Below the pieces are notes generated by a model, which was not told the DNA's origin, did no database searches, and saw only the letters and a list, made by a program, of their open reading frames with translations. A stretch of DNA of 64,000 nucleotides from Halorientalis sp. IM1011 (lineage in GTDB: Archaea > Halobacteriota > Halobacteria > Halobacteriales > Haloarculaceae), in the NCBI RefSeq assembly GCF_001989615.1, contig NZ_CP019067.1:868001-932000 (forward strand). The letters run 5' to 3'. The translations under genes and the position numbers were made by a program. The stretch's first letter is position 1. Each line of letters opens with the position of its first letter. Below, piece by piece: positions 1-64,000 of this stretch.

Positions 1-384
1 CGCGTAGAGCAGCAGCAGCTCGGGGATGTCGATCCCGGCCCATTCCACCGCGATGCCGGCCAGCACGACGAGGTCGTCCAGCACGACGAGGGGGAAGAAA
101 AGCGACAGCGCGAGGACGGCCGCGACGCCGTAGGCGATCCGGCGAGCGACCGCCTCGTCGACACTCCCCCGGCGCTGGTGGTACGCCGAGTAGACGATGA
201 CCGCGAATCCGAGACAGAACACGGTGACGGCGGCGATCCTGAAGGAGACGTAGACGAACAGATCGGCCGCCCGGGCGGCCGCGGCGGCCAGTCCCGGCGA
301 CGTTTCGAGGACGGCGGCCACCACCGTCAGGACGAGGCCGACGACGCCGACGACACCGGCCGCGCGGGCCCGACCGACACTCAT
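1..384 (-). CDS. Membrane protein of unknown function, partial (C-terminus outside window)
   Basis: The reading frame begins with ATG at 384 on the minus strand and runs off the start of the window after 128 codons. The translation is hydrophobic, with a likely membrane segment at about residues 8-28 (GVVGVVGLVLTVVAAVL), a second at about 45-65 and a third at about 85-112, separated by a short basic loop (YHQRRG). Its start overlaps the stop of the small gene upstream by ATGA, so the two are probably translated together. I do not recognise the family. The coding call rests on GC-rich third positions, regular membrane spacing and the overlap. Confidence 0.6.
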   Translation of the reverse strand, partial: MSVGRARAAGVVGVVGLVLTVVAAVLETSPGLAAAAARAADLFVYVSFRIAAVTVFCLGFAVIVYSAYHQRRGSVDEAVARRIAYGVAAVLALSLFFPLVVLDDLVVLAGIAVEWAGIDIPELLLLYA

Positions 385-551
385 CGTCCGAGCGCGTCGA
401 GGCTGCCCCTCACCAGGACCGGTTCCCGACGGGCGGCGTAGTCCCCGATCGCGTCGACCGGGAGCGACGCTGCTCGTGAGACGTCGACCGCCGTGGGTTT
501 CAGCGCCACCGCGTCGATGCTCGTCCTCGCCAGCACACTCTCGCTCACCAT
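381..551 (-). CDS. Small hypothetical protein (56 aa)
   Basis: A 56-residue frame starts at ATG 551 (MVSESVLARTSIDAVALKPT) and ends in TGA at 381-383, which overlaps the ATG of the following membrane-protein gene. The protein has no membrane segment and no cysteines, and has the balanced acidic composition of a soluble halophile protein. The 4-bp ATGA overlap is the main evidence that it is real and co-transcribed with the membrane protein. The function is unknown. The bases from 552 to 688, upstream of it, hold no gene that I can see. Confidence 0.5.
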   Translation of the reverse strand: MVSESVLARTSIDAVALKPTAVDVSRAASLPVDAIGDYAARREPVLVRGSLDALGR

Positions 552-688
552 ACTCTCGATCGGCCGCGTCCCCGCGGCCCGTTGTGCGCCAGTGTGGGAG
601 TGGCCCGCAAAACGCTGTCGTTCCTGTTTCGCTACATCGGGCGGTCCGCATCCTCCGAACGCGTACCTCGATTCGCGTCCGCCGGCCG

Positions 689-1297
689 CTACATTGGGAG
701 GTCCGCGTCCGGATCCACCTCTCGATCCACTTCCGGTGGCATCTCCCAGTCGGTCGTGAGTTCCAGCAACTGCACCAGAATCCGTGCGGTCGCGCCCCAG
801 ACTGTGTAGCCGTCGACGTTGAAGAAGTGCAGACGGATGTCGCCATAGTGGGGGTGGTCCCGGCGCTCGGACTCGTAGTTGTCCAGATCGGTGAGGTCGT
901 CGACCGCGAGGACGGCAATCTCGGCGACCTCACGCTCGTCGGGCGTGTACTCCCTGTCGGGGATCGTTCCGACGAACGGCCGGACGGAGTACCTGGTTAC
1001 GGTACTGATGTCGTCGATGCGGCCGACGATGTCGGCCTCGTCGGGGTTCAGGCCGATCTCCTCGTTGGCCTCACGGAGCGCGGTCGCTTCCAGATCGGCG
1101 TCGCTTGGCTCGCGACCACCGCCGGGGAAGCTCATCTGGCCCGGGTGCTCCCCGAGGTGGTCCGCCCGTTTGGTGAAAAGCAAGTGTTCGCCGCTGTCGC
1201 GGGTGATGATCGGCGCGAGCACGGCGGCCTCGCGCTCCTCGTCGCTTATTCCGGTCGCCCGGAAGTTCCCGACCCGCTCCAGGTCCATACCCCCCAT
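689..1297 (-). CDS. NUDIX hydrolase, CoA pyrophosphatase type
   Basis: The 202-residue protein carries a full NUDIX box (GGGREPSDADLEATALRE followed by ANEEIGL) at about residues 58-82. Just before it is the CoA-pyrophosphatase signature: a leucine-rich LLFTKR stretch, then GEHPGQMSFPGG. Known members of this family hydrolyse CoA or acyl-CoA to 4'-phosphopantetheine and 3',5'-ADP using Mg2+ or Mn2+; that activity here is inferred from the motif. The start could be ATG 1297 or ATG 1288 (MDLERV); the second is equally plausible. It lies on the same strand as the next gene upstream. Confidence 0.88.
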   Translation of the reverse strand: MGGMDLERVGNFRATGISDEEREAAVLAPIITRDSGEHLLFTKRADHLGEHPGQMSFPGGGREPSDADLEATALREANEEIGLNPDEADIVGRIDDISTVTRYSVRPFVGTIPDREYTPDEREVAEIAVLAVDDLTDLDNYESERRDHPHYGDIRLHFFNVDGYTVWGATARILVQLLELTTDWEMPPEVDREVDPDADLPM

Positions 1298-1345
1298 GTG
1301 GTCCCGCGCGCTCTTAATTTACCCGGGGTCACTCGCTCACGTGGG

Positions 1346-1816
1346 TCATGCTAACGCATCGTCGAGTCGTTCACGCGCCGACGCGAGGTCCACCGGACCC
1401 CACACTTCGAGTTCGTAACTCACGTCCAGCAGTTCACGAATGCGCGCCTCGTTCTCGTCGGCGACGGCCTCGGCCGTGTCCGACCGGAATTTCTCTTCGG
1501 CGGCCGCCCCAATCCGGTCGCGGTCGACCGAGCGGGCCGGCACGTCCAGCATGTGTGGCAGATCCGTCGCGTTCTCCGGGAGTTCCGGGAACGCCACCGG
1601 TCCGGGGACCAGCCACGGATCGTCCGCGTCCGCCGGCTCGAAGGCGACCAGGTGGTACGTCTCCAGGGCGGCCGCGATATCGCCGTCGAAGGCACTCGGA
1701 TCCAGTTCCTCGCCCTGCCGGTAGGCGAGTTCGACCAGCGCCCGCCGGAGTTCGTCGGCCGTCAGCGCGTCGAACAGGTCGACGATCCCTGCCAGTTCGT
1801 CGCCCGTCACGTCCAT
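1346..1816 (-). CDS. Conserved haloarchaeal hypothetical protein
   Basis: A 156-residue acidic protein starting MDVTGDELAGIVDLFDALT. A GTG 21 bases upstream would add seven residues, but the internal ATG gives the more natural N-terminus. The sequence looks mostly helical and soluble, with a proline-rich middle (PWLVPGPVAFPELP) and a C-terminal region (YELEVWGPVDLASARERLDDAL) typical of haloarchaeal proteins known only as domains of unknown function. No catalytic motif is visible. It sits between the NUDIX gene and the glycosyltransferase, all on the minus strand. Confidence 0.7.
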   Translation of the reverse strand: MDVTGDELAGIVDLFDALTADELRRALVELAYRQGEELDPSAFDGDIAAALETYHLVAFEPADADDPWLVPGPVAFPELPENATDLPHMLDVPARSVDRDRIGAAAEEKFRSDTAEAVADENEARIRELLDVSYELEVWGPVDLASARERLDDALA

Positions 1817-1858
1817 GCTCCGACCGGCGAGTGGCACCCTCTTTACTCTGGCGCAGGG

Positions 1859-2956
1859 CTACCGATCGGTCGCGCGGTCGAGCCCCCGCCGGGCGGCCCG
1901 TTCGACCGCGCCGGGGTCGAGATCCGTCTCGTCCCAGGCGGGGAGCCTGGTGTCCTCGGCGGGCGGCGCGACGGCCTCGGCGTAGGTGTCGACCTGCTCG
2001 CGCTCGCCGGCAGCGTCGAACGCGAACCCGTTGAACGCCGCGTCGGTCCCGTACTGGTCGACCAGTTCGTCCGCTGTCTCCCGGTAGCGTTCTCGGAGTC
2101 GGTCGTAGTCGGGGTCGAGGCCCGCATCCTCGACGGCGTGGAACAGGGCGGTCGCGACCTCGCGACACATATCGCCCAGACCCTGCGGGCCGCCGACCGC
2201 CCGGTGGTCGTGTTCGTGCCGGCCGAGGTCGACCTGTGCGGTGCCGTCGAAGCCGGCCGTCGCGAAGGCGTCGCCGAGCGTCCCGACCTCCAACCCCCAG
2301 CCCCGCTGGGCCCGGAGGCGGCGGGCGAGGTCGCTCGTGGCCGCGAACTCACCGGCCAGCGCGTAGCGGAAACTCGCCAGGTAGTCGACGACCGGCGCGT
2401 CGTCCGTCTCGGCGAGCGCCCGGACCAGCGGCGTGTAGAAGAGGCGAAAGAGGCGGCCGTAGAGCCGGTCGTTCTCGACGCGAGCGTAGTAGCCCTTCGA
2501 GAAGTCGTAGCCGTGGGCGAGCGGGAAGAGCAAGCGTGGGACGTGAGCCCGCGAGTAGGTCGTCGCGTCGGCGTCGTGGACCGCGACGTACTCCTCCTGG
2601 GCTGCGAGCCCGAGCGCCAGCCACACGTCCCGGCCCTTCCCGGCCGGACCGTTCAACCCGTGCTCGCCGATGGCGTCCCGGACCTCCGGGGCGTTACACC
2701 AGAGGACCTCGGGGCCGAGTTCGAAGGAGTCGAGCCAGCGGGCGACGGTGTCGACCCGCTCCTCGCTCGCCCGGAGCGCGACGATCACGCGGGCAGGGTC
2801 GACCCGATCCAGCGTCGTCAGCACGCGCTCGGCCGCGAGGCTGGCGTGTTCCCGCTCGGTCAGTGGGACCACGACTGCGGCGTTCTCCGTGGGGGCCTCG
2901 GGAACCCGGTCTTCGAACGCGTGGAGCGTCGCCACCCGCTCCTGAACGTATTCCAT
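1859..2956 (-). CDS. Glycosyltransferase, glucosyl-3-phosphoglycerate synthase-like
   Basis: About 365 residues from ATG 2956 (MEYVQERVATLHAFEDRVPE); the longer frame upstream lacks halophile-like composition and is rejected. The GT-A fold is indicated by VVVPLTERE near the N-terminus, the GPAGKGRDVW segment, and the metal-binding motif VHDADATTYS. The downstream segments FSKGYYARV and GWGLEVGTLGD match the GT81/GpgS family, which transfers glucose from a nucleotide sugar to 3-phosphoglycerate on the way to glucosylglycerate, a compatible solute or polysaccharide primer. Substrate is inferred from family resemblance only. No glucosyl-phosphoglycerate phosphatase gene lies next to it. Confidence 0.75.
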   Translation of the reverse strand: MEYVQERVATLHAFEDRVPEAPTENAAVVVPLTEREHASLAAERVLTTLDRVDPARVIVALRASEERVDTVARWLDSFELGPEVLWCNAPEVRDAIGEHGLNGPAGKGRDVWLALGLAAQEEYVAVHDADATTYSRAHVPRLLFPLAHGYDFSKGYYARVENDRLYGRLFRLFYTPLVRALAETDDAPVVDYLASFRYALAGEFAATSDLARRLRAQRGWGLEVGTLGDAFATAGFDGTAQVDLGRHEHDHRAVGGPQGLGDMCREVATALFHAVEDAGLDPDYDRLRERYRETADELVDQYGTDAAFNGFAFDAAGEREQVDTYAEAVAPPAEDTRLPAWDETDLDPGAVERAARRGLDRATDR

Positions 2957-3101
2957 CGGCCCGTCGTTGGGCCTGCCCCCGAAAAAAGCCGCCGTTCTCG
3001 TCCCTGCGTCGGCTTCCTGACCAGTGTCCAGACACCGTCGTCGAACGCGCGTCAGACGGGACAGCACGGGCTTTTTACTGTGGCCGCCAGTAGAGTCGGG
3101 C

Positions 3102-3272
3102 ATGGACTCCGTCCGCAAGGGGCTACGCTCGGGCGACATCGAGAAGGACACCTACGAGCGGCTCACCTGTGCGGAGTGTGGGGAGCAACTCGGGACGAAA
3201 AACGACCCCGACGCGCTCAACACCGTCAGGTTCTGTCCCAGCTGTGACCGCGAGTGGGAGAAACTCGGCTAG
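3102..3272 (+). CDS. Small CxxC zinc-finger protein, HVO_0758-like (56 aa)
   Basis: A 56-residue protein starting MDSVRKGLRSGDIEKDTYER. It contains one zinc-finger-like pair, CAEC and CPSC, about 20 residues apart, and ends WEKLG. Length, the N-terminal RKGLRSG...EKDTYERL pattern and the NDPDALNTVRFC segment fit the haloarchaeal zinc-finger microprotein family named after HVO_0758 of Haloferax volcanii (recalled from memory, not searched). The start is the internal ATG at 3102; the upstream extension in the same frame is arginine-rich and not protein-like. Its stop directly abuts the stop of the convergent aldo/keto reductase gene. Confidence 0.8.
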   Translation: MDSVRKGLRSGDIEKDTYERLTCAECGEQLGTKNDPDALNTVRFCPSCDREWEKLG

Positions 3273-4361
3273 TCACTCGAAGACCGCGTCGAAGGCGTCG
3301 GCGCCGAGCGGCTGGAAGGTACCCGCCGCGACGTTTTCGGCCACGTGAGCCGGCGATCCCATCCCGACCAGCGAACTCGTCACGCCGGGAGCGCTCCGCG
3401 CGAAGTTGATCGCCCGCTGGGCCCGGGTCTCCCCGTCGAGTCTCGCTTCCACCTGTTCGGGCATCTCCGTCGCCAGCCGTCCCTGCATGATCGAGGCGCT
3501 GGTGAACACGTCCAGTCCCGCGTCGTTGGCGAACCACAGCGCCGACTGTGGGCCGTCCGCGCCGTCGTGTGCGGCGACGGTGAACGCGTCGGCCATGAAC
3601 ACGTTGAAGGGCAACTGGATCGCCCGGAGGTGGGTCGAGTCCGTCCCCGCACGGTCCGACGCCGTCCGCGCACGCGAGACGACCTCCGGGAGCGAGAGGT
3701 AGCTGTCGTCGTCAGGTCCCACCCGGAACGACTCCCAGGACGCCACCCCGTAGTGGCGCAGGTCCCCGTCGGCCGCCCGCTCTTCGAGGCGGGTGAACGT
3801 GTCCTCTAGCTGGTCGTAGACCGCCTCCCGGGACTTCGCTTCGAGTTGGGTCTCCGGATTGTGGACGTAGTAGAGATCCACGGTGTCGAGTCCGAGGTTG
3901 TCCAGCGACCGATCCAGCTGGTCGTCGATGTAGTCGGGCGCGATGCAGTGCTGGCCCCGAACGAGATCGTCGGGGTCGACCAGTCCCGTCTCCACGTACT
4001 CCTCGCGGATGAACTGGCCCGGGTCGGCGGGGCGCTCTCCGTCGAAGGGGACGAACCCGCCCTTCGTCGCGACCAGTACGGCCTCCCGGTCCACGTCGGC
4101 GGCCTCGATGCCCTCGCCGACGACGCGTTCGGAGCGCTGACACCGGTAGTTGATCGCCGTGTCGACGACGTTGACGCCCGATTCGAGGGCTTCGACGATG
4201 GCCTCGTGGTAGTCCTCGTCGGCCTCGTCGGTCGGGTCGCCGAGGTAGGTGCCGACGCCGACCGAGGAGACGACGCAGTTCCCGAAGGAGCGGAAGTAGG
4301 TGCGGGCGAACCGCTCGTGGTGGCGGTCGCGATAGTCCCAGGTTGCCTCGCGGGTAGCCAT
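3273..4361 (-). CDS. Aldo/keto reductase family oxidoreductase
   Basis: A 362-residue protein with the family's NADP-dependent barrel features. The catalytic tetrad is visible as Asp and Tyr in GVNVVDTAINY (about residues 65-75), Lys in VATKGGFVPF, and His in YYVHNPETQ. C-terminal motifs for cofactor binding (GVTSSLVGMGSPAH) are present. Family members reduce aldehydes and ketones. The insertion around PFDGERPADPGQF suggests a subgroup near L-fucose dehydrogenase/galactose-dehydrogenase-like enzymes, but the substrate cannot be read from sequence. It is monocistronic or first in its unit and convergent with the zinc-finger gene. Confidence 0.88.
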   Translation of the reverse strand: MATREATWDYRDRHHERFARTYFRSFGNCVVSSVGVGTYLGDPTDEADEDYHEAIVEALESGVNVVDTAINYRCQRSERVVGEGIEAADVDREAVLVATKGGFVPFDGERPADPGQFIREEYVETGLVDPDDLVRGQHCIAPDYIDDQLDRSLDNLGLDTVDLYYVHNPETQLEAKSREAVYDQLEDTFTRLEERAADGDLRHYGVASWESFRVGPDDDSYLSLPEVVSRARTASDRAGTDSTHLRAIQLPFNVFMADAFTVAAHDGADGPQSALWFANDAGLDVFTSASIMQGRLATEMPEQVEARLDGETRAQRAINFARSAPGVTSSLVGMGSPAHVAENVAAGTFQPLGADAFDAVFE

Positions 4362-4421
4362 GGGCGTGGGTTGGAGCGCGGGCAGTAAAGGCGGGACGGT
4401 CGCGGGCCGGTTTTCGTCTCC

Positions 4422-5021
4422 TCAGTCGAAACACTGGACAGGATCGCCGCTTCCCCATGGGTCCGGTATCAGTGCTTGCTCTTTCTCGTCGTCCAGAAAC
4501 CCCTTCCGGTGGGCGCGCACGACCACCGACTCGTCGACGTAGTAGGTTGCGTAGTTGGTGGGCGAATCGGAGTGGACGGTACTCCCCGCATGGTTCTCGA
4601 ATCCGTAATGGTAGCTGTACCGGAACCGGACGATCGCGGCATCCGGCGGTGCGTCGAACGTTCGCGCATCGCCGCTCAGCCCGAATCCGGTTACCCGTCC
4701 GCGGGTCTCGGAGCGTATTCGCTTCTGCACTAAGGCATGCTCGTACTGTTTGACGTACCCGACGACAGCCTGATCGTCACCCAGCGGCGGCGGTCCGTCG
4801 TCGGGATACTCAAGTGGCTCGACGGAGTCGCCGCGTTCTCGCACATCGTCGGTCAGCGTCGGCCGACTGGTCTCGCCGCAGTCGTATACGGGTGGTGAGG
4901 ACCGTCCGCTCGGTGTCGGATCACCTGTGGTGCGGGTTGTAGGACTGTTCACGGAAGAGCATCCGGCGGTCCCGAGACCGAATCCGACACCGAGCAGGCC
5001 GAGGACGTGACGGCGACGCAT
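4422..5021 (-). CDS. Tat-exported lipoprotein of unknown function
   Basis: The protein begins MRRRHVLGLLGVGFGLGTAG and continues with Cys: a twin-arginine signal followed by a lipobox (GTAGC), as usual for haloarchaeal lipoproteins. A GTG/ATG further upstream at 5045 would add eight residues before the RRR and is also possible. The mature 180 residues hold a short Ser/Thr/Pro linker and then a compact domain with a Cys-containing start (YDCGETSRPT) and a C-terminal GSGDPVQCFD. It is probably anchored on the outer face of the membrane. I do not recognise the domain. Confidence 0.75.
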   Translation of the reverse strand: MRRRHVLGLLGVGFGLGTAGCSSVNSPTTRTTGDPTPSGRSSPPVYDCGETSRPTLTDDVRERGDSVEPLEYPDDGPPPLGDDQAVVGYVKQYEHALVQKRIRSETRGRVTGFGLSGDARTFDAPPDAAIVRFRYSYHYGFENHAGSTVHSDSPTNYATYYVDESVVVRAHRKGFLDDEKEQALIPDPWGSGDPVQCFD

Positions 5022-5087
5022 GCGAACTCGACTGGCGGTGGTCACGGTAAGTGTTTTCTCCCGCTCGGGTGGGCGAAGTCGAGACCG

Positions 5088-5492
5088 TCACTCCGGCGTG
5101 TGAACGATGTCGACGTCGGCCAGCGAGTGAACCGGCCCTTTGTCGAAGTCGTGCTTGTTGTGGGTGACGAAGGTCCCGCCTTCGGCGTAGGCAGTTGCGA
5201 GGTTGAACAGGTCGACAGCGTCGAGGACGACGCCCTGGGACTGGAGTTTCTCGTCGAGATAGGACGCTTCGAGGGCCGTATCGTCGGTGAACGAGAGAAT
5301 CCGGTCGAACGTCGACTGGAGACGGTGTTGTTCCTGCTGCATGTCCTCCCGATTGGTCTGGTACTGAAACGACTCCCAGGCGACGTGGGCGGGAATCGTC
5401 CACTCCTGGGAGCTGTACTGCTGGAGGTGCTGGATAATCGCCGGATCGGAGTTTCGGAGTTTCACCAGAACGTCCCTGTCGAGTGCGATCAT
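5088..5492 (-). CDS. vapC: PIN-domain toxin of a VapBC pair
   Basis: A 134-residue PIN-domain protein. The acidic residues expected for the Mg2+-dependent ribonuclease site are present: Asp5 in MIALDRDVLVKL, Glu in AHVAWESFQYQ, Asp in LDAVDLFNLATA, and Asp in THNKHDFDKG. VapC toxins cut tRNA or rRNA; the target here is unknown. The ATG directly follows the TAG stop of vapB (no gap), the normal antitoxin-toxin order. Base use is slightly less GC-rich than its neighbours, consistent with a mobile toxin-antitoxin module. Confidence 0.85.
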   Translation of the reverse strand: MIALDRDVLVKLRNSDPAIIQHLQQYSSQEWTIPAHVAWESFQYQTNREDMQQEQHRLQSTFDRILSFTDDTALEASYLDEKLQSQGVVLDAVDLFNLATAYAEGGTFVTHNKHDFDKGPVHSLADVDIVHTPE

Positions 5493-5708
5493 CTACCGTC
5501 GCTCCTCCAGCGACTCGTTCAACCGCTCGCGTGCCTCGTCCATCCGTTCGATCTCCTCGTCGTCGACGGGTGGGAGCGATTCCGCGATCCGTTCCACGTC
5601 CTTTTCGGTCCGGCTGAGCCGTTCCAGCAAGTCGTTGAAACTCTCGTCGTCCCGCTTGAGGTCCCGTAACCGCTCTTTGACCTCCTCGCTGACCCGAATC
5701 GTACTCAT
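5493..5708 (-). CDS. vapB: VapB-type antitoxin
   Basis: A 71-residue protein starting MSTIRVSEEVKERLRDLKRD. The N-terminus (TIRVSEEVKERLRDLK) has the short strand-helix pattern of an AbrB/RHH-like DNA-binding antitoxin, and the C-terminus is a long charged helix (MDEARERLNESLEERR) suited to wrapping the toxin. It precedes vapC with no intergenic base. A near-palindrome overlapping its promoter suggests that the complex represses its own operon. Confidence 0.82.
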   Translation of the reverse strand: MSTIRVSEEVKERLRDLKRDDESFNDLLERLSRTEKDVERIAESLPPVDDEEIERMDEARERLNESLEERR

Positions 5709-5709
5709 G

Positions 5710-5726
5710 CGTATACGTTGTGTACG
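5710..5726. promoter_or_regulatory. Candidate VapBC operator
   Basis: CGTATAC-gtt-GTGTACG lies immediately upstream of the vapB ATG: two 7-bp arms with one mismatch around a 3-bp centre. Its position at the start of the operon and its symmetry fit an autoregulatory VapBC binding site. This is inference from position and symmetry only. Confidence 0.4.
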
Positions 5727-5783
5727 AGAGGGTGGTAGATGTTTCGCCGCTCCGCACCGGTTATTGTGTGGCGGTCCCGGGCG

Positions 5784-6854
5784 CTATCGCAACTGGAAGA
5801 AGGACTTGTCGCCCTCCGCGAACACGTCGAAGTCCATCACCAGGTACAGCGGGTCGATCCCTTCCGGGGCCTCGAACACGACCTCGCCCCGCCGCCGACC
5901 GCCCGGCGGGATCGGGTCCCCCTGCGAGAAGTCCCGGTCGGACACGCTCGCTCCCACGATGGAGATGTCGTAGGTCCGCCCACGACCGTCTTTCAGTTCC
6001 ATCTGGAGCAGTGTCGAGACGGTCAACTCGTCGTCGCCGGTGTTCTCGACGGTAACGTCGACGAGGACGAACTCGTTGCCCTCGTCGGGCTGGGCGAAGC
6101 CCTCGCCCGAGGACGTCCGGACGCTGTTGACCGTGAACCGCGTGTCCTGGTAGTCGAGGGTGTCGCCGGTCTCGTACACCTCGACCTGCAGGTCCTGAGT
6201 CAGTGTCCGCCCGGACCCCCGCGACGCGAGGTCGATCTCTACCCCGTCGTATCCGATGATCGACTGGTCGAGGTCGACGTGGAGCGCGAGCCCGCTCGTT
6301 CCCTCGGGAACCTCGAACACGAGGGTCCCACGTGTGACCTCACCGGGCGCGAGTTCGCCGCTGTCGAGGGACCCCCCGCTCCCGGTTATCGTCTGGTCGT
6401 ACTCGTAGTCCTCGTCGTCGTGCAGACTCACCTGCAGGAACGACGAGAAGTTCATGAACTCCTCGCTGGTCCTGTTTTTCGCGGCCATTTCTACGACGAC
6501 GAACTCGTTGCCCTCGTCCGCCCTCGTAAACTGGCCGACCTGTCTTCGCCGTTCGACACTGTACGCGACCAGCGCGAGCTGGTCGCCCTCGATGACCTCG
6601 CCGAGTGCGGCGTCGACTGTCCCCGGTGTCGATCCGGTCCGGTCGGCGGACTCCGGGGTCCCGTCGCCGGCCGTGGAGCGGTCCGTCCCGTCGCCGGTTC
6701 CGTCGGTCACCTCCTCGGGCCGAGCTACGTCGTCCGACGAACAGCCCGCGAGGCCGACACTGGCCAGCCCCGCCAGCGCGAGTACGTACTCCCGGCGACT
6801 CCGATCGTTCGACAGGGACCTCCAGGCCGCTGCCGTGTCGTCGTCACGTCGCAT
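5784..6854 (-). CDS. Tat-exported lipoprotein with two DUF4352-like domains
   Basis: A 356-residue protein. The N-terminus holds a twin-arginine motif and lipobox (SRREYVLALAG then SVGLAGC), followed by a Thr/Asp/Gly-rich linker to about residue 80. Two immunoglobulin-like domains then repeat the same pattern: GNEFVVVEMAAKN / GNEFVLVDVTVEN, then APGEVTRGTLVFEVPEG / PPGGRRRGEVVFEAPEG. This pattern is typical of DUF4352-type cell-surface domains. It probably sits on the outer face of the membrane. The two domains likely arose by internal duplication. Ligand and role are unknown. Confidence 0.82.
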   Translation of the reverse strand: MRRDDDTAAAWRSLSNDRSRREYVLALAGLASVGLAGCSSDDVARPEEVTDGTGDGTDRSTAGDGTPESADRTGSTPGTVDAALGEVIEGDQLALVAYSVERRRQVGQFTRADEGNEFVVVEMAAKNRTSEEFMNFSSFLQVSLHDDEDYEYDQTITGSGGSLDSGELAPGEVTRGTLVFEVPEGTSGLALHVDLDQSIIGYDGVEIDLASRGSGRTLTQDLQVEVYETGDTLDYQDTRFTVNSVRTSSGEGFAQPDEGNEFVLVDVTVENTGDDELTVSTLLQMELKDGRGRTYDISIVGASVSDRDFSQGDPIPPGGRRRGEVVFEAPEGIDPLYLVMDFDVFAEGDKSFFQLR

Positions 6855-6913
6855 ACCTCGGGGTTTCGGCTCGGCTGAATAAAACTAGTGCTCGGAACGA
6901 TTGCCGAAATCGA

Positions 6914-8086
6914 CTATATGTCGCCGCTCATGGCGTCGAACAGCCGATCCGTCAGTTCGGGCATCGAGATGCCGGTCGAGGGGCCCAGGCCCTCCATGTG
7001 ATCGAGCGAGATCTGGCCGCCGCCCATCCGGGCGTGGCCGCCGGCCTCGGCCATCGGGATGTCGTCGATGGCGGCCCGTAGCGTCTTGCCCATGTGGACG
7101 CGGTCGTCGCGGGACCGTCCCGACAGGTGGACGGTACCGTCTTTCTCGCCGGCGACCACGACGGCTGTGACGCCCTCCAGTCGGAGGAGTTCGTCGGCGG
7201 CCTGCGGGATGGCGTCGGCGTTGTTCACCTCGCCGACGTTGGCAAAGGCGAAGGCGTTGCGGACCTCGCGGTTCGTGATGGCGCGGGCCTTGACCTCCAG
7301 CACTTCGGCGTCGACCTCGGGGTTGGCGATGCGGTCGAGCATGTCCTCGTCGATCCCCTCGTAGAGGTAGGCGGCGGCCCCGAACTCGGCGGCCGAACAG
7401 CCCTTGGTGAGCTGTTTGGTGTCGGCCTGGATGCCGTAGATGAGGCCGGTGGCGAGGTCGGTCGGGAGCTGGTCGGTCCCCACTTCGTCGTCGGGGTCGA
7501 CCGTCTCCCACCCCAGGTCCTCGAAGTACTCCGCACAGATGGTGGCGCAGGCGCCGGTGTCGGTGCGCACGTCGGTGAACTCCGAGCCCGTGCCCTCACC
7601 GGGGTGGTGGTCGACGACGGCGAAGGGGTCGACGCCGTCCGCGCCGGAGAAGCCTCTGGGTGTGTTGTGATCGACGAGGACGACTTCCTTGGAAGTGAGT
7701 TCGCTGGCGTCTTCGACGCGCTCGAAGTTCAGGTCGAGGACGGTCTCGAAGGCGCGGTTCTCCTGATGGCGGATCTGTCCGGTGTACTGCATCGTCGCGT
7801 CGGTGTCGACGGATTCGGCGAGCGTCCGGACGGCCATGGCGCTGGCCATCGCGTCGGGGTCCGGGTTGGGGTGCATCAACACCGACACCTCGTCGCGGGC
7901 GGCCAGCAGCCGCTTGAGCTTCGCCCCTTTCGGCCGGCGGAGGCGAACGACGAGCCAGGCGACGACGGCGAGCGCGACCAGCGTGGCGACAGCGACCGCC
8001 ACGAGCGGTGGGCCTTCCAGGGCGAACGCCGCGGTGGTATCGACGACCGAATCGACACCGACACCACCCGCGGCTGCAAGTGGCAT
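6914..8086 (-). CDS. Membrane-anchored DHH-family phosphoesterase
   Basis: About 390 residues from ATG 8086. One membrane helix near residues 25-50 (LVAVAVATLVALAVVAWLVV) precedes a basic stretch. The soluble part is a DHH/DHHA1 phosphoesterase: HPNPDPDAMASA (metal site), VLVDHN, then VVDHHPG and the C-terminal glycine-rich GGHARMGGGQ of DHHA1. Relatives include RecJ, NrnA-type oligoribonucleases and cyclic-dinucleotide phosphodiesterases, so nucleic-acid or nucleotide turnover at the membrane is likely. A paralogue without the helix lies at 9541-10614. Confidence 0.88.
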   Translation of the reverse strand: MPLAAAGGVGVDSVVDTTAAFALEGPPLVAVAVATLVALAVVAWLVVRLRRPKGAKLKRLLAARDEVSVLMHPNPDPDAMASAMAVRTLAESVDTDATMQYTGQIRHQENRAFETVLDLNFERVEDASELTSKEVVLVDHNTPRGFSGADGVDPFAVVDHHPGEGTGSEFTDVRTDTGACATICAEYFEDLGWETVDPDDEVGTDQLPTDLATGLIYGIQADTKQLTKGCSAAEFGAAAYLYEGIDEDMLDRIANPEVDAEVLEVKARAITNREVRNAFAFANVGEVNNADAIPQAADELLRLEGVTAVVVAGEKDGTVHLSGRSRDDRVHMGKTLRAAIDDIPMAEAGGHARMGGGQISLDHMEGLGPSTGISMPELTDRLFDAMSGDI

Positions 8087-8186
8087 ACTCGCGTTGTGTC
8101 TCGCTGGACGAACATGAATGTTCCCCATCTGTGCGATACCCCGATACGGGCGAATAGAGGGGCGCTACGCCCCCATTTCTCGGATT

Positions 8187-9077
8187 CTATTCGGCGGTAC
8201 GATAGGCTTCGATGGCCGCCTGGTAGCCCTCGCGGTAGGTCGGGAACGCGAACTCGTACCCCCACTCGCGGAGTCGGTCGTTCGAACACCGTTTGCTCGT
8301 CTCGATCCGGCGACGCGCTGCCGCCGAGAGCGAGTCGTCGGCCAGCCGCTCTGCTTTCGTCCGTTTGGGTGGTTCCGGCAGGTCACACTGGGCGGCCAGC
8401 CAGTCCGCGAACTCCCACTTGGCGACAGGTTCGTCGTCGACCACCAGCACGGCGTCGTCGCGGCCGCGGTCGGTCTCCAGCAGGTCCCGGATCGCGCCGG
8501 CGGCGTCGTCCCGGTGGACCATGTTCAGGTATCCCTCCGTCACCGGCCCCTCGAGGTAGCGCTCCAGCCGGTACCGATCCGGGCCGTAGAGGCCGGCGAA
8601 GCGGGCGACGGTGCCGTCGATACCGTTCTCGCCGGCGACCTCGGTGGCGATCCGCTCGGCCTCCGCGAGGACCTCGGTCTTCTCGGTCGTCGGCTCCAGC
8701 GGCGTCTCCTCGTCCACCCAGTCGCCGTCGTGGTCGCCGTAGACGCCCGTGCTGGAGGTGTAGATCAGCCGTTCCGGTGGATTCTCGCGGGCGGCGAACT
8801 GCTCGACCGCCGTCCGGAGACCGTCGACGTAGATCTCGCGCGCGGCCTCGGCTCCGCGGCCGCCGGAACTGGCCGCGAACACGACAGCGTCGGCGTCGGG
8901 GACCCGCTGCAGGTCGGCGGGGTCGGTCACGTCCGCCTGCACGGCCTCGAAGCCCGCCGACTCGATGGCATCGACGCCCGAATCCGAGCGGCGGACACCG
9001 ACCACGTCGTGCTCCGGGGTCAGTTGCCGGCCCAGTTCCAGTCCGACGTACCCGCATCCGAGGATGACGACGCGCAT
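8187..9077 (-). CDS. NAD-dependent epimerase/dehydratase family protein (SDR)
   Basis: A 296-residue protein starting MRVVILGCGYVGLELGRQL, with the extended-SDR Rossmann motif GCGYVG. Further signature segments are VVFAASSGG, IYTSSTGVYGDHDG (with the YG pattern near the active site) and VHRDDAAGAI. Atypical SDRs of this kind are often annotated as NAD(P)-binding sugar-nucleotide epimerase-like proteins; the substrate is not predictable. The chosen ATG at 9077 begins the Rossmann strand; a GTG six bases upstream is possible. It lies 2 bases after the DUF5791-like gene, so both are likely in one operon. Confidence 0.85.
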   Translation of the reverse strand: MRVVILGCGYVGLELGRQLTPEHDVVGVRRSDSGVDAIESAGFEAVQADVTDPADLQRVPDADAVVFAASSGGRGAEAAREIYVDGLRTAVEQFAARENPPERLIYTSSTGVYGDHDGDWVDEETPLEPTTEKTEVLAEAERIATEVAGENGIDGTVARFAGLYGPDRYRLERYLEGPVTEGYLNMVHRDDAAGAIRDLLETDRGRDDAVLVVDDEPVAKWEFADWLAAQCDLPEPPKRTKAERLADDSLSAAARRRIETSKRCSNDRLREWGYEFAFPTYREGYQAAIEAYRTAE

Positions 9078-9079
9078 GG

Positions 9080-9505
9080 TCACTTCTTGCTCTCGATGAA
9101 TCCGTGGAGTAGCGCGTACTCGGCGATGGTCATCGGGTGGCGACCCTCGACTTTCTGCTGGATCTCCTTGGCTTCGAGTTCGCTGTCGATCCCCGACTGG
9201 ATCGCCTCCACGTCGAGGACGGCGGTGCTCATCCCCATCATGAGGATATCGCGGGCGTCGGCCACGAGGAAGTCCGCGTCGGGCCGATCCGGATCGGTCG
9301 CGAGGACGGCCGCGGCCTCCTCCAGTGTCAGGTCCGGCGAGTCACCGGCGACCAGCGCCGACAGCGTCGCCTCGTCGATGCCGGTCTCGGTCGCGACGGT
9401 CTCTATACCCTGGCTCTCGATCACGTCCGTGAGGACCGCCTCGTAGGCGGCCAGCAGGTCGTCGGAGTCGCGGTCCCCGACCGCCTCGAATTCGTCTCTG
9501 AGCAT
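9080..9505 (-). CDS. Haloarchaeal DUF5791-like protein
   Basis: A 141-residue acidic, helical protein starting MLRDEFEAVGDRDSDDLLAA. The region VIESQGIETVATETGIDEATLSAL looks like a helix-turn-helix-type fold, and the C-terminus (GRHPMTIAEYALLHGFIESKK) is distinctive. I associate this pattern with the haloarchaeal family DUF5791, from memory and without a search. The stop lies 2 bases before the SDR start and the gene follows the DHH gene by 35 bases, so all three genes are probably one transcript. Function unknown. Confidence 0.7.
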   Translation of the reverse strand: MLRDEFEAVGDRDSDDLLAAYEAVLTDVIESQGIETVATETGIDEATLSALVAGDSPDLTLEEAAAVLATDPDRPDADFLVADARDILMMGMSTAVLDVEAIQSGIDSELEAKEIQQKVEGRHPMTIAEYALLHGFIESKK

Positions 9506-9540
9506 ACCCGCCGGTATGGCGTCGGCACCTAAATCACTGC

Positions 9541-10614
9541 TCACCCGTCGTCGTCGAGGTGCATCGCGTCGAAAAAGCGGCCCCGGACCCGGCGGGCGGC
9601 GAAGGAGAGGAGGTCGGGGTCGTCCTCGTCGTGGTCGGCGAACAGCCCCAGCGGTATCTGCCCGCCGGCCATGTCGCCGTGGCCGCCGACCTGTCCCACG
9701 TCGGCGAAGGCGTCCCGGAGCGTGTCGGCGATGTCGACCCGCGAGTCGATCGAACGGGCGCTGAGCCGGACGGTCCCGTCGACCAGCCCGAACACCAGGA
9801 CCGTCGTGATCCCTTCGAGGTTGAGGAGGAAGTCCGCGGCCTGTGGGATCGCACCGCCCTCGTTCGTCCGACCGACGATCCCGACCAGACTCGATCCGCG
9901 GATGGTGCGGCTCCGGATCGCCTCGCCGATGGCGTCGAGCATGGCGGGGGTAAAGGACGAGCCGTACATCTCCTCGACCAGCGGCACGTCGGCCTGCCGG
10001 AAGACGGTGAGCGCGGCCTGGTACTCGTCGGCGGTCGGGTGGCGCACGTAGTCCAGTCGCTCGCGGTGGATGGCGAAGAGCAGCGCCGACGCGACCGGCT
10101 CGGAGATTGGCACGTCGCTCCCCGTGAGATAGCCGACGAGGATCGACGCGGTCGCGCCACAGCGGTCCCGGAGATCGACGTACTCGGCATCGGGCGGTTC
10201 CGGGAAGTCGTGGTGGTCGATGACCACGTCGACGGTCGTCGAGGACGGGACGCTGTTGTTGACGCCGGGGATCGAGTGGTCGACGAAGGCGATGCGGTCG
10301 AACGCGTCGAGATCCGTGTTCTCGAGCTGTTTCAGATCCAGATCGAGCAGGTTGACGAACGCACGGTTCTGCTGGTGGGTGATCGAGCCGCCGTAGACGA
10401 TCTCGATCTCGGGGACGCCCCAGGCGTCGGCGAGCAGTTCGAGCGCGAGCGCGCTCGCGATGGAGTCGGGGTCGGGGTTGTCGTGACAGACGATGCCCAG
10501 CGACTCCGAGTCGGCCAGGACGGACGCCAGGCGTTCGAGTCGCGCGGGGACCGACTGCGGAGCCGCCGGCTCCGAACCGCGGTCGTCCCCCTCGTCCTCC
10601 TGTACGGGCCCCAT
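9541..10614 (-). CDS. DHH-family phosphoesterase, soluble paralogue
   Basis: A 357-residue protein with DHH motifs CHDNPDPDSIASA, AFVDHSIPG and VIDHHDFPEPPD, and the DHHA1-type GGHGDMAGGQIPLG near the C-terminus. It has no membrane helix, unlike the paralogue at 6914-8086, which shares the conserved blocks SITHQQNRAF/QIRHQENRAF and GGAIPQAADFLLNLEGIT. Likely activity is exonucleolytic or nucleotide phosphoesterase cleavage with Mn2+. The two paralogues flank the SDR/DUF5791 genes on the same strand, which suggests local duplication. Confidence 0.87.
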   Translation of the reverse strand: MGPVQEDEGDDRGSEPAAPQSVPARLERLASVLADSESLGIVCHDNPDPDSIASALALELLADAWGVPEIEIVYGGSITHQQNRAFVNLLDLDLKQLENTDLDAFDRIAFVDHSIPGVNNSVPSSTTVDVVIDHHDFPEPPDAEYVDLRDRCGATASILVGYLTGSDVPISEPVASALLFAIHRERLDYVRHPTADEYQAALTVFRQADVPLVEEMYGSSFTPAMLDAIGEAIRSRTIRGSSLVGIVGRTNEGGAIPQAADFLLNLEGITTVLVFGLVDGTVRLSARSIDSRVDIADTLRDAFADVGQVGGHGDMAGGQIPLGLFADHDEDDPDLLSFAARRVRGRFFDAMHLDDDG

Positions 10615-10788
10615 ACGTTCTACCGGCGGCTTCGGCCCTATAAGCGTCCTCGCCGTGTAGCTGCCAGTCGGTTGCGACCGCCACCCGAAACCATATTAGG
10701 CCGCGCGTGGCGTTGGCTACTGTAACGGCGGGCGATATCGCGGATCAGGGGGTCGATACCGCCCGCGACGATCACGGGGTGGAAGACC

Positions 10789-11541
10789 ATGGGAACACAA
10801 CACGGGACGCCAGCGGACGAACTGACCTACTACGAACTGGACGAGTACTTCCCGACGACGGCCTGGCTAGAGACCTACGCCGAACGGTTGTGCGCCAGCG
10901 AGGCGCTCGACCGCGAGATGGACGGCTGGGGGGTCGGCTGGAACGGCGATTTCGTCTTCGAGATCCGGAACCTGCCGATCTTCGAGAACGCCGTCAACGA
11001 CCTGCCCGAGGAACTCTGGCGCAACCTCGGGGAGGCCATCCGACAGCTCCCCGACAGCACGCTCGAAGCCGTCATGCAGACCGCGCCCGAGGAGATCCAG
11101 GAGAACGTCGAGAACCGGACCGGAACCCTTCAAGAGCGCGCGTCCGCGGAACTGCTCGAAACGCCGCTCGTCGAGTCACCGGAGAAGGTCTGGCCGGGGC
11201 TGCGCAACATCATGCCGGAGGTGCTCGACTCGCTGGTCGACGAACTCGACGACCACGTCACCGACGAGGGCCACGTCTTCGCCTGGCTCGAGATGGTCGA
11301 CGGCGACTGCCGCGAGACCGCGACCATGCAGTCACTCGACGAGCGCGAGCACCGCGTCCGCATCGCCGGCGAGTACGAGGAGTGGAAACGCCTGCTCTCG
11401 GGTGATCTGTCCCTCCTCGACGGCGTGATGGGCGGCACGCTCCAGGTGACTGCCGACATGAAAAACACCCTGCAGTACATGGATGCCCAGCTCGTGATGG
11501 TCGACGTCGCCGCGGAGACGGACAAGCGATTCCTCTTCTGA
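10789..11541 (+). CDS. SCP-2 sterol-transfer-family-like protein
   Basis: A 250-residue acidic protein starting MGTQHGTPADELTYYELDEY. The C-terminal half (EYEEWKRLLSGDLSLLDGVMGG then TLQVTADMKNTLQYM) resembles the SCP-2 fold, a lipid-binding domain. The N-terminal half is predicted helical. Lipid or acyl binding is the family's general role; nothing here identifies a ligand. The gene stands alone, divergent from the DHH gene and convergent with AMP phosphorylase, and is followed by a terminator-like hairpin. Confidence 0.7.
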   Translation: MGTQHGTPADELTYYELDEYFPTTAWLETYAERLCASEALDREMDGWGVGWNGDFVFEIRNLPIFENAVNDLPEELWRNLGEAIRQLPDSTLEAVMQTAPEEIQENVENRTGTLQERASAELLETPLVESPEKVWPGLRNIMPEVLDSLVDELDDHVTDEGHVFAWLEMVDGDCRETATMQSLDEREHRVRIAGEYEEWKRLLSGDLSLLDGVMGGTLQVTADMKNTLQYMDAQLVMVDVAAETDKRFLF

Positions 11542-11576
11542 CCCACGTTCGCGGGAGCGATCGTCCCGAGAACTTG

Positions 11577-11597
11577 CCAGAGATCTCCGATCTCTGG
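11577..11597 (+). terminator. Hairpin downstream of the SCP-2-like gene
   Basis: CCAGAGATC-tcc-GATCTCTGG is a perfect 9-bp inverted repeat with a 3-base loop, followed by AGACGTTTTCG. It lies 36 bases after the stop of the upstream gene, in the gap between convergent genes. The T-run is short, so it may only stabilise the 3' end. Confidence 0.45.
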
Positions 11598-11671
11598 AGA
11601 CGTTTTCGTCGCGAGTGGTCCACGCGAAGCGCGAACCAGAGCGGGAAACGGTGGTCTGAACTGACCGCAGG

Positions 11672-13153
11672 TCAGGTGTACCGCTCGACGAGCGCTTCGT
11701 CGGGCCCGCTGACCCGGAGCGGGTGGTTCTCCCGTGCGAACTGGACTGCCTCGTCGAGTTTGTCCGCGGTTTCGGCGTAGACGGTGAACAGCGGCGCACC
11801 TTCTTCGACGGTGTCGCCGACTCGCGCCGCGAGGTCGACCCCAGCGCCTTTGTCCTTGGGCGCGCCGGCGCGGCGGGCGGTTTCGTTCACGAGGCGATTG
11901 TTGGCGTGGCCGACGAGACCCGCCTGCGGGGCCTCGACTGTCGCCGTGTGGCCCCCGAGTGGGAGGTCGGACGCGGTCACGTCGGGGTCGCCGTCCTGGG
12001 CGGCGACGATCTCGCGGAACTTCGCGAGCGCGCGGCCGTCGTCGAGGATCTGGGCGGCACCGTCCTCGCAGTCACAGGCCGACAGCACCATCTCGGCGAG
12101 GCTGACGCTTTTCTGCCGGAGGTCCTCGGGCCCCTCACCCTCGAGGACCGCGAGCACGTCCCGCGCTTCGAGGCCACAGCCGATCCCGGTGCCCACTGGC
12201 TGGTTGCCCCGCGTGATCGCACAGTCGACGTGCATGTCGAGGGCATCGCCGACCCGGTCGAAGTCCTCGGCCATCTCCCGGGCGGCGTCGAGGCTGGAGA
12301 CCTTCGCCCCTTCGCCGTAGGGGATGTCGATGACGACGCGCGTCGACCCCGCGCTTTTCTTCTTCGAGAGGACGGAGGCGATCATCTGGCCCGGTGGGTC
12401 CAGCGACAGGGGCGTCTCGACGCGGATGATCTTGTCGTCGACCGGCGAGAGATTGACGCCGCCACCCCAGACCATACAGCCGCCGGTCTCGGCGACGATC
12501 TCGCGGATCTCGTCGATGTCGAACTCCACGTCACAGAACACCTCGACCGTGTCGGCGGTGCCGGCCGCGGAAGTGACCGCCCGCGAGGAGGTCTTGGGGA
12601 TGGTCACGCCCGCGGCGGCGACGATGGACACGACGATGGGCGTCACGCGGTTGCCGGCGACGCCGCCGATGGAGTGTTTGTCGGCCACGGGGTCACCGTC
12701 CCAGTGCATCGTCTCGCCGGCGGCGATCATGCTCTCGGTGAGGTCGACGATCTCGGCCCGGGAGAGGCCGTTCGTGTAGACGCTGGTGACGAACGCCGAG
12801 AGTTCGGCGTCGGTGAGGCGGTCGTACTTGATGTCCGTGACGATCGCCTCGATCTCGTCGGCTTCGAGTTCGATGTCGTCCAGTTTCTTCCGGACGAACG
12901 AGGCCGAACTGGGATTCGGGGCGATGGACACACGGACTTCGCCCTCGATGTGGCCCAGCGGGCGCGTCACCGCCAGTTCACCCTCGTCGACGAGTTCGTC
13001 GGTCAGCTCGACGACGCCGATCACGGTCCGGCCGTCGTGTTCGATCTCGACTCTGTCGAGCGGGTGGACCCCGATCTCGGCGGCGTCACCCTCGTTGAGG
13101 AGTACCGTCGGCGTCCGCGTGCCGATGTCGATCTCCCGTGCCTGCAGTTTCAT
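11672..13153 (-). CDS. deoA: AMP phosphorylase
   Basis: A 493-residue protein in the thymidine/AMP phosphorylase family, longer than bacterial DeoA because of the archaeal N-terminal domain (MKLQAREIDIGTRTPTVLL). The phosphate- and nucleobase-binding blocks are visible: DKHSIGGVAGNRVTPIVV, KTSSRAVTSAAGTADTVEV and RVVIDIPYGEGAK. In archaea the enzyme converts AMP plus phosphate to adenine and ribose-1,5-bisphosphate, the first step of the pentose-bisphosphate nucleoside-degradation route that continues through ribose-1,5-bisphosphate isomerase and type III RuBisCO. Neither partner is in this window. Confidence 0.95.
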   Translation of the reverse strand: MKLQAREIDIGTRTPTVLLNEGDAAEIGVHPLDRVEIEHDGRTVIGVVELTDELVDEGELAVTRPLGHIEGEVRVSIAPNPSSASFVRKKLDDIELEADEIEAIVTDIKYDRLTDAELSAFVTSVYTNGLSRAEIVDLTESMIAAGETMHWDGDPVADKHSIGGVAGNRVTPIVVSIVAAAGVTIPKTSSRAVTSAAGTADTVEVFCDVEFDIDEIREIVAETGGCMVWGGGVNLSPVDDKIIRVETPLSLDPPGQMIASVLSKKKSAGSTRVVIDIPYGEGAKVSSLDAAREMAEDFDRVGDALDMHVDCAITRGNQPVGTGIGCGLEARDVLAVLEGEGPEDLRQKSVSLAEMVLSACDCEDGAAQILDDGRALAKFREIVAAQDGDPDVTASDLPLGGHTATVEAPQAGLVGHANNRLVNETARRAGAPKDKGAGVDLAARVGDTVEEGAPLFTVYAETADKLDEAVQFARENHPLRVSGPDEALVERYT

Positions 13154-13200
13154 AGCCGTCCCTGTCGGCGAGGGAAAATAAGTGTCGGGAGGACGCCGCG

Positions 13201-13674
13201 TCAGTCCGCCGATTCCTCGACCTCGATCACCACGGGGTCGGGCTCGGTCGACCCGGTGACCGAATCCGGCTGGTCCGTCCCGCTCAGTTCGTCGAGCAGG
13301 AGTTCGACGTTGCGCACGTTCGACTTCCAGAACGCGTCGAAGACGGTGCCGACGAACGGGAGCGCACCGCCACCCACGTCGATCGCGATGTTGACCAGCA
13401 TCCGCGCCAGCGTCGCGTACGAGACGCCGAGATACGCCGATTCGACGACGATGTACAGCGAGAGTCCCCCGCTGATCACGTCACCCACTACGGGTACAGC
13501 GCTCACCAGCGGATCGAGTCCGACACGCAACTCCGTGCCCGGGACCCGGACGCTCTCGTCCATGACGTAGGCGACGGCTTTGAGCCGGTCGACTGCTGCC
13601 TCGTCGATGCTGTCCGGCAGGTTCCGGTCCCCGTCGAACGTCTCGTCGAGTCGCGCCTCCAGATCCCAGCTCAT
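13201..13674 (-). CDS. DUF4112-like membrane-associated protein
   Basis: 157 residues from ATG 13674 (MSWDLEARLDETFDGDRNLP). The central part (GLDPLVSAVPVVGDVISGG, then VNIAIDVGGGALPFVGTVFD) matches the small DUF4112 family, with two short hydrophobic stretches that could sit in or against the membrane. The C-terminal 30 residues are an acidic, proline-containing tail. Function is unknown. It is divergent from the zinc microprotein at 13752; the 77 bases between them are AT-rich and hold both promoters. Confidence 0.75.
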   Translation of the reverse strand: MSWDLEARLDETFDGDRNLPDSIDEAAVDRLKAVAYVMDESVRVPGTELRVGLDPLVSAVPVVGDVISGGLSLYIVVESAYLGVSYATLARMLVNIAIDVGGGALPFVGTVFDAFWKSNVRNVELLLDELSGTDQPDSVTGSTEPDPVVIEVEESAD

Positions 13675-13751
13675 ACCCGAGGGGTTCGGTTCCGCGACGG
13701 ATAAGACCGACGCCAGTCTTATTTGAATTTTGATAACCAGCCACAAAACAC

Positions 13752-13922
13752 ATGCCTGGGACGACGGGACGGGCTCGTATGCTTCAGGCAGCGTTCGAGG
13801 TGTGTACGGACTGTGGCAACCTGCACATGGAGGGCGGGACGGCTCCCGACCACGTCGACGAGTGTGCGGTCTGTGGCGGTCGCCTCGCCGACGTGGAACT
13901 CGACGACCTCGTCGGACTGTGA
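13752..13922 (+). CDS. CxxC zinc microprotein (56 aa)
   Basis: A 56-residue frame starting MPGTTGRARMLQAAFEVCTD. Two knuckles, CTDC and CAVC, are separated by about 19 residues and each is followed by glycine (CTDCGN, CAVCGGR), as in zinc ribbons. The tail LADVELDDLVGL is acidic. A TATA-like AT-rich tract (TATTTGAATTTTGATAA, 13720-13737) lies upstream. It belongs to the class of one-domain haloarchaeal zinc microproteins; no specific role can be assigned. Confidence 0.72.
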   Translation: MPGTTGRARMLQAAFEVCTDCGNLHMEGGTAPDHVDECAVCGGRLADVELDDLVGL

Positions 13923-14006
13923 AGGGGGCCGGCCCCGCTCCCCTCCCGATCGGTGCACCGACACGCGGTCGTCGCCGTTGAAGTACCTGGCGCGTGAAAG
14001 TCGGCT

Positions 14007-14477
14007 GTGACCGGAACTCGCGTCGCCGTCGCCGGGACCTTCGGGCCGCTCCACGACGGCCACCGAAACCTCCTGCGGACGGCGCTGCAGTACGGGGACG
14101 ACGGGGTGATCGTCGGACTGACCAGCGACGCGTTCGCGCAGGCGTCACGGACGCGTGCAGTCCCGCCATTCGAGCAGCGGCGCACAGCACTGAAAGCCGC
14201 GATCGAGGACCTCGACGAGTGGGACAGACCCGTGGAGATCAGACGGCTAACCGACGAGCACGGCATCGTCAGCGAGGACCCCGAGATCGATGCGCTGGTC
14301 GTCTCGCCGGAGACGGCGCAGGAACTGGCGGCGATCAACGACGGCCGACGCGAGAAGGGGTTCGAACCGATCCAGGGGATCGTCGCCCCCTACGTTCTGG
14401 CCGAGGACGGTGAACGTATCTCCTCGACCCGGATCGTTCGGGGCGAGATCGACGAACACGGGCGCGTCCGCGACTGA
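14007..14477 (+). CDS. coaD: Phosphopantetheine adenylyltransferase (archaeal CoaD)
   Basis: A 156-residue nucleotidyltransferase starting at GTG 14007 (MTGTRVAVAGTFGPLHDGHR). The HxGH ATP-binding motif is HDGH, and the ISSTRIV motif near the C-terminus completes the active site. It transfers AMP from ATP to 4'-phosphopantetheine, giving dephospho-CoA, the penultimate step of CoA synthesis. It faces the universal stress protein gene with no bases between the two stops. Confidence 0.92.
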   Translation: MTGTRVAVAGTFGPLHDGHRNLLRTALQYGDDGVIVGLTSDAFAQASRTRAVPPFEQRRTALKAAIEDLDEWDRPVEIRRLTDEHGIVSEDPEIDALVVSPETAQELAAINDGRREKGFEPIQGIVAPYVLAEDGERISSTRIVRGEIDEHGRVRD

Positions 14478-14933
14478 TCACTCCGCGGCGTCCGCGTCGG
14501 GACGGATCGTCATCACCGGGGACGGCGAGGTCCGAACGACGCGTTCGGCGACGCTCCCGAGCAGGACGCGCCGCACGCCCGTCCGCCCGTGGGTTCCCAT
14601 CACGATCAGATCGATCCCCTCGTCCTCGACGTAGTCGACGATCGCCCGGTGGGGGACGCCGACCAGAATCGCCTCCTCGGTGGGCCGGTCCGCGCGCTCG
14701 GCGCGGCTCACGATCTCGTCGACGTTCGACTGTGCGCTGGCTCGCAGGGTCGATTTCAGGTCGCCGACGTTCACGTCCGTCGGCGTCGTCAGTGCCACCT
14801 CGTCCACGTCGACGACCGCGAGGACGTGGACGGTCGCGTCGTAGCGTTCGGCCAGTCCGACGGCGTGATCCGCCGCGGCCAGCGCTCCCTCGCTTCCGTC
14901 GGTCGGCACCAGAATCGTGTCGTACTCGGTCAT
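14478..14933 (-). CDS. Universal stress protein (UspA family)
   Basis: 151 residues from ATG 14933 (MTEYDTILVPTDGSEGALAA). The ATP-binding Usp pattern is present: ILVPTDGSEGA at the N-terminus and MGTHGRTGVRR followed by GSVAERVVRTSPSPVMTI at the C-terminus. The G-2x-G-9x-G-S/T motif predicts ATP binding. Role in stress is inferred from the family. The alternative start at 14996 adds a poorly conserved leader. Confidence 0.9.
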   Translation of the reverse strand: MTEYDTILVPTDGSEGALAAADHAVGLAERYDATVHVLAVVDVDEVALTTPTDVNVGDLKSTLRASAQSNVDEIVSRAERADRPTEEAILVGVPHRAIVDYVEDEGIDLIVMGTHGRTGVRRVLLGSVAERVVRTSPSPVMTIRPDADAAE

Positions 14934-15004
14934 ACGTCGGGATTCGATTCGATCGCGTAAATAAGGGTCGTCGGCTCCCAGTGACTGAGAGTCCACTCGC
15001 CCGG

Positions 15005-15442
15005 TCAGGTCCCCTCGACGTCGAACTCCTCGGGCGGGCGACCGGCGGCGTCGAGCACCTCGTCGGACACCAGGACCGGGCAGTCGACCCGGAGACCCAG
15101 CGCGATGCCGTCGCTGGGGCGGGCGTCGAAGACGAGTTCCTTGCGCTCGCCGCCGTGGTACTGCTCGGCGTCGATCTTGGCGTAGAAGGTGCCGTCGGCG
15201 AGGTCGTCGATGCGCACCTTGTCGATGGCACCGCCGAACTCGGCGACCATCTCGACGAACAGATCGTGTGTGAGCGGCCGGTCGAACGGTTCGCCCTCGA
15301 TGGCCAGTTGCATCGACTGGGCCTGATCGCTGCTGACGAAGATCGGCAGGAGTTCGTCCCGCGCACGCAGGACGACGACCGGCGCACCCGAGCCTTCGTC
15401 GCCGACGCCGACACCGACGCCTTCGACGGTGGCCTCGTTCAT
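15005..15442 (-). CDS. Bifunctional nuclease family protein (DUF151/BFN)
   Basis: 145 residues starting MNEATVEGVGVGVGDEGSGA. The family core is visible: LPIFVSSDQAQSMQLAIEGE, RPLTHDLFVEMV, and the signature DARPSDGIALGLRVDCPVLV. Plant and bacterial members have been reported with DNase/RNase activity; archaeal members are common but little studied. The gene is divergent from the enoyl-CoA hydratase gene. Confidence 0.85.
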   Translation of the reverse strand: MNEATVEGVGVGVGDEGSGAPVVVLRARDELLPIFVSSDQAQSMQLAIEGEPFDRPLTHDLFVEMVAEFGGAIDKVRIDDLADGTFYAKIDAEQYHGGERKELVFDARPSDGIALGLRVDCPVLVSDEVLDAAGRPPEEFDVEGT

Positions 15443-15532
15443 ACCCACAGTACGACCGGCGGGTATGAAAAGATATCCCGCAGGCGGGAGCGCGACCGAG
15501 CCTTTTTCTGTCCCTCGGCAGTCGGTGGGGCC

Positions 15533-16321
15533 ATGCAATCGATCGGCTCGGGCACCGTCGCCGTCTCGTTCGAGGACCACCGCGCGGACGTGCTCCTGGA
15601 TCGGCCGGAGAAGCGCAACGCGATGGACCTGACGGTCGTCGACGACCTCCGGGCGGCCATCGAGACCGTCGACGACCGCGAGGACGTGCGCGTGATGACC
15701 CTGCTCGGGAACGGTCCCGTCTTCTCGGCCGGGATGGATCTGGAACTGATGGCCGAGGCCGACATGGACGGCCACGACGAGATCTACGCCGGCCTCCGGG
15801 GCGTCTTCGACGGCATCGAGGCGCTGTCGGTCCCGACCGTCGTCGGCGTCGAGAAGGCCGCCATCGCCGGGGCCTTCGAGCTGACGCTGCCTTTCGACTT
15901 CCGGATCGTCGGTGCCGACGCCGCCTACGGCCTCAAGGAGACGAAACTCGGCATCTTCCCGTTCGGCGGCGGCACCCAGCGCCTCCCCCGGCTGATCGGG
16001 CTGGCGAAAGCGAAGGAGCTGGTGATGAAGTCCGATCAGATCGACCCCGAGGAGGCCGAGCGGGTCGGTCTCGTCAACGAGGTGGTCGAACCCGGGACGG
16101 TCGACGAGGCCACCCGCGAGTACGCCGACGAACTCGCGACGCGGGCCCCGATGGGGATGACGCGCGCCAAGGAGTGCCTGAACAGCGCGTTCGACGTGTC
16201 CCTCGAGGAGGGGCTGGACATGGAGTACGACCGATCGCGGGAGGTCTGGGACAGCCACGACCACCGCGAGGGGTTCGCGGCGATGCTGGAGGATCGGGAG
16301 CCCGAATTCGAGGGGGAGTGA
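15533..16321 (+). CDS. Enoyl-CoA hydratase/isomerase family protein
   Basis: 262 residues starting MQSIGSGTVAVSFEDHRADV. Crotonase-fold features are RPEKRNAMD, the oxyanion-hole segment FSAGMDLELM, AGAFELTLPFDFRI (first catalytic Glu) and YGLKETKLGIFPFGGGTQRL (second catalytic Glu). It probably hydrates or isomerises enoyl-CoA in fatty- or amino-acid breakdown. It is convergent with the metal ATPase, with adjacent stops. No other beta-oxidation gene lies nearby. Confidence 0.88.
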   Translation: MQSIGSGTVAVSFEDHRADVLLDRPEKRNAMDLTVVDDLRAAIETVDDREDVRVMTLLGNGPVFSAGMDLELMAEADMDGHDEIYAGLRGVFDGIEALSVPTVVGVEKAAIAGAFELTLPFDFRIVGADAAYGLKETKLGIFPFGGGTQRLPRLIGLAKAKELVMKSDQIDPEEAERVGLVNEVVEPGTVDEATREYADELATRAPMGMTRAKECLNSAFDVSLEEGLDMEYDRSREVWDSHDHREGFAAMLEDREPEFEGE

Positions 16322-18631
16322 CTACAGATCCTCGGGCTTCAACCGCGCCAGTCGCATCGCGTTTCCGGTGATTGCGCTGGTCATGCCCACGTCTCCGATC
16401 AGGACGGCGTGGATGACGCCGACGAGGCCGAAGGGAATCCCGAGCGCGAGGACGGCCTTCACGCCCAGCGAGCCCCAGATGTTCTGCCGGATGACGCCGT
16501 TGGCCCGGCTGGCGAGTTTCGTGAGGTAGGGCAATCGGGAGAGGTCGTCGCCCAGCAGCGCCACGTCGGCGGTCTCGATGGCCGTGTCCGACCCGGCCGC
16601 GCCCATGGCGACGCCCACGTCCGCGGTCGCCAGCGCCGGCGCGTCGTTGATGCCGTCGCCGACCATCGCGACCTCGCCGAATTCGTCCTGCAGGCTCTCG
16701 ACGGCCTCGACTTTCTCCTCCGGGAGCAGGCCGGCCCGGAACTCGTCGACGCCGACGTCCTCGGCGACGGCGCGGGCGGTTCCCTCGTTGTCGCCGGTGA
16801 GCATCACAGTGGTCAGTCCCTGCTCACGCAGGGCGTCGACGGTGCGGGCCGCGTTCGGCCGGATCGTGTCGGAGACGGCGATCAGGCCCTCGACCTCCGC
16901 CTCGGTGCCGACGAGGATCACGGTCTTGCCCTCGCTCTGAAGTCGCGGGATGGTGTCCTCGACGAGGTCGAGACAGCCCGCCCGCTCACACCGGTCGCGG
17001 GCGTCGTCTGGCAACTCGCCCGCGTCGGTCGTGAAGTGGACGTGACCGAGGTCGAAACCCAGGTCCTCGAAGAGTGCGGGCTTCCCGGCGAAGTGGGTCG
17101 CGCCGCCGAGGTCCGCGCGGACGCCCTGCCCGGTCAGGCTCTCGAAACCCTCGACCTCGCGGTCGCCGTCCTCGACGCCCTCGGCGCTGGCGTGACCGAC
17201 GATGGCCGCGGCGATGGGGTGTTCGCTCCGGGCCTCCAGCCCGCGGGCACAGCGGAGCACGTCGTCCTCGTCGTTCCCGTTGAGCGGCACCACGTCGGTG
17301 ACGCCGAGGTCGCCAGTCGTCAGTGTCCCCGTCTTGTCCAGCGCGACGGCGTCGACCTCGCCCATCGCTTCGAGGTGGTCGCCGCCCTTCACGAGGACGC
17401 CGTTGCGGGCCGCGCTCGTCACGCCCGAGACCACCGTGACCGGCGTCGAGATGACGAACGCGCAGGGACAGGCGATCACGAGAAAGGTGATGCCGTTGAC
17501 GAGCCACTCGATCCCGGGCCACCCGAGGACCAGCGGCGGGACGGTCGCGGTGAGGATCGCCGCGGCGACGACGATGGGCGTGTAGTAGCCGGCGAAGCGG
17601 TCGACGAACTGCTCGCGGTCGGTCTTGCGCTCCTGTGCGCCCTCCACGAGGTCGATCACCCGCGAGAGCGTGGTGTCGTCGGCTCCCGCCGTGACCGAAA
17701 ACTCCAGATAGCCGCTCTCGTTGATCGACCCGGCGTACACCTCGTCGCCGACGGTCTTGTCGACCGGGACGCTCTCGCCGGTGATCGGGGCCTCGTTGAC
17801 CGCGCTCTCGCCCTCGGTCACCTCACCGTCCAGCGGCACCTTCTCCCCGGGTTCGACGACGACCGTCTCTCCGACATCGACTTCGCCCGCAGGGACCTCC
17901 GTCAGTTCACCGTCGCGCCGGACGAGGGCGCGTTCGGGTGCGAGTTCGAGCAACTCGGTCAGGGAGTTGCGCGCCCGGTCGACGGCGTGGCGTTCCAGCA
18001 ACTCGGCGACGTTGAAGAGGACCGCGAGCGAGGCCGCCTCGATCAGCAGCCGCTCGGGCGTGAACAGCGACACCGCCGTCGCGCCGAGGATCGCGACGGT
18101 CATCAGGAAGTCGATGTCGAGACTCAGGTTCCGCGCCGAGTAGTAGCCGTTCCGGACGATCACTTCGCCACTCGCGGCGATGGCCACGAGCAGAACCACG
18201 TCGGCGGCGAACAGTGGGTGGCCGAACGGCCGGGCGACCGCCACGTCCAGCCCCAGCGGCAGGAACCGGACGGCGAGCCCGACCAGCAACAGCACTGCGC
18301 CGGCAGCGGTCTTTTTCGCTCGCGTGGTCTTCCAGACCGGTTCCGCCGCGGCCGGCCCCGCGCGCTCTGTGCCGGCTTCTGACGCGTCGGTCACCTCGTA
18401 GCCCGCCGCCTCGACTGCCTCGACGGCCGCCTCGCGCGCCTCGGCCGAGGCCGCCGTCAGCGTGACCACGCCCGTCGCCGGGCTGAACTCCGATCCGGTT
18501 ACGCCCTCGACGCCGTCGAGCGCGTTCTCGACTTTCCCGGCACACGACGGACAGTCCATCTCCGGCACCTCCAGCCGGAGCTGGACCGCCTCGCCCGCGC
18601 CCCCGTCGCCGTCCACGATACCGTCGGTCAT
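16322..18631 (-). CDS. Heavy-metal-exporting P1B-type ATPase, Zn/Cd/Pb-like
   Basis: A 769-residue P-type ATPase. Domains in order: an N-terminal HMA domain with MDCPSCAGKV (about residues 24-33), six to eight membrane helices, the actuator loop with ITGESVPVDK, the transmembrane metal site Cys388-Pro-Cys390 (ACPCAFVISTPVTVVSG), the phosphorylation site Asp432 in DKTGTLT, and the hinge MVGDGINDAPALA. The CPC helix continuing into FVISTPV resembles ZntA/CadA (P1B-2) more than CopA, whose helix reads ALGLATP, so export of Zn2+, Cd2+ or Pb2+ is the best guess. It faces a small membrane-protein gene across a divergent promoter region. Confidence 0.9.
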   Translation of the reverse strand: MTDGIVDGDGGAGEAVQLRLEVPEMDCPSCAGKVENALDGVEGVTGSEFSPATGVVTLTAASAEAREAAVEAVEAAGYEVTDASEAGTERAGPAAAEPVWKTTRAKKTAAGAVLLLVGLAVRFLPLGLDVAVARPFGHPLFAADVVLLVAIAASGEVIVRNGYYSARNLSLDIDFLMTVAILGATAVSLFTPERLLIEAASLAVLFNVAELLERHAVDRARNSLTELLELAPERALVRRDGELTEVPAGEVDVGETVVVEPGEKVPLDGEVTEGESAVNEAPITGESVPVDKTVGDEVYAGSINESGYLEFSVTAGADDTTLSRVIDLVEGAQERKTDREQFVDRFAGYYTPIVVAAAILTATVPPLVLGWPGIEWLVNGITFLVIACPCAFVISTPVTVVSGVTSAARNGVLVKGGDHLEAMGEVDAVALDKTGTLTTGDLGVTDVVPLNGNDEDDVLRCARGLEARSEHPIAAAIVGHASAEGVEDGDREVEGFESLTGQGVRADLGGATHFAGKPALFEDLGFDLGHVHFTTDAGELPDDARDRCERAGCLDLVEDTIPRLQSEGKTVILVGTEAEVEGLIAVSDTIRPNAARTVDALREQGLTTVMLTGDNEGTARAVAEDVGVDEFRAGLLPEEKVEAVESLQDEFGEVAMVGDGINDAPALATADVGVAMGAAGSDTAIETADVALLGDDLSRLPYLTKLASRANGVIRQNIWGSLGVKAVLALGIPFGLVGVIHAVLIGDVGMTSAITGNAMRLARLKPEDL

Positions 18632-18639
18632 TACGTGAC

Positions 18640-18730
18640 CGTAGCCGCTCAGGTCTTATTAATCGCGCTGTTACTACCCCGCCCCGTACTGCCTTTCCTT
18701 AATAATCGAGGGAGGATTTGTTAACAACTC
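18640..18730. promoter_or_regulatory. Divergent promoter region of metal ATPase and small membrane protein
   Basis: Two AT-rich blocks, TCTTATTAATCGCG (about 18653-18666) and CCTTAATAATCGAG (about 18697-18710), carry the similar cores TATTAATCG and TAATAATCG. The first lies upstream of the ATPase ATG on the minus strand and fits a TATA box; the second suits the plus-strand gene. The paired similarity may mark a shared regulator site, but no metal-responsive regulator gene is adjacent. Confidence 0.35.
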
Positions 18731-18791
18731 GGCCTGGATCGATCAGGGTGGACAACGCGGTGCTTTTCACCTCGAACGCCCAAGGTCGGAT

Positions 18792-19043
18792 ATGGACGAA
18801 CTGCTCTCCGGCGATGGGGGCGGAGTCAGTCGCAAGCGCGCGGCGCTCTGGATCGTGCCCTTTCTCGCGCTCGGGGTCGCGGACGTGATCCTCCTCCTCG
18901 GATGGGGGCTCGACGGGCTCTGGGGGTTCATGATCCTGCCGCCGATCCTGTTCATCTGCGTCCTCGCGTACATCGCCTTCCGGACCGGATTCGCGACGGA
19001 TCGGACGGGTGATGTGAAAGGTGATGTCGAGCGAACGAAGTGA
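18792..19043 (+). CDS. Small two-helix membrane protein (83 aa)
   Basis: MDELLSGDGGGVSRKRAALW begins an 83-residue protein with two likely membrane helices: about residues 18-39 (ALWIVPFLALGVADVILLLG) and 43-64 (LWGFMILPPILFICVLAYIA). A charged C-terminal tail (DRTGDVKGDVERTK) follows. Divergent placement next to the metal ATPase may be coincidental. Function unknown. Confidence 0.65.
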   Translation: MDELLSGDGGGVSRKRAALWIVPFLALGVADVILLLGWGLDGLWGFMILPPILFICVLAYIAFRTGFATDRTGDVKGDVERTK

Positions 19044-19049
19044 TCGTCG

Positions 19050-20378
19050 TCAGCGCACCCGCGGCACCATCTCGACGGGGTCGGTCGGCGAGGCCGTCAC
19101 ACCTGACGTGAGGTCCAGCGGGCCACCGTCGCCGACCAGTTCGAGTCGGAACCGTCTGGCTATCGTCGCGAGAACGAGCTGGGCTTCCAGTTTCGCGAAA
19201 CGCATCCCGATACAGCGCCGCGGCCCGCCGCCGAACGGGAAGTACGCGTAGTCGGGCCGGTCTCGGTCCTCGGCCCACCGCTCGGGGCGGAATTCGAGCG
19301 GGGCGTCGTACCACCGCGAATCCCGGTGGACGATCCACTGGGGCATCGTGAGGATGGACCCCGCTGCGACGGAACGGCCGCGCAACTGCACGTCCTCACT
19401 GGTCTCGCGGACGACCCGGTGGACCGGCGGGTAGTACCGCATCGCCTCCGTCACGACCTGCTCGGTGTAGGACAGACTCCCGAGATCGGCCATCGTCGGC
19501 ACCGCATCGCCGAGCACGTCGTCGACTTCGGTGTGTAACCGCTCGCGAACGTCCGGATTCTCGGCCAGCAGGTACCAGGTGTAGGTCAGCGCAAGCGACG
19601 TGGTCTCGTGGCCCGCCAGCAGGAAAGTCACGAGTTGATCGCGGAGTGTCTCCCGCGTGATCTCGCCCTCGTCGTGGGCCACGAGCAGCGTCGAGAGCAG
19701 GTCGTCCCGGCCTGCGGCGTCGCCCCGACGGCGCTCGATCAGGTCGTCGATCACGCCGTCGACGGCGTCGACGCCGCGCTGGGCTCGCCGATCCCACGGC
19801 GTCGGCAACCACTCCGGAAGGAGAGTCGTCGCCGCCGGGGCCTCGGCCTGTGCACCGATGTCGCCCATCGCGTCGGCGATGGTCTCGACGTGGTCGCTGA
19901 TGTCGGTCCCGAACAGCGAGCGCGCGAGGATCTGGACGGTGATCCGGCGCATCTCGTCGTCGACCGCGACCTGGCGGCCGTCCCACCACCGGTCGCTCAC
20001 CTCCTCGGCGCAGTCCGTCATGACCTCGACGTACGAGTCGATCTTCTCGGGACCGAACGTGGGCTGGATGCGCTGGCGCTGCTCGCGCCACCGCTCGCCC
20101 TCGCTCGTCAGGAGTCCCTCGCCGAGCACACCACTCAGCTGCTCGCGCTGGAAGGCCCCCTTCTCGAACTTGCGGTGTTCGGTCGAGAGAACCCGCTCGA
20201 TGTCCTCGGGGTGGGTGACGAGGTAGAACGGCATCCCGCCGACTTCGTAGGGTACGACGTCCCCGTAGTCGGTACACCGCTCGTAGAACGCGAACGGATC
20301 GCGCGCGAACTGGAAGGTGTTGCCGACGACCGGCCAGCCGTCCGGCCCCTCCGGCCCGCCCGCGTCTGTCTCTGCCAT
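19050..20378 (-). CDS. Cytochrome P450
   Basis: A 442-residue P450. The haem-ligand motif is FPFGGGPRRCIGMRFAKLEA, with Cys389 as the thiolate ligand. The I-helix oxygen-binding motif is LLAGHETTSLAL, and the K-helix ExxR is EAMRYYPP (Glu-Ala-Met-Arg). The N-terminus (MAETDAGGPEGPDGWPVVGN) has no membrane anchor, so it is a soluble bacterial-type enzyme. Haloarchaeal P450s of this length include the CYP174 family; membership is a guess. No ferredoxin or reductase gene is adjacent, and the substrate is unknown. The tRNA-Ser repeat array lies directly upstream. Confidence 0.93.
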   Translation of the reverse strand: MAETDAGGPEGPDGWPVVGNTFQFARDPFAFYERCTDYGDVVPYEVGGMPFYLVTHPEDIERVLSTEHRKFEKGAFQREQLSGVLGEGLLTSEGERWREQRQRIQPTFGPEKIDSYVEVMTDCAEEVSDRWWDGRQVAVDDEMRRITVQILARSLFGTDISDHVETIADAMGDIGAQAEAPAATTLLPEWLPTPWDRRAQRGVDAVDGVIDDLIERRRGDAAGRDDLLSTLLVAHDEGEITRETLRDQLVTFLLAGHETTSLALTYTWYLLAENPDVRERLHTEVDDVLGDAVPTMADLGSLSYTEQVVTEAMRYYPPVHRVVRETSEDVQLRGRSVAAGSILTMPQWIVHRDSRWYDAPLEFRPERWAEDRDRPDYAYFPFGGGPRRCIGMRFAKLEAQLVLATIARRFRLELVGDGGPLDLTSGVTASPTDPVEMVPRVR

Positions 20379-20450
20379 ACTGTCGCATACACACGCCGCC
20401 GCTTGGTCTCACCGCCTCCCTTCACGGGGGTTTGAAAAGCGGTGGTGGTG

Positions 20451-21006
20451 GCGGTTCGTTCGTACCGCACCGGGGCGGAGATTTGAACTACGCGAACACG
20501 GTCTCTCCCTGCGGTCGAGCGTGCGTGTTCTCTCGTTCAAATTCCTGACGGCGTCTCCACTCACCGTATTGGTTCGTGGAGAACGCCGAGGAGGAGATTT
20601 GAACTACGCGGAGACGTTCCGGGCGTGCGGACTCGCTTCGCTCGGCCGGTCCGGGGCTGCGACTCGTCTGCTCAAATCTCTCGATTGCGTTTCCACTCGC
20701 CGTGTTGGCTCGTGGAAAACGCCGAGGAGGAGATTTGAACCACGCGGAGACGGTCACTCACTTCGTTCGCGCTGCGACTCCTCTTATTCAAATTCCAATC
20801 ACCGTTCTGCCGACGGTACCGACTCGCGTAGCTCGTCGGGTTACGTCGGCAGAAGCGCCGAGGTGGAGATTTGAACCACGCGGAGACGGTCCTGCTCACT
20901 CGCTTCGCTCGTTGCGCGGGCTGCGACTCCTCTCGTTCAAATCTCCTGCGGATCATTCGCGGCGCTGACGGTTCGCTTCGCTCACCGTAATGCACCGCGA
21001 AAATGA
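20451..21006 (-). repeat. Array of four hairpin units carrying copies of the tRNA-Ser 3' end
   Basis: Read from the tRNA gene outward on the minus strand, four units follow the intact tRNA-Ser. On the plus strand each unit starts with GGAGATTTGAAC at 20477, 20593, 20729 and 20865 and ends with the near-complementary (G)TTCAAAT(C/T)TCC at about 20545, 20680, 20796 and 20946. The tRNA itself has the same block at 21016, giving spacings of 116, 136, 136 and 151 bases. The acceptor sequence GCCGAGG/A precedes the block in units 2-4. Inside each unit is a second stem: GAACACG/CGTGTTC in unit 1, GGAGTCG-type/CGTCTCC in the others. Linker hairpins lie between units (20551-20586, 20687-20722, 20804-20856, 20953-21006), each with its own paired sequence. 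No believable protein is encoded. Confidence 0.8.
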
Positions 21007-21091
21007 CGCCGAGGAGGAGATTTGAACTCCTGAGTCCGTGAGGACAGTTGCTCTCGAAGCAACCGCCTTGGCCAGGCTAGGCTACCTCGGC
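21007..21091 (-). tRNA. tRNA-Ser (anticodon CGA)
   Basis: The minus strand folds as a class II tRNA. The acceptor stem is GCCGAGG (21085-21091) paired with CCTCGGC (21008-21014), with discriminator G at 21007. The anticodon arm is GTTGC-TTCGAGA-GCAAC, giving anticodon CGA (codon UCG). A long variable arm (TGTCCTCACGGACTC) identifies serine, and the T arm is AGGAG-TTCAAAT-CTCCT. There is no intron, and CCA is not encoded. It is the parent of the hairpin units that follow it. Confidence 0.96.
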
Positions 21092-21196
21092 TCACCCAAA
21101 CCTTCTGCCGGTTGGTCTTTATCCGTTTCGATTCGGAAGACGGACGAATCTTTCAACGACCCAACGGCTAAATGTGACGACGTGGATGGACCGGAC

Positions 21197-22144
21197 ATGG
21201 AAGTCCCCGAAGCGAGTTCCGCCCTGGAATCCGTCCGCGAGGAAGTCGGCTCGGCCGTCGTCGCCGACGACGAGTTCCTCGACACAGTACTATTGGGCAT
21301 CGTCGCCCGCGGCCACGTCCTCATGGAGGACGTACCCGGCACCGGAAAGACCCTCACCGCCCGCAGCGTCGCCACGTCGCTCGGCCTCTCTTTCTCCCGC
21401 GTGCAGTTCACGCCCGACCTCCTCCCCTCGGACGTGACCGGGACGAACGTCTACAACGAGCGCGACCGCACCTTCGAGTTCGCCGAAGGTCCGATCTTCG
21501 CCAACGTCGTACTGGCCGACGAGATAAATCGTGCGCCGCCGAAGACCCAGTCGGCGCTTCTGGAGGCCATGGAAGAGGGACAGGTCACCGTCGACGGCGA
21601 GACCTACCAGCTTCCGGAGCCGTTCTTCGTCGTCGCCACGCAGAACCCCGTCGAGATGGAGGGGACCTTCGAACTCCCCGAAGCACAGGTCGACCGCTTC
21701 GCCGTCAAGACCGGGATCGGCTACCCCGACGAGGACGGCGAGGTGGAACTGCTGAAGCGCCGGCGCGGCCGGGACGCGCTCAGCCCGAGCGTCGAGTCCG
21801 TGCTGGCTCCCGGCGACGTGGAAGCCGTCCGGGAAGCGCCCGAGGCCGTCCGCGTCGAGGACGACCTGCTCGATTACATGGCTGCCATCGCCCGCGCGAC
21901 CCGCGAGGACCGCCGTGTCGAGGTGGGCGTCTCACCCCGCGGAACCCAGCGGTTCTTCGAGACCGCCCGCGCCCGCGCCGTGATCGAGGGCCGGGAGTAC
22001 GTCACACCCGACGACGTGAAGTGGGTCGCCGAGCCGACGCTCGCCCATCGACTGGTGCTCACGCCCGACGCGCGCGTCGACGACGTACGGAAGGAGTCGA
22101 TCGTCCGGGAGATCCTCGACGAGATTCCCGTGCCCACGGTCTAA
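21197..22144 (+). CDS. MoxR-family AAA+ ATPase
   Basis: About 315 residues from ATG 21197 (MEVPEASSALESVREEVGSA). It has Walker A (DVPGTGKTLTARS), Walker B (VLADEINRAPPKTQSALLEAMEEG), sensor residues in ATQNPVEMEGTFELPEAQ, and the C-terminal lid. MoxR ATPases act as chaperones for metalloenzymes or cell-surface systems and usually sit beside DUF58/VWA genes. No such partner is adjacent here. The stop overlaps the convergent MBL gene by four bases. Confidence 0.92.
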   Translation: MEVPEASSALESVREEVGSAVVADDEFLDTVLLGIVARGHVLMEDVPGTGKTLTARSVATSLGLSFSRVQFTPDLLPSDVTGTNVYNERDRTFEFAEGPIFANVVLADEINRAPPKTQSALLEAMEEGQVTVDGETYQLPEPFFVVATQNPVEMEGTFELPEAQVDRFAVKTGIGYPDEDGEVELLKRRRGRDALSPSVESVLAPGDVEAVREAPEAVRVEDDLLDYMAAIARATREDRRVEVGVSPRGTQRFFETARARAVIEGREYVTPDDVKWVAEPTLAHRLVLTPDARVDDVRKESIVREILDEIPVPTV

Positions 22145-22914
22145 CGTTCGACGCGCTCGCCGTCGAAGTCCAGGTCCCCTTCGACGGCCAGCTTTTCGAG
22201 GTGCGCGCGGACGGTCGCACGCGCGAGGTCCCGAACACCGGTGAGATCCTTCTCGTAAGCTCCGTCGAGGACCGCCTCGACCGTCCGGGCTCCATCGGCG
22301 ACCGCGTCCCGGACCGTCCGTTCGCGGTCGAGGCGGTGGTCGAGCAGCCGCGTCAGCGTCGCCTCCGGATCCTCGATCACCGGTCCGTGGCCCGGATACA
22401 GCGTCTCGAAGCCGCGACCGCGGAGCCGGCGGAGGCTCGTCAGGTACGCGCGCATGTCGCCCTCGGGTGCGCCGACGACGACGCTGCCGGCCGCGACCGC
22501 GAGGTCGCCGACGACCGCGCCCTCGCCCCACGCGAACGCGACGTGTTCCTGCGCGTGGCCTGGCGTGTCGACGATCTCGATCGGGCCGTCACCCGTCTGG
22601 ATGCGGTCGCCGGGGCGGAACCGGCGGTCGGGTGCGACGCCGGTGGCCCGCTCGAAGGCCTCGGCGCGGCCGGCGTGCGCCCACAGCGTCCCATTGCAGG
22701 CGTCGGCGTAGTCGGCGACTGCACCGACGTGGTCGGGGTGGTGGTGTGTCACTGCGACGTGGGATGGATCGGCCGCTGCAACGGCATCGTCGAGGGTGTC
22801 GGTTCGAGCCGCCGGATCGATCAGGAGAGCGCTGTCGCTACCGAGCAGGTACGCGTTCGTCGCGCCGCCGGGGCCGCGTGTGGCGGTCTCGACGGGAACC
22901 CGGGAAACGTCCAT
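22141..22914 (-). CDS. MBL-fold metallo-hydrolase
   Basis: 257 residues from ATG 22914 (MDVSRVPVETATRGPGGATN). Metal-binding motif THHHPDHVGAV, then DTPGHAQEHVAF, GDLAVAAG and PGHGPVI complete the metallo-beta-lactamase set. The C-terminal region (ATVRAHLEKLAVEGDLDFDG) is a winged-helix-like extension seen in LACTB2-type hydrolases. The reaction is unknown; thioesterase- or RNase-like hydrolysis is typical of this group. Confidence 0.88.
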   Translation of the reverse strand: MDVSRVPVETATRGPGGATNAYLLGSDSALLIDPAARTDTLDDAVAAADPSHVAVTHHHPDHVGAVADYADACNGTLWAHAGRAEAFERATGVAPDRRFRPGDRIQTGDGPIEIVDTPGHAQEHVAFAWGEGAVVGDLAVAAGSVVVGAPEGDMRAYLTSLRRLRGRGFETLYPGHGPVIEDPEATLTRLLDHRLDRERTVRDAVADGARTVEAVLDGAYEKDLTGVRDLARATVRAHLEKLAVEGDLDFDGERVER

Positions 22915-22953
22915 ACCCCACCCCTGAGGTACGCCGGGCAAAAGAGCCTGCGG

Positions 22954-23241
22954 TCAGTTACTGAGGTAGTAGACCTGCTTGCGCGCGTCGTGGAAGCTGT
23001 AGCGCGATCCCACGAGCTCGGATTCCTCGAGCCGGTTCAGCGCGTACCTTACTGTGCGATCGGGCAGCAGCGACTCCTCGGCGAGCTGGCCCTGCGAGAG
23101 CGGCGCGTCGGTCTCCAGCACCTTGGCGACGAGTTTGGCGCTCGGGGGGAGTTCCCGGAGCCGCTCGCGGAACTCCGGATCCGCCAGCGGACTCTCCTCA
23201 CTGTTCTCGGTGGCTGCACTTTCGTCCGGCGTCGTACTCAT
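22954..23241 (-). CDS. Winged-helix transcriptional regulator (MarR-like)
   Basis: A 95-residue protein. After an acidic N-terminal tail comes a compact winged helix: LPPSAKLVAKVLETDAPLSQ, QLAEESLLPDRTVRYALNRL (recognition helix) and the wing LVGSRYSFHDARKQVYYL. This domain is common in haloarchaea as a single-domain regulator. Targets are unknown. Its upstream region is AT-rich and includes a strong inverted repeat at 23354-23392. Confidence 0.82.
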   Translation of the reverse strand: MSTTPDESAATENSEESPLADPEFRERLRELPPSAKLVAKVLETDAPLSQGQLAEESLLPDRTVRYALNRLEESELVGSRYSFHDARKQVYYLSN

Positions 23242-23353
23242 ACCTGCACGTGGCCGAACACCACGGGTAAAACTTGGCTATATGTATGACAAAACAATTG
23301 GAACAAATAAGTGCGTATTATGCATCCTTATACAAAGTCTACCGACACAAATT

Positions 23354-23392
23354 GCCGGAACCGACATCGTCTCTCTGTCCGTCGGTTCCGGC
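23354..23392. promoter_or_regulatory. Perfect 12-bp inverted repeat in AT-rich gap
   Basis: GCCGGAACCGAC (23354-23365) and GTCGGTTCCGGC (23381-23392) are exact reverse complements separated by 15 bases. The repeat lies in the 273-bp AT-rich gap between the winged-helix regulator and the methyltransferase. It could be an operator of the regulator, or a terminator or transcript hairpin. Nothing else in the gap looks coding. Confidence 0.45.
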
Positions 23393-23514
23393 CGGTCGCT
23401 ACCGCGTTTCACCCCATATGTATTATCTGAGTTACCGTTCGTCGATCTCGGGGTGGCCGTGCGGTTCGTTTCAGTATCGTTTTATGGACTGGGAGCGGCA
23501 ATCAGGGACAAACC

Positions 23515-24222
23515 GTGAAGGGACAGGAGTGGTATCAAGAGGACGATATCGCCGAGGAGTACGAGGAAAAGCGGTTCTCACGGGGGGGACGGCTGATCGA
23601 CCGGCGGGAGAAACAGGCCGTGCTGGACGCGATCGGACCGGTCGAGGACAGGGACGTGCTGGAGATCGCCTGCGGGACCGGTCGGTTCACGGTCATGCTG
23701 GCCGAGCGCGGCGCGAACGTCGTCGGCCTCGACATCTCGGGACCGATGCTCCAGCAGGGCCGGGAGAAAGCCGAACTCGCGGGCGTCTCCGAGAACATGG
23801 ATCTGATGCGGGGGGACGCGGGCCGGCTTCCGTTCCCCGACGATAGCTTCGACTCGGTGATCGCCATGCGATTCTTCCATCTTGCCGACCAGCCTGCGTC
23901 CTTCCTGAGCGAGATGCGACGGGTCTCGCGCAACAAGGTCTTTTTCGACACGTTCAACCGCTTCACCACGCGTTCGCTGTACAACTGGGCGCTCCCGATG
24001 GGGTCGCGGCTCTACTCCCGGTGGGAGGTGTCCCGGCTGGTCGACAGCGCCGGGCTCCACCTCGTGGAATCGGATCACGACTTCGCGTTCCCCTACGGGC
24101 TGTATCGGGAGATTCCGAACGAACTCGCCAGCGTGTTCCGCGATATCGACACCACACTGATCAAGTCGCCGCTGGGCAAGCGCCTGGCTTCGGTCTCGTA
24201 CTGGCATACGCGCGTCCCCTGA
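23515..24222 (+). CDS. Class I SAM-dependent methyltransferase
   Basis: 235 residues starting at GTG 23515 (MKGQEWYQEDDIAEEYEEKR). Motif I is VLEIACGTGRFTVML, followed by GLDISGPMLQQ, DAGRLPFPDDSFDSVIA and the typical post-strand-4 FFHLADQP. The C-terminal part (YNWALPMGSRLYSRWEVSRL) resembles methyltransferases found in glycan or lipid gene clusters. It precedes two glycosyltransferase genes, so a sugar or lipid substrate is plausible but unproven. Confidence 0.87.
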   Translation: MKGQEWYQEDDIAEEYEEKRFSRGGRLIDRREKQAVLDAIGPVEDRDVLEIACGTGRFTVMLAERGANVVGLDISGPMLQQGREKAELAGVSENMDLMRGDAGRLPFPDDSFDSVIAMRFFHLADQPASFLSEMRRVSRNKVFFDTFNRFTTRSLYNWALPMGSRLYSRWEVSRLVDSAGLHLVESDHDFAFPYGLYREIPNELASVFRDIDTTLIKSPLGKRLASVSYWHTRVP

Positions 24223-24262
24223 CGGCGCGAGTTTTTTAGGGGTCCGGCGGGGAACGGGGTGT

Positions 24263-25165
24263 ATGGATCTCTCGGTGGTCGTCCCGACACTCAACGGGCG
24301 CGAGCGGCTGGCGAGTTGTCTCGACGCGCTGGCCGAGCACGTGCCCGACACCGAGGTAATCGTGGTCAACGGCCCGTCCTCGGACGGGACGACGGGGATG
24401 GTCCGGGACCGCGACGACGTGTCGCTGCTGGTCGAGATCGCCGACCGGCGGCTCAACGTGGCACGCAACGCCGGCCTCGACCGGGCGAGCGGCGACGTGA
24501 TCGCCTTCCTCAACCACGAACTCGCCGTGGAACCCGACTGGCGAGCGGCGCTCGAAGCCGGCATCGAGACCGCCGACGTGGTCACCGGCCCCACCCACCA
24601 GGAACTCAAGGCCGGCATGACGACCGAGAGCGTCGAATCGACGACGATCAAAGGTCGGACGGTCACATACTTCAACGGCGACAACGCCGCGTTCTCGCGA
24701 CCGGTACTGGACGCCATCGACGGGTTCGACGAGTACCTCCGGACCGGCGGCGCGCGCGACGTGGCCCACCGGTTGGCCGACCAGGACTACGAGGTGGCCT
24801 GGCGCGGCGACATGTCGGTCCGGGGCGAGTACGGCACCGACGGCGGCGTGACCGACACCGACTGGCGCTGGAAGTACCGCGCGCTCGCCTACCGCCTGTC
24901 GAAGAACTACGGCCTTCGGCCGACCGTGGTTCGCCGTCTCGTCGGCCACGCCGCACGCGACGCGGGCGGTGGGCTGCGGGCAGTCGCAGGCGGCTCAGTC
25001 GAACCGTCGGAGTGGTTCGGCAACGGCCGCGACGTGGTCGCGGGGCTGGGAATCGGCCTCAAAGACGGGATCCGCGCACGGTGGCGCGACCGGACCGAGG
25101 CGCGCAACCCCAACGGCCGGACCGACCGCACCGACCGCGCCGTCTCCGTCTACGACTGGCGCTGA
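24263..25165 (+). CDS. Glycosyltransferase family 2
   Basis: A 300-residue GT-A protein starting MDLSVVVPTLNGRERLASCL. Nucleotide-sugar features are VVPTLNGRE, NGPSSDGTTGM and RNAGLDRASGDVIAFLNHE. At the usual DXD metal-binding position the sequence reads NHE, an unusual form that should be checked. The central GFDEYLRTGGARDVAHRLAD provides the catalytic-base region. There is no membrane helix. It is likely involved in cell-surface glycan assembly together with the methyltransferase and the GT39 enzyme. Its 3' end overlaps the convergent GT39 gene by 16 bases. Confidence 0.85.
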   Translation: MDLSVVVPTLNGRERLASCLDALAEHVPDTEVIVVNGPSSDGTTGMVRDRDDVSLLVEIADRRLNVARNAGLDRASGDVIAFLNHELAVEPDWRAALEAGIETADVVTGPTHQELKAGMTTESVESTTIKGRTVTYFNGDNAAFSRPVLDAIDGFDEYLRTGGARDVAHRLADQDYEVAWRGDMSVRGEYGTDGGVTDTDWRWKYRALAYRLSKNYGLRPTVVRRLVGHAARDAGGGLRAVAGGSVEPSEWFGNGRDVVAGLGIGLKDGIRARWRDRTEARNPNGRTDRTDRAVSVYDWR

Positions 25166-26646
25166 GTCCGGTTCGCTAACAGGTAGACCTCGATGCTGTT
25201 GTACCCTCGGTGGCGGACCACTTCACGCCTGTCGCCCACCACGTCGAGCATCCGCTGGCGCTCGCCCGGCAGGAACCAGAGGTGTGTCAGGACGAGCCAC
25301 ACCCGATCGTGGTCGGCGGTCACGTTCCGGAGCGTGGCGTTGGGCGTGACGTAACTCCCGTTCGATCGCCATCCGGCGTGGATCGGCCGGACGGTGACAT
25401 CCGACCGCGTCCGGTAGTACTCGAACGCCGACAGCCCCGCCCGGTCGATCACGAGGACCAGATCGTCCTGTTCGGCCTCCGCTTCGAGGTCCGGGACGGC
25501 CTCGTCCCACTGCTCTTTCCCGTCGGTCGTGTGGTAGCCGACGGTCGCCGGCAGGATCGCGAGGACGAGCAGCCCGGCCAGCGCGTAACCGACGTGACGG
25601 CGTTCGAGACCCAATCCGAGTCGGTCGCGGTCGAGACTCGTGAACCCGTAGGCCGCCAGCAGGACCCACGCCGGCGCGGCGGTGATGGTGTAGCGGTCCC
25701 AGAACAGCGGCGTCACGAGATACGACACCGCGACCAGCCCCAGGACGGGAACGAGCGCCCAGACGACTAGGAGTCGACGCTCGCGCCCGAGCGGCCACGA
25801 CCGTAGCGCGAGGGCCACGCCGACGGCGACGAGGAGGCCCACCGCGAGTTCGGCCGTTCCACCGGCGGTCGTGAAGTACTCGATCACGGTGCCGGCGACC
25901 CGTTCCGGCCCCGGCGGCGAGATGAAGTTGAAGCCTGCGACGGCCGAATCCAGTTTCAGCAGACCGATCAGGAGAACCGGCGCGAGCAACGCCCAGCAGG
26001 CCGCGTGCGTACGCTCGAGTGTTGTCAGCCCGCTGCCCACGAGTCCGTCGCCGGCCAGCAGGCGGTCGACCACGAGGACCACCCCCTGCGTGACGACGAC
26101 GAACAGGCCGAACGGGTGGACGGCGGCGGTCGCGAGCGTCGCGACGGCGTAGCCTGCGGCCAGTCGACGGCTCGGCCGCCGGCGGAGCCACAGGAATGCG
26201 AGGAAGGAGAGGAGGGTGAGCAGCGTCCAGAGGCTGTACATCCGCGTCTCCTGGGCGTAGTAGAGCTGGAACGGCGCGATTGCAAACACGAGCGTCGCGA
26301 CCAGCCCCGTCTTCCGGTCGAACAGCTCACGTCCCAGCAGGTACAGCAGGGGCAGCGAGAGAATCCCGAAGACCGCGGAGGGGAAGCGAACGGCGGTCGC
26401 GCCGGTGCCGAACGCCGCGACCCAGAGATCCAGAAAGACGTAGTAGGGCGGGAGGTGGGGCTGTTCGCTCGGGATGACCCACAGCAGTTCGAGGGGGCCG
26501 TGGTTCGCGACGAACCGGAGGGTGATCGCCTCGTCGACCCAGATGCTCTCGACGCCGAGGCCGTACAGCCGGAGTGCCGCGCCCAGCACTACGATCCCGG
26601 CGAGGGCGACCGTATAGCGGCTCCGCCAGTCGATGCGCCCGTTCAC
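25150..26646 (-). CDS. GT39-family membrane glycosyltransferase (PMT/ArnT-like)
   Basis: A 498-residue integral membrane protein with about ten helices. The first extracytoplasmic loop carries the acidic DE motif of GT-C enzymes (GVESIWVDEAITL, about residues 30-42), then PHLPPYYVFLDLW and a YYAQETRMYSLW segment characteristic of the family. Such enzymes use polyprenyl-phosphate sugars as donors and glycosylate proteins or lipids outside the membrane. The soluble C-terminal part (about 370-498) includes SAFEYYRTRSDVTV. It probably takes part in surface glycosylation; the acceptor is unknown. Confidence 0.87.
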   Translation of the reverse strand: MNGRIDWRSRYTVALAGIVVLGAALRLYGLGVESIWVDEAITLRFVANHGPLELLWVIPSEQPHLPPYYVFLDLWVAAFGTGATAVRFPSAVFGILSLPLLYLLGRELFDRKTGLVATLVFAIAPFQLYYAQETRMYSLWTLLTLLSFLAFLWLRRRPSRRLAAGYAVATLATAAVHPFGLFVVVTQGVVLVVDRLLAGDGLVGSGLTTLERTHAACWALLAPVLLIGLLKLDSAVAGFNFISPPGPERVAGTVIEYFTTAGGTAELAVGLLVAVGVALALRSWPLGRERRLLVVWALVPVLGLVAVSYLVTPLFWDRYTITAAPAWVLLAAYGFTSLDRDRLGLGLERRHVGYALAGLLVLAILPATVGYHTTDGKEQWDEAVPDLEAEAEQDDLVLVIDRAGLSAFEYYRTRSDVTVRPIHAGWRSNGSYVTPNATLRNVTADHDRVWLVLTHLWFLPGERQRMLDVVGDRREVVRHRGYNSIEVYLLANRTQRQS

Positions 26647-26696
26647 TGTCCTCCCCTCTGCAGGTGGTGGGAATAAAAACTACGAGACGGGGCGGG

Positions 26697-27518
26697 TCAC
26701 TCCCCGCCCGACGGGCCGAGTTCCGGGATCACCCGCGAGGGGTTCTTCGAGAAGACCTTCCGCATGGCGTCCTCGGGTACGTCCAGCGTGAGAATCTCCA
26801 TGACGCCCACGTCGGGGTGGGTTGCCGGCGCGCCGCTGCCGAAACAGATCCGGTCGGGATGTTCCATGATCGCCCGCTCCAGCGGGTTCCGGATGCGGAC
26901 GAAACTCGTATCGAGGTAACAGGACTCCCAGCGATCCAGCAGGGCGATGCCGTCCTCGATCAACTCGCGGTCGAGGGGATAACCGCCGAAGTGCTCGACG
27001 ATCACGGGGAACTCGTAATCGAGCAGGTGGTCGGCGATGGCCTGTGGCGGGAACTGCCGGCCCCCGTGGACCAGCACCGGGAGACCCACGTCGGCGAGCC
27101 GTTCCAGTACTTCCTCGTCGGGGAGCCCGTCGGCCGCGGGGTGGAGCTTGAACCCGGCGAAGCGGTCGTCGTAGGCGTACTGCTCGACGTCCTCGGGCGA
27201 GGTGTGGTGGTCCTCGCGGGAACTGGCGAGGTTGCGCAGGCGCGCGCCCGGACTCGATCCAGCGTCCCTGGCCCCGTTGATCCGGGCGAACGCCGCGAAC
27301 GAACGCCCGACGCTCATCCGGGCGACCGCGTTGTTTATCTTGAGATAGCTCCCGTCACGGGGCCCCGGGAACACCACGGATCGCACGACCCCGGCCTGGT
27401 GCATCTCTCGTTCGATGGTCTCGGGGTCGCCGGTCCGACCGTCGGGTCGTCGCGACTCGTCGGGTTCGAGACAGACGTGAACGTCGACGACGCGGAACTC
27501 GTGTTCCAGCTCCAGCAT
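26697..27518 (-). CDS. Amidohydrolase-family metal-dependent hydrolase
   Basis: 273 residues from ATG 27518 (MLELEHEFRVVDVHVCLEPD). The TIM-barrel metal motif DxH is VDVHV. FKLHPAADG, VLVHGGRQFP and VIVEHFGGYP follow on later strands, and FGSGAPATHP carries the region where the last metal ligand normally lies. It belongs with the amidohydrolase 2 (decarboxylase/lactonase-like) group. Substrate not determinable. Confidence 0.85.
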   Translation of the reverse strand: MLELEHEFRVVDVHVCLEPDESRRPDGRTGDPETIEREMHQAGVVRSVVFPGPRDGSYLKINNAVARMSVGRSFAAFARINGARDAGSSPGARLRNLASSREDHHTSPEDVEQYAYDDRFAGFKLHPAADGLPDEEVLERLADVGLPVLVHGGRQFPPQAIADHLLDYEFPVIVEHFGGYPLDRELIEDGIALLDRWESCYLDTSFVRIRNPLERAIMEHPDRICFGSGAPATHPDVGVMEILTLDVPEDAMRKVFSKNPSRVIPELGPSGGE

Positions 27519-27720
27519 CCACCGAGCCAACGAACGGCCCTGTAATAACGGTTGCCCGCGAGACGACGCGTCCCGTCACCCGACCCGGCCGTCCGATCAA
27601 CAGTTCCGTCGCCCGACCTGACTGTCCACACGACTACCCCTCACCGACCCCGACCGTCCGTCCGACTGTCCCGGCACCGAGACACCCGCTCGCCGTCTCT
27701 CGCTTTCCGCCGATAGTAAC

Positions 27721-27729
27721 TTTTATATA
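27721..27729 (+). promoter_or_regulatory. TATA box of the thermosome gene
   Basis: TTTTATATA is centred about 32 bases upstream of the ATG at 27757 and follows a purine-containing stretch that fits a BRE. With archaeal TATA-to-start spacing of about 25 bases, transcription would begin at or within a few bases of the ATG, so the mRNA is probably leaderless or nearly so. Confidence 0.6.
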
Positions 27730-27756
27730 GAACCGCTGACCACCTCATTAGTGACT

Positions 27757-29334
27757 ATGAGCCAACAGCGACGGATGGGCGGCCAGCCCATGTTCATTCT
27801 CAACGAGGATTCCCAGCGGACGGAGGGGAAAGACGCACAGACATCCAACATCGCCGCGGGGAAGGCAATCTCCGAGGCGGTACGGACGACACTGGGCCCT
27901 CGCGGGATGGACAAGATGCTCGTCTCCGACTCCGGCGACGTCGTCATCACCAACGACGGGGCGACGATCCTCGAGGAGATGGAGATCGAACACCCCGCAG
28001 CCCAGATGATCGTCGAAGTCGCCGAGACCCAGGAGGACGAGGTCGGCGACGGCACGACGACCGCCTCCGTGCTCGCGGGCGAACTCCTCAAGCAGGCCGA
28101 GGACCTGCTCGACGACGACGTCCACCCCACGACCATCGTCGAAGGGTACCACGAGGCCGCACAGCTGGCCCAGGAGTCCATCGACGCCGAGACCCTCGAC
28201 GCCGACGTCGACGAGGAGACGCTGCTGTCCGTCGCCGAGTCCTCCATGACCGGCAAGGGCACCGGCGACGTGAACGCCGCGAGCCTGGCCGAGACGGTCG
28301 TCGGGGCCGTCCAGCACGTCGACACCGACGCCGGTGTCGTCCGTGACAACATCACCGTCCGGACCCAGACCGGCGCGTCCTCCTCCGCGACCGAACTGGT
28401 CGAGGGCGTCCTCGTCGACGAGGAGCCGGGCCACGAGAACATGCCTCGCTCCGTCGCTGACGCCTCGATCGCCGTCGTCGACAACGACGTCGACCTGAAG
28501 GAGTCGAGCATCGACGCCGAGTACAACATCACCGAGGTCGACCAGCTCGACCAGGCCATCGCGGCCGAGGAAGAGGAGCTCAAAGGCTACGTCGACCAGA
28601 TCGAGGACGTGGGCGCGAAGGTCGTCTTCGTCACCGGCGACATCGCCGACCGCGCGAAGGCCTTCCTCGCCAAGCGTGGCATCCTCGCCTTCGAGAGCGT
28701 CGGCGACGACGACGCCAAGTCCATCGCCTCCGCGACGGGCGGCTCCCGTGCCGGCTCCGTCGAGGATCTGGAAGCCGACGACCTCGGCGAGGCCGAGGAA
28801 GTCCGCGTCGAGAAGTTCGACGACGACGACGTCGTCTTCATCGAGGGCGGCGCGGCCGCCGACGCCGTCACCGTCTTCGCCCGCGGTGGCACCGAACACG
28901 TCACCGACGAACTGGAGCGCGCCCTCAACGACGCGCTCGACGTCGTGACCGCCGCGCTCGACGAGGGCGGTGTCGTCCCCGGTGCCGGTGCCGCCGAGAT
29001 CGCCATCGCGGCCCACATCCGCGACGAGGCCGCCAGCATCGAGGGCCGCAAGCAGCTGGCCGTCGAGGCCTTCGCCGACGCCGTCGACGTGCTCCCGCGC
29101 ACGCTCGCGGCCAACACCGGCATGGACCCCATCGACGCGCTCGTCGACCTCCGCTCGGAGTTCGACAGCGAGGGCCGCGCCGGCATCATCTCCGAGGGCC
29201 AGACGGGCATCATCGGCGACCCCGTCGAGTACGGCGTCCTCGACCCCGCCGCGGTCAAGCAGGAAGCCGTCGAGTCGGCGACCGAAGCGTCGACGATGAT
29301 CGTCCGCATCGACGACGTTATCGCGGCGGAGTAA
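27757..29334 (+). CDS. Thermosome subunit (group II chaperonin), Cct3-like
   Basis: 525 residues from ATG 27757 ([20 protein letters not shown]). Chaperonin ATP motifs are [25 protein letters not shown], the [14 protein letters not shown] loop, and [15 protein letters not shown]. The chain ends at VIAAE with none of the GGM-rich tail seen on most haloarchaeal thermosome subunits, and it is correspondingly shorter. In Haloferax this fits Cct3 rather than Cct1 or Cct2 (family knowledge). It assembles into a double-ring folding chamber, probably with subunits encoded elsewhere. A strong TATA element lies just upstream. Confidence 0.95.
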
Positions 29335-29405
29335 CGGGCTCGTCCTGCTTTCACAGGCAAGCACTACTCCCACATTTCTTGCGGGTCGTATCCTGACACC
29401 GAGAG

Positions 29406-30761
29406 ATGAGTGAGCAACAGCTCGGGCTCACGGAAGCCGTGTCGATGGCGCTGGGCGGGATGATCGGTGGCGGAATCTACGCCGTCATGGGCGTGGTCGC
29501 CGGGATCACGACGTACGCGACCTGGGCCGCGTTCGTCCTCGCGGGCGTGGTCGCGCTCGCAGCGGGCTACTCCTACAACGCCCTGAACCGGCTCAGCGAC
29601 AGCCCGGGTGGCTCGGTCACGTTCGTCCAGTGTTTCACCGGGAACACGACGCTCGCGGGCATGACTGGCTGGACGCTCCTCTTTGGCTACATCGGGTCGA
29701 TGGCGATGTACGCCTTCGCCTTCGGAGAGTTCGCGGTCGCGTTCGGGGCGATTCCGACCGACATCGCGGGGGTGCCGGCCCGTCCCCTGCTCTCGGTGCT
29801 CGCCGTCGCCGGCTTCGTCGGGCTCAACGTCCTCGGCGCGCGGACGACCGGTACCGTCGAGAACATCCTCGTGGCCGCGAAGGTGGCGATCCTGCTCGCG
29901 TTCGGCGTGCTCGGGCTGGTGTACGCCTTCGGCGCCGGGGGCGGGATCCGGTCCGGAGCGAGCCAGCTCACCGGGTTCGGGCCGGTCGTGGCGGCGGCCA
30001 TCTCCTTCGTCGCCTTCCAGGGCTGGCAGTTGCTCTTCTACGATCAGGATTCGATCGCCGATCCCGTCGAGACGATCCGGACGGCGGTCTACGTCGCGAT
30101 CCCTGTCGCGATCGTCGTCTACCTCCTCGTCGGGGTCGTGACGGTGAATCTCGTGCCGCAGGCACTCCAGTCTCACCCCCACGTCGCGCTGAAGGACGCG
30201 GCCAGCCTGATGGCCCGGCCCTACGGGCTGGCGGCGCTAGGCGGCACAGTACTTTCGCTGTCGGCGCTGTTCTCGACGGGGAGCGCGATCAACGCCACGC
30301 TGTTCTCGGCGGCCCACTTCGCGAAGGGTATGCTGAGCGACGATCTGCTGCCCGACCGGATCGGATCGAGCGACGCCGACGGCGCGCCGCCGCGACTGGT
30401 CGTCCTGCTCGGCGTGGTCACCGCCGCGTTCACCGCGGTCGGGGGCCTCGGCGCGATCACCTCCTTCGCCTCCCTCTCCTTCATCGTCGTCTTCGGTGCG
30501 ATGAGCTACCTCGCATTCCGCCATCGCGATCAGGGGTCGATCCACCCGGTCCCACCGCTCGTCGGGGTCGTCGGGACCGTCGGGTTCTTCCCGCTGATGC
30601 TGTGGAACCTGTCCCGGCGCGAGCCGAACACGTTCTACATGGTGGTCGTCATCGCCGTGCTCGTCGTCGCCGTGGAACTGCTCTACTTCGAGCGCGAGAC
30701 CATCGCGCGGGAGGTCGAACGGTTCGAAAACGAGATTCCGGTCGGCGAATCGTCGGGCTGA
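29406..30761 (+). CDS. APC-family amino acid permease
   Basis: A 451-residue protein with about twelve membrane helices. The APC signature is in helix 1 (ALGGMIGGGIYAVMG), with the unwound GGGIY segment that binds substrate backbone. Helix 6 (VVAAAISFVAFQGWQLLF) and the helix 8 region (TVLSLSALFSTGSAINATLF) also fit. It likely imports an amino acid or related cation in symport with Na+ or H+. A cytosolic tail of about 25 residues ends the chain. The gene stands between the thermosome and pncC genes on the same strand. Confidence 0.88.
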   Translation: MSEQQLGLTEAVSMALGGMIGGGIYAVMGVVAGITTYATWAAFVLAGVVALAAGYSYNALNRLSDSPGGSVTFVQCFTGNTTLAGMTGWTLLFGYIGSMAMYAFAFGEFAVAFGAIPTDIAGVPARPLLSVLAVAGFVGLNVLGARTTGTVENILVAAKVAILLAFGVLGLVYAFGAGGGIRSGASQLTGFGPVVAAAISFVAFQGWQLLFYDQDSIADPVETIRTAVYVAIPVAIVVYLLVGVVTVNLVPQALQSHPHVALKDAASLMARPYGLAALGGTVLSLSALFSTGSAINATLFSAAHFAKGMLSDDLLPDRIGSSDADGAPPRLVVLLGVVTAAFTAVGGLGAITSFASLSFIVVFGAMSYLAFRHRDQGSIHPVPPLVGVVGTVGFFPLMLWNLSRREPNTFYMVVVIAVLVVAVELLYFERETIAREVERFENEIPVGESSG

Positions 30762-30812
30762 CTCGACGGGTCGGTCGCGGCATTCAACTCCCCCGGTCAC
30801 GTTGCTCCGAGC

Positions 30813-31331
30813 ATGCACGGGTTCGGGGAAGAGCCACTGATCGAGACGCAGGTCGGTGACGCGCTGGCCGAGCGCGGCGAGACACTGGCGGCCGCCGAGT
30901 CCTGTTCGGGCGGCCTCGTCGCCTCGCTCGTGACCGACGTGCCGGGATCGAGCGAGTACTTCGACCGCTCGTACGTGACCTACAGCTACGACGCGAAACA
31001 GCAGGTACTGGGCGTCTCCCGCGAGGCGCTCGACACCGACGGTGCGGTCTCGGAACGGGTCGGCCGGGAGATGGCGAAAGCCGCTCGCGACACCGCCGAC
31101 GCGACGTGGGGGCTCTCGACGACGGGCGTCGCCGGCCCCGAGCGCGACCGCGCGGACCACCCCGTCGGGACGGTCTTCGTCGGCGTCGCCCACGCCGCGC
31201 CGTGGGGCAGCGGCGAGTCGACGACCACGGTCGAGCGCTACGAGTTCGACGGCTCCCGGACCGAGATCAAGGAACGCGTGGCCCGGCAGGCCCTCGCGGA
31301 TCTGCTCGACCGGATCGAGGAGCTGGATTAA
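30813..31331 (+). CDS. pncC: CinA-family nicotinamide-nucleotide amidase
   Basis: A 172-residue protein corresponding to the C-terminal CinA/PncC domain. The catalytic serine block is AAAESCSGGLVASLVTDVPG, followed by SYVTYSYDAKQQVLGVS and STTGVAGPERDRADHPVGTVF. PncC deamidates nicotinamide mononucleotide to nicotinic acid mononucleotide, which feeds NAD salvage. The NadM gene lies within 1.3 kb, so two NAD-related steps are clustered. Its stop overlaps the convergent SAM-hydrolase gene by four bases. Confidence 0.88.
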   Translation: MHGFGEEPLIETQVGDALAERGETLAAAESCSGGLVASLVTDVPGSSEYFDRSYVTYSYDAKQQVLGVSREALDTDGAVSERVGREMAKAARDTADATWGLSTTGVAGPERDRADHPVGTVFVGVAHAAPWGSGESTTTVERYEFDGSRTEIKERVARQALADLLDRIEELD

Positions 31332-32095
31332 TCGAGATCGAGTGACACCGCGTCGCCGACGCCAATCCCGAACGCGTCCTCGCCCCGGCCCCTGTTGACC
31401 GCGAGTTCGACGCTCCCGTGGCTCCCCACCGTCACGAGTCGCTGGCCCGTCTCGACGGCGGCGTAGGTCGGTTCGACCGGCGCGGACTCGCCGTTCACTC
31501 CCACCGTCCCGCCGTAGTGTCCGTCCAGCACCCTGCCCGGGACGTTCGTGATCGCGTTGCCGAAGCCGTCGACGACCAGGATTTCGCCCACAGCGCGGCC
31601 GTCCTCCTCCGTCGGCTCGGGGAAGGTCAGGTCGACCCACTCCGCGACCGACGAGAACTCCTCGCGGGTCTCGACGCTCTCGATACCCGCTTCGTGGACG
31701 AGTGCAGCCGCGGGCGCGAACACGTCCCGCCCGTGGAAGGTCGAACTCGCGGGGTCTCCGAGATCGATCTCGAAGACCTCGATGTCGCCGTCCTCGCTGG
31801 CCAGTCGACGGGCGGCCGGCAGCAGGACGCCGTTGTCGGGGCCGACGAGGGCGTGATCGCCGGCGCGGACGACGACGGCGGCGCGGTCGGTGCCGACGCC
31901 GGGGTCGACGACGACCAGGTGGACGGCCGGCGGGAAGTACGGGAGCACCTCCCGAAGCCAGAACGCGGCAGTTCGTACGTCCTGCCGGGGGAAGTCGTGC
32001 GCCACGTCGACGAGTCTGGCGTCCGACTCCTGCAGGATGACGCCTTTCATCGCCGCGGGGTACGGCGTTCCGAAATCGGAGGCGAGGGTGATCAT
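31328..32095 (-). CDS. SAM hydrolase/SAM-dependent halogenase family (DUF62)
   Basis: A 255-residue protein starting MITLASDFGTPYPAAMKGVI. The family markers are SDFG, VHLVVVDPGVGTDRAAVVV, GPDNGVLLPA, TFHGRDVFAPAAA, DGFGNAITNVPG and RLVTVGSHGSVELAVN. Characterised archaeal members hydrolyse S-adenosylmethionine to adenosine and methionine using hydroxide; halogenases carry a chloride/fluoride-binding loop that I cannot confirm here. It lies 22 bases downstream of nadM in the same direction, so the two are probably co-transcribed. Confidence 0.9.
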   Translation of the reverse strand: MITLASDFGTPYPAAMKGVILQESDARLVDVAHDFPRQDVRTAAFWLREVLPYFPPAVHLVVVDPGVGTDRAAVVVRAGDHALVGPDNGVLLPAARRLASEDGDIEVFEIDLGDPASSTFHGRDVFAPAAALVHEAGIESVETREEFSSVAEWVDLTFPEPTEEDGRAVGEILVVDGFGNAITNVPGRVLDGHYGGTVGVNGESAPVEPTYAAVETGQRLVTVGSHGSVELAVNRGRGEDAFGIGVGDAVSLDLD

Positions 32096-32117
32096 CGTCG
32101 CTGGTTCGTGGCTCCAG

Positions 32118-32651
32118 TCAGTTGTCGTTCTCGGTGGCGTCGCCGCCGTCGTCGCCGGCGACCTGTCTGAGTCGCTCTAGCCCGTCGACTTCGTCGATCA
32201 CGTCGACGACGGCGTCGGGGACGAGGTGGTTCCAGTCTTTCCCGTCGATCATCCGCGATCGGATGCGCGACCCCTTCAGGTCCTCGCGGTTGTACATCTC
32301 GGACTGGCGGACCTCGATGCCGGCCTCCTGGAACAGGCGGATCACGAGCGGGTTGTTCGAGTAGGCTACGTCGAAGGCGGGTGCCATGCTCCGGATGTGG
32401 CTCACCCAGACGGAGTTGCGATCGATGTCCTCGATGGGGACGACGTAGGTGCGGGTGTCGATGTCTTCGAGGACGCGCGAGACCATCATGATGCGTTCGC
32501 CCGCGGTGAAGGGGTTGCGGACGGTGTGTGAGGCGTCGGCGCTGCCGATCCCGACGACGACCTCGTCGACGGCCTCGGCGATGCGGTCGGTCATCTCTCG
32601 GTGGCCGTCGTGGAACGGCTGGAAACGGCCGATGTAGAACCCCCGGGTCAT
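32118..32651 (-). CDS. nadM: Nicotinamide-nucleotide adenylyltransferase
   Basis: 177 residues from ATG 32651 (MTRGFYIGRFQPFHDGHREM). Archaeal NadM motifs: GRFQPFHDGH (HxGH ATP site), SNNPLVIRLF, and the SRIRSRM segment corresponding to ISSR. It forms NAD+ or deamido-NAD+ from NMN or NaMN plus ATP. The C-terminus is a short acidic tail. It is first in a likely operon with the SAM-hydrolase gene and is divergent from lonB. Confidence 0.94.
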   Translation of the reverse strand: MTRGFYIGRFQPFHDGHREMTDRIAEAVDEVVVGIGSADASHTVRNPFTAGERIMMVSRVLEDIDTRTYVVPIEDIDRNSVWVSHIRSMAPAFDVAYSNNPLVIRLFQEAGIEVRQSEMYNREDLKGSRIRSRMIDGKDWNHLVPDAVVDVIDEVDGLERLRQVAGDDGGDATENDN

Positions 32652-32818
32652 ACCCGTACGTACGGGAGCAGTTTGATAAATCACGCGAGTCGTTCTCGAT
32701 CACCCGACGGAACGTCTGACGGACCGCCGTCCTGCGGTTTTTTCGTTCTCACCCACCGGAATAGGGGAGAAAGTATATCAGTCGACAGCCCTTCCGTTCG
32801 GGCAACAGCAACGGTTCT

Positions 32819-34933
32819 ATGAGCAACGATACGGACACCGACGACGACCCCGAAGACGGGGGGCCCGACTCCACAGAGGAGTCCCCGGACGCGTTCGACG
32901 ACGTGGTCGACGACATCGACGACGTCGAGAGCGTCCGCGACGGGGACGAGGAGCCCGGGGTTCCCGACGGCAACGAGGGCAGCATCGACGACCTCGGCAG
33001 CGAAGTCGAGATCGATGCCCCGGTCGACGAGGAGAACGCCGAGGACGACATCCTGGGCGGCCTCAAGATCGACTCGACCCACGACATCGAAGTCCCGGAC
33101 CGACTGGTCGATCAGGTCATCGGGCAGGACCACGCTCGTGACGTGGTGAAGAAGGCGGCCAAGCAGCGTCGCCACGTCATGATGATCGGTTCGCCCGGGA
33201 CCGGGAAGTCGATGCTCGCGAAGGCGATGAGTCAGTTGCTCCCCAAGGAGGAACTGCAGGACGTCCTCGTCTACCACAACCCCGACGACGGTAACGAGCC
33301 GAAAGTTCGGACCGTTCCCGCCGGCAAAGGGGACCAGATCGTCGACGCCCACAAGGAGGAAGCCCGCAAGCGCAACCAGATGCGCAGCTTCCTCATGTGG
33401 ATCATCATCGCCATCGTCATCGGCTACTCGCTGTTGATCGTCCAGCAACCGCTGCTGGGCATCCTCGCGGCCGGTGTCATCTACCTCGCGTTCCGCTACG
33501 GCTCGCGGGGCAACGACGCGATGATCCCGAACCTGCTCGTCAACAACGCCGAGCAGAACACCGCACCCTTCGAGGACGCGACCGGTGCCCACGCCGGCGC
33601 GCTGCTGGGCGACGTCCGCCACGACCCGTTCCAGTCCGGCGGCATGGAGACGCCCAGCCACGACCGCGTCGAACCCGGCGCGATCCACAAGGCCAACAAA
33701 GGTGTGCTGTTCGTCGACGAGATCAACACCCTCGACATCCGCAGCCAGCAGAAGCTGATGACGGCGATCCAGGAGGGCAAGTTCTCGATCACGGGCCAGT
33801 CCGAGCGCTCCTCGGGCGCGATGGTCCAGACCGAGCCCGTCCCGTGTGACTTCATCATGATCGCGGCCGGGAACCTCGACGCGATGGAGAACATGCACCC
33901 CGCCCTGCGCTCGCGGATCAAGGGCTACGGGTACGAGGTGTACATGGACGACACCATCGAGGACGACGCCGAGATGCGTCGGAAGTACACCCGCTTCATC
34001 GCCCAGGAAGTCGAGAAGGACGGACGGCTCCCCCACTTCGATCAGGAGGCCGTCGAAGAGGTCATCCTCGAAGCCCGCCGTCGCGCCGGCCGGAAGGGTC
34101 ACCTGACCCTGAAACTGCGCGACCTCGGTGGGCTGGTGCGGGTCGCAGGCGACATCGCCCGCGCCGAGGACAAGGAGTACACCGAGCGCGAGGACGTGCT
34201 GCAGGCCAAGCGCCGCAGCCGCTCCATCGAGCAACAGCTCGCGGACAACTACATCGAACGCCGCAAGGACTACGAGCTGACCGTCAACCAGGGCGACGTG
34301 ATCGGCCGCGTCAACGGCCTGGCCGTCATGGGCGAGGACTCCGGTATCGTCCTCCCCGTCATGGCCGAGGTCACGCCGAGTCAGGGTCCCGGCGAAGTGA
34401 TCGCCACGGGCCAGCTCAAGGAGATGGCTCAGGAGGCAGTCCAGAACGTCTCGGCGATCATCAAGAAGTTCAGCGACGAGGACATCACCGAGAAGGACGT
34501 TCACATCCAGTTCGTCCAGGCCGGTGAAGGCGGCGTCGACGGCGACTCCGCCTCCATCACCGTGGCGACGGCCGTCATCTCCGCGCTGGAGGACGTGCCC
34601 GTCGAGCAGAACCTCGCCATGACCGGCTCGCTGTCGGTCCGGGGCGACGTGCTCCCCGTCGGCGGCGTCACGCACAAGATCGAGGCCGCCGCCAAATCCG
34701 GCCTCGACACGGTCATCATCCCCAAGGCCAACGAGCAGGACGTGATGATCGAGGAGGAGTACGAGGAGATGATCGAGATCGTCCCCGTCTCCCACATCAG
34801 CGAGGTGCTGGAGGTCGCGCTGGCTGGCGAACCCGAGAAGGACGGGCTCGTCGACCGCCTGAAGAACATTACGGGCAAGGCGCTCGAACAGCGCGAGGTC
34901 GGTCGCGGGAGCGGCAGCCCCAGCCCCCAGTAA
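32819..34933 (+). CDS. lonB: Membrane-anchored ATP-dependent protease LonB
   Basis: A 704-residue archaeal LonB. After an acidic N-terminal 85 residues comes the AAA+ module: Walker A GSPGTGKSMLAKAM, then an inserted pair of membrane helices (about residues 190-225, FLMWIIIAIVIGYSLLIVQQ and following), then Walker B LFVDEINTL. The protease domain holds the catalytic dyad Ser577 (DGDSASI) and Lys620 (THKIEAAA), 43 residues apart as in known Lon proteases. It degrades unfolded and regulatory proteins at the inner face of the membrane and is essential in Haloferax. A TATA-like AGTATATC lies about 45 bases upstream of the ATG. The CPBP protease gene follows after 3 bases. Confidence 0.97.
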   Translation: MSNDTDTDDDPEDGGPDSTEESPDAFDDVVDDIDDVESVRDGDEEPGVPDGNEGSIDDLGSEVEIDAPVDEENAEDDILGGLKIDSTHDIEVPDRLVDQVIGQDHARDVVKKAAKQRRHVMMIGSPGTGKSMLAKAMSQLLPKEELQDVLVYHNPDDGNEPKVRTVPAGKGDQIVDAHKEEARKRNQMRSFLMWIIIAIVIGYSLLIVQQPLLGILAAGVIYLAFRYGSRGNDAMIPNLLVNNAEQNTAPFEDATGAHAGALLGDVRHDPFQSGGMETPSHDRVEPGAIHKANKGVLFVDEINTLDIRSQQKLMTAIQEGKFSITGQSERSSGAMVQTEPVPCDFIMIAAGNLDAMENMHPALRSRIKGYGYEVYMDDTIEDDAEMRRKYTRFIAQEVEKDGRLPHFDQEAVEEVILEARRRAGRKGHLTLKLRDLGGLVRVAGDIARAEDKEYTEREDVLQAKRRSRSIEQQLADNYIERRKDYELTVNQGDVIGRVNGLAVMGEDSGIVLPVMAEVTPSQGPGEVIATGQLKEMAQEAVQNVSAIIKKFSDEDITEKDVHIQFVQAGEGGVDGDSASITVATAVISALEDVPVEQNLAMTGSLSVRGDVLPVGGVTHKIEAAAKSGLDTVIIPKANEQDVMIEEEYEEMIEIVPVSHISEVLEVALAGEPEKDGLVDRLKNITGKALEQREVGRGSGSPSPQ

Positions 34934-34936
34934 GCC

Positions 34937-35854
34937 GTGGCGCAGTGGGCCGCGTTCGTCGGACTGACCGGCGTGGTCCTCACTCTTTTGCTCGCACTCG
35001 CTCGCCTCTCCCAGCACGCCGTCCGCGACGACGCGGGAGGGGCAGCGAACGACGTACGTTCTCGGTCGCCAGACCGGCGACACTCCGACGAGATTCCGCG
35101 GTTCGTCCCGCCGGACGCGGACGCCAGCGCGAACGCGACCGACGTCGACTCTCATCCCGGCGAGCGGCCGCCCCGGGCCAACGGTGAACTCGCGGCGACC
35201 GGGACGGGACGGCGCGACCCGAACCCCACGGCCGACGACCTCTCGACCGGGGCCCTGCTCGCGAACGTCGCGCTCACGCAGGGACTGTTCGGCGGGCTCC
35301 TGTTCGCCGGCGCGTGGTACTTCGGGATTCCCGCGTGGGCCTTCGGCGTCACCGACGCCCCCCTCTCGACGGGGCTGCCGGCGCTGGCGGTGGGTACTCT
35401 GCTGGGCGTCGCGCTCTATGCTGTGAACGCGGTGGGGGCGGCGACGGCCGACGCCGCGGGCGTCGAGTACGACGAGCGACTCCGCGGGATGCTCTCGCCG
35501 GATTCGACGGCTGGGTGGCTGATCCTCTTGCTGGGCGTGCTCCCGATCATCGCGGGCGTCGAGGAGTTCATCTTCCGGGCGGCGGTGATCGGTGCGACGG
35601 CCGCCGGGTTCGGCACCTCCCCGTGGGCGCTGGCGGTCGTCTCCTCGATCGCCTTCGCGCTGGGCCACGGCGCACAGGGCCGGGTCGGCGTCGTCGTCAC
35701 TGGCACGCTGGGGTTCGTCCTCGCGACGGCGTTCGTCCTGACGGAGAGTGTTCTGGTCGTGTTCGTCGCTCACTACCTCGTCAACGCCCTGGAGTTCGTG
35801 GTCCACGAACTGCTGGGAATCGAGTGGGCAGAACGACTGCGCGAAAACTGGTAG
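34937..35854 (+). CDS. CPBP-family intramembrane metalloprotease
   Basis: A 305-residue protein beginning at GTG 34937, 3 bases after the lonB stop. A helix at the N-terminus is followed by a long polar linker (about residues 35-95) and then six or so helices. The Rce1/CAAX-protease signature EEFIFR (about residues 209-214) supplies the two catalytic glutamates and arginine. Later motifs are ALGHGAQG (first His) and VAHYLVNALEF (His and Asn). The tight spacing suggests translational coupling with LonB and a shared role in membrane protein turnover, which is inference. Confidence 0.88.
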   Translation: MAQWAAFVGLTGVVLTLLLALARLSQHAVRDDAGGAANDVRSRSPDRRHSDEIPRFVPPDADASANATDVDSHPGERPPRANGELAATGTGRRDPNPTADDLSTGALLANVALTQGLFGGLLFAGAWYFGIPAWAFGVTDAPLSTGLPALAVGTLLGVALYAVNAVGAATADAAGVEYDERLRGMLSPDSTAGWLILLLGVLPIIAGVEEFIFRAAVIGATAAGFGTSPWALAVVSSIAFALGHGAQGRVGVVVTGTLGFVLATAFVLTESVLVVFVAHYLVNALEFVVHELLGIEWAERLRENW

Positions 35855-35857
35855 CGG

Positions 35858-36019
35858 CTACTCCGAGTGGTCGGTGTCGTCGGCGGGGTCAGTCTGTGTG
35901 TCGGTGCCGAGCGAGCGGTACAGGTTCACGCCGAGCCCGGCCGCGAACGTCAGGATACCGACGATCACGAGCCAGGTGAGATTCGGGTGTTCGAGTCCGA
36001 CGTGTAGTGGCAGTGCCAT
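35858..36019 (-). CDS. Single-helix membrane microprotein (53 aa)
   Basis: A 53-residue frame starting MALPLHVGLEHPNLTWLVIV, with one membrane helix (about residues 14-35) and a short acidic tail (TDTQTDPADDTDHSE). It is convergent with the CPBP gene with 3 bases between stops. Composition and TM-plus-acidic-tail layout are typical of small haloarchaeal membrane proteins that automated annotation often misses. Function unknown. Confidence 0.62.
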   Translation of the reverse strand: MALPLHVGLEHPNLTWLVIVGILTFAAGLGVNLYRSLGTDTQTDPADDTDHSE

Positions 36020-36159
36020 ACGCGTGCTCGCTCCCCGACGGACCTAAAACCAACTGAACCGATCGCGTCCGGCAGTACGGAGTCGAAAATACCGTTCGGA
36101 GACCGGTCGGCGATCTGTGCGGGAGTCGTCACTCCGGACCGCGGCGACGGAGCGTCCCC

Positions 36160-36624
36160 TCAGAGCCCCTCGATGGATCGGAGTTTGTCGACGACGGCGG
36201 GCGGGGTCGAGCCGGGGCCGTCCCGGATCCGGTGGTCCGGGATGAGGATGGGCGCGGGGTTCTCGGTGAGCGCTTCCCGGATCGCCCGCAGATCGTCGTC
36301 GTTCTCGTCGTCCAGCCCCGGCGTCACTCGGGCGATCTGGGCGACCGAGGAGTCCTGTCCGTATGGAATCTCGCGAACGGCTTCGAGCACCTGCCGCTGA
36401 TCGGTCGGGACCGTCAGCGCGACCTGTACGTCGTCGAAACTCTCCTCGACGCCGTCGAGGTAGGACTCGATCCGGTCCAGCATGTCGTGCTCGCTCTCGG
36501 CACCCTCGTCGGGCGTCTCGGGGAAGGAAAGGGAGATGACTCGGCCCTGTGCGATCCCGACCTGTACGTAGCGGTCGAGATACGGCGATTCACGCGCGTA
36601 TATGCCCGCAACGTCACTGCTCAT
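36160..36624 (-). CDS. MGMT-fold protein lacking the active-site cysteine
   Basis: 154 residues. The C-terminal half matches the DNA-binding domain of O6-alkylguanine-DNA alkyltransferases: REIPYGQDSSVAQIARVTPG (helix-turn-helix) and AIREALTENPAPILIPDHRI. The universal PCHR active site reads Pro-Asp-His-Arg, with Asp130 in place of the methyl-accepting cysteine. So it cannot act as a suicide alkyltransferase; it may bind alkylated DNA as an alkyltransferase-like protein, though those usually carry Trp here. The N-terminal part (SPYLDRYVQVGIAQGRVISL) resembles the Ogt/Ada N-terminal subdomain. Confidence 0.82.
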   Translation of the reverse strand: MSSDVAGIYARESPYLDRYVQVGIAQGRVISLSFPETPDEGAESEHDMLDRIESYLDGVEESFDDVQVALTVPTDQRQVLEAVREIPYGQDSSVAQIARVTPGLDDENDDDLRAIREALTENPAPILIPDHRIRDGPGSTPPAVVDKLRSIEGL

Positions 36625-36724
36625 ACTCCCGGGGACGGGCGAGAGTACCTTGAAACTGCCTACAGGGCGACCCCCGTTTGCCGGAGCCTCGCCGACGCCG
36701 CCGGGTCCAGCCCCTTTGCCGCAG

Positions 36725-37381
36725 TCAGTCGACGGTCAACTCGACGGTTCCTTCGATCTTCATCACGTCGTCGGGGGCCAGCAGCCGGGCGTCCGTGGTC
36801 GATCCACCGGCCGTCCTGAGACGGAGGCCGACCACGTCGTCCTCCCGCAGGACATCGCCGAAGTGCGTGGTGTCAGTCTCCAGTCGCCGGTGCCAGTCGT
36901 CGCTCTCGACGTCGTCGTCCCCCAGATCGAACACCAGTCGGTGGCGTTCGTGGGCCGTCGCAAGCGTCGCGTCCGCCGCCGTCCCTCTGTCCGGCTGGAT
37001 CCCGAAGTACCCGTCGGCGTCCGTGTCGGCGGCGGCCGCGGCCAGTTCGTAACTGTCGCCGGGGACGGTCCAGTCGGCGGTGACGGCCGTCAGATCGACC
37101 TCCTCGACCCAGTCGGCCTTCGCGACGGTCACCTCCACCGTCCCGATCCGGCGCGACTCGACGTTGGTCCCGACCGCCGAGACCACCCGGAGGGCCGACG
37201 GGAGCGATCCCTCCTCCTCGGACCCGTCCGATTCGGACCCATGGCTCTCGACCGCACCCGGGCCGATGGTGGTCGGCGTCGTCCGCTCGTCGTCGCTACC
37301 GCCGTCCTCGCCGAGACACCCGGCCGCACCGACTACCCCGAGAACTCCCAGCCCCCGGAGGAACCCACGTCTTCCTGTCAT
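36725..37381 (-). CDS. Tat lipoprotein with archaellin/pilin-like ectodomain
   Basis: 218 residues. Signal: [20 protein letters not shown], a Tat motif with lipobox. After an acidic linker (to about residue 58) the domain reads [46 protein letters not shown] and [14 protein letters not shown], which closely recalls the beta-rich outer domain of archaellins. It lacks the hydrophobic assembly helix of archaellins, so it would display that fold from a lipid anchor instead. This resemblance is by eye. Confidence 0.72.
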
Positions 37382-37472
37382 TTACGTCCGACAGTTTCCC
37401 CCACTGTCACTTGAGCCTGTTCGTCGCCGTGACGCAAGCCTTATGTGCAGTTCCGTCCGTCAATGTACAGTA

Positions 37473-38261
37473 ATGGACGATAGTGAAGCGATTGCACCAG
37501 CGGTCGAGTCGATCCTCGCGGCCGCGCGGGAGCGGGGCGGGGGCGACGACCGGCTGTCGGTCGACGCGCGGTCGCTGCCCGAGGCGTTCGCAGCCGCCGA
37601 GGCCGACGACCGGGTGCCCGTGATCGCGGAGGTCAAGCCGACGAGTCCGACGACCGAGGGCGAGCGGACGGACGACCCCGTCTCCCTCGCCGAGGAGATG
37701 GTCGCGGGCGGGGCGGCGGCGCTGTCGGTGCTGACCGAACCCGAGCACTTCGGCGGGTCGCCCGAGAACTTGCGGCGGGTTCGCGAGGCCGTCGACGTGC
37801 CGGTCCTGCGGAAGGACTTCGTCGTCCGCGAGGCGCAACTGGACACCGTGGCGGCCGACGTGGTCCTGCTGATCGTCCGCTTCCTGCAGGAGGACGACAC
37901 CGACGACCTGGCGGACCTGCTGGCGGCGGCCCGGGAGCGCGGGTTTCAGGTGCTCGTCGAGGTCCACGACGGAGCGGAACTCCAGCAGGCACTTGACGCC
38001 GGAGCGGATATCGTGGGCGTGAACAACCGCGACCTGGCCGAACTGGACGTCGATCTGGGTACGTTCGAACGGGTCGCACCCGAGGCCCCCGACGACGTGA
38101 CGATGATCGCCGAGAGCGGGATCGGGACGACCGAGGACGTGACCCGGATGCGAACGGCGGGTGCGGACGGCCTGCTGATCGGCAGCGCGATCATGGACGG
38201 TCCGGTCGGGGAGAACACGGCGCGGTTGACGAACGCCGAGCGGGAGACACACAGAGACTGA
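37473..38261 (+). CDS. trpC: Indole-3-glycerol-phosphate synthase
   Basis: A 262-residue TIM-barrel enzyme starting [20 protein letters not shown]. The catalytic Lys is in [52 protein letters not shown] and [12 protein letters not shown] follow. It closes 1-(2-carboxyphenylamino)-1-deoxyribulose-5-phosphate to indole-3-glycerol phosphate. It is first in a trpCBA operon, with 3 bases to trpB, an order known from Haloferax. The other trp genes are not in the window. Confidence 0.96.
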
Positions 38262-38264
38262 TAT

Positions 38265-39512
38265 ATGAGCGATACAGGCAAATTCGGAGAGTACGGCGGC
38301 CAGTACGTGCCCGAGGCGTTGATGCCGGCCATCGAGGAGCTGACGGACGCCTACGAGCGCTACGTGCTGGACAACGAGGACGGGTTCATGGACGAGTTCC
38401 GCGAGCGACTGCGGGACTTCGGCGGCCGACCCACGCCGCTCCAGCACGCGGAGCAACTCTCGGCCCGCTACGACACCGAGGTGTACCTCAAGCGCGAGGA
38501 TCTGGTCCACGGCGGCGCACACAAGCTGAACAACGCGCTCGGACAGGTCCTGCTGGCGAAGTACATGGGCAAAGAACGGATCATCGCCGAGACGGGAGCC
38601 GGCCAGCACGGCACCGCGACGGCGATGGCCGCCGCCCACCTGGACATGCCCTGTGAGATCTACATGGGCCGGACCGACATCAACCGCCAGCGGCCCAACG
38701 TGTTCCGGATGCGGCTCAACGGGGCCGAGGTCAACCCCGTGACCGTGGGCCGCGGGACGCTGAAGGAGGCCATCAGCGAGACGATGCGGGACTGGGCGAC
38801 GACCGTCGAGACCACCCACTACGTCATCGGATCGATCGTCGGCCCCGCGCCGTTCCCGGACATGGTCCGTGAGTTCCAGTCGGTGATCTCCGAGGAGGCC
38901 CGCGAGCAAGCGCAGGAACGAATCGGTCGCCTTCCCGATTCGGTCGTGGCCTGCGCTGGCGGTGGCTCGAACACGATGGGTGCGTTCGCCCAGTTCGTCG
39001 ACGACGGAGACGTGGACCTCCTCGCTGTGGAGGCCGGCGGGTCTTCGCTCACCGTGGACGAGGCGGAGGGCGTCGCCCCGAACTCCGCGACGCTGTCGAC
39101 GGGCGACGAGGGCGTCCTCCACGGTGCGCGCACGAAGCTCCTGCAGGACTCGGACGGGCAGATCATGGAGTCCCACAGCGTCTCCGCTGGCCTCGACTAC
39201 GCCGGCGTCGGCCCGGAGCTCGCCCATCTGGTCGACGAGGGACGGGTCACGCCCGCGAACGTCGACGACGCCGCCGCGCTGGAGGCGTTCCACCGACTCT
39301 CACAGGACGAGGGGATCATCCCCGCACTGGAAACGGCTCACGCCTTCGGCTTCCTCCACGAGAACCCCGACGCGGTGGGCGACGTCACGGTGATAAACGT
39401 CTCCGGCCGGGGCGACAAGGACCTCGAAACCGTGATCGAGGAGACCGACAAGCGGGACCTGGACGTGGACGTTGATATGTCGGTCTTCGACGCCGCCGGG
39501 GGTGCGATGTAG
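38265..39512 (+). CDS. trpB: Tryptophan synthase beta subunit
   Basis: A 415-residue TrpB1-type protein. The PLP lysine is in [14 protein letters not shown] (about residue 86), followed by [18 protein letters not shown] (substrate carboxylate loop), [11 protein letters not shown] (PLP phosphate site) and the C-terminal [13 protein letters not shown]. It condenses indole with serine. Standard length. Its stop immediately precedes the trpA ATG, so translation is likely coupled to keep the alpha-beta complex balanced. Confidence 0.97.
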
Positions 39513-40415
39513 ATGGCCAACAACCCCGACCTCGAAGCGGTCTTCGAGCGCGACGAGCCCGCCTTCGTCCCCTACCTGGCCGCGGGCGACCCCAGCTACG
39601 AGGCCTCGCTGGAATACGTCGAGGCACTGGCCCGCGGCGGCGCGGACGTGATCGAACTCGGCTTGCCATTTTCAGAACCCATCGCCGAGGGGAAGACGAT
39701 CCAGAACGCCATCGTCCGGGCGCTCGAAGGCGGGATGACCCCCGACCGCTTCTTCGAGTTCGTCGAGGACCTGGACGTGGACGTGCCGCTGGTCTGTATG
39801 ACCTACTACAACCTCATCTACCAGTATGGAGAGGAAGACGGCCCCCGACCCTTCGTCGAGAAGGCCGCAGAAGTCGGACTGACGGGCTTCGTCGTACCGG
39901 ACCTGCCTGCCGAGGAGGCCGACCCGCTCCGTGAGGCCTGCGACGAGTTCGACCTCGATCTCGTGTTCATCGTCGCGCCGACGACGCGGGGCGACCGCCT
40001 CGACCGGATGCGCGAGCAGGTCTCTGGCTACGTCTACGTACAGGCGCGGCTGGGCACGACCGGCGCGCGCGACGACGTGAGCGACCAGACCGACGAGAGC
40101 CTGGCCCGCATCGACGACTGGGACGTGCCCAAGGCCGTCGGCTTCGGGATCAAGGAAGGTGACCACGCGGCGCGGATCGTCCGCGCCGGGGCCGACGGGA
40201 TCATCGTCGGCTCCGCGCTGGTGGACATCGTCGCTGAGCACCACGGCTCAGCGGGCTCCCAGACGGAGTCCGGGAACGTCGCGGAGGGCTACGAGAACGA
40301 CGATCCCGTTTCGGAAGTGGCCGATCGGCTGGAAACGAAGGCCCGCGAGCTGAAAGCGGGGGCCCTGCGTGGGGCCGACCAGCGCACCGAGACCGTCTCC
40401 GGCGACGACCGGTAA
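39513..40415 (+). CDS. trpA: Tryptophan synthase alpha subunit
   Basis: A 300-residue TIM barrel, longer than bacterial TrpA by a C-terminal acidic extension. The catalytic Glu is in [20 protein letters not shown]; the position of the second catalytic acid, Asp60 in Escherichia coli (ADG), is Glu here (AEG). [19 protein letters not shown] and [14 protein letters not shown] (loop 6, ligand closure) follow. It splits indole-3-glycerol phosphate to indole and glyceraldehyde-3-phosphate and channels indole to TrpB. It is the last gene of trpCBA. Confidence 0.96.
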
Positions 40416-40447
40416 GCTATTTTGTCTCGGCGGATCCGGTGATCGGT

Positions 40448-40711
40448 ATGGGCGTCGGACGGGTGGTGGGCTACGCGTTGCTCGGGCTGGTGGACGCGTT
40501 CGTCCCGTCGGCTATCGCTGCCGCGCTCGCGTTCGAGATCGGCTACTACGTCCCGTCGTATCCGCGCGTGACAGCTGCACTCGCCGTCGCCGGGGTTGGA
40601 CTGGCCGTCGGGGTCGTACTGGGATCCGTGGCCGCGATGCGTGGCGGGAAACCCTTCACGCTGACGCGGGGAGCCGTGGCGATCTGGGACCGGTATTTCT
40701 GGTACGTCTGA
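40448..40711 (+). CDS. Small two-helix membrane protein (87 aa)
   Basis: Starting at ATG 40448 (MGVGRVVGYALLGLVDAFVP), this 87-residue protein has two likely helices, about 14-33 and 41-65, and a short C-terminal tail ending DRYFWYV. It is 32 bases after trpA on the same strand and could be read through from the operon. The family is unrecognised. Confidence 0.6.
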   Translation: MGVGRVVGYALLGLVDAFVPSAIAAALAFEIGYYVPSYPRVTAALAVAGVGLAVGVVLGSVAAMRGGKPFTLTRGAVAIWDRYFWYV

Positions 40712-40851
40712 CCCGACCGTTCGGATCGCTGATAACGGTCGCAGTCCGGGGCTTTGGGCCGGAAAACCGCCGTCTGTGACGGCCCTGCTGGGGCGGTTCG
40801 GATCGCCGTCTCGCAACGCTTATGTCTGTACTTGCCACACCTTCCCATAAC

Positions 40852-41655
40852 ATGAGCACGGGGAACACAGCACGGCTGGCCCGTATCGGGACAGGGGGAC
40901 GCCACCTCATCGTCCCCATGGATCACGGCCTCACACTGGGGGCCGTCACGGGCCTCAAGGACATCGAATCGACCATCGACGCGATCACGCGGGGCGGCGC
41001 GGACGCAGTTCTCACCCAGAAGGGCATCGCTGGGCGCGTCCACGAGAACAAGAACGGCGCGGGCTACATCTGCCATCTCAACGGTTCGACGGCCATCGGT
41101 CCGGACGAAAACGACAAGCGCACGACCGGGACCGTAGAGGACGCTATCCGGGCCGGGGCCGACGCAGTCTCCTTCCACATCAACGTCGGCTCGCAGTACG
41201 AACGCGAACAGATCGAGGAACTCGCGGCGGTCACGAGCGAGGCCGAGCGCTACGGGATGCCCGTCCTCGCGATGACCTACGCGCGTGGACCGGACATCGA
41301 CCCCGAGAGCGAGGAGTACAATCAGGCCGTCGGGCACGCGGTCCGACTGGGCGAGGAACTCGGCGCGGACCTCGTGAAGACCGGCTACACCGGCGACGCC
41401 GACAGTTTCCAGCACGTCGTCGAGTCCACGAGCCTGCCGGTCGTCATCGCGGGCGGCGCGAAAGGCACTGACCGGGAGACCCTCGAGATGGTTCGGGGTG
41501 CGATGGATGCCGGCGCGGCCGGCGTCTCGATGGGTCGGTCGATCTTCCAGCACGACGACCCCGAGGCGATCACGCAGGGTGTCGCCAGCGTCCTCCACGA
41601 CGACGCGAGCGCCGAGGAGGCCGCCCGCGAGGCTGGGCTGGCAGTGGAAGCCTGA
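40852..41655 (+). CDS. 2-Amino-3,7-dideoxy-D-threo-hept-6-ulosonate synthase
   Basis: 267 residues from ATG 40852 (MSTGNTARLARIGTGGRHLI). It is an archaeal class I aldolase of the MJ0400/Fba-like group: IVPMDHGLTLGAV, ADAVLTQKGI, VSFHINVGSQYE, the Schiff-base Lys in ADLVKTGYTGD, and VVIAGGAKGTDRETL. In archaea lacking DAHP synthase, this enzyme makes the precursor of 3-dehydroquinate from 6-deoxy-5-ketofructose 1-phosphate and aspartate semialdehyde. Placement after trpCBA links the entry of the shikimate pathway to tryptophan formation. The partner 3-dehydroquinate synthase II is not here. Confidence 0.9.
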   Translation: MSTGNTARLARIGTGGRHLIVPMDHGLTLGAVTGLKDIESTIDAITRGGADAVLTQKGIAGRVHENKNGAGYICHLNGSTAIGPDENDKRTTGTVEDAIRAGADAVSFHINVGSQYEREQIEELAAVTSEAERYGMPVLAMTYARGPDIDPESEEYNQAVGHAVRLGEELGADLVKTGYTGDADSFQHVVESTSLPVVIAGGAKGTDRETLEMVRGAMDAGAAGVSMGRSIFQHDDPEAITQGVASVLHDDASAEEAAREAGLAVEA

Positions 41656-41813
41656 GAGCGCACCTATTTTCGCTGGGGTGGTGGTTCGAGAGACCGAAGC
41701 GCTCTCTCGACGGATATCGCGCCGCGGATGCCGGAGTAACCCAACGGTGGTGTCACACGACGGGTTACACATCCGTTTTCGCTCGCCCCAGTTCGATTAG
41801 TACAGCCCCTTTT

Positions 41814-42079
41814 TCATCGTCGCTCGTACTCCTCGAACTTCACGTTGGGGACGTCCTGACCGAGCACGGCGGTGAGCCAGCTCCCGGGTTCGAATGTGGC
41901 GTTCAGGATGGCCGTCTCGCCGCCCTCCCCCTCGCGGGAGGCCGAGACCCTGTCGAACCGGCGGCGATAGCCGTCCACCTTGACCGGGACACAGTGGCGA
42001 CAGTCGCCTCGGAGAAGGTTGCCGCGAACGTCGGTTCGTGACGGAGGCTGCCGTAGACCAGCACCCCGCGATCGGGCAT
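41814..42079 (-). pseudogene. Frameshifted remnant of a gamma-glutamylcyclotransferase-like gene
   Basis: From ATG 42079 one frame reads MPDRGVLVYGSLRHEP, the N-terminal VYGSLR motif of the family. After about residue 16 the homologous reading continues in another frame (RGNLLRGDCRHCVPVKVDGY, then RRRFDRVSASREG) and reaches a stop at 41814-41816 after FEEYERR. A one-base loss near 42031 would explain the shift. Even joined, the product is about 87 residues, roughly half the usual length, so the C-terminal part is also missing. It could be a sequencing error plus truncation, or a decaying gene. Confidence 0.62.
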
Positions 42080-42116
42080 ACCCGGTCTGACCGCCGGAAA
42101 ACCATCTCCGCTTCGT

Positions 42117-42770
42117 TTACACGACGTCGCCCCGGACCGTCGCCCCCTCCGCTTCGGCCCGGTACTCCTTCACCGCCTCGGCGGCCTCCGTCGCTTCCTC
42201 CGGGTCCAGACCGAGCATCTCGAGCGCCCCCGACAGCGGTGGGAACGCGAACTCGCTCTCCCGGAGTTTGCGGAAGGCCTCGTCGCTACGCTGGTCTTGG
42301 GCCCACAGGCAAACCCCGCGGGGATCGAGGATCTGTTCGTAGTTCTCGCGGGCCATCGCACCCTCCAGTCGCTGTCTGACGTTGTCCTCGAAGGAGGCGT
42401 TGCACACCTCCAGGTGGATCGGTTCGTCGTCGTCGACGAGATGAGCGGCCAGGCACTTCTCCGGTGCGGCGTGACCGTTCGCGTTGGCCCGCAGGTACTC
42501 GTCGTACTCGGCGGCCCAGTCGGCGTCGACGGTCTCGCCGACCCCCTTGATCCCGTGGGACTCGCGGAACTCGCGCTCGCGGTCGGAGTCGCGGCCGAAC
42601 AGCATGTCCTTGGTGACGTAGACGTCCAGTCGCTCGACGGGGTCGAGGCCGAGCGCCACGTCGCCGTACACCCACACCTCCCGGACGGGGACGGGCATCG
42701 GTTCGGACGCGACGGTTTCGACGAGGGCCGCCACGCGGTCGACGGCATCCTGGCGCTCGAACTCTGTCAT
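42117..42770 (-). CDS. Conserved haloarchaeal hypothetical protein (217 aa)
   Basis: Starts at ATG 42770 (MTEFERQDAVDRVAALVETV). The segment PVREVWVYGDVALGLDPVER has the look of a nucleotidyltransferase- or kinase-like core, but no complete motif is present. Further on are LDVYVTKDMLFGRDSDRERE, HLEVCNASFEDNVRQRLEGA and ILDPRGVCLWAQDQ. The sequence is typical of a widely kept haloarchaeal protein of unknown function. It is divergent from the alpha/beta hydrolase gene. Confidence 0.72.
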   Translation of the reverse strand: MTEFERQDAVDRVAALVETVASEPMPVPVREVWVYGDVALGLDPVERLDVYVTKDMLFGRDSDREREFRESHGIKGVGETVDADWAAEYDEYLRANANGHAAPEKCLAAHLVDDDEPIHLEVCNASFEDNVRQRLEGAMARENYEQILDPRGVCLWAQDQRSDEAFRKLRESEFAFPPLSGALEMLGLDPEEATEAAEAVKEYRAEAEGATVRGDVV

Positions 42771-42878
42771 CGCCCGCCGGTAGGACGGGCGCGTGGAAAA
42801 CGGTTTCCGCTCGGTCCCAGTGTCGAGACCGTGAAATCGGGAGTAGCTAGTTGTTCCTCCCGTGAATACCCCGCGCCT

Positions 42879-43577
42879 ATGAAACTGGAGACGTTCGGCG
42901 ACGACGGCGACGACCCGCTCGTGTTCGTCCTCGGCTGGGGGAATCGGCCGAGATTCGACGGGGTCCGCTGGCTGGTCGACCACCTCGTCGAGGCCGGCTA
43001 CCGCGTCGACACGCTCGAGATCCCGCGAACCATCACGGACTTCGAGTCGGAGTATCTCGACCCCGTCCAGTCCCACCTCGACGACCTCGCGGAGTATCGC
43101 CTGCTCAGCCACAGCACCGGCGGGCTGATCACCCGCTACGTCGCCGACGACGAACCGATCACCCGGACCTACCTGAGCCCGTGGTGGGGGTTCCACGAGA
43201 GCCTCGACAACCCCGTCGTCTCGCTGGCGATGAAGCTCCCCGTTTCGACGCCGATCCTGCCGGCCAAGAGCGACCGCGCGGAACTCGGCGAACTGGCGAC
43301 CGACGAGTGGTACGCCGACGCCCCCGACCGCGCGGCCCCGACCTTCCTGCGGGAGGCCAAGCGAGCCCAGGAGCGGATGCCCCCGTTCGACACCGACGAC
43401 GCCGTCTTCTACTCGTCGACCGACACCATCGTCAGTCCCGACGCTATCGAAGTCCAGACCCCACGGGAGAACCGAATTGCCTACGAAGGCGGGCACGAAC
43501 TGTTCAACTCCCGCTCGCGGGACGAGCATATCGAACAGGTACTCGCGGCGGTCGACGCGGGGGCCGACGCGCTCTGA
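42879..43577 (+). CDS. Alpha/beta hydrolase
   Basis: 232 residues starting MKLETFGDDGDDPLVFVLGW. The nucleophile elbow is LSHSTGGLITRY (Ser in HSTGG), preceded by the oxyanion strand VFVLGWGNRPRF. The acid lies near YSSTDTIVSPDA and the catalytic His in AYEGGHELFNS. An esterase- or lipase-like serine hydrolase of unknown substrate. It is 41 bases upstream of ncsA on the same strand. Confidence 0.85.
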   Translation: MKLETFGDDGDDPLVFVLGWGNRPRFDGVRWLVDHLVEAGYRVDTLEIPRTITDFESEYLDPVQSHLDDLAEYRLLSHSTGGLITRYVADDEPITRTYLSPWWGFHESLDNPVVSLAMKLPVSTPILPAKSDRAELGELATDEWYADAPDRAAPTFLREAKRAQERMPPFDTDDAVFYSSTDTIVSPDAIEVQTPRENRIAYEGGHELFNSRSRDEHIEQVLAAVDAGADAL

Positions 43578-43618
43578 GAGCGAAACCGGGAAGCCCGCCC
43601 GGCGACAACCCGCCGGTA

Positions 43619-44635
43619 ATGGACTGTGACAAGTGCGGCGACGAGGCGGTGATGCACGCCGCCTACTCCGGGCTCCACATGTGCGCCGACCACTTCTGTC
43701 GGTCCGTCGAGACCCGGACCCGCAGGCGCGTCCGCGAGGACAACCTCCTGCCCGACGACGCCTCCCCCGAGGACCCCGAGACCTGGCTGATCGGGCTCTC
43801 CGGCGGGAAAGACAGCGTCGTCCTCACGGAGATCCTCCACGACACCTTCGCCCAGGACCCGCGGGTCGAACTGGTCGCCCTGACCATCCACGAGGGGATC
43901 GAGGGCTACCGCGACGAGTCGCTGTCGGCCTGTCTCGACCTGACCGACGACCTCGACATCCGTCACGAACTCGTCACCTACGAGGAGGAGTTCGACCTCC
44001 GGATGGACGACGTGGCCGTCGACGACCCGATGGACATGGCCCCTTGCGCCTACTGCGGCGTATTCCGTCGCGATCTGCTCTCGAAGTACGCCGAGGAGTA
44101 CGATGCCGACAAGCTGCTGACCGGCCACAACCTCGACGACGAGGCCCAGACCGCCCTGATGAACTTCTTCGAGGGCGACGTCGAACAGATGGCCAAACAC
44201 TTCGACGCGAGCCTCGGCGCGTTCCCGAGTGGGGACGATCCGGCCGATCCGTCGGACCGCGACGGCACTCCGACCCGCGTCAGCACCGACGGCCCCTTCG
44301 TCCCGCGGGCCAAGCCGTTGCGGGACGTGCCAGAGAAGGAGATCGCCCTCTACGCCCAGCTGAAAGAGTTGCCCGCCCACATCACCGAGTGTCCTCACTC
44401 CAGCGAGGCCTACCGCGGGGAGATCCAGCAACTCCTCTTCGATATGGAGGAGAACCATCCGGGCGTCCGACACTCGATCATGGCTGGCTACGAGGACCTG
44501 GCCGCGATGGCCGCCCGCGCCTACCGCGACGGCGGCGGCCCCGAGTACGGCGAGTGCGAGCGCTGCGGCGCGACGACGACCCGCGACGTCTGCCGGAAGT
44601 GCTCGCTGGTCGACGCGGTGCAGGCTGCGGATTAG
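43619..44635 (+). CDS. ncsA: tRNA 2-thiolation protein NcsA
   Basis: A 338-residue PP-loop ATPase. The N-terminal zinc finger is MDCDKCGDEAVMH with CADHFC. The PP-loop is IGLSGGKDSVVLTE. The CxxC pair CAYCGVFRR is part of the catalytic or cluster-binding site, and a C-terminal zinc finger holds CERCGATTTRDVCRKC. NcsA thiolates U34 of tRNA-Lys, -Glu and -Gln; in Haloferax it works with the ubiquitin-like SAMP2. It is convergent with ftsZ2, the same neighbourhood as in Haloferax. Confidence 0.93.
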   Translation: MDCDKCGDEAVMHAAYSGLHMCADHFCRSVETRTRRRVREDNLLPDDASPEDPETWLIGLSGGKDSVVLTEILHDTFAQDPRVELVALTIHEGIEGYRDESLSACLDLTDDLDIRHELVTYEEEFDLRMDDVAVDDPMDMAPCAYCGVFRRDLLSKYAEEYDADKLLTGHNLDDEAQTALMNFFEGDVEQMAKHFDASLGAFPSGDDPADPSDRDGTPTRVSTDGPFVPRAKPLRDVPEKEIALYAQLKELPAHITECPHSSEAYRGEIQQLLFDMEENHPGVRHSIMAGYEDLAAMAARAYRDGGGPEYGECERCGATTTRDVCRKCSLVDAVQAAD

Positions 44636-44731
44636 GGCGCTGTGTATCGCAAGTCACGATAGAGCAGCGGCTATGCGGACGTTTTCGCGAGAAAAGCGGA
44701 AAGTTGGTGTTCGGCTCCGCGAGTGCGTGGC

Positions 44732-45949
44732 TCAGTTCGTCCGGATGACGTCGAGCCCGTTTTTCTGTTCGCTGGTTTCGTCCTGGCCGCCGTCGGCCCA
44801 GCCGTCACTCTGGGCGCCGGTGGTGTTACCCATCCCGTTCTCGACGTTCTCGCTCGCGTCGAAGGTGCCCTCGAACTCGGCCTCGTCCGCGTCCATCGCC
44901 TGCTTGGACTTGTTGGCCTGCTTCTGGGCCGTCGGACCGAGGATCTGGGCGCTCTGGACGCCGGTCATGATGGCCATGACGCGGACCTTGCCCTTGTACT
45001 CCTCCTGGATGCGCGCGCCCCAGATGACGTTGGCGTCGGCCTCCAGTCGGTCGGTGATGTTCTGGGCGATACCCTCGGCCTCCTTCAGCGTGAGGTCGGG
45101 GCCACCGGTGATGTGGACCAGCCCACCGGAGGCGCCGCGGTAGTCCACGTCGAGGAGGGGATGGTTCATCGCGTCCTTGACGACCTCCTCGGTCTTGTTC
45201 TTGTCCTGGGTCTCGCCGACGAGCATGACTGCCACGCCACCCTTGTTCATTATGGATGACATGTCGGCGTAGTCCAGGTTGATCAGCGAGGGCTGGGTGA
45301 TCGTCTCGGAGATGCCCTTGACGGTCTCGGCGATGATCTGGTCCATCACCGAGAACGCCTTGCCGATCGGCAGGTTCGGGACGTAGTCGAGCAGGCGGTT
45401 GTTGTCCAGCACGATGATCGAGTCGGCCTCGTTGCGCAGTTTCTCGAGACCTTCCTCGGCCTTCACCGTGCGGGCGCGCTCGACGTTGAACGGCGTCGAC
45501 ACCATGCCGACGACGATCGCACCCTGCTCCTTGGCGATCTTGGAGACCACGGGGGCCGCACCGGTCCCGGTGCCGCCACCCATGCCTGCGGTTACGAAGA
45601 CGAGGTCCGCTTCACCGATGACCTCCTTGATGGTGCCCTGGGCCATCTCGGTCGCGCGCTCGCCCATGCTGGGGTCGCCGCCCGCGCCGAGTCCGTTGGT
45701 GAGGGACTTCCCGACCAGGATCTTCGTGTCGGCCTCGATCATCTCGAGGTGCTGGCGGTCGGTGTTGATGGCGATGGTCTCGGCACCGTCGACGCCGATG
45801 TTGTACAGCCGGTTGACCGTGTTGTTCCCGGCACCGCCTGCGCCGACGATGACGATCCGGGGGTCACCGAAGCCTTCCGCACCGGCGTTCTCCTGTTTCT
45901 CCTTTTCCTTCTCGTCGTTCTCCAGGGCCGACTTCACGAGGTCCTGCAT
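44732..45949 (-). CDS. ftsZ2: Cell division protein FtsZ2
   Basis: A 405-residue FtsZ. GTP-binding signature [24 protein letters not shown] near the N-terminus, and the T7 catalytic loop [11 protein letters not shown]. The N-terminal extension ([20 protein letters not shown]), the position next to cdrS and ncsA, and the variable acidic tail ending NGLDVIRTN identify FtsZ2, not FtsZ1. It forms the division ring together with FtsZ1 and drives constriction. cdrS lies 3 bases upstream in the same operon. Confidence 0.95.
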
Positions 45950-45952
45950 CGT

Positions 45953-46135
45953 CTACACCTTGGCCCAGGAACGCTTGCGCTTCTCAGAGGATTCCCGGGT
46001 ATCCTCCTGTTCATTTAGCATGTCGCGGACGGCCGACCGTATGGCCTCGCTCCGGTTCGGGTATTCCCCGGAATCGACCATTCGTTCGACCTCTTCGATC
46101 TGCTGTTTCGGAATCCGTAGTGTCACACGCTCCAT
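45953..46135 (-). CDS. cdrS: Ribbon-helix-helix cell-division regulator CdrS
   Basis: 60 residues from ATG 46135 ([20 protein letters not shown]). It has an RHH/CopG-type DNA-binding domain: strand RVTLRIP, helix [15 protein letters not shown], turn [15 protein letters not shown]. The tail is basic. In Halobacterium salinarum CdrS activates ftsZ2 and controls division (established for that species). Here it directly precedes ftsZ2 and follows a promoter rich in palindromes. Confidence 0.9.
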
Positions 46136-46367
46136 ATTTGGTTCCCCTGTTGGGTAAGACGGAAAGGGGTGTGCCACTGCGCCCCATGTGTTTTACACAC
46201 CGAAAACCGCACCACGGCAGTCGATTGCCGTGTGTCGGATCCGGTGTGTAAGACGCACCGTCTTACGCAGAGTTTACATCATACTGTTGGGTTATAAAGG
46301 TTTCCCCTACCGTAAGACACGGAGTTAGTATCGACGTAAACGCCGGCCTACTAGCGTTTACGCCGGG
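46136..46367 (-). promoter_or_regulatory. cdrS-ftsZ2 promoter with GTAAGAC palindromes
   Basis: On the minus strand a TATA box, CCTTTATAAC, lies at 46291-46300. GTAAGAC occurs on the plus strand at 46154-46160, 46248-46254 and 46312-46318, and reversed (GTCTTAC) at 46260-46266. The pair at 46248-46266 forms the palindrome GTAAGAC-gcacc-GTCTTAC near the predicted start site. A second palindrome, GTAAACGC...GCGTTTAC (46336-46361), lies just after the cdrL stop. A 7-bp hairpin (46213-46232, CACGGCA/TGCCGTG) is in the roughly 130-base leader. These are candidate CdrL or CdrS sites. Confidence 0.6.
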
Positions 46368-46925
46368 TTAGGGCTTGTCCAACACGTCGGCGGCCGGGGT
46401 CCGACGGCCACAGCCGGGACAGAACGCCCAGTCCGACCGGAGCTCGTCGCCACACTCACAGAACACTCGACGGGCCGCCTTCTCTCCGCAGTTCGGACAG
46501 TAAACGTGATCTGCGCCCAGATTCTCGCCGCATTGCTGGCACGTAGTACGCTCGTCCGCGGGCGAGTCCCCTGTGTCCGCGTCCTCCTCGACTGGCGTCT
46601 TACGTCGGTCGACGCTCACGTCGTCGGACTCGGTGGAATCGCCGTCGAGAGCGATGTTTACGTTGATATCCTGTGGTTGGCGCGGCGTAAACGCCGTCTC
46701 CAGTCGGTCGGCGATGATCGCGTCGACACGTTCCGCCACGAGGTCGTCGAGGCTGTCCTCGGTCGGCGTGGCTCCAGTGGCCGACGCCGCGTTCTGGGAG
46801 GGCCCGCTGGCCTCCCCGTCGAGGTACGTCCGGAGGGCCTCCCGCATGACTTCGCTTTTCGACGCGTCGAACTCCTCGAGTTGCTCGATGAGTTCGTCGT
46901 CCGCGCGGAACGTTATCTTGCTCAT
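46368..46925 (-). CDS. cdrL: CdrL: RHH regulator with C-terminal zinc ribbons
   Basis: 185 residues from ATG 46925 (MSKITFRADDELIEQLEEFD). Order: an N-terminal RHH domain (residues 1-45, ending SEVMREALRTYLDG), a Ser/Thr/Asp linker, and a C-terminal pair of zinc ribbons (CQQCGENL and CPNCGEK, then CECGDEL and CPGCGRR). In haloarchaea the long RHH protein CdrL is encoded immediately upstream of cdrS-ftsZ2 and regulates that operon. The zinc ribbons probably mediate protein contacts or multimerisation. The start at 46937 would add four residues. Confidence 0.9.
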   Translation of the reverse strand: MSKITFRADDELIEQLEEFDASKSEVMREALRTYLDGEASGPSQNAASATGATPTEDSLDDLVAERVDAIIADRLETAFTPRQPQDINVNIALDGDSTESDDVSVDRRKTPVEEDADTGDSPADERTTCQQCGENLGADHVYCPNCGEKAARRVFCECGDELRSDWAFCPGCGRRTPAADVLDKP

Positions 46926-47074
46926 TCGACCTGTCACTTAGTACTCAACCAAGGTATTTCAATCTTCCCGACCGTCTGACAGTCGTCAGTCGCTTCGAGG
47001 CCGACCCCTGGACCCGTTGTCGATTCTCGAATGATAACGGTTAAGTCTGCCAGTCGTCCTACGTTGTGATGCGT

Positions 47075-47148
47075 CCGCCCTTAGCTCAGACTGGTAGAGC
47101 AGTCGACTGTAGATCGACTTGCCCCCCGTTCAAATCGGGGAGGGCGGA
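47075..47148 (+). tRNA. tRNA-Tyr (anticodon GTA)
   Basis: A 74-base cloverleaf: acceptor CCGCCCT/AGGGCGG with discriminator A at 47148, D arm with GGTAGAGC, anticodon arm GTCGA-CTGTAGA-TCGAC (anticodon GTA), T arm CCCCG-TTCAAAT-CGGGG. No intron and no encoded CCA. Its last 29 bases (47120-47148) are repeated at 49743-49771 and mark an integration site. Confidence 0.97.
47120..47148 (+). repeat. Left attachment site (attL) within tRNA-Tyr
   Basis: 29 bases from TGCCCCCCGTTCAAATCGGG to the discriminator A, identical to 49743-49771. The copies diverge immediately after the tRNA end (CTTCCC here, TTTGGTTTTC at the right copy), as expected for a crossover inside the tRNA 3' part. Confidence 0.85.
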
Positions 47149-47196
47149 CTTCCCTTTACGTCGGAATGAATACGCACAGTAGAGCCATTAGCGCGC

Positions 47197-47222
47197 TCTA
47201 CAGTCGACTGCTCTACCAGTCT
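47197..47222 (-). repeat. 26-nt inverted copy of tRNA-Tyr D-arm/anticodon region
   Basis: TCTACAGTCGACTGCTCTAC followed by CAGTCT is the exact reverse complement of tRNA-Tyr bases 47088-47113, which run from the D loop through the anticodon loop. It is flanked by the inverted pair TGAATACGC (47168-47176) and GCGTATTCA, so it sits at the top of a hairpin. It lies just inside the left end of the element. A plus-strand transcript would be antisense to the tRNA, including its anticodon. Confidence 0.75.
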
Positions 47223-47388
47223 TCGACGGGCGTATTCACACCGGAGTTGAACAGGGAACATAACGCACCCCGTGCCTTCGGCGTTCTAGCAGGAGTCGAA
47301 CAGTCCACTCACTTAGTCCTATGAACAACGGCAGAGATTGCGAGAAACCCGCTTTCCGAAAGCAATCGGAACAATCGCGTTCGATATA

Positions 47389-47553
47389 CTACTCACAGAC
47401 TGACTCACGGTCCCGATCTACCCGTCTCATTTGCGACTCTCCATCACTAATCGTAAACTCAGCACACGCCGGACAGCCATCAATTCCCTTCTGCCCCAGG
47501 AGACGAAGGACATACTCCGGGAACGGCTCGCCACAGTCCTCGCAGGGGATCAT
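47389..47553 (-). CDS. CxxC zinc microprotein of the integrative element (54 aa)
   Basis: A 54-residue frame starting MIPCEDCGEPFPEYVLRLLG. CEDC and CPAC (about residues 4-7 and 27-30) form one zinc-binding site; the tail EFTISDGESQMRRVDRDRES is charged. It lies 11 bases downstream of the membrane-protein gene on the same strand, so the two probably form an operon. Possible regulator of the element; function not established. Confidence 0.65.
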   Translation of the reverse strand: MIPCEDCGEPFPEYVLRLLGQKGIDGCPACAEFTISDGESQMRRVDRDRESVCE

Positions 47554-47564
47554 ACTCACGTTTC

Positions 47565-47840
47565 TCACGCCCTCTCAGTTGCGAGAGTAATCATCATCAG
47601 GAACACCGCCAGCACGATAATAACGTCGAGGATGCCCCACAGAGACGATGCGCCGCTACTCCAGCTTGAGGTTTCTACCGCCACGATCTCCGAGATACCC
47701 ATTGGGATCAGGAACGCCGCAACCAGTCCCGTAACCGTGAGTCCGACTACGACATTTACCGCCCGATCCGCTCCGGTCTGCGCTCTGTCGTCACTCACGA
47801 ACGCTTTCGCGAGCGTTTTCGCACGTTCGATTTGATTCAT
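47565..47840 (-). CDS. Two-helix membrane protein of the integrative element (91 aa)
   Basis: 91 residues from ATG 47840 (MNQIERAKTLAKAFVSDDRA). A short charged N-terminus is followed by two hydrophobic segments: about residues 28-50 (VVVGLTVTGLVAAFLIPMGI) and 66-86 (LWGILDVIIVLAVFLMMITL). The layout resembles small membrane proteins of haloarchaeal viruses and plasmids, but I cannot name a family. A start at 47876 would add twelve residues. Confidence 0.6.
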   Translation of the reverse strand: MNQIERAKTLAKAFVSDDRAQTGADRAVNVVVGLTVTGLVAAFLIPMGISEIVAVETSSWSSGASSLWGILDVIIVLAVFLMMITLATERA

Positions 47841-47879
47841 TTCTATCACTAACTCCAGAAAGAGGTTTCCCGTCACCCA

Positions 47880-48683
47880 ATATCAAAGTATCGTATGTAT
47901 GAAATATATGGGGTTATGCCGGGGGCAAACTCGCTCAAGCAAATAGTATAATTCGTCGGGCTAAGATTCTCTAACGCCTATCAAACCGACTCTGTGGTTT
48001 CATTCAGGGACCGGGTGAGGATAGAACCGAATAGCCTCTCAATCAGGTAAGTAAGAAAGAAACCGCACAGTTACTAATTAATATAGTACAATCTGCCGAC
48101 TCTCACCACTACTCAAACGATGTCTGGACCTGTGCGCAACTGAGGTTCTCGCCCAGTCTGTGCGTAATGTCTCTCGTTTAACCGCGTGAATCCATGTGCG
48201 ATTGCGTCCGTCGATCCGCACGGAACAGAGCGGTATTGAAACAACTCTGAATACAAGAAGTTGCGTGACATACTCGAACAGTAGACTGGGGTTCTGTGCA
48301 TAGTGCCGCCTACAGCAGATCAAAACGAAACGTCACACCGCAACAGCTGGCCCCAGATCAAGAACCCCGCACCGTTCTATAGACAAGAACAACAGACCCG
48401 TCTCTCACAACAAACAATACGCTATACAGTTATCCTGTTATATCACGAGACGATGCGTTCGCTCCTGTAACTCGCTTGTTCGTTCCTTCCCTGCTTCCTC
48501 ATCCCCAACTGGGGCTTGCGGTCTTCTTCTTGTAGAACGGGGATTGCGGGAGCGGGTACCCCTGTTATCTCGGGACTGCGCTCGTTACAGATTGCTCGAT
48601 TTCTAGACTAATAACCGGTTCCCTATTATGACAACGAATCTCAAATCAGTTGGCTTTCTATATAAGGATGTATTAGGATTCGC
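47880..48683. other. AT-rich stretch without a convincing gene
   Basis: About 800 bases between the small operon and the integrase. The longest frame, 81 codons on the minus strand at 48078-48323, has a composition unlike halophile proteins (many Arg, Cys and His, few acidic residues). Frequent stops interrupt all other frames. The stretch may hold the element's origin, regulatory RNA or decayed genes. I see no strong repeat in it. Confidence 0.5.
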
Positions 48684-49703
48684 TCAGATACCGTCGATAA
48701 ACTCCCTCCGTTGTTCGACTTTCACTTCCTCACTCCGTTGGTCATAGTGCTTGTCGATCACGTCGGCACTCACGTTCATACGGTCACTCACAACCTTCTC
48801 GGGAACGTCATTAGTGAGATGATGCGTGATACTCCCGCGACGGATTGCATGGGGACTCACGCCCGTAGGACACCGACTGTGATGGCTCTGTTCGGTTGCC
48901 TCGCACGTTTCTATCTCTCTCCCGTGAGGGCACTCGTCGGCGTAATAGCACGGTCTGGAGACGTTATAGACGATTGCACGGATTGAGGACTTGGCGATTC
49001 GTCCGTGTCGTGTAGCAATCAATGGTTCTCGTCCGTGTTCGTCCGTTACGTCGGGACGGGTCTGTTCTATCCAGTCGCTCACAGTCTCGCATACGTCGAG
49101 AGATAGCCCGACATACCGTTCTCCCTCGGTCCCATTCTTCAATGCTGTATCCGTCTCGGGTCGGTGTTCGACTTCGAGATAGGCGTCTTGCGGGTAGAAA
49201 TCACCCACATCAAGAGCGTGTAACGCACCCATCCGAATCCCTGTGTGCCAGAGTAGCTCAACAACGACGTGAAACCGGGACGCATACTCGAATCGCCGGA
49301 GATACTGTAATAGATTCTCCGCCCGTTCTGCGGATAGCATTTCCTGGCTACGTTCTTCGGATGATGATACCGTAGGCATACGCACTTTCTCGCTAAGGCC
49401 CTCTCTCACGCCGTCTATGGACTCACAGAACCGTAGGAACACCCGTAAGGTCTGTATCTGTGTTTGGAGTGAAACAGCGTTTAGATCGCCGTCATCCTTC
49501 CGCCAGAGACGGAACTCGTGTATGTCCCGTCCCGTGAGATCGTTCATGTTCTCTATTCCGTTCTTCTCACTCCAACGAATGAAGTGTACCAAGCGATAAT
49601 GGTGCGCTTGGAGGGTTCGATCCGATACCTCTCCTTTCCGCTCCCGGAGATACATTTCCTTGGCCTTCTCCGGGGTAAGCGGTTGTAGGTCGTTCGTGGA
49701 CAT
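48684..49703 (-). CDS. Tyrosine recombinase (integrase)
   Basis: A 339-residue integrase. An N-terminal SAM-like/core-binding domain (residues 10-110) is followed by the catalytic domain: Arg157 in LWHTGIRMGAL, His285 and Arg288 in SPHAIRRGS, and nucleophile Tyr320 in DKHYDQRS. The position of the usual second histidine reads RMNVS, a variant common in haloarchaeal integrases. A Cys-rich insert (about residues 252-278, with YYADECPHGRE and HHSRCP) could bind zinc. It lies 40 bases from the right attachment site, the usual int-attP arrangement. Confidence 0.93.
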   Translation of the reverse strand: MSTNDLQPLTPEKAKEMYLRERKGEVSDRTLQAHHYRLVHFIRWSEKNGIENMNDLTGRDIHEFRLWRKDDGDLNAVSLQTQIQTLRVFLRFCESIDGVREGLSEKVRMPTVSSSEERSQEMLSAERAENLLQYLRRFEYASRFHVVVELLWHTGIRMGALHALDVGDFYPQDAYLEVEHRPETDTALKNGTEGERYVGLSLDVCETVSDWIEQTRPDVTDEHGREPLIATRHGRIAKSSIRAIVYNVSRPCYYADECPHGREIETCEATEQSHHSRCPTGVSPHAIRRGSITHHLTNDVPEKVVSDRMNVSADVIDKHYDQRSEEVKVEQRREFIDGI

Positions 49704-49742
49704 GGTTTGTCACAGAACGCCGTGAGAGGCAGAGAGAGGCTC

Positions 49743-49771
49743 TGCCCCCCGTTCAAATCGGGGAGGGCGGA
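49743..49771 (+). repeat. Right attachment site (attR)
   Basis: 29-base exact copy of the tRNA-Tyr 3' end. It is followed by TTTGGTTTTC, a T-rich tract similar to the sequence after the older copy at 49887-49918, which suggests that this flank was the original tRNA trailer. Confidence 0.85.
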
Positions 49772-49793
49772 TTTGGTTTTCAGTCGATTCGTA

Positions 49794-49918
49794 GTCGACC
49801 GGAGATCGACGTGTCCCCCGTCCTCGTGAGCGTAGCGAACGAGGGCTCGGAAGTCGCGCGCAGCGAAGCGAGCACGTCTCACAGTGTTCACAATCGGGGA
49901 GGGCGGACTTGGTTTTCG
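49794..49918 (+). repeat. Decayed second tRNA-Tyr 3' copy with an insert
   Basis: GTCGACCGGAGATCGAC (49794-49810) resembles the tRNA-Tyr anticodon arm and GTGTCCCCCG the variable/T-stem start. After an insert of about 65 bases, AATCGGGGAGGGCGGA (49892-49907) resumes the T arm and acceptor, then CTTGGTTTTCG. The insert contains AGTCGCGCGCAGCGAAGCGAG and CGTCTC...GTG, matching the internal consensus of the tRNA-Ser hairpin units. It marks an older event next to the current element. The rest of 49704-50070 holds no gene. Confidence 0.6.
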
Positions 49919-50070
49919 TGGCGCTCGGCTTCGAGACCCGTGTTTCGCGACCGGGTCCAACCTGCAGTGTCGACGACTAATGGAGAACGACACGTTAAAT
50001 AGTCACGTCGCTAACCTCGGAACGAGAGGATTTTGTTGTCGTGTGGTAGCCCCGGTCGCACCAGATCGAT

Positions 50071-50373
50071 ATGACAGTTCCCGACGACAGGGAGGTCGAG
50101 TACGATGCGGAGACCGGAACGTACCGGACCTCCTACGACCCAGCGACGCAGAGCCCGAGCATCCGGGTCCTCGAAGCCGTGGGTGCGGTCAGAGATGCGG
50201 AGCCGACAGCACTCGACCCCCTCGACCAGTACGTCGACCCGGACGCCCTCGACCACGTGTTCGATCCGACGGCCGAGAAGTCGGGGACCCACGGCTCGCT
50301 CTCCTTCAACTACGAGGGGTTGCTCGTCGTCGTCCACAGCGACGGGGAGATCGAACTCCGCGAACAGGTGTAA
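50071..50373 (+). CDS. HalOD1 output-domain protein
   Basis: 100 residues starting MTVPDDREVEYDAETGTYRT. The core YDPATQSPSIRVLEAVGAVR and the final LSFNYEGLLVVVHSDGEIEL match the halobacterial output domain 1, a small domain proposed to act in signalling. It is a single-domain version with no sensor part. It is convergent with the zinc-ribbon gene, 1 base apart. Confidence 0.82.
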   Translation: MTVPDDREVEYDAETGTYRTSYDPATQSPSIRVLEAVGAVRDAEPTALDPLDQYVDPDALDHVFDPTAEKSGTHGSLSFNYEGLLVVVHSDGEIELREQV

Positions 50374-50374
50374 G

Positions 50375-50557
50375 CTACGGTCGTTTCTCGGGCGGCCGCC
50401 CACCGCTGTCCAGCCACTCTTTCGACCTGATATCGTACCCGCCACAGTTCGGACAGACCTGTGGCTGGCGCTCGAAGGTCGCGCTGCAGGCCAGACACTC
50501 GTATCGGTCCGGCTGGTCGCTCGACAGGTACTCCTTCAACCGCAGTAGCGTCCCCAT
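50375..50557 (-). CDS. Zinc-ribbon protein (60 aa)
   Basis: From ATG 50557 (MGTLLRLKEYLSSDQPDRYE). One zinc ribbon, CLAC...CPNCGG, is preceded by a short helix and followed by YDIRSKEWLDSGGRPPEKRP. Haloarchaeal proteins of this shape are common and uncharacterised. The GTG three codons upstream is an alternative start. Confidence 0.72.
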   Translation of the reverse strand: MGTLLRLKEYLSSDQPDRYECLACSATFERQPQVCPNCGGYDIRSKEWLDSGGRPPEKRP

Positions 50558-50804
50558 CCGGCTCACCTCGGGGTCCGCCGGGGGCGTGTCGGAGTGTGCA
50601 CTATCGTCTCGTGAACGGGGGGATACCGACCGCGGGCCTCAGTCATATCACAGGGTGACGCCCCTCCCGCTAATGAATACACCCTACCGTTCAACCGGCA
50701 GACTGCAACGGTATATCCCCGGTTTGCAATTCCAGTTACAGTTGCCGAATCCGAGAGCGTATCTGGCGGTGTTCGTGCGGGTAGGTTGCTCGTACACACG
50801 TCGA

Positions 50805-50828
50805 GCGGTCGCGTGACCGCGTCGTTTT
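50805..50828 (+). promoter_or_regulatory. Hairpin and T-run before the cobalamin cluster
   Basis: GCGGTC-gcgt-GACCGC is a perfect 6-bp stem with a 4-base loop, followed by GTCGTTTTT. It ends a few bases before the GTG of the HAD gene that heads the cobalamin cluster. It looks like a terminator or attenuator; no cobalamin riboswitch core is visible in the 267-bp region upstream. Confidence 0.4.
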
Positions 50829-50833
50829 TGTGA

Positions 50834-51514
50834 GTGCCGCGGGTGGGTTCGCGCGTGGCAGTTTCGTTCGATCTCTTCGGGACGCTGGTCGACGTCGACC
50901 GCTCGTCCGACCCGGCGGCCGCAGTCGCCGCGGCGCTGTCGGACAGGGGTGTCGACGTGCCCGACGACTGGGCGAGCGCCTACCGGGAGCGACACATCGA
51001 CGCCCCCGACGGCGCGGCCGTACCGCTCCCGGCTCACGTCAGCGCCGCGCTGGCCAGCCGCGGCGTCGACGCTCCCGGGACGGCCGTCCGACGGGCCGTC
51101 GTCTCGGCGTTCGACCCAGCCGTCGAGACGCGAGACGGTGCGGTCGAAGCCGTCCGCGCCGCCGCGGACCACGGCCCCGTCGGCGTCCTCTCGAACTGTA
51201 GCGTCCCGCACCTCGCCTCGCGCGTGCTCACGCGCTCGGCCGTCGACCGTGAGCTGCTGGACGCCACGGTCACGAGCATCGGCTGTGGCTGGCGCAAACC
51301 CGATCGACGGGCCTTCGCGGCGGCCGCCCGGGCCCTCGACGTGCTCATCGACGCGCTGTATCACGTCGGCGACGATCCGCGGACGGACGGCCAGGTCCTC
51401 GATCGTGAATCGACGGCCGACGCCCCCGACACCGCGGGGCCGACTCACGTCCTCCTCGAAGACGTGCCCCTCCACGAACTCCCGGCGTACATGGAGGGTC
51501 GGGCGTGGGACTGA
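50834..51514 (+). CDS. HAD-family hydrolase at the head of the cobalamin cluster
   Basis: A 226-residue HAD protein starting at GTG 50834, or more likely at GTG 50855 (VAVSFDLFGTLVDVDRSSDP). Motif I is SFDLFGTLVDV, motif II is GVLSNCSVP, motif III Lys is in GCGWRKPDRRAF, and motif IV is YHVGDDPRTDGQ. It is 7 bases upstream of cbiB and in the same direction as seven cobalamin genes. It could supply the alpha-ribazole-phosphate or cobalamin-phosphate phosphatase step, for which no cobC or cobZ is seen here. That role is inference from position. Confidence 0.8.
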   Translation: MPRVGSRVAVSFDLFGTLVDVDRSSDPAAAVAAALSDRGVDVPDDWASAYRERHIDAPDGAAVPLPAHVSAALASRGVDAPGTAVRRAVVSAFDPAVETRDGAVEAVRAAADHGPVGVLSNCSVPHLASRVLTRSAVDRELLDATVTSIGCGWRKPDRRAFAAAARALDVLIDALYHVGDDPRTDGQVLDRESTADAPDTAGPTHVLLEDVPLHELPAYMEGRAWD

Positions 51515-51521
51515 CGGGGGT

Positions 51522-52439
51522 GTGCGGGCCGTGTTGAGCGCCGGTGCCGTCGGGCTGGCGCTCGCCCTCGACGCCGCGGTCGCCGAACCGCCTACTACTG
51601 TACACCCCGTCGCCTGGTTCGGCCACACCGTCGGCCCGCTGGACCGGGACTGGCCTGCGCCGCGGCTGGTCGGCCTCCTCGGTGCGCTCGCGCTCCCACT
51701 CACGGCGGCCGCGGTCGTCTGGGGTGGGGTCACGGTCGCGACGGGCGTCGAACCCCTCGCGGGTGCGGCCGTCGCGGGGCTGGCGCTGTTCGTCACGACG
51801 AGCCTGCGGCGACTGCTGTCGGCGGCCCGGGACGTCAGCGAGGCGAGCGAGCGCGACCTCGCGACTGCACGCGAGGATCTGCGCGCACTCGCGGGCCGGG
51901 ACGCCACCGACCTGTCGGCCGGAGCGGTTCGGAGTGCGGCCGTCGAGAGCGCCGCCGAGAACCTCGCCGACGGGCTGGTCGCACCGCTCGCGGCGTTCGC
52001 GCTGGGCGCACAGTTCTCCCTCGCGGTCGGCGCGGCCGCGGCCGTCTGGGTGAAGGCGATCAACACGATGGACTCGATGCTCGGCTACCACTCGAAACCC
52101 GTCGGGTGGGGTCCGGCACGGCTCGACGACGCGGTGATGTGGTTGCCCGCACGCGCGAGCGCGCTGTTGCTCGCTGTCGCGGCTGCCGCGCCGACGGCGC
52201 TCCGTCGCGCGACTCGCTGGGTCGGGTCGGTCCCCTCGCCGAACTCGGGGTGGCCGATGGGGACGCTCGCGGCCGCGCTCGACGTCAGACTCGAAAAGCC
52301 CGGCGTGTACGTCCTCAACCCGGACGCCGGACTGCCGACGGTCGACGACGCCCGGGCGGCCGTCCGGGTCGTCGCCGTCGCGGGCGTCCTCGCCTACGCG
52401 ACTACGGCCGCGGTCGTACTGCTCCCGGAGGTGCGCTGA
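51522..52439 (+). CDS. cbiB: Adenosylcobinamide-phosphate synthase
   Basis: A 305-residue membrane protein starting at GTG 51522 (or GTG 51531). The CbiB signature HPVAWFGHTVG is near residue 28, followed by KAINTMDSMLGYHSKPVGWG, a conserved loop of the family. Four to five membrane helices. It joins adenosylcobyric acid to (R)-1-amino-2-propanol phosphate, the product of CobD, at the membrane. It ends 2 bases before cobS. Confidence 0.92.
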   Translation: MRAVLSAGAVGLALALDAAVAEPPTTVHPVAWFGHTVGPLDRDWPAPRLVGLLGALALPLTAAAVVWGGVTVATGVEPLAGAAVAGLALFVTTSLRRLLSAARDVSEASERDLATAREDLRALAGRDATDLSAGAVRSAAVESAAENLADGLVAPLAAFALGAQFSLAVGAAAAVWVKAINTMDSMLGYHSKPVGWGPARLDDAVMWLPARASALLLAVAAAAPTALRRATRWVGSVPSPNSGWPMGTLAAALDVRLEKPGVYVLNPDAGLPTVDDARAAVRVVAVAGVLAYATTAAVVLLPEVR

Positions 52440-52441
52440 CC

Positions 52442-53311
52442 GTGTCCGACGACAGTGTGACGCGCGAGGACACGTCCGACGACGAGGCGTCCGACTCGTC
52501 ACACGACGACCTGCAGGCGGACGCGACCGGCGAGCAGCCCGAATCACCTCCTGCCGGCATCGTCGACGCCGCCCGCGGGGCGCTCGGCTTTCTCACACGG
52601 GCACCGGTCGGAACTGACCGGCAGGCCTGGGAGGCCTTCCGGCGGACGCCTGCCGCGTTCGTCCCCGTGGGCTACCTCGTCGGCGCGCTCGCTGCCGTCC
52701 CCGTCGTCCTTCCACTCCCTGCCGCGACCGTGGCCGTCCTGTTCCCGCTCGCGCTGGTCGCGCTCACGGGGATCAACCACGCCGACGGCATCGCGGACGT
52801 GGGTGACGCGGCGGTCGTCCACGGTGGCGAGGATCCCATCGCGGCCCGCCGACGCGTCCTCAAGGACAGTTCGCTCGGCGTCGGCGGGACACTCGCACTC
52901 GCGTTGCTGGTGGCCGGGCTTGTCGCCGCCGGGGCCGCGCTCGCGGGACTCCCGCCGCTCGCAGCACTCGCCGTCGTCGTCGCCGCGGAGGTGAGCGCGA
53001 AACTCGGGATGGCGCTGCTGGCCTGCCTCGGGACCGCGCCGGCCGACGGACTGGGTGCACAGCTGACCCGCGTTTCGAGCGAGCGGGCCCCGCTCGTCCC
53101 CGTGCTGCTCGCCCTGCCGGCCGCGTTCCTCGGGATCCCCTCGCCGGCCGCGGCCGCGGCGCTCGTCACGGGCGTCCTCACGACGCTCGTATTCTGGCGG
53201 TGGGCCGACACCCACCTCGGCGGTGTCAACGGCGACGTGTTCGGGGCCGCGAACGAACTCGCGCGCGTCGTCGCGCTCCACGCGGGGGTGATCGCGTGGA
53301 CGCTCTCCTGA
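52442..53311 (+). CDS. cobS: Adenosylcobinamide-GDP ribazoletransferase
   Basis: A 289-residue integral membrane protein starting at GTG 52442. An acidic tail of about 45 residues precedes the core, which has GALGFLTRAPVG, the acid motif INHADGIADVGDA and LKDSSLGVGGTLAL, all typical of CobS. It transfers alpha-ribazole or its phosphate onto adenosylcobinamide-GDP, forming the cobalamin lower loop. Its end overlaps cobY by 16 bases. Confidence 0.92.
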   Translation: MSDDSVTREDTSDDEASDSSHDDLQADATGEQPESPPAGIVDAARGALGFLTRAPVGTDRQAWEAFRRTPAAFVPVGYLVGALAAVPVVLPLPAATVAVLFPLALVALTGINHADGIADVGDAAVVHGGEDPIAARRRVLKDSSLGVGGTLALALLVAGLVAAGAALAGLPPLAALAVVVAAEVSAKLGMALLACLGTAPADGLGAQLTRVSSERAPLVPVLLALPAAFLGIPSPAAAAALVTGVLTTLVFWRWADTHLGGVNGDVFGAANELARVVALHAGVIAWTLS

Positions 53312-53886
53312 TGTGTGGCGGCCGCGGGACCCGACTCGACGCGCCGGTCGAGAAGCCCCTCTACGAGGTCGGCGGCCGACCGATGGTCGACCGCGTCCAC
53401 GACGCGCTGGCCGGGAGCGGTGTCGAGTCGGTCGTCGCCGCGGTGTCGCCCCACACGCCCGAGACCGCGTCCTATCTTCGCGAGCGTGGCGTCGCGGTCG
53501 TCGAGACGCCCGGCGAGGGGTACGTTTCGGATCTCGACGCGGCGCTGTCCACACTCGACCGCCCCGCGATGACCTGCGTGGCCGACCTCCCCCTGCTCTC
53601 GCCGCCGGTGGTCGACGAGGCCCGCGACGCGTTCGGAAACGCTTCGGCCGACTCGCTGACCGTCGCCGTCCCCGCGGCCCTGAAACGCCGGCTCGGGGTG
53701 AGCGTCGACACGACCTTCGAGGAGGCGGGCCGAGAACTCGCGCCCACGGGGCTGAACGTGGTGGGCGGCGACGATGGAACTGTGTGGGTCACGTCGGCCC
53801 CGGAGCTTGCGGTCAACGTCAACCGGCGCGGTGACGGAGCCGTGGCGGCGTGGCTGGCCCCACGGCTCGACGCGCCGAAGGAATGA
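53296..53886 (+). CDS. cobY: Adenosylcobinamide-phosphate guanylyltransferase (CobY)
   Basis: 196 residues from GTG 53296 (MDALLMCGGRGTRLDAPVEK). The nucleotidyltransferase loop is MCGGRGTRLD...EKPL; VADLPLLSPPVVDEA carries the metal-binding Asp, and ELAVNVNRRGD ends the fold. CobY is the archaeal replacement for bacterial CobU and makes adenosylcobinamide-GDP from GTP. The overlap with cobS implies translational coupling of consecutive pathway steps. Confidence 0.92.
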   Translation: MDALLMCGGRGTRLDAPVEKPLYEVGGRPMVDRVHDALAGSGVESVVAAVSPHTPETASYLRERGVAVVETPGEGYVSDLDAALSTLDRPAMTCVADLPLLSPPVVDEARDAFGNASADSLTVAVPAALKRRLGVSVDTTFEEAGRELAPTGLNVVGGDDGTVWVTSAPELAVNVNRRGDGAVAAWLAPRLDAPKE

Positions 53887-53922
53887 AAAGTATATTTCGG
53901 CCGGAGACGCTGGGTTCTGGCG

Positions 53923-54975
53923 ATGGATCCCGACGCGGTAGATGCCCTGCTCTCGACCGGGGACGGCGGGGACGACCCGGTGGAAGACGGTGCGCGGGTA
54001 CCCCACGGGGGGTCTGACGACCGGCACCTGCTCGATTTCAGCGCCAACACGAACCCCCAGTACCCCACGGCCGTCCCGCGGATCTTCGAGACGGCGCTCC
54101 CGACCGCGCGCGAGTACCCCGCGGACGACTACTGCTCGTTCCGCGTGGCCGCCGGCGAGTACGTCGGCTGTAACCCGGAGTCCGTAATCCCGACTGCAGG
54201 TGGACTCGCCGCGATCCGACTCGCCATGGGCACGGTCGTCCACTCCGGCGACTCGGTGCTCGTACCCGCGCCGACCTTCAGCGAGTACGCCCGCGAGGTC
54301 CGCCTCCAGGGCGGCGAGCCCGAATTCGTCCCCCACGACGAACTGCTGGCGGCCGACCCCGCGGGCCACGCGATGGTCGCGGTCTGTAACCCGAACAACC
54401 CGACCGGCGAACTGTACGACGCCGACCGCCTCCGTGAGTACGCCGAGCGCTGTCGCCAACACGACACCGTCTTGCTCGTCGACGAGGCGTTCCTCGATTT
54501 CACCGAGGCTCCCTCACTCGCGGGGGAGCCGGGCGTGATCGTCGCCCGCTCGCTCACCAAGATGTTCGGCCTGCCCGGCCTCCGGGCCGGTTTCGCAGTC
54601 GCGACGGGCAAGCTCCGCGAACGGCTCGCGGCAGCCCGGCTCACCTGGTCGCTGTCGGAACCTGCCGCGGCCGTCGGAGCCCACTGCATGCGACAGACGG
54701 AGTTCGTCGCCGAGACGCGCCAGCGCATCGCCCGCGAGCGCCCCCGGATGGCCTCCCGGCTCGGCGACCGCTTCGACGTGTTCGACTCGGACGCACCCTT
54801 CCTGCTCTGTGACGCCGGATCGAGCGAAGCCGTCGAGGACGTCGTCGCCGAGGCCCGCGAACACGATATCGCGATCCGGGACGCCCGGACGTTCCGCGGG
54901 CTGGACTCGCACTTCCGGGTCGCTGTCCGAATGTCCGCCGAGAACGACCGCCTGCTCGCCGCCCTTGGCGTATGA
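53923..54975 (+). CDS. cobD: L-threonine-O-3-phosphate decarboxylase-like aminotransferase
   Basis: A 350-residue PLP enzyme of aminotransferase class I/II, HisC-like. Key blocks: DFSANTNPQYP, NPNNPTGELYD, DEAFLDFTEAP, and the PLP lysine in ARSLTKMFGLPGLRAGF. In the cobalamin context it is CobD, which decarboxylates threonine phosphate to (R)-1-amino-2-propanol phosphate, the CbiB substrate. Histidinol-phosphate aminotransferase activity is the alternative, made less likely by the cluster. Its end overlaps cbiZ by 4 bases. Confidence 0.88.
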   Translation: MDPDAVDALLSTGDGGDDPVEDGARVPHGGSDDRHLLDFSANTNPQYPTAVPRIFETALPTAREYPADDYCSFRVAAGEYVGCNPESVIPTAGGLAAIRLAMGTVVHSGDSVLVPAPTFSEYAREVRLQGGEPEFVPHDELLAADPAGHAMVAVCNPNNPTGELYDADRLREYAERCRQHDTVLLVDEAFLDFTEAPSLAGEPGVIVARSLTKMFGLPGLRAGFAVATGKLRERLAAARLTWSLSEPAAAVGAHCMRQTEFVAETRQRIARERPRMASRLGDRFDVFDSDAPFLLCDAGSSEAVEDVVAEAREHDIAIRDARTFRGLDSHFRVAVRMSAENDRLLAALGV

Positions 54976-55682
54976 GGACGGTCGTCGCCGACGGCGTGCT
55001 CAAAGTGACGAATCCGAACCGCTGGCTCGCCACGGGACCGGGCGGGGGCTTTCGGACTGCACCAGCAGCCTACAACGTCTCGGTCCCCGAGGGGTTCGAC
55101 CGGACCGACCTCGACACCTACGTCGCCGAGCGCCGCGAGCGGGCGGGGTTCGAGGCTGACGGTCCTGCCCTCCTGACCGGCGTCGACCTCGTACACGCTC
55201 GCGGTGCCCGCGAGGGATCAGTGACCGTCGTCGCGACCGCGGGGCTCTCGAACCCCGCGACGCTCCCGATGGATCCCGATGCTGGGGTGACGACGGTGAA
55301 CGAGGAATCCCCGGACCGCGAGATCGGCACGGTCAACCTGCTCGTGGGGACGACTCGCGCCCTCGACCGCGGCGCGCTGGCGACCTTGCTCGCGAGCGCC
55401 GTCGAGGCGAAGACCGCGACTCTGCAGTCCCTGACGGGCTTTACTGGAACCACGTCGGATGCCGTGGTCGTCGGCTGTGACACCGACGGCGAGTCTGCCG
55501 AGTTCGCGGGCAGCGGGACGTCCGTCGGCGCGGCGACGCGAGCCTGCGTCCGCGAGGCAGTCCGGGCGAGTCTCCGATCCAGATACGCCGACCGTGAGAT
55601 TCCCGACAGCGTAACCGAGGCCGACCACGGCGTCCGGACCGACGAGCGCGCGCTCGTCTTCGAACTCACAGACCGGGAGTGA
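54972..55682 (+). CDS. cbiZ: Adenosylcobinamide amidohydrolase (CbiZ)
   Basis: A 236-residue protein starting MRTVVADGVLKVTNPNRWLA. CbiZ signatures are TAPAAYNVSVPEG, VVATAGLSNPATL, TVNLLVGTTRALDRGALA and KTATLQSLTGFTGTTSDA. It cuts the aminopropanol side chain from adenosylcobinamide, releasing adenosylcobyric acid so that scavenged corrinoids re-enter the pathway at CbiB. Its presence next to cbiB supports a salvage role for the cluster. Start overlaps the cobD stop. Confidence 0.93.
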   Translation: MRTVVADGVLKVTNPNRWLATGPGGGFRTAPAAYNVSVPEGFDRTDLDTYVAERRERAGFEADGPALLTGVDLVHARGAREGSVTVVATAGLSNPATLPMDPDAGVTTVNEESPDREIGTVNLLVGTTRALDRGALATLLASAVEAKTATLQSLTGFTGTTSDAVVVGCDTDGESAEFAGSGTSVGAATRACVREAVRASLRSRYADREIPDSVTEADHGVRTDERALVFELTDRE

Positions 55683-55709
55683 TACGGTCCCCGCGTTCCG
55701 AGGGCAGGT

Positions 55710-56372
55710 ATGACCGACGCCACGGACGATGCCGACGACCCGCTCGGCCCACACGAGATCGAGCCGAGCGCACCCGAGGAGTTCGGACTCGTGCAGGTCT
55801 GGTGGGGCGACGGCAAAGGCAAGACCACCGCGGCGCTGGGGATGGGCTTCCGGGCCGCGGGCCACGGCTACCGCGTCCACGTCCTCCAGTTCATGAAAGG
55901 TGGCACCAGCAGCGTCGAGGACGTACGCGGCGAGTACAACGCCATGGCCACGATGCCCGGTATCTCCTACGAGAACGCGGGTCACTACGGCTGGCACGGC
56001 TTCGTGGACGGCAGTGAGGACGACGAACACGAGGCTCGCGCACGCGGCGCGCTCGCGCGAGCACGAGAACTGATCGATGGGGCCGCCGACGCCGACCTCA
56101 CCTCGTCGTTCCCGCTCGACGGCGACCCCGACGACGGCGTCCACATGCTCGTTCTCGACGAGGTACTGTACGCCGCCAACAGGGGATTGATCGATCCCGA
56201 CGACGTGATCGGGCTGATCGAGGACAAACCCGAGGATCTGGAACTCGTCCTGACGGGCGGGCACGACCGACCCGAGTACGTCACCGAGCGCGCGGATCTG
56301 GTCACCGAAGTCGGCAAGGGCAGCCACCCCATCGAGGCGGGGCAGGGTGCCCGGAAGGGGACGGAGTTCTGA
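55710..56372 (+). CDS. cobA: Corrinoid adenosyltransferase (CobA/BtuR type)
   Basis: 220 residues. After an acidic N-terminus, the P-loop is WWGDGKGKTTAALGMGFRAA, then VHVLQFMKGGTSSVEDV, LVLDEVLYAANRGLI and LVLTGGHDRPEY. The enzyme transfers adenosine from ATP to Co(I) of the corrinoid, an early salvage step needed for later enzymes. It lies between cbiZ and cbiP, in the same direction. Confidence 0.92.
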   Translation: MTDATDDADDPLGPHEIEPSAPEEFGLVQVWWGDGKGKTTAALGMGFRAAGHGYRVHVLQFMKGGTSSVEDVRGEYNAMATMPGISYENAGHYGWHGFVDGSEDDEHEARARGALARARELIDGAADADLTSSFPLDGDPDDGVHMLVLDEVLYAANRGLIDPDDVIGLIEDKPEDLELVLTGGHDRPEYVTERADLVTEVGKGSHPIEAGQGARKGTEF

Positions 56373-56537
56373 AAAACCGACGGACGGCTGTCTGACGCGT
56401 GGCGAACACCACCACAAGACACATTACCCGGCCCCTCCCCTCCATCGTCGTGGCGGACGGGCGCGACACGCGCTCCCCCCACAGTCACACGCTCCTTCGG
56501 TCGAATCGGTTTAGTCGCTCGCCCCCCACCGACGGGT

Positions 56538-58094
56538 GTGAGCGAGGCCAGAACGTTGCTCGTCGCTGGCACCGCCAGTCACGTCGGGAAGAGTACCGTC
56601 GCCGCCGGGCTCTGCCGATTGCTGGCGGATCGGGGCGTCGATGTCGCTCCCTACAAGGCCCAGAACATGAGCAACAACGCCCGCGCGGTGGCCGATCCGG
56701 ACGGCGAGACGGGCGAGATCGGCGTCTCCCAGTACGTCCAGGCCCGGGCCGCACGCGTCCCGGCGACCGCGGATATGAATCCCGTCCTCCTGAAACCCCG
56801 CGGCGACGGCGAGTCCCAGTTGATCCTCCGGGGCGAGGCCGTCGCCCACTACAGCGCCGGCGAGTACTACGAGGACCACTGGACGGACGCGCTCGCTGCC
56901 GCCCGCGAGTCCCACGCACGTCTCGCCGCCGACCACGAGGCGATCGTCGCCGAGGGCGCAGGGTCCATCGCCGAGCCGAACCTCCGCGAGCGCGACCTGG
57001 CGAACGTCGAGACCGCACGCCTCGCGGACACCGATATCCTGCTGGTCGCGGACATCGAACGCGGCGGCGTGTTCGCTTCCCTCGTGGGCACTATCGAACT
57101 GATGCCCGAGGACCTCCGCGAACGGGTCGTCGGCGCGGTGATCACGAAGTTCCGCGGCGACCGTTCGTTGCTCGAACCCGGCATCGAGGAATTCGAGGAG
57201 CGCACTGAGATTCCGATCCTCGGCGTGGTTCCCTACGACGACCCCGGCCTACCGGAAGAGGACAGCGTGTCGCTCCCACCGGTCGGCGAGCGAGCCGTTC
57301 ACGGTGACGACGACGGCGTGCCCGACGAACGGGCAGTGACGGTCGCGGTGCCTCGCCTCCCGCGCGCCTCGAACATGACCGATCTGGAGCCGCTGGCCCG
57401 CGAGCCGGGCGTCAGGGTGGCCTACCTGCCGCTCTCGGCCTCGCTCGACGACGCGGACGCCGTCGTCCTCCCGGGGACGAAGAACACGGTCGACGACCTG
57501 CGCGCGCTCCGGGAGGCGGAGTTCGGCGAGGAGATCGCGGCCTTCGACGGGCCAGTCGTCGGGCTCTGTGGCGGCTACCAGCTACTCGGCGACCGGATCA
57601 CCAACGCGGGCGTCGAGAGTACCGACGACCTCGACGCCGTCGAGGGGTTCGGTCTGCTCCCGGTCGCGACGCAGTTCGAGTCGGACAAGCGGGTCGAACC
57701 GGTGACACGGGAGCTACGCGGTGTCGGGCCGCTCGCGGGTGCCGAAGGGTCGGTCACCGGCTACGAGATTCACATGGGGAAGACTCGGCTGGTGGGCGAC
57801 GCACAGCGTCCGTTCCCGGGCGACGGGGAACGCGACCCCGACGGTGCTGCGACCGACCGCGTGCTGGGGACCTACCTCCACGGCCTGTTCGAGAATCGGG
57901 TCGCACGCGATGCGTTCGTCGAAGCGGTGTTCGCGGCCGTCGGTCGGGAGCGTCCCGGTAGAGCCGACGGCAACGGCGGGAATGTCACCGGCGGGATCGA
58001 CGCGGCCGCGGACCGGGCGGCGGCGCTGCTCCGGGACCACGTCGATCTGGACGCACTCCCGTTCCCTCAGCGCGGCGACGGCGAGTGCCCGTAA
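56538..58094 (+). CDS. cbiP: Adenosylcobyric acid synthase
   Basis: A 518-residue enzyme starting at GTG 56538. Its N-terminal ATPase domain has [19 protein letters not shown] and [12 protein letters not shown]. The C-terminal glutamine amidotransferase domain has [11 protein letters not shown] with the catalytic Cys, and [10 protein letters not shown] plus [15 protein letters not shown] supply the rest of the triad. It amidates four carboxyl groups of adenosylcobyrinic a,c-diamide. It is the last cobalamin gene; a promoter-like GGTTTAGTCG lies about 30 bases upstream, so it may have its own transcript. Confidence 0.93.
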
Positions 58095-58127
58095 GTTTAA
58101 GTGAGAAACCGCGGCCACCATCTGGTA

Positions 58128-58898
58128 ATGGTCGAGGCGTTCGCGGTCGCGAGCGGGAAAGGGGGGACCGGCAAGACCACCAGTACGCTCGCGCTGGGGA
58201 TGGCGCTGGCCGAGGAGTACGACGTGACGGTGATCGACGCGGACACCGGGATGGCGAACCTGCTCTTTCACGCCGGGCTGTCCTCTGTCGACACGACGCT
58301 GCACGACGTGCTGATCGAGGGTGGCGCGCGAGTCGAGGACGCCGTCTACGACCGGTTCGGGATGTCCGTCGTCCCCTGCGGGACGAGTCTGGCGGGCTTC
58401 GAGGCGGCCGAACCCGAGCGTCTGCGCGAGGTCGTCGCCACGCTGGCGGTCGATACCGACGTGATCTTGCTGGACTCGCCAGCGACGCTGGGCTCGAAAT
58501 CGGCCGTCCTCCCCATCGTGCTGGCCGACCGGGTGGTGGTCGTCCTCCAGCCGACGATCCCCGCGCTCTCAGACGGGCTGAAAGTCCAGGAGTACGCCCA
58601 CTCCTACGGCACCGACACGGCGGGCACGATATTCAACAAGGTGACCGAACCAGACGACGTGCAGTCGGTGGCGGAGAAATCGCGGCGGTACTTCGACGGG
58701 CCGACGCTGGCGACGGTGCCCGACAGTGACGCCGCTCGCGAGGCCCGCCGTGCGGGCGAACCATTACTTGCGTACGCACCGGCGACCGAGGCTGCCGAGG
58801 CGTACCGCGAGGCTGCCCGCAAACTCGACGTGCGTACCGGGACGGCCGACGACGTGGCGGACCGCTTCCGGAGCGCCGTCATCCCCGAGAGACGATGA
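58128..58898 (+). CDS. MinD/ParA-family ATPase
   Basis: 256 residues from ATG 58128 (MVEAFAVASGKGGTGKTTST). Deviant Walker A GKGGTGKTT, Walker A' IDADTGMANL, and Walker B ILLDSPAT (Ser-Pro in place of the usual Ala-Pro). The C-terminal helices lack a clear membrane-targeting amphipathic helix. Haloarchaea carry several MinD paralogues, one of which positions surface machinery; no role can be assigned here. It overlaps the next gene by ATGA, so the two are co-translated. AGTTTAAGTG just upstream is a candidate TATA box. Confidence 0.88.
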   Translation: MVEAFAVASGKGGTGKTTSTLALGMALAEEYDVTVIDADTGMANLLFHAGLSSVDTTLHDVLIEGGARVEDAVYDRFGMSVVPCGTSLAGFEAAEPERLREVVATLAVDTDVILLDSPATLGSKSAVLPIVLADRVVVVLQPTIPALSDGLKVQEYAHSYGTDTAGTIFNKVTEPDDVQSVAEKSRRYFDGPTLATVPDSDAAREARRAGEPLLAYAPATEAAEAYREAARKLDVRTGTADDVADRFRSAVIPERR

Positions 58899-59461
58899 AA
58901 CTCCCCAGCGGCCGACTGGTCCACTCCCGGGTGGTCGACGATCCCGGCTCGGCGCTGGCGGCCGCTCTCGACCGGGAACTCACCGGCTACGCCGTGCTGG
59001 AGCCACAGGAGACGCTGCTGCTGGCCGCCGATGCCCGGGGCGTGCTCACGTTCGACGATGGCGTCCCCGTCCTCGCGTACCACACCGAGACCGACCGAGG
59101 TGGTCCGCCCGCACTCGCCGATCTGGCGGTCCCCGGCCCCTACCGGCTCGAACTCGTCTCGCTCTCGGCCGACGTCCTCGACGACCTGCACGACACGCCC
59201 GTGCTCCGCGTGCCGCCCGGAATGCCCGCCGAGCGTCTCGCGGGCGACCCCGACCTCGCGGCCCGGACGCGAGCGAACGCGCCCGACGACCGCGTCCGGG
59301 AACAGCCGGGGGAGGACGCAGATGGCGACGACCCGGCCCAGGAGAGCGCGGTCGAGGCGTTCCTCGAAAACGAGGACAAGATCGAGGCGATCCGCGAACA
59401 GGCCCGGGAGGAGGCCCGCGAGCGTGCCGTCGAGTGGGATCTCGACGACGTGTGTGAGTGA
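58895..59461 (+). CDS. Hypothetical protein coupled to the MinD-like gene
   Basis: 188 residues starting MKLPSGRLVHSRVVDDPGSA. The first 110 residues form a compact domain (LTGYAVLEPQETLLLAADAR, then GVLTFDDGVPVLAYH), and the C-terminal part is an acidic linker followed by a charged helix (VEAFLENEDKIEAIREQARE). The 4-bp overlap with the ATPase suggests that it is the partner or effector of that protein. Family unknown to me. Confidence 0.72.
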   Translation: MKLPSGRLVHSRVVDDPGSALAAALDRELTGYAVLEPQETLLLAADARGVLTFDDGVPVLAYHTETDRGGPPALADLAVPGPYRLELVSLSADVLDDLHDTPVLRVPPGMPAERLAGDPDLAARTRANAPDDRVREQPGEDADGDDPAQESAVEAFLENEDKIEAIREQAREEARERAVEWDLDDVCE

Positions 59462-59511
59462 CGGAGTCCCGCACAAACAGTTAAGATGTTTCGTGGCGTT
59501 TGTCATACCGT

Positions 59512-59628
59512 ATGGCGACACGCCAACCCTCGACGGCCTACCACTCGTGTGGCTGTGGTGAGCAGTTCGACTCCACCGAGGAACTGCTGGAGCACGCCCG
59601 GAGTGAGCACGGACTCTGGGTCCACTGA
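59512..59628 (+). CDS. C2H2-like zinc microprotein (38 aa)
   Basis: A 38-residue frame: MATRQPSTAYHSCGCGEQFD continues with STEELLEHARSEHGLWVH. CxC is followed after twelve residues by HxxxxH, a compact C2H2-like finger. The AT-rich AGTTAAGATG tract about 35 bases upstream fits a promoter. Such very short finger proteins are common in haloarchaea and usually missed by gene callers. Confidence 0.6.
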   Translation: MATRQPSTAYHSCGCGEQFDSTEELLEHARSEHGLWVH

Positions 59629-59662
59629 CGCGGGCGCGGACGCCGATGCGGAGTCGTCTTTT

Positions 59663-59899
59663 TCAATCGTCGATGTGCACCGGGATCCACCAGACGCGGC
59701 TCCGGCCCCCCACCTTCTTGCTCGTCACGTCGGTCTTCTCGGCCAGGTCGTGGAGTTTGTTCAGCGCCGTCCGGCGCGAACAGTCCAGTCGGTCGGCGAC
59801 TTCCGTCGCCGTCAGCGGTTCCGCGTAGTCGTCGCGCGACGTGAATACGTCGAGCACGTTCGATTCGGTGTACTCGGTCTCGCGACCTGCCTCTGGCAT
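59663..59899 (-). CDS. Winged-helix regulator (78 aa)
   Basis: Starts MPEAGRETEYTESNVLDVFT. The helix-turn-helix reads LTATEVADRLDCSRRTALNK with recognition helix CSRRTALNKLHDLAE, and the wing is VTSKKVGGRSRVWW. A single-domain DNA-binding protein typical of haloarchaea. Targets unknown; divergent from no obvious operon. Confidence 0.8.
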   Translation of the reverse strand: MPEAGRETEYTESNVLDVFTSRDDYAEPLTATEVADRLDCSRRTALNKLHDLAEKTDVTSKKVGGRSRVWWIPVHIDD

Positions 59900-59947
59900 G
59901 TGCGGGACCTCTCCGCGGGCGCACTTATTTCCTTCGTGGAAAGTCGG

Positions 59948-60136
59948 TCAGGACCGGCGGTCAGTCGCGGAGCCGTCCCGTCGGTGACTGAGTTTCTCCC
60001 CGACGATGCCGGGGACGGAGGTTCCGCAGTACGTACAGGACCACGACCGGCCGGCAGCCCCGTCCTGCCGGTCGAGTTCGTCGACGGACTGGAGCAGTGC
60101 ACCGCAGCCATCACACCGATGTGCGGGTGAACTCAC
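59948..60136 (-). CDS. CxxC zinc microprotein (62 aa)
   Basis: Starts at GTG 60136 (MSSPAHRCDGCGALLQSVDE). CDGC and CTYC, each followed by Gly, form one zinc site; the tail (GEKLSHRRDGSATDRRS) is basic, which is unusual in this genome and might contact nucleic acid. One of three zinc microproteins within 900 bases. Confidence 0.65.
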   Translation of the reverse strand: MSSPAHRCDGCGALLQSVDELDRQDGAAGRSWSCTYCGTSVPGIVGEKLSHRRDGSATDRRS

Positions 60137-60212
60137 GGCTACCCGTGACTACGACGGCCTCGAATATCAACGTCCCCGTCGTTTCGGTCGCCCGACGGCC
60201 GAAGTCCACCGG

Positions 60213-60368
60213 TCACTCCGGCCGGACTGGCGTCTCACAGTCCGGACACGTAGCGTACCGGGCTTTGCTCCCGGCCCGCTCGTACCGGATCAACAGGTTG
60301 TGGGACGGGACCGCGATACCACAACGGGGGCAGGTTCCGAGGCTCTCCTGGGTAGTAGTTCGGGTCAT
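60213..60368 (-). CDS. CxxC zinc microprotein (51 aa)
   Basis: A 51-residue frame from ATG 60368 (MTRTTTQESLGTCPRCGIAV). CPRC and CPDC lie about 28 residues apart, separated by a hydrophobic/aromatic helix (HNLLIRYERAGSKARYAT). The gene is 76 bases upstream of the previous zinc microprotein on the same strand, so they may be co-transcribed. Confidence 0.65.
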   Translation of the reverse strand: MTRTTTQESLGTCPRCGIAVPSHNLLIRYERAGSKARYATCPDCETPVRPE

Positions 60369-60791
60369 CGAAAGGAGCGTGTGACAGGGGAGGGCTGGTC
60401 GCCCTCTACATCACCATACCGGCTGGAAGGATATGTACCCGAGCCACGCGGAGTGAAAGTGAAACTGCCGGACACGACCGGACCCCGATGAGAATGATAC
60501 GTATCTCGATATTTCCGTCTCTGTTCCGTACGGATCAGGCTCGCGATGGCCGGGGTACCTCCGACTGTCTCCCGTTCGATCAGAACTGGCTGGCGACCGG
60601 TCACGTCCGTCCGCGCGGTCCGTTCCGACTGCGTACGGTCGCTTCCCGTTCTGCACCGGTCACGTTCGCTCTCGGCATATCTGCCATCCGTTTGGTTACG
60701 ATCACGTCCGGTTTGCCACCGGAGTGTCCACCCTCGCTTGCCCGTGGGGACTGGTTTCATACGGGACGTTCCAGAACGAAACTCCGGACCG
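60369..60791. other. Intergenic stretch without a gene
   Basis: Frames here are rich in Arg, Ser and Thr and lack halophile composition. AAT-rich TGAGAATGATACGTATCTCG (about 60487-60506) is a near-palindrome that may hold a promoter for the secreted repeat protein or the zinc microprotein. No RNA gene is evident. Confidence 0.5.
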
Positions 60792-61613
60792 ATGCAACGG
60801 AGAACCCTGCTCAAGTATGCGGGCGTCGGCGCGGTGTCAGCCGGCGTCGCGAACGGCGTGACCGGGACTGCACTGGCCGGCTGCGTCGACGTGTCGTTCG
60901 AGGTCGACGATCGCGAGTCCGGTGACGACGAGTCCGTCGACGTCGACTGCGGAACACCAACGACCGTCGACGGTCGAATCGTCGGCACGAAGTCCTGTCA
61001 CACAGCGGATCTCGTCGACTACGGCCGCGAGGACGGCGACCTCCAGTTCTGGATCGAGACCGTCGAGGACGGTCACGACTGCACGGACCACCACGTCACA
61101 ATCGGGTACACGATCCACGCGGATGGACTGGACGACAAACCGGCCGGTGTCTGTGTGTATCACGACGGGGACCGCGTGGCCCGCGTCGACTGCGCCGACG
61201 ACGACGCTGACGAACCCGCGGACCACTCCGACGATCCGCCGGAGTTCGACTTCGACGAGGAGGATCCACCGGAATTCGACTTCGACGTGGACGACGACCC
61301 ACCCGATTTTGATTTCGATGTTGACGACGACCCACCGGAATTCGACTTCGACGTAGATGAAGACCCTCCGGAGTTCGACTTCGATATCGATGAGGAACCG
61401 AAATTCGACATGGACGTGGACGAGGGAGAACCCCGATTCGACATCGACGTGGACGAGGGGGAACCCCGATTCGACATCGACGTGGACGAGGGGGAACCCC
61501 AATTCGACATCGACGTGAACGAGGGAGAACCTGAATTCGATTTCGACGTGGACGACGAACCGGAGTTCGACTTCGATATCGACGAGGAGCCGGAGTTCTC
61601 GATGCCGGACTGA
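60792..61613 (+). CDS. Tat-secreted protein with acidic 11-residue tandem repeats
   Basis: 273 residues. The N-terminus MQRRTLLKYAGVGAVSAGVA is a Tat signal ending near ALAG. A domain of about 120 residues follows with six cysteines (CVDV, VDCGTP, SCHTAD, HDCTDH, GVCVYH, VDCADD), probably disulfide-bonded outside the cell. From about residue 148 to the end come eleven to twelve repeats of (D/E)(P)PEFDFDVD(D/E)-type units with almost no basic residues. Alternating Phe/Ile/Val and Asp suggests beta strands with one acidic face, suited to binding cations. No membrane anchor or sorting motif is present at the C-terminus. The family is unrecognised. Confidence 0.82.
   Translation: MQRRTLLKYAGVGAVSAGVANGVTGTALAGCVDVSFEVDDRESGDDESVDVDCGTPTTVDGRIVGTKSCHTADLVDYGREDGDLQFWIETVEDGHDCTDHHVTIGYTIHADGLDDKPAGVCVYHDGDRVARVDCADDDADEPADHSDDPPEFDFDEEDPPEFDFDVDDDPPDFDFDVDDDPPEFDFDVDEDPPEFDFDIDEEPKFDMDVDEGEPRFDIDVDEGEPRFDIDVDEGEPQFDIDVNEGEPEFDFDVDDEPEFDFDIDEEPEFSMPD
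61233..61605 (+). repeat. Tandem 30-33-bp coding repeats
   Basis: The DNA behind the acidic repeats has a 33-bp period, clearest at 61419-61520, where three nearly identical copies of GACGTGGACGAGGGGGAACC plus ATTCGACATC-type sequence occur in a row. Earlier and later copies are more diverged. Recent copy-number change by slippage or recombination is likely. Confidence 0.8.
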
Positions 61614-61723
61614 TTGCGGATGGACAGCCGAGACCGACGGAGCCCCTGGTGAATCTCGCTCTCAGGCGTGGGTGAAGACGTTCGGGACCGTGGCTTTCCC
61701 GGGGCGGATCGAACGGGACGGTG

Positions 61724-62023
61724 ATGGATCGGACCGCAGAACTACGTCGACTCGCGACCGACCTCCGCGAGCACGACGCGGTCGAAGACGCCTGGCTCGC
61801 CAAGAGCTTCACCGACCGGTTGCTCGTCGTCGACCTGCGGACCGGGAGCGTCCCAGCCGAGATCCGCGAGCGCCTCGAGGAACACGATTGCTACGGCGCG
61901 AACGACGTCTACGAGACCGGCGAGGCCGACGCCTCTTTCGCAGGGTCGGTTGGCGACGAAACCCGCCACCAGTTCGTCGACGTGCAGACGCGGGGCGACC
62001 ACCAGTCCTACGTAGTGGAGTGA
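61724..62023 (+). CDS. Hypothetical protein (99 aa)
   Basis: Starts at ATG 61724 (MDRTAELRRLATDLREHDAV). A small acidic alpha/beta protein: an N-terminal helix, strands DRLLVVDLRTG, helix PAEIRERLEEHD, and a C-terminal strand QFVDVQTRGDHQSYVVE. No motif recognised. It precedes another hypothetical gene by 45 bases. Confidence 0.65.
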   Translation: MDRTAELRRLATDLREHDAVEDAWLAKSFTDRLLVVDLRTGSVPAEIRERLEEHDCYGANDVYETGEADASFAGSVGDETRHQFVDVQTRGDHQSYVVE

Positions 62024-62068
62024 GGATTTTCGCCCGCTCTTTTCCGGCTGGCGGACGAACACCGGGGC

Positions 62069-62500
62069 GTGACACGGTTCGACGCCGACACCCCCGACGA
62101 ACGCCGGGACCTGTACGCCGCGGCCGTCGAGGCGCACCGCGAACGGGAAAGCCCCTTCCTCACGATCGAACCGGAGCCGACGCCCGCCGAAGCGGCCGCG
62201 GTTGAGGACGACGATCTACCCGAAGACGCACCGGAGCAGACGATTCCCTGGATCCAACTCGCCGAGGACACCGTGAACCTCGACTGCACGGACACGGAAC
62301 TGGAGCGGCTGAAGAGCCTGCTGGACGAGTACCCGGCCTTTCGGATCGACGATCTGACGAGCCCGGAGGACGCCCACGGGACGAACGTCCGGATCACAGC
62401 CCGTGCCGATCCGGAGCGGCTGGGGGACTTCTTCGACCGCGTGTTCCAGACGGTCTACGGCCGCGAGGAGGAGTACCGGTCCTGGGTCGTCGAGATCTGA
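62069..62500 (+). CDS. Hypothetical protein (143 aa)
   Basis: Starts at GTG 62069 (MTRFDADTPDERRDLYAAAV). The N-terminal half is acidic and probably flexible, and the C-terminal 85 residues form a small alpha/beta domain (TELERLKSLLDEYPAFRIDD, then DFFDRVFQTVYGREEEYRSW). Likely co-transcribed with the preceding gene. Function unknown; the domain has haloarchaeal composition only. Confidence 0.68.
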   Translation: MTRFDADTPDERRDLYAAAVEAHRERESPFLTIEPEPTPAEAAAVEDDDLPEDAPEQTIPWIQLAEDTVNLDCTDTELERLKSLLDEYPAFRIDDLTSPEDAHGTNVRITARADPERLGDFFDRVFQTVYGREEEYRSWVVEI

Positions 62501-62539
62501 GCGTCTCGGCCCGCTCGTCGAGGACCGATCCGCCTCTTG

Positions 62540-62908
62540 TCAGGGCAAGACGCGGCGAGCGAACGCGGCGAGGCGGTACAGCACCGTGTTTCGCTCGTAC
62601 TGTCGCCACCCGGCGTAGCCGCCGGTGAGCGTGGTGGCGTCGTACCCCGCCGATTCGAGGTGGTTAGTGGCCGATCGGGCGACGACGCCGGCCTTACAGA
62701 CCGTGACGATCTCGCCGTCCTCGGGGAGTTCGTCTAGGTGCGGATCGAGAGCCTCGACCTCCCCCTCCCGGAGGTCGTCGTACACCGGCGCGTTGTGACT
62801 CCCCTCGATGTGGCCGTCCCGGTAGGCGTCCGCCGGTCTGATGTCAAGGACGAACACGTCCTCGGCGGCGCGTCGGTCGTCGAGTCGTCCCGGCCCGATC
62901 GAACTCAT
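62540..62908 (-). CDS. Rhodanese-like domain protein
   Basis: 122 residues. The rhodanese fold shows FVLDIRPADAYRDGHIEGSH and the active-site loop VTVCKAGVVARSA, with the catalytic Cys first in the loop and GGYAGW near the end. It could transfer sulfane sulfur; the loop CKAGVV is shared with the second rhodanese at 63658. Its start overlaps the methyltransferase stop by 4 bases. Confidence 0.87.
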   Translation of the reverse strand: MSSIGPGRLDDRRAAEDVFVLDIRPADAYRDGHIEGSHNAPVYDDLREGEVEALDPHLDELPEDGEIVTVCKAGVVARSATNHLESAGYDATTLTGGYAGWRQYERNTVLYRLAAFARRVLP

Positions 62909-63465
62909 CGTCTCGTCCCGACGATCAGGAAGGTCTCCGGCCGCGTCGCCCGGAACTCGATCTCGAACCCGGCGTCTTCGAGCGCCGTAGCTGCCTCACG
63001 CTCGCTGAACCGTTCGGACAGCGGCGGGCCGTCTTCGCCAGTCCCGTCCGCCGACCAGTCGGCGACGACGAGGCGGCCACCGGAGGCGAGGACTCGCGCG
63101 AGTTCGGCGAGCGCTTCGTCGGTGGCGAACTCGTGATAAGTCATCGTCGAGACGGCCCGGTCGAGTTCGTCGTCGTCGAACGGGAGGTCCTCGATCCCCG
63201 AGGTGACGAGTTCGACGTTCTCGGGGACACCTTTCTCCCGGTAGTGGTCGTGCATCTCTTCCTGGATGTCGACCGCGTACACGCGGTCCGCGTGTGGCGC
63301 GATGTCGTCCGTGTAGAAGCCTGTCCCGCTCCCGAGATCGACCACCGTCTCCGCGCCCGTCAGGTCGAGTCCCCAGAGGAGTTCCTCGCGGGAGACTGAC
63401 TGATAGCGAGCCGCGGCGTCTTCGAGTTTCGCCGCCTTCCCCGCATCGAACGTGTGGTGTCCCAT
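62905..63465 (-). CDS. Class I SAM-dependent methyltransferase
   Basis: 186 residues from ATG 63465 (MGHHTFDAGKAAKLEDAAAR). Motif I is VVDLGSGTGFYTDDIAPH, followed by VYAVDIQEEM, SGIEDLPFDDDELDRAV and GGRLVVADWS. It is an ArsM/UbiE-like small methyltransferase with no visible substrate-binding cysteines. The tight overlap with the rhodanese gene suggests a shared thiol or metalloid substrate, which is inference. Confidence 0.87.
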   Translation of the reverse strand: MGHHTFDAGKAAKLEDAAARYQSVSREELLWGLDLTGAETVVDLGSGTGFYTDDIAPHADRVYAVDIQEEMHDHYREKGVPENVELVTSGIEDLPFDDDELDRAVSTMTYHEFATDEALAELARVLASGGRLVVADWSADGTGEDGPPLSERFSEREAATALEDAGFEIEFRATRPETFLIVGTRR

Positions 63466-63657
63466 CGTCGGTAGTTGTGTATGTATCGTGAAGTAGCTGC
63501 TGGATCTCGACGATCTCTGTTCGGTTGCCACGGGTGGTCACTCCGTGGTGGGACCCGTCTGCAGATGGATCGCGTGGCCGCTATTCGTACCAGCCACGGC
63601 GTGTCTCCGTTCGTCTCGTTTCCAGCATGCTTATCACCGGCTCGATCTGTGATATTG

Positions 63658-64000
63658 ATGAATATGAGCAATACCGAGATCGAGGCTGCGGAGGTCGCGC
63701 GGCGACTCGAGACCGAGCAGACGAACGATCTCTTCGTTCTGGACGTCCGAACGGAACGCGACTACGCACGCCGGCGGATTCCCGGAAGTACGAACCTCCC
63801 GGTCTACGAGGATCTGCTGCGGTACGACTACTCGGGACTCGAACATCATCTCGACGACCTCCCCGGCGACGAGGAGATCGCGGTCGTCTGCAAGGCCGGT
63901 GTCACCTCCGCCCGGGCCGCCGAGTTCCTGCGGGCCCACGGCTTCGACGCGAAATCCGTCCGCGACGGAATGTCCGCCTGGGGACGTGTCGACCACGAAC
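63658..64000 (+). CDS. Rhodanese-like domain protein, partial (3' end outside window)
   Basis: Starts at ATG 63658 or ATG 63664 (MSNTEIEAAEVARRLETEQT) and is open at the window end after 114 codons. LFVLDVRTERDYARRRIPGS and the active-site loop VVCKAGVTSARAAE are close to those of the rhodanese at 62540. In haloarchaea, an N-terminal rhodanese domain may be followed by an MBL-fold domain (persulfide dioxygenase-like); that cannot be seen here. It is divergent from the methyltransferase operon. Confidence 0.82.
   Translation, partial: MNMSNTEIEAAEVARRLETEQTNDLFVLDVRTERDYARRRIPGSTNLPVYEDLLRYDYSGLEHHLDDLPGDEEIAVVCKAGVTSARAAEFLRAHGFDAKSVRDGMSAWGRVDHE

What the first reader, a model, noticed from the sequence alone, without database searches (positions are those of the whole stretch)
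20451..21006. tRNA-Ser-derived hairpin units with compensatory base changes
Seen: four units follow tRNA-Ser(CGA), each opening (plus strand) with the T-arm/acceptor sequence of that tRNA and closing with its complement, so each folds on itself. In unit 1 the inner arms are GAACACG/CGTGTTC, and in units 2-4 they are GGAGTCG-like/CGTCTCC: sequence changed while pairing was kept. Linker hairpins between units also differ in sequence but stay paired (for example TTTCCAC/GTGGAAA and TCTGCCGACG/CGTCGGCAGA). Inference: a structured RNA or DNA family that multiplies beside tRNA genes, similar in logic to a tRNA-derived short element. It is not a plain attachment-site scar, because the units are too short and too regular.
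Basis: partly seen in the sequence, partly recalled or inferred. Interest (0 to 1): 0.82.

Follow-up and report, generated by a model that had tools for sequence, protein, structure and literature searches.

The report
Haloarchaeal tRNA-tail hairpin cassette arrays
Next to many tRNA genes in almost every salt-loving archaeon tested sit short gene-less DNA hairpins whose arms are copies of that particular tRNA gene's own end; they gain and lose whole copies between related species, and no known family describes them.

Summary
Four units lie 3' of tRNA-Ser(CGA) on the minus strand (20468-21006). Each unit has a leading hairpin (A), then an inverted copy of the tRNA T-loop, an inner hairpin (B), and a direct copy of the tRNA 3' end, exactly G53 to N73. 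The same element follows most tRNA isotypes in this genome and occurs in 189 of 194 haloarchaeal genomes, but in none of about 100 non-haloarchaeal genomes of the phylum. It has no Rfam family, and I found no description of it in the papers searched. Both arms match the host tRNA: inverted-arm mismatches are 2.06 per 12, against 3.35 when tRNA labels are permuted. Covariation is very strong (22 of 24 pairs vary on both sides). However, G·U and A·C mispairs are about equal, unlike tRNA stems in the same loci (58:0). This speaks against an RNA of the tRNA strand and for constraint at DNA level. Congeneric species differ by whole units, and distal copies are the more decayed. Best reading: gene-less insertion cassettes that accumulate stepwise at tRNA 3' ends, probably through recombination at G53|T54 of a folded DNA hairpin (attC-like in logic). 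No enzyme is identified, and the integron integrase is absent.

The parts
21007..21091 (-). tRNA-Ser(CGA), anchor of the array; its G53-N73 is the copied tail
   Evidence: ARAGORN, Rfam RF00005 54 bits
20948..21006 (-). unit 4 (tRNA-proximal): hairpin A (TCATTTTCGCGG...CCGCGAATGA) and spacer
   Evidence: sequence, fold, layout
20935..20947 (-). unit 4: inverted T-loop/T-stem copy (anti-T, AGGAGATTTGAAC)
20876..20934 (-). unit 4: inner hairpin B (GGAGTCGCAG...GACCGTCTCC)
   Evidence: R1 match E 2.5e-19 in own genome
20856..20875 (-). unit 4: direct copy of the tRNA 3' tail (TTCAAATCTCCACCTCGGCG, 1 mismatch)
20740..20855 (-). unit 3: hairpin A (TCTGCCGACG/CGTCGGCAGA) 20799-20855, anti-T 20786-20798, hairpin B
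20720..20739 (-). unit 3: direct copy of the tRNA tail (0 mismatches)
20604..20719 (-). unit 2: hairpin A (TTTTCCAC/GTGGAAA) 20683-20719, anti-T 20670-20682, hairpin B
20584..20603 (-). unit 2: direct copy of the tRNA tail (0 mismatches)
20488..20583 (-). unit 1 (distal): hairpin A (CTCCAC/GTGGAG) 20546-20583, anti-T 20535-20545, hairpin B (GAACACG/CGTGTTC)
20468..20487 (-). unit 1: most diverged direct copy of the tRNA tail (3 mismatches), distal end of the array

Best explanation
These are gene-less DNA insertion cassettes anchored on tRNA genes. One cassette is hairpin A, spacer, inverted T-loop, hairpin B (about 75-130 bp), plus a 21-bp tRNA tail (G53-N73) that leaves a complete tRNA gene upstream. 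Shown here: sharp direct-repeat borders, tRNA-specific arms, whole-unit gain and loss, distal decay, conserved pairing with conserved unpaired bases, and no RNA-type G-U bias. Inferred: new cassettes enter at the T-loop (G53|T54) next to the tRNA, pushing older ones outward; a host or trans-acting recombinase recognises the hairpin formed by a folded single strand, where P1 rebuilds the T-loop half-site, an unpaired spacer follows, then P2 with bulges and a variable tip. That is the logic of an integron attC site, with the tRNA in the role of attI. Copies are lost by recombination between the short direct repeats, and inner hairpins are exchanged between tRNA loci through the shared T-loop core. 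Most likely selfish or neutral; a benefit to the tRNA locus is not excluded.
For: Borders: identity of the copy to the tRNA is 0.98 at G53, 0.72 one base before and lower beyond, 0.92-0.99 up to N73, then 0.54. tRNA-specific inverted arm: 2.06 mismatches per 12 against 3.35 +/- 0.08 permuted. Whole-unit differences between congeners: tRNA-Leu(CAG) has 0 units in the own genome and 1 in G167 with 95.6% identical flanks; Gly-GCC 0 against 3; Leu-TAA 4 against 1; Val-TAC 0, 1 and 5. Polarity: the last copy has 1.78 mismatches against 0.40 in the others, 25 arrays to 3, p = 3e-5. The same inner hairpin with different tRNA arms is found at Ser-TGA, Thr-TGT and Gly-GCC. Conserved pairing plus conserved mismatches. 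G-U to A-C is 19:15 in P2+P3 and 62:46 in P1, against 58:0 in tRNA stems. A plasmid tRNA-Cys is split by hairpin B exactly at G53|T54. attC features (self-paired R boxes, unpaired central spacer, extrahelical bases, variable terminal structure): PMC2727003.
Against: No enzyme was identified. The integron integrase model reaches its cut-off in 0 of 59 haloarchaea and has no match in the own genome. The 0-against-n differences could all be deletions; no insertion into a never-occupied tRNA was shown. No viral or phage copies were found. Near-universal presence is unusual for a pure parasite. DNA folding energies of single units are ordinary. Transfer of cassettes between different tRNAs with matching arms needs an extra step that is not explained.
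Confidence: 0.5

Rival explanations
1. No dedicated recombinase: arrays grow and shrink by ordinary homologous or microhomology recombination and by template switching at quasi-palindromes, which also keeps the two arms complementary.
For: Identical tandem units (Glu in G167, Lys in G137, Leu-TAA units 1 and 3). Repeat-mediated deletion at short direct repeats is documented in Haloquadratum (PMC3119063). Balanced G-U to A-C mispairs fit templated correction.
Against: Template correction would erase the U-U, CAG/AC and GA-GA mismatches, which are conserved. It does not by itself explain restriction to tRNA genes, the exact G53-N73 borders, or the shared inner hairpin at many tRNAs.
Confidence: 0.22
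2. A functional structured RNA: tRNA-trailer RNA or decoy made by read-through, using T-arm mimicry to bind tRNA-processing enzymes or regulate the tRNA.
For: Strong covariation, same strand as the tRNA, near-universal in Halobacteria, conserved internal loops.
Against: No G-U excess (19:15 against 58:0 in tRNA stems of the same loci). Copy number 0-5 at orthologous tRNAs of one genus. Roughly half of the unit-bearing tRNAs (57 of 122) have a T-rich stretch directly at their end, compatible with termination before the units. No Rfam match.
Confidence: 0.15
3. Cas1- or transposase-like insertion with target-site duplication: the 21-bp tRNA tail is a target duplication, as in casposons or CRISPR arrays, and the tRNA acts as leader.
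For: Sharp borders on both sides of the repeat, tRNA-proximal growth. Casposases insert at the very 3' end of tRNA genes (PMC6977970).
Against: [quoted passage not shown] mazei, not G53-N73. The internal inverted T-loop copy has no counterpart there. No casposon-type terminal repeats were noticed.
Confidence: 0.08
4. Remnants of ordinary tyrosine-integrase elements (attachment-site scars).
For: Direct repeat of a tRNA 3' end is the usual footprint (PMC8371274).
Against: A genuine case in this genome looks different: a 12.8-kb element with an integrase-like ORF in tRNA-Arg(TCG), repeated sequence starting only in the T-stem, with the pre-existing unit pushed to its far end. Scars would not share a covarying hairpin across about 190 genomes.
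Confidence: 0.04

Closest known systems
Integron cassette arrays and attC sites
   Same: Tandem cassettes behind a fixed site; folded hairpin with self-paired ends of about 10 nt, unpaired spacer, inner stem with bulges and a variable tip; sequence varies while pairing is kept; inner ends of P1 are mostly AAC/GTT; distal cassettes older
   Different: No gene in the cassette, no integron integrase, fixed site is the tRNA T-loop, arms differ for each tRNA, fourth pair of P1 is G-C rather than Y-R
Small mobile repeats SMR-A of Haloquadratum walsbyi
   Same: About 110-bp gene-less palindromic repeats of haloarchaea with a strict target and unknown mobiliser (PMC3119063)
   Different: SMR-A target palindromes of IS605-type elements and make no direct repeats; here the target is tRNA genes with a 21-bp direct repeat and target-specific arms
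rtT repeats of the E. coli tyrT operon (from memory)
   Same: Tandem repeats behind a tRNA gene, each holding about 19 bp of the tRNA 3' end
   Different: One bacterial operon, no inverted T-arm, no hairpin family across isotypes
Casposons
   Same: Insertion at tRNA 3' ends in archaea with direct repeats (PMC6977970)
   Different: Kilobase elements with genes, 14-15 bp duplications, terminal inverted repeats
REP/BIME palindromes (from memory)
   Same: Short gene-less hairpins with conserved mismatches that proliferate as DNA
   Different: Not tied to tRNA genes; arms do not copy the target

Membership tests
Integron | integron integrase (IntI) gene | tested here: not met
   TIGR02249: 0 of 59 haloarchaeal genomes over cut-off, no match in the own genome
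Integron | attC-like fold: paired ends, unpaired central spacer, extrahelical bases, variable tip | tested here: met
   searches compared with PMC2727003; resemblance of shape only
Integron | RYYYAAC/GTTRRRY boundary boxes | tested here: not met
   ends are GATTTGAAC/GTTCAAATC; AAC/GTT mostly present but the fourth pair differs
Integron | single-strand recombination of the hairpin | not testable with these tools
   needs an experiment
Tyrosine-integrase attachment scar | direct repeat of the tRNA 3' end around the element | tested here: met
   G53-N73 repeat
Tyrosine-integrase attachment scar | integrase gene or its remnant in the element | tested here: not met
   elements of about 75-130 bp without genes
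Small mobile repeat (SMR-A) | inverted ends, no target duplication, target in IS605/PATE palindromes | tested here: not met
   direct repeats present and target is tRNA
Casposon | 14-15 bp target duplication and Cas1 gene | tested here: not met
   21-nt repeat inside the tRNA, no gene in the element
tRNA-derived SINE-like element | whole tRNA-derived body, dispersed copies | tested here: not met
   only the last 21 nt copied; copies stay beside their tRNA
Known RNA family | match to an Rfam model | tested here: not met
   only tRNA itself matched; other hits at E >= 1.8
Structured RNA | G-U pairs tolerated over A-C mispairs on the transcribed strand | tested here: not met
   19:15 in P2+P3, 62:46 in P1, against 58:0 in tRNA stems

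The most novel reading that the evidence does not exclude
A haloarchaea-wide cassette system that works like an integron but is not one: the tRNA T-loop serves as the landing site, a folded single-strand hairpin that rebuilds that T-loop serves as the incoming site, and an unidentified host recombinase adapts cassettes to each tRNA, so that the arms always match the tRNA they sit behind.
Probability: 0.2. Interest if true: 0.93.

Novelty: new variant of a known kind. Interest (0 to 1): 0.8.

Why it matters
An element in about 97% of the haloarchaeal genomes tested, beside most tRNA isotypes, appears undescribed. Its arms are specific to each tRNA, so it poses a sharp question: how does a mobile or duplicating sequence acquire both a direct and an inverted copy of its target? 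If recombination of a folded strand is responsible, it would be a second, independent integron-like logic and a ready-made system of many natural landing sites per genome. If selection is responsible, haloarchaeal tRNA genes carry an unknown accessory module. Either way the question can be tested in Haloferax-type laboratory strains. It also explains tRNA-end repeats that might otherwise be misread as integration scars.

Tried and rejected
Rfam search: nothing but the tRNA. Literature: none of the ten searches turned up a description; the nearest are SMR-A elements, casposons and tyrosine-recombinase reviews. Viral contigs (two patterns) and phage records: no hits; plasmids gave four hits, of which two sit behind a tRNA, one inside a tRNA and one has no tRNA. 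Test whether the inverted arm follows the tRNA or its neighbouring copy where the two differ: 53 follow the tRNA and 9 the copy, because most differences are decay of the distal copy, so it does not separate the models. A regular-expression count of hairpin A with or without B was too crude to use. Single-unit folding z-scores are not informative. One search for rtT RNA in the library was useless. SINE-like reading rejected: only 21 nt copied and no dispersal.

Full report
WHAT IS THERE. The window is G000:C1:868001-932000 of a haloarchaeal genome. tRNA-Ser(CGA) lies on the minus strand at 21007-21091. Downstream of it, read on the minus strand, are four units ending at 20468. Each unit consists of a leading hairpin A (for example TTTTCCAC...GTGGAAA), a spacer, an inverted copy of the T-loop and part of the T-stem (GGAGATTTGAAC), an inner hairpin B, and a direct copy of the tRNA 3' end.

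A GENOME-WIDE AND CLASS-WIDE FAMILY. A DNA search of the own genome with the array gave twelve more places, nearly all immediately 3' of other tRNA genes: Phe, Gly, Leu, Pro, Ser-TGA, Glu, Lys. I aligned ten own-genome units, set the structure by hand and built covariance model R1. R1 finds 32 places in the own genome. Of the 30 fetched as loci, 29 lie 3' of a tRNA on the same strand; the exception, L027, carries the tail of tRNA-Arg(TCG) and was separated from it by a 12.8-kb integrated element. Two of the 32 (Lys-CTT) are identical loci near the two ends of the contig, probably an assembly overlap. In a class-wide sample, 189 of 194 genomes and 62 of 65 genera have matches, and all 29 best loci newly fetched from other genomes follow a tRNA, one of them a gene disrupted by assembly gaps. 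In six further genomes and the phylum search, 30 of 31 loci do. Among 120 genomes of the phylum only Halobacteria match. Of seven weak or negative genomes, three stay empty with laxer filters. Rfam has no such family.

STRUCTURE. Each unit folds as one hairpin: P1 (inverted T-loop with direct T-loop copy, 10-12 bp), a small internal loop in a few recurring forms, P2 (GCCAG/CTGGC, GGAG/CTCC or GGAAG/CTTCC), a U-U mismatch, two C-G pairs, a CAG/AC internal loop, then a tip with tandem G-A mismatches and a GAA triloop of variable length. On 140 distinct units 92.4% of cells pair, 22 of 24 pairs change on both sides, and the covariation score is 0.385 against 0.134 +/- 0.005 for shuffles and at most 0.059 for slid partners. 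Related sequences inflate the shuffle control, but the slid control keeps relatedness. The unpaired bases are conserved too. The motif GCGAAGC at many tips matches the extraordinarily stable DNA mini-hairpins described in the literature (PMC4686876 and PMC10527192); their strand and role here are not known.

ARMS MATCH THE HOST tRNA. Over 183 units the direct copy matches the tRNA at 0.98 at G53, 0.72 one base upstream, 0.92-0.99 up to the discriminator base N73 and only 0.54 one base beyond. The inverted copy covers about T54 to C63. Over 115 units its mismatch to the own tRNA is 2.06 per 12, against 3.35 +/- 0.08 when tRNA labels are permuted. The inner hairpin is shared across tRNAs: the same long branched form is behind Ser-TGA and Thr-TGT here and Gly-GCC in G085, each with its own tRNA's arms. 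In the Ser-CGA arrays, hairpins A and B are combined differently in different species.

DYNAMICS. I compared downstream regions of nearly all tRNA genes in three congeners. Orthologous tRNAs carry 0 to 5 units and differ by whole units. At Leu-CAG the own genome has no unit, and its flank from the first base after the tRNA is 95.6% identical to the G167 flank after that species' single unit. At Gly-GCC it is 0 against 3, at Leu-TAA 4 against 1. Several tRNAs scored as empty carry degenerate units, so the counts are lower bounds; some (Ala, Asn, His, Ile, Val-GAC) show neither unit nor hairpin A by eye. In 50 arrays of two or more units, the last tail copy has 1.78 mismatches against 0.40 for the others (25 against 3, p = 3e-5). 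This fits entry next to the tRNA, or homogenisation inside arrays.

DNA RATHER THAN RNA. If the hairpin worked as RNA of the tRNA strand, single mutations leaving G-U should be tolerated over those leaving A-C. In P2 and P3 the counts are 19 G-U and 15 A-C; in P1, without the pair at the loop border, 62 and 46. Acceptor and T-stems of the tRNAs in the same loci give 58 and 0. The covariance model itself favours G-U, so the lack of bias is conservative. This argues against an RNA function on that strand, but it does not prove a DNA function: weak selection with recent mutations would look similar.

MECHANISM. I favour gene-less insertion cassettes entering at the T-loop. A plasmid of Haloarcula halophila has a tRNA-Cys gene split exactly between G53 and T54 by an inner hairpin, which marks that junction. 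The layout resembles integron cassettes: paired ends, unpaired spacer, inner stem with bulges and variable tip (PMC2727003), stacked behind a fixed site. It is not an integron: the integrase model reaches its cut-off in none of 59 haloarchaea, and the boundary boxes differ. How cassettes come to match each new tRNA is not explained; exchange of the inner hairpin by crossovers within the T-loop core, which is nearly the same in all tRNAs, would leave the tRNA-specific outer bases in place (inference). Loss can follow the repeat-mediated deletion known from Haloquadratum (PMC3119063). Rivals are listed with their evidence; the most serious is recombination and template switching without a dedicated enzyme.

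LIMITS. R1 was built from own-genome units, so distant forms are under-counted. All differences between congeners could in principle be losses. No expression or recombination data were available.

Noticed in passing
L257 (Haloarcula halophila plasmid NZ_CP119561.1, about 1428-1570 of the locus): A tRNA-Cys gene inside a plasmid cluster of 17 other tRNA genes is interrupted exactly at G53|T54 by a hairpin B, without tail duplication.
   Followed up: partly
L216 = G000:C1:2893000-2907000: A 12.8-kb integrated element with a tyrosine-recombinase-like ORF sits in tRNA-Arg(TCG) and has pushed the tRNA's pre-existing unit to its far end.
   Followed up: partly
G000:C1:2240734-2244630 and G167:C4:112978-117118 (L175): Dense clusters of roughly 10-20 tRNA genes in about 4 kb, virus- or plasmid-like; no R1 match was listed there.
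   Followed up: no
L119, L142, L163, L197, L075, L087, L020: T-loop copies at the right end of units recurrently carry one extra base (TTCACAATCC, TTCACTATCC, TTCATAATCC, TTCGATATCC) in different tRNAs and genomes, as if this inactivates the copy.
   Followed up: partly
L074, L077, L079 (Halocatena pleomorpha), L080, L086 (YIM A00010), L260 (Halomicrobium urmianum plasmid): The inner hairpin (GCGAGTCGCAGCGCGAACGAAGTGAGCGACCGTCTCGC or similar) also occurs away from tRNA genes without T-loop arms, in most cases beside other palindromes and runs of A or T.
   Followed up: no
L154 (G085, tRNA-Arg-CCG): Two copies of the tRNA tail flank about 920 bp holding an open frame for an unknown protein, like a gene-bearing cassette.
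   Followed up: no
L033 and L034 (G000:C1:9526-12596 and 3371256-3374326): Identical tRNA-Lys(CTT) loci near both ends of contig C1; probably an untrimmed overlap of a circular chromosome.
   Followed up: no
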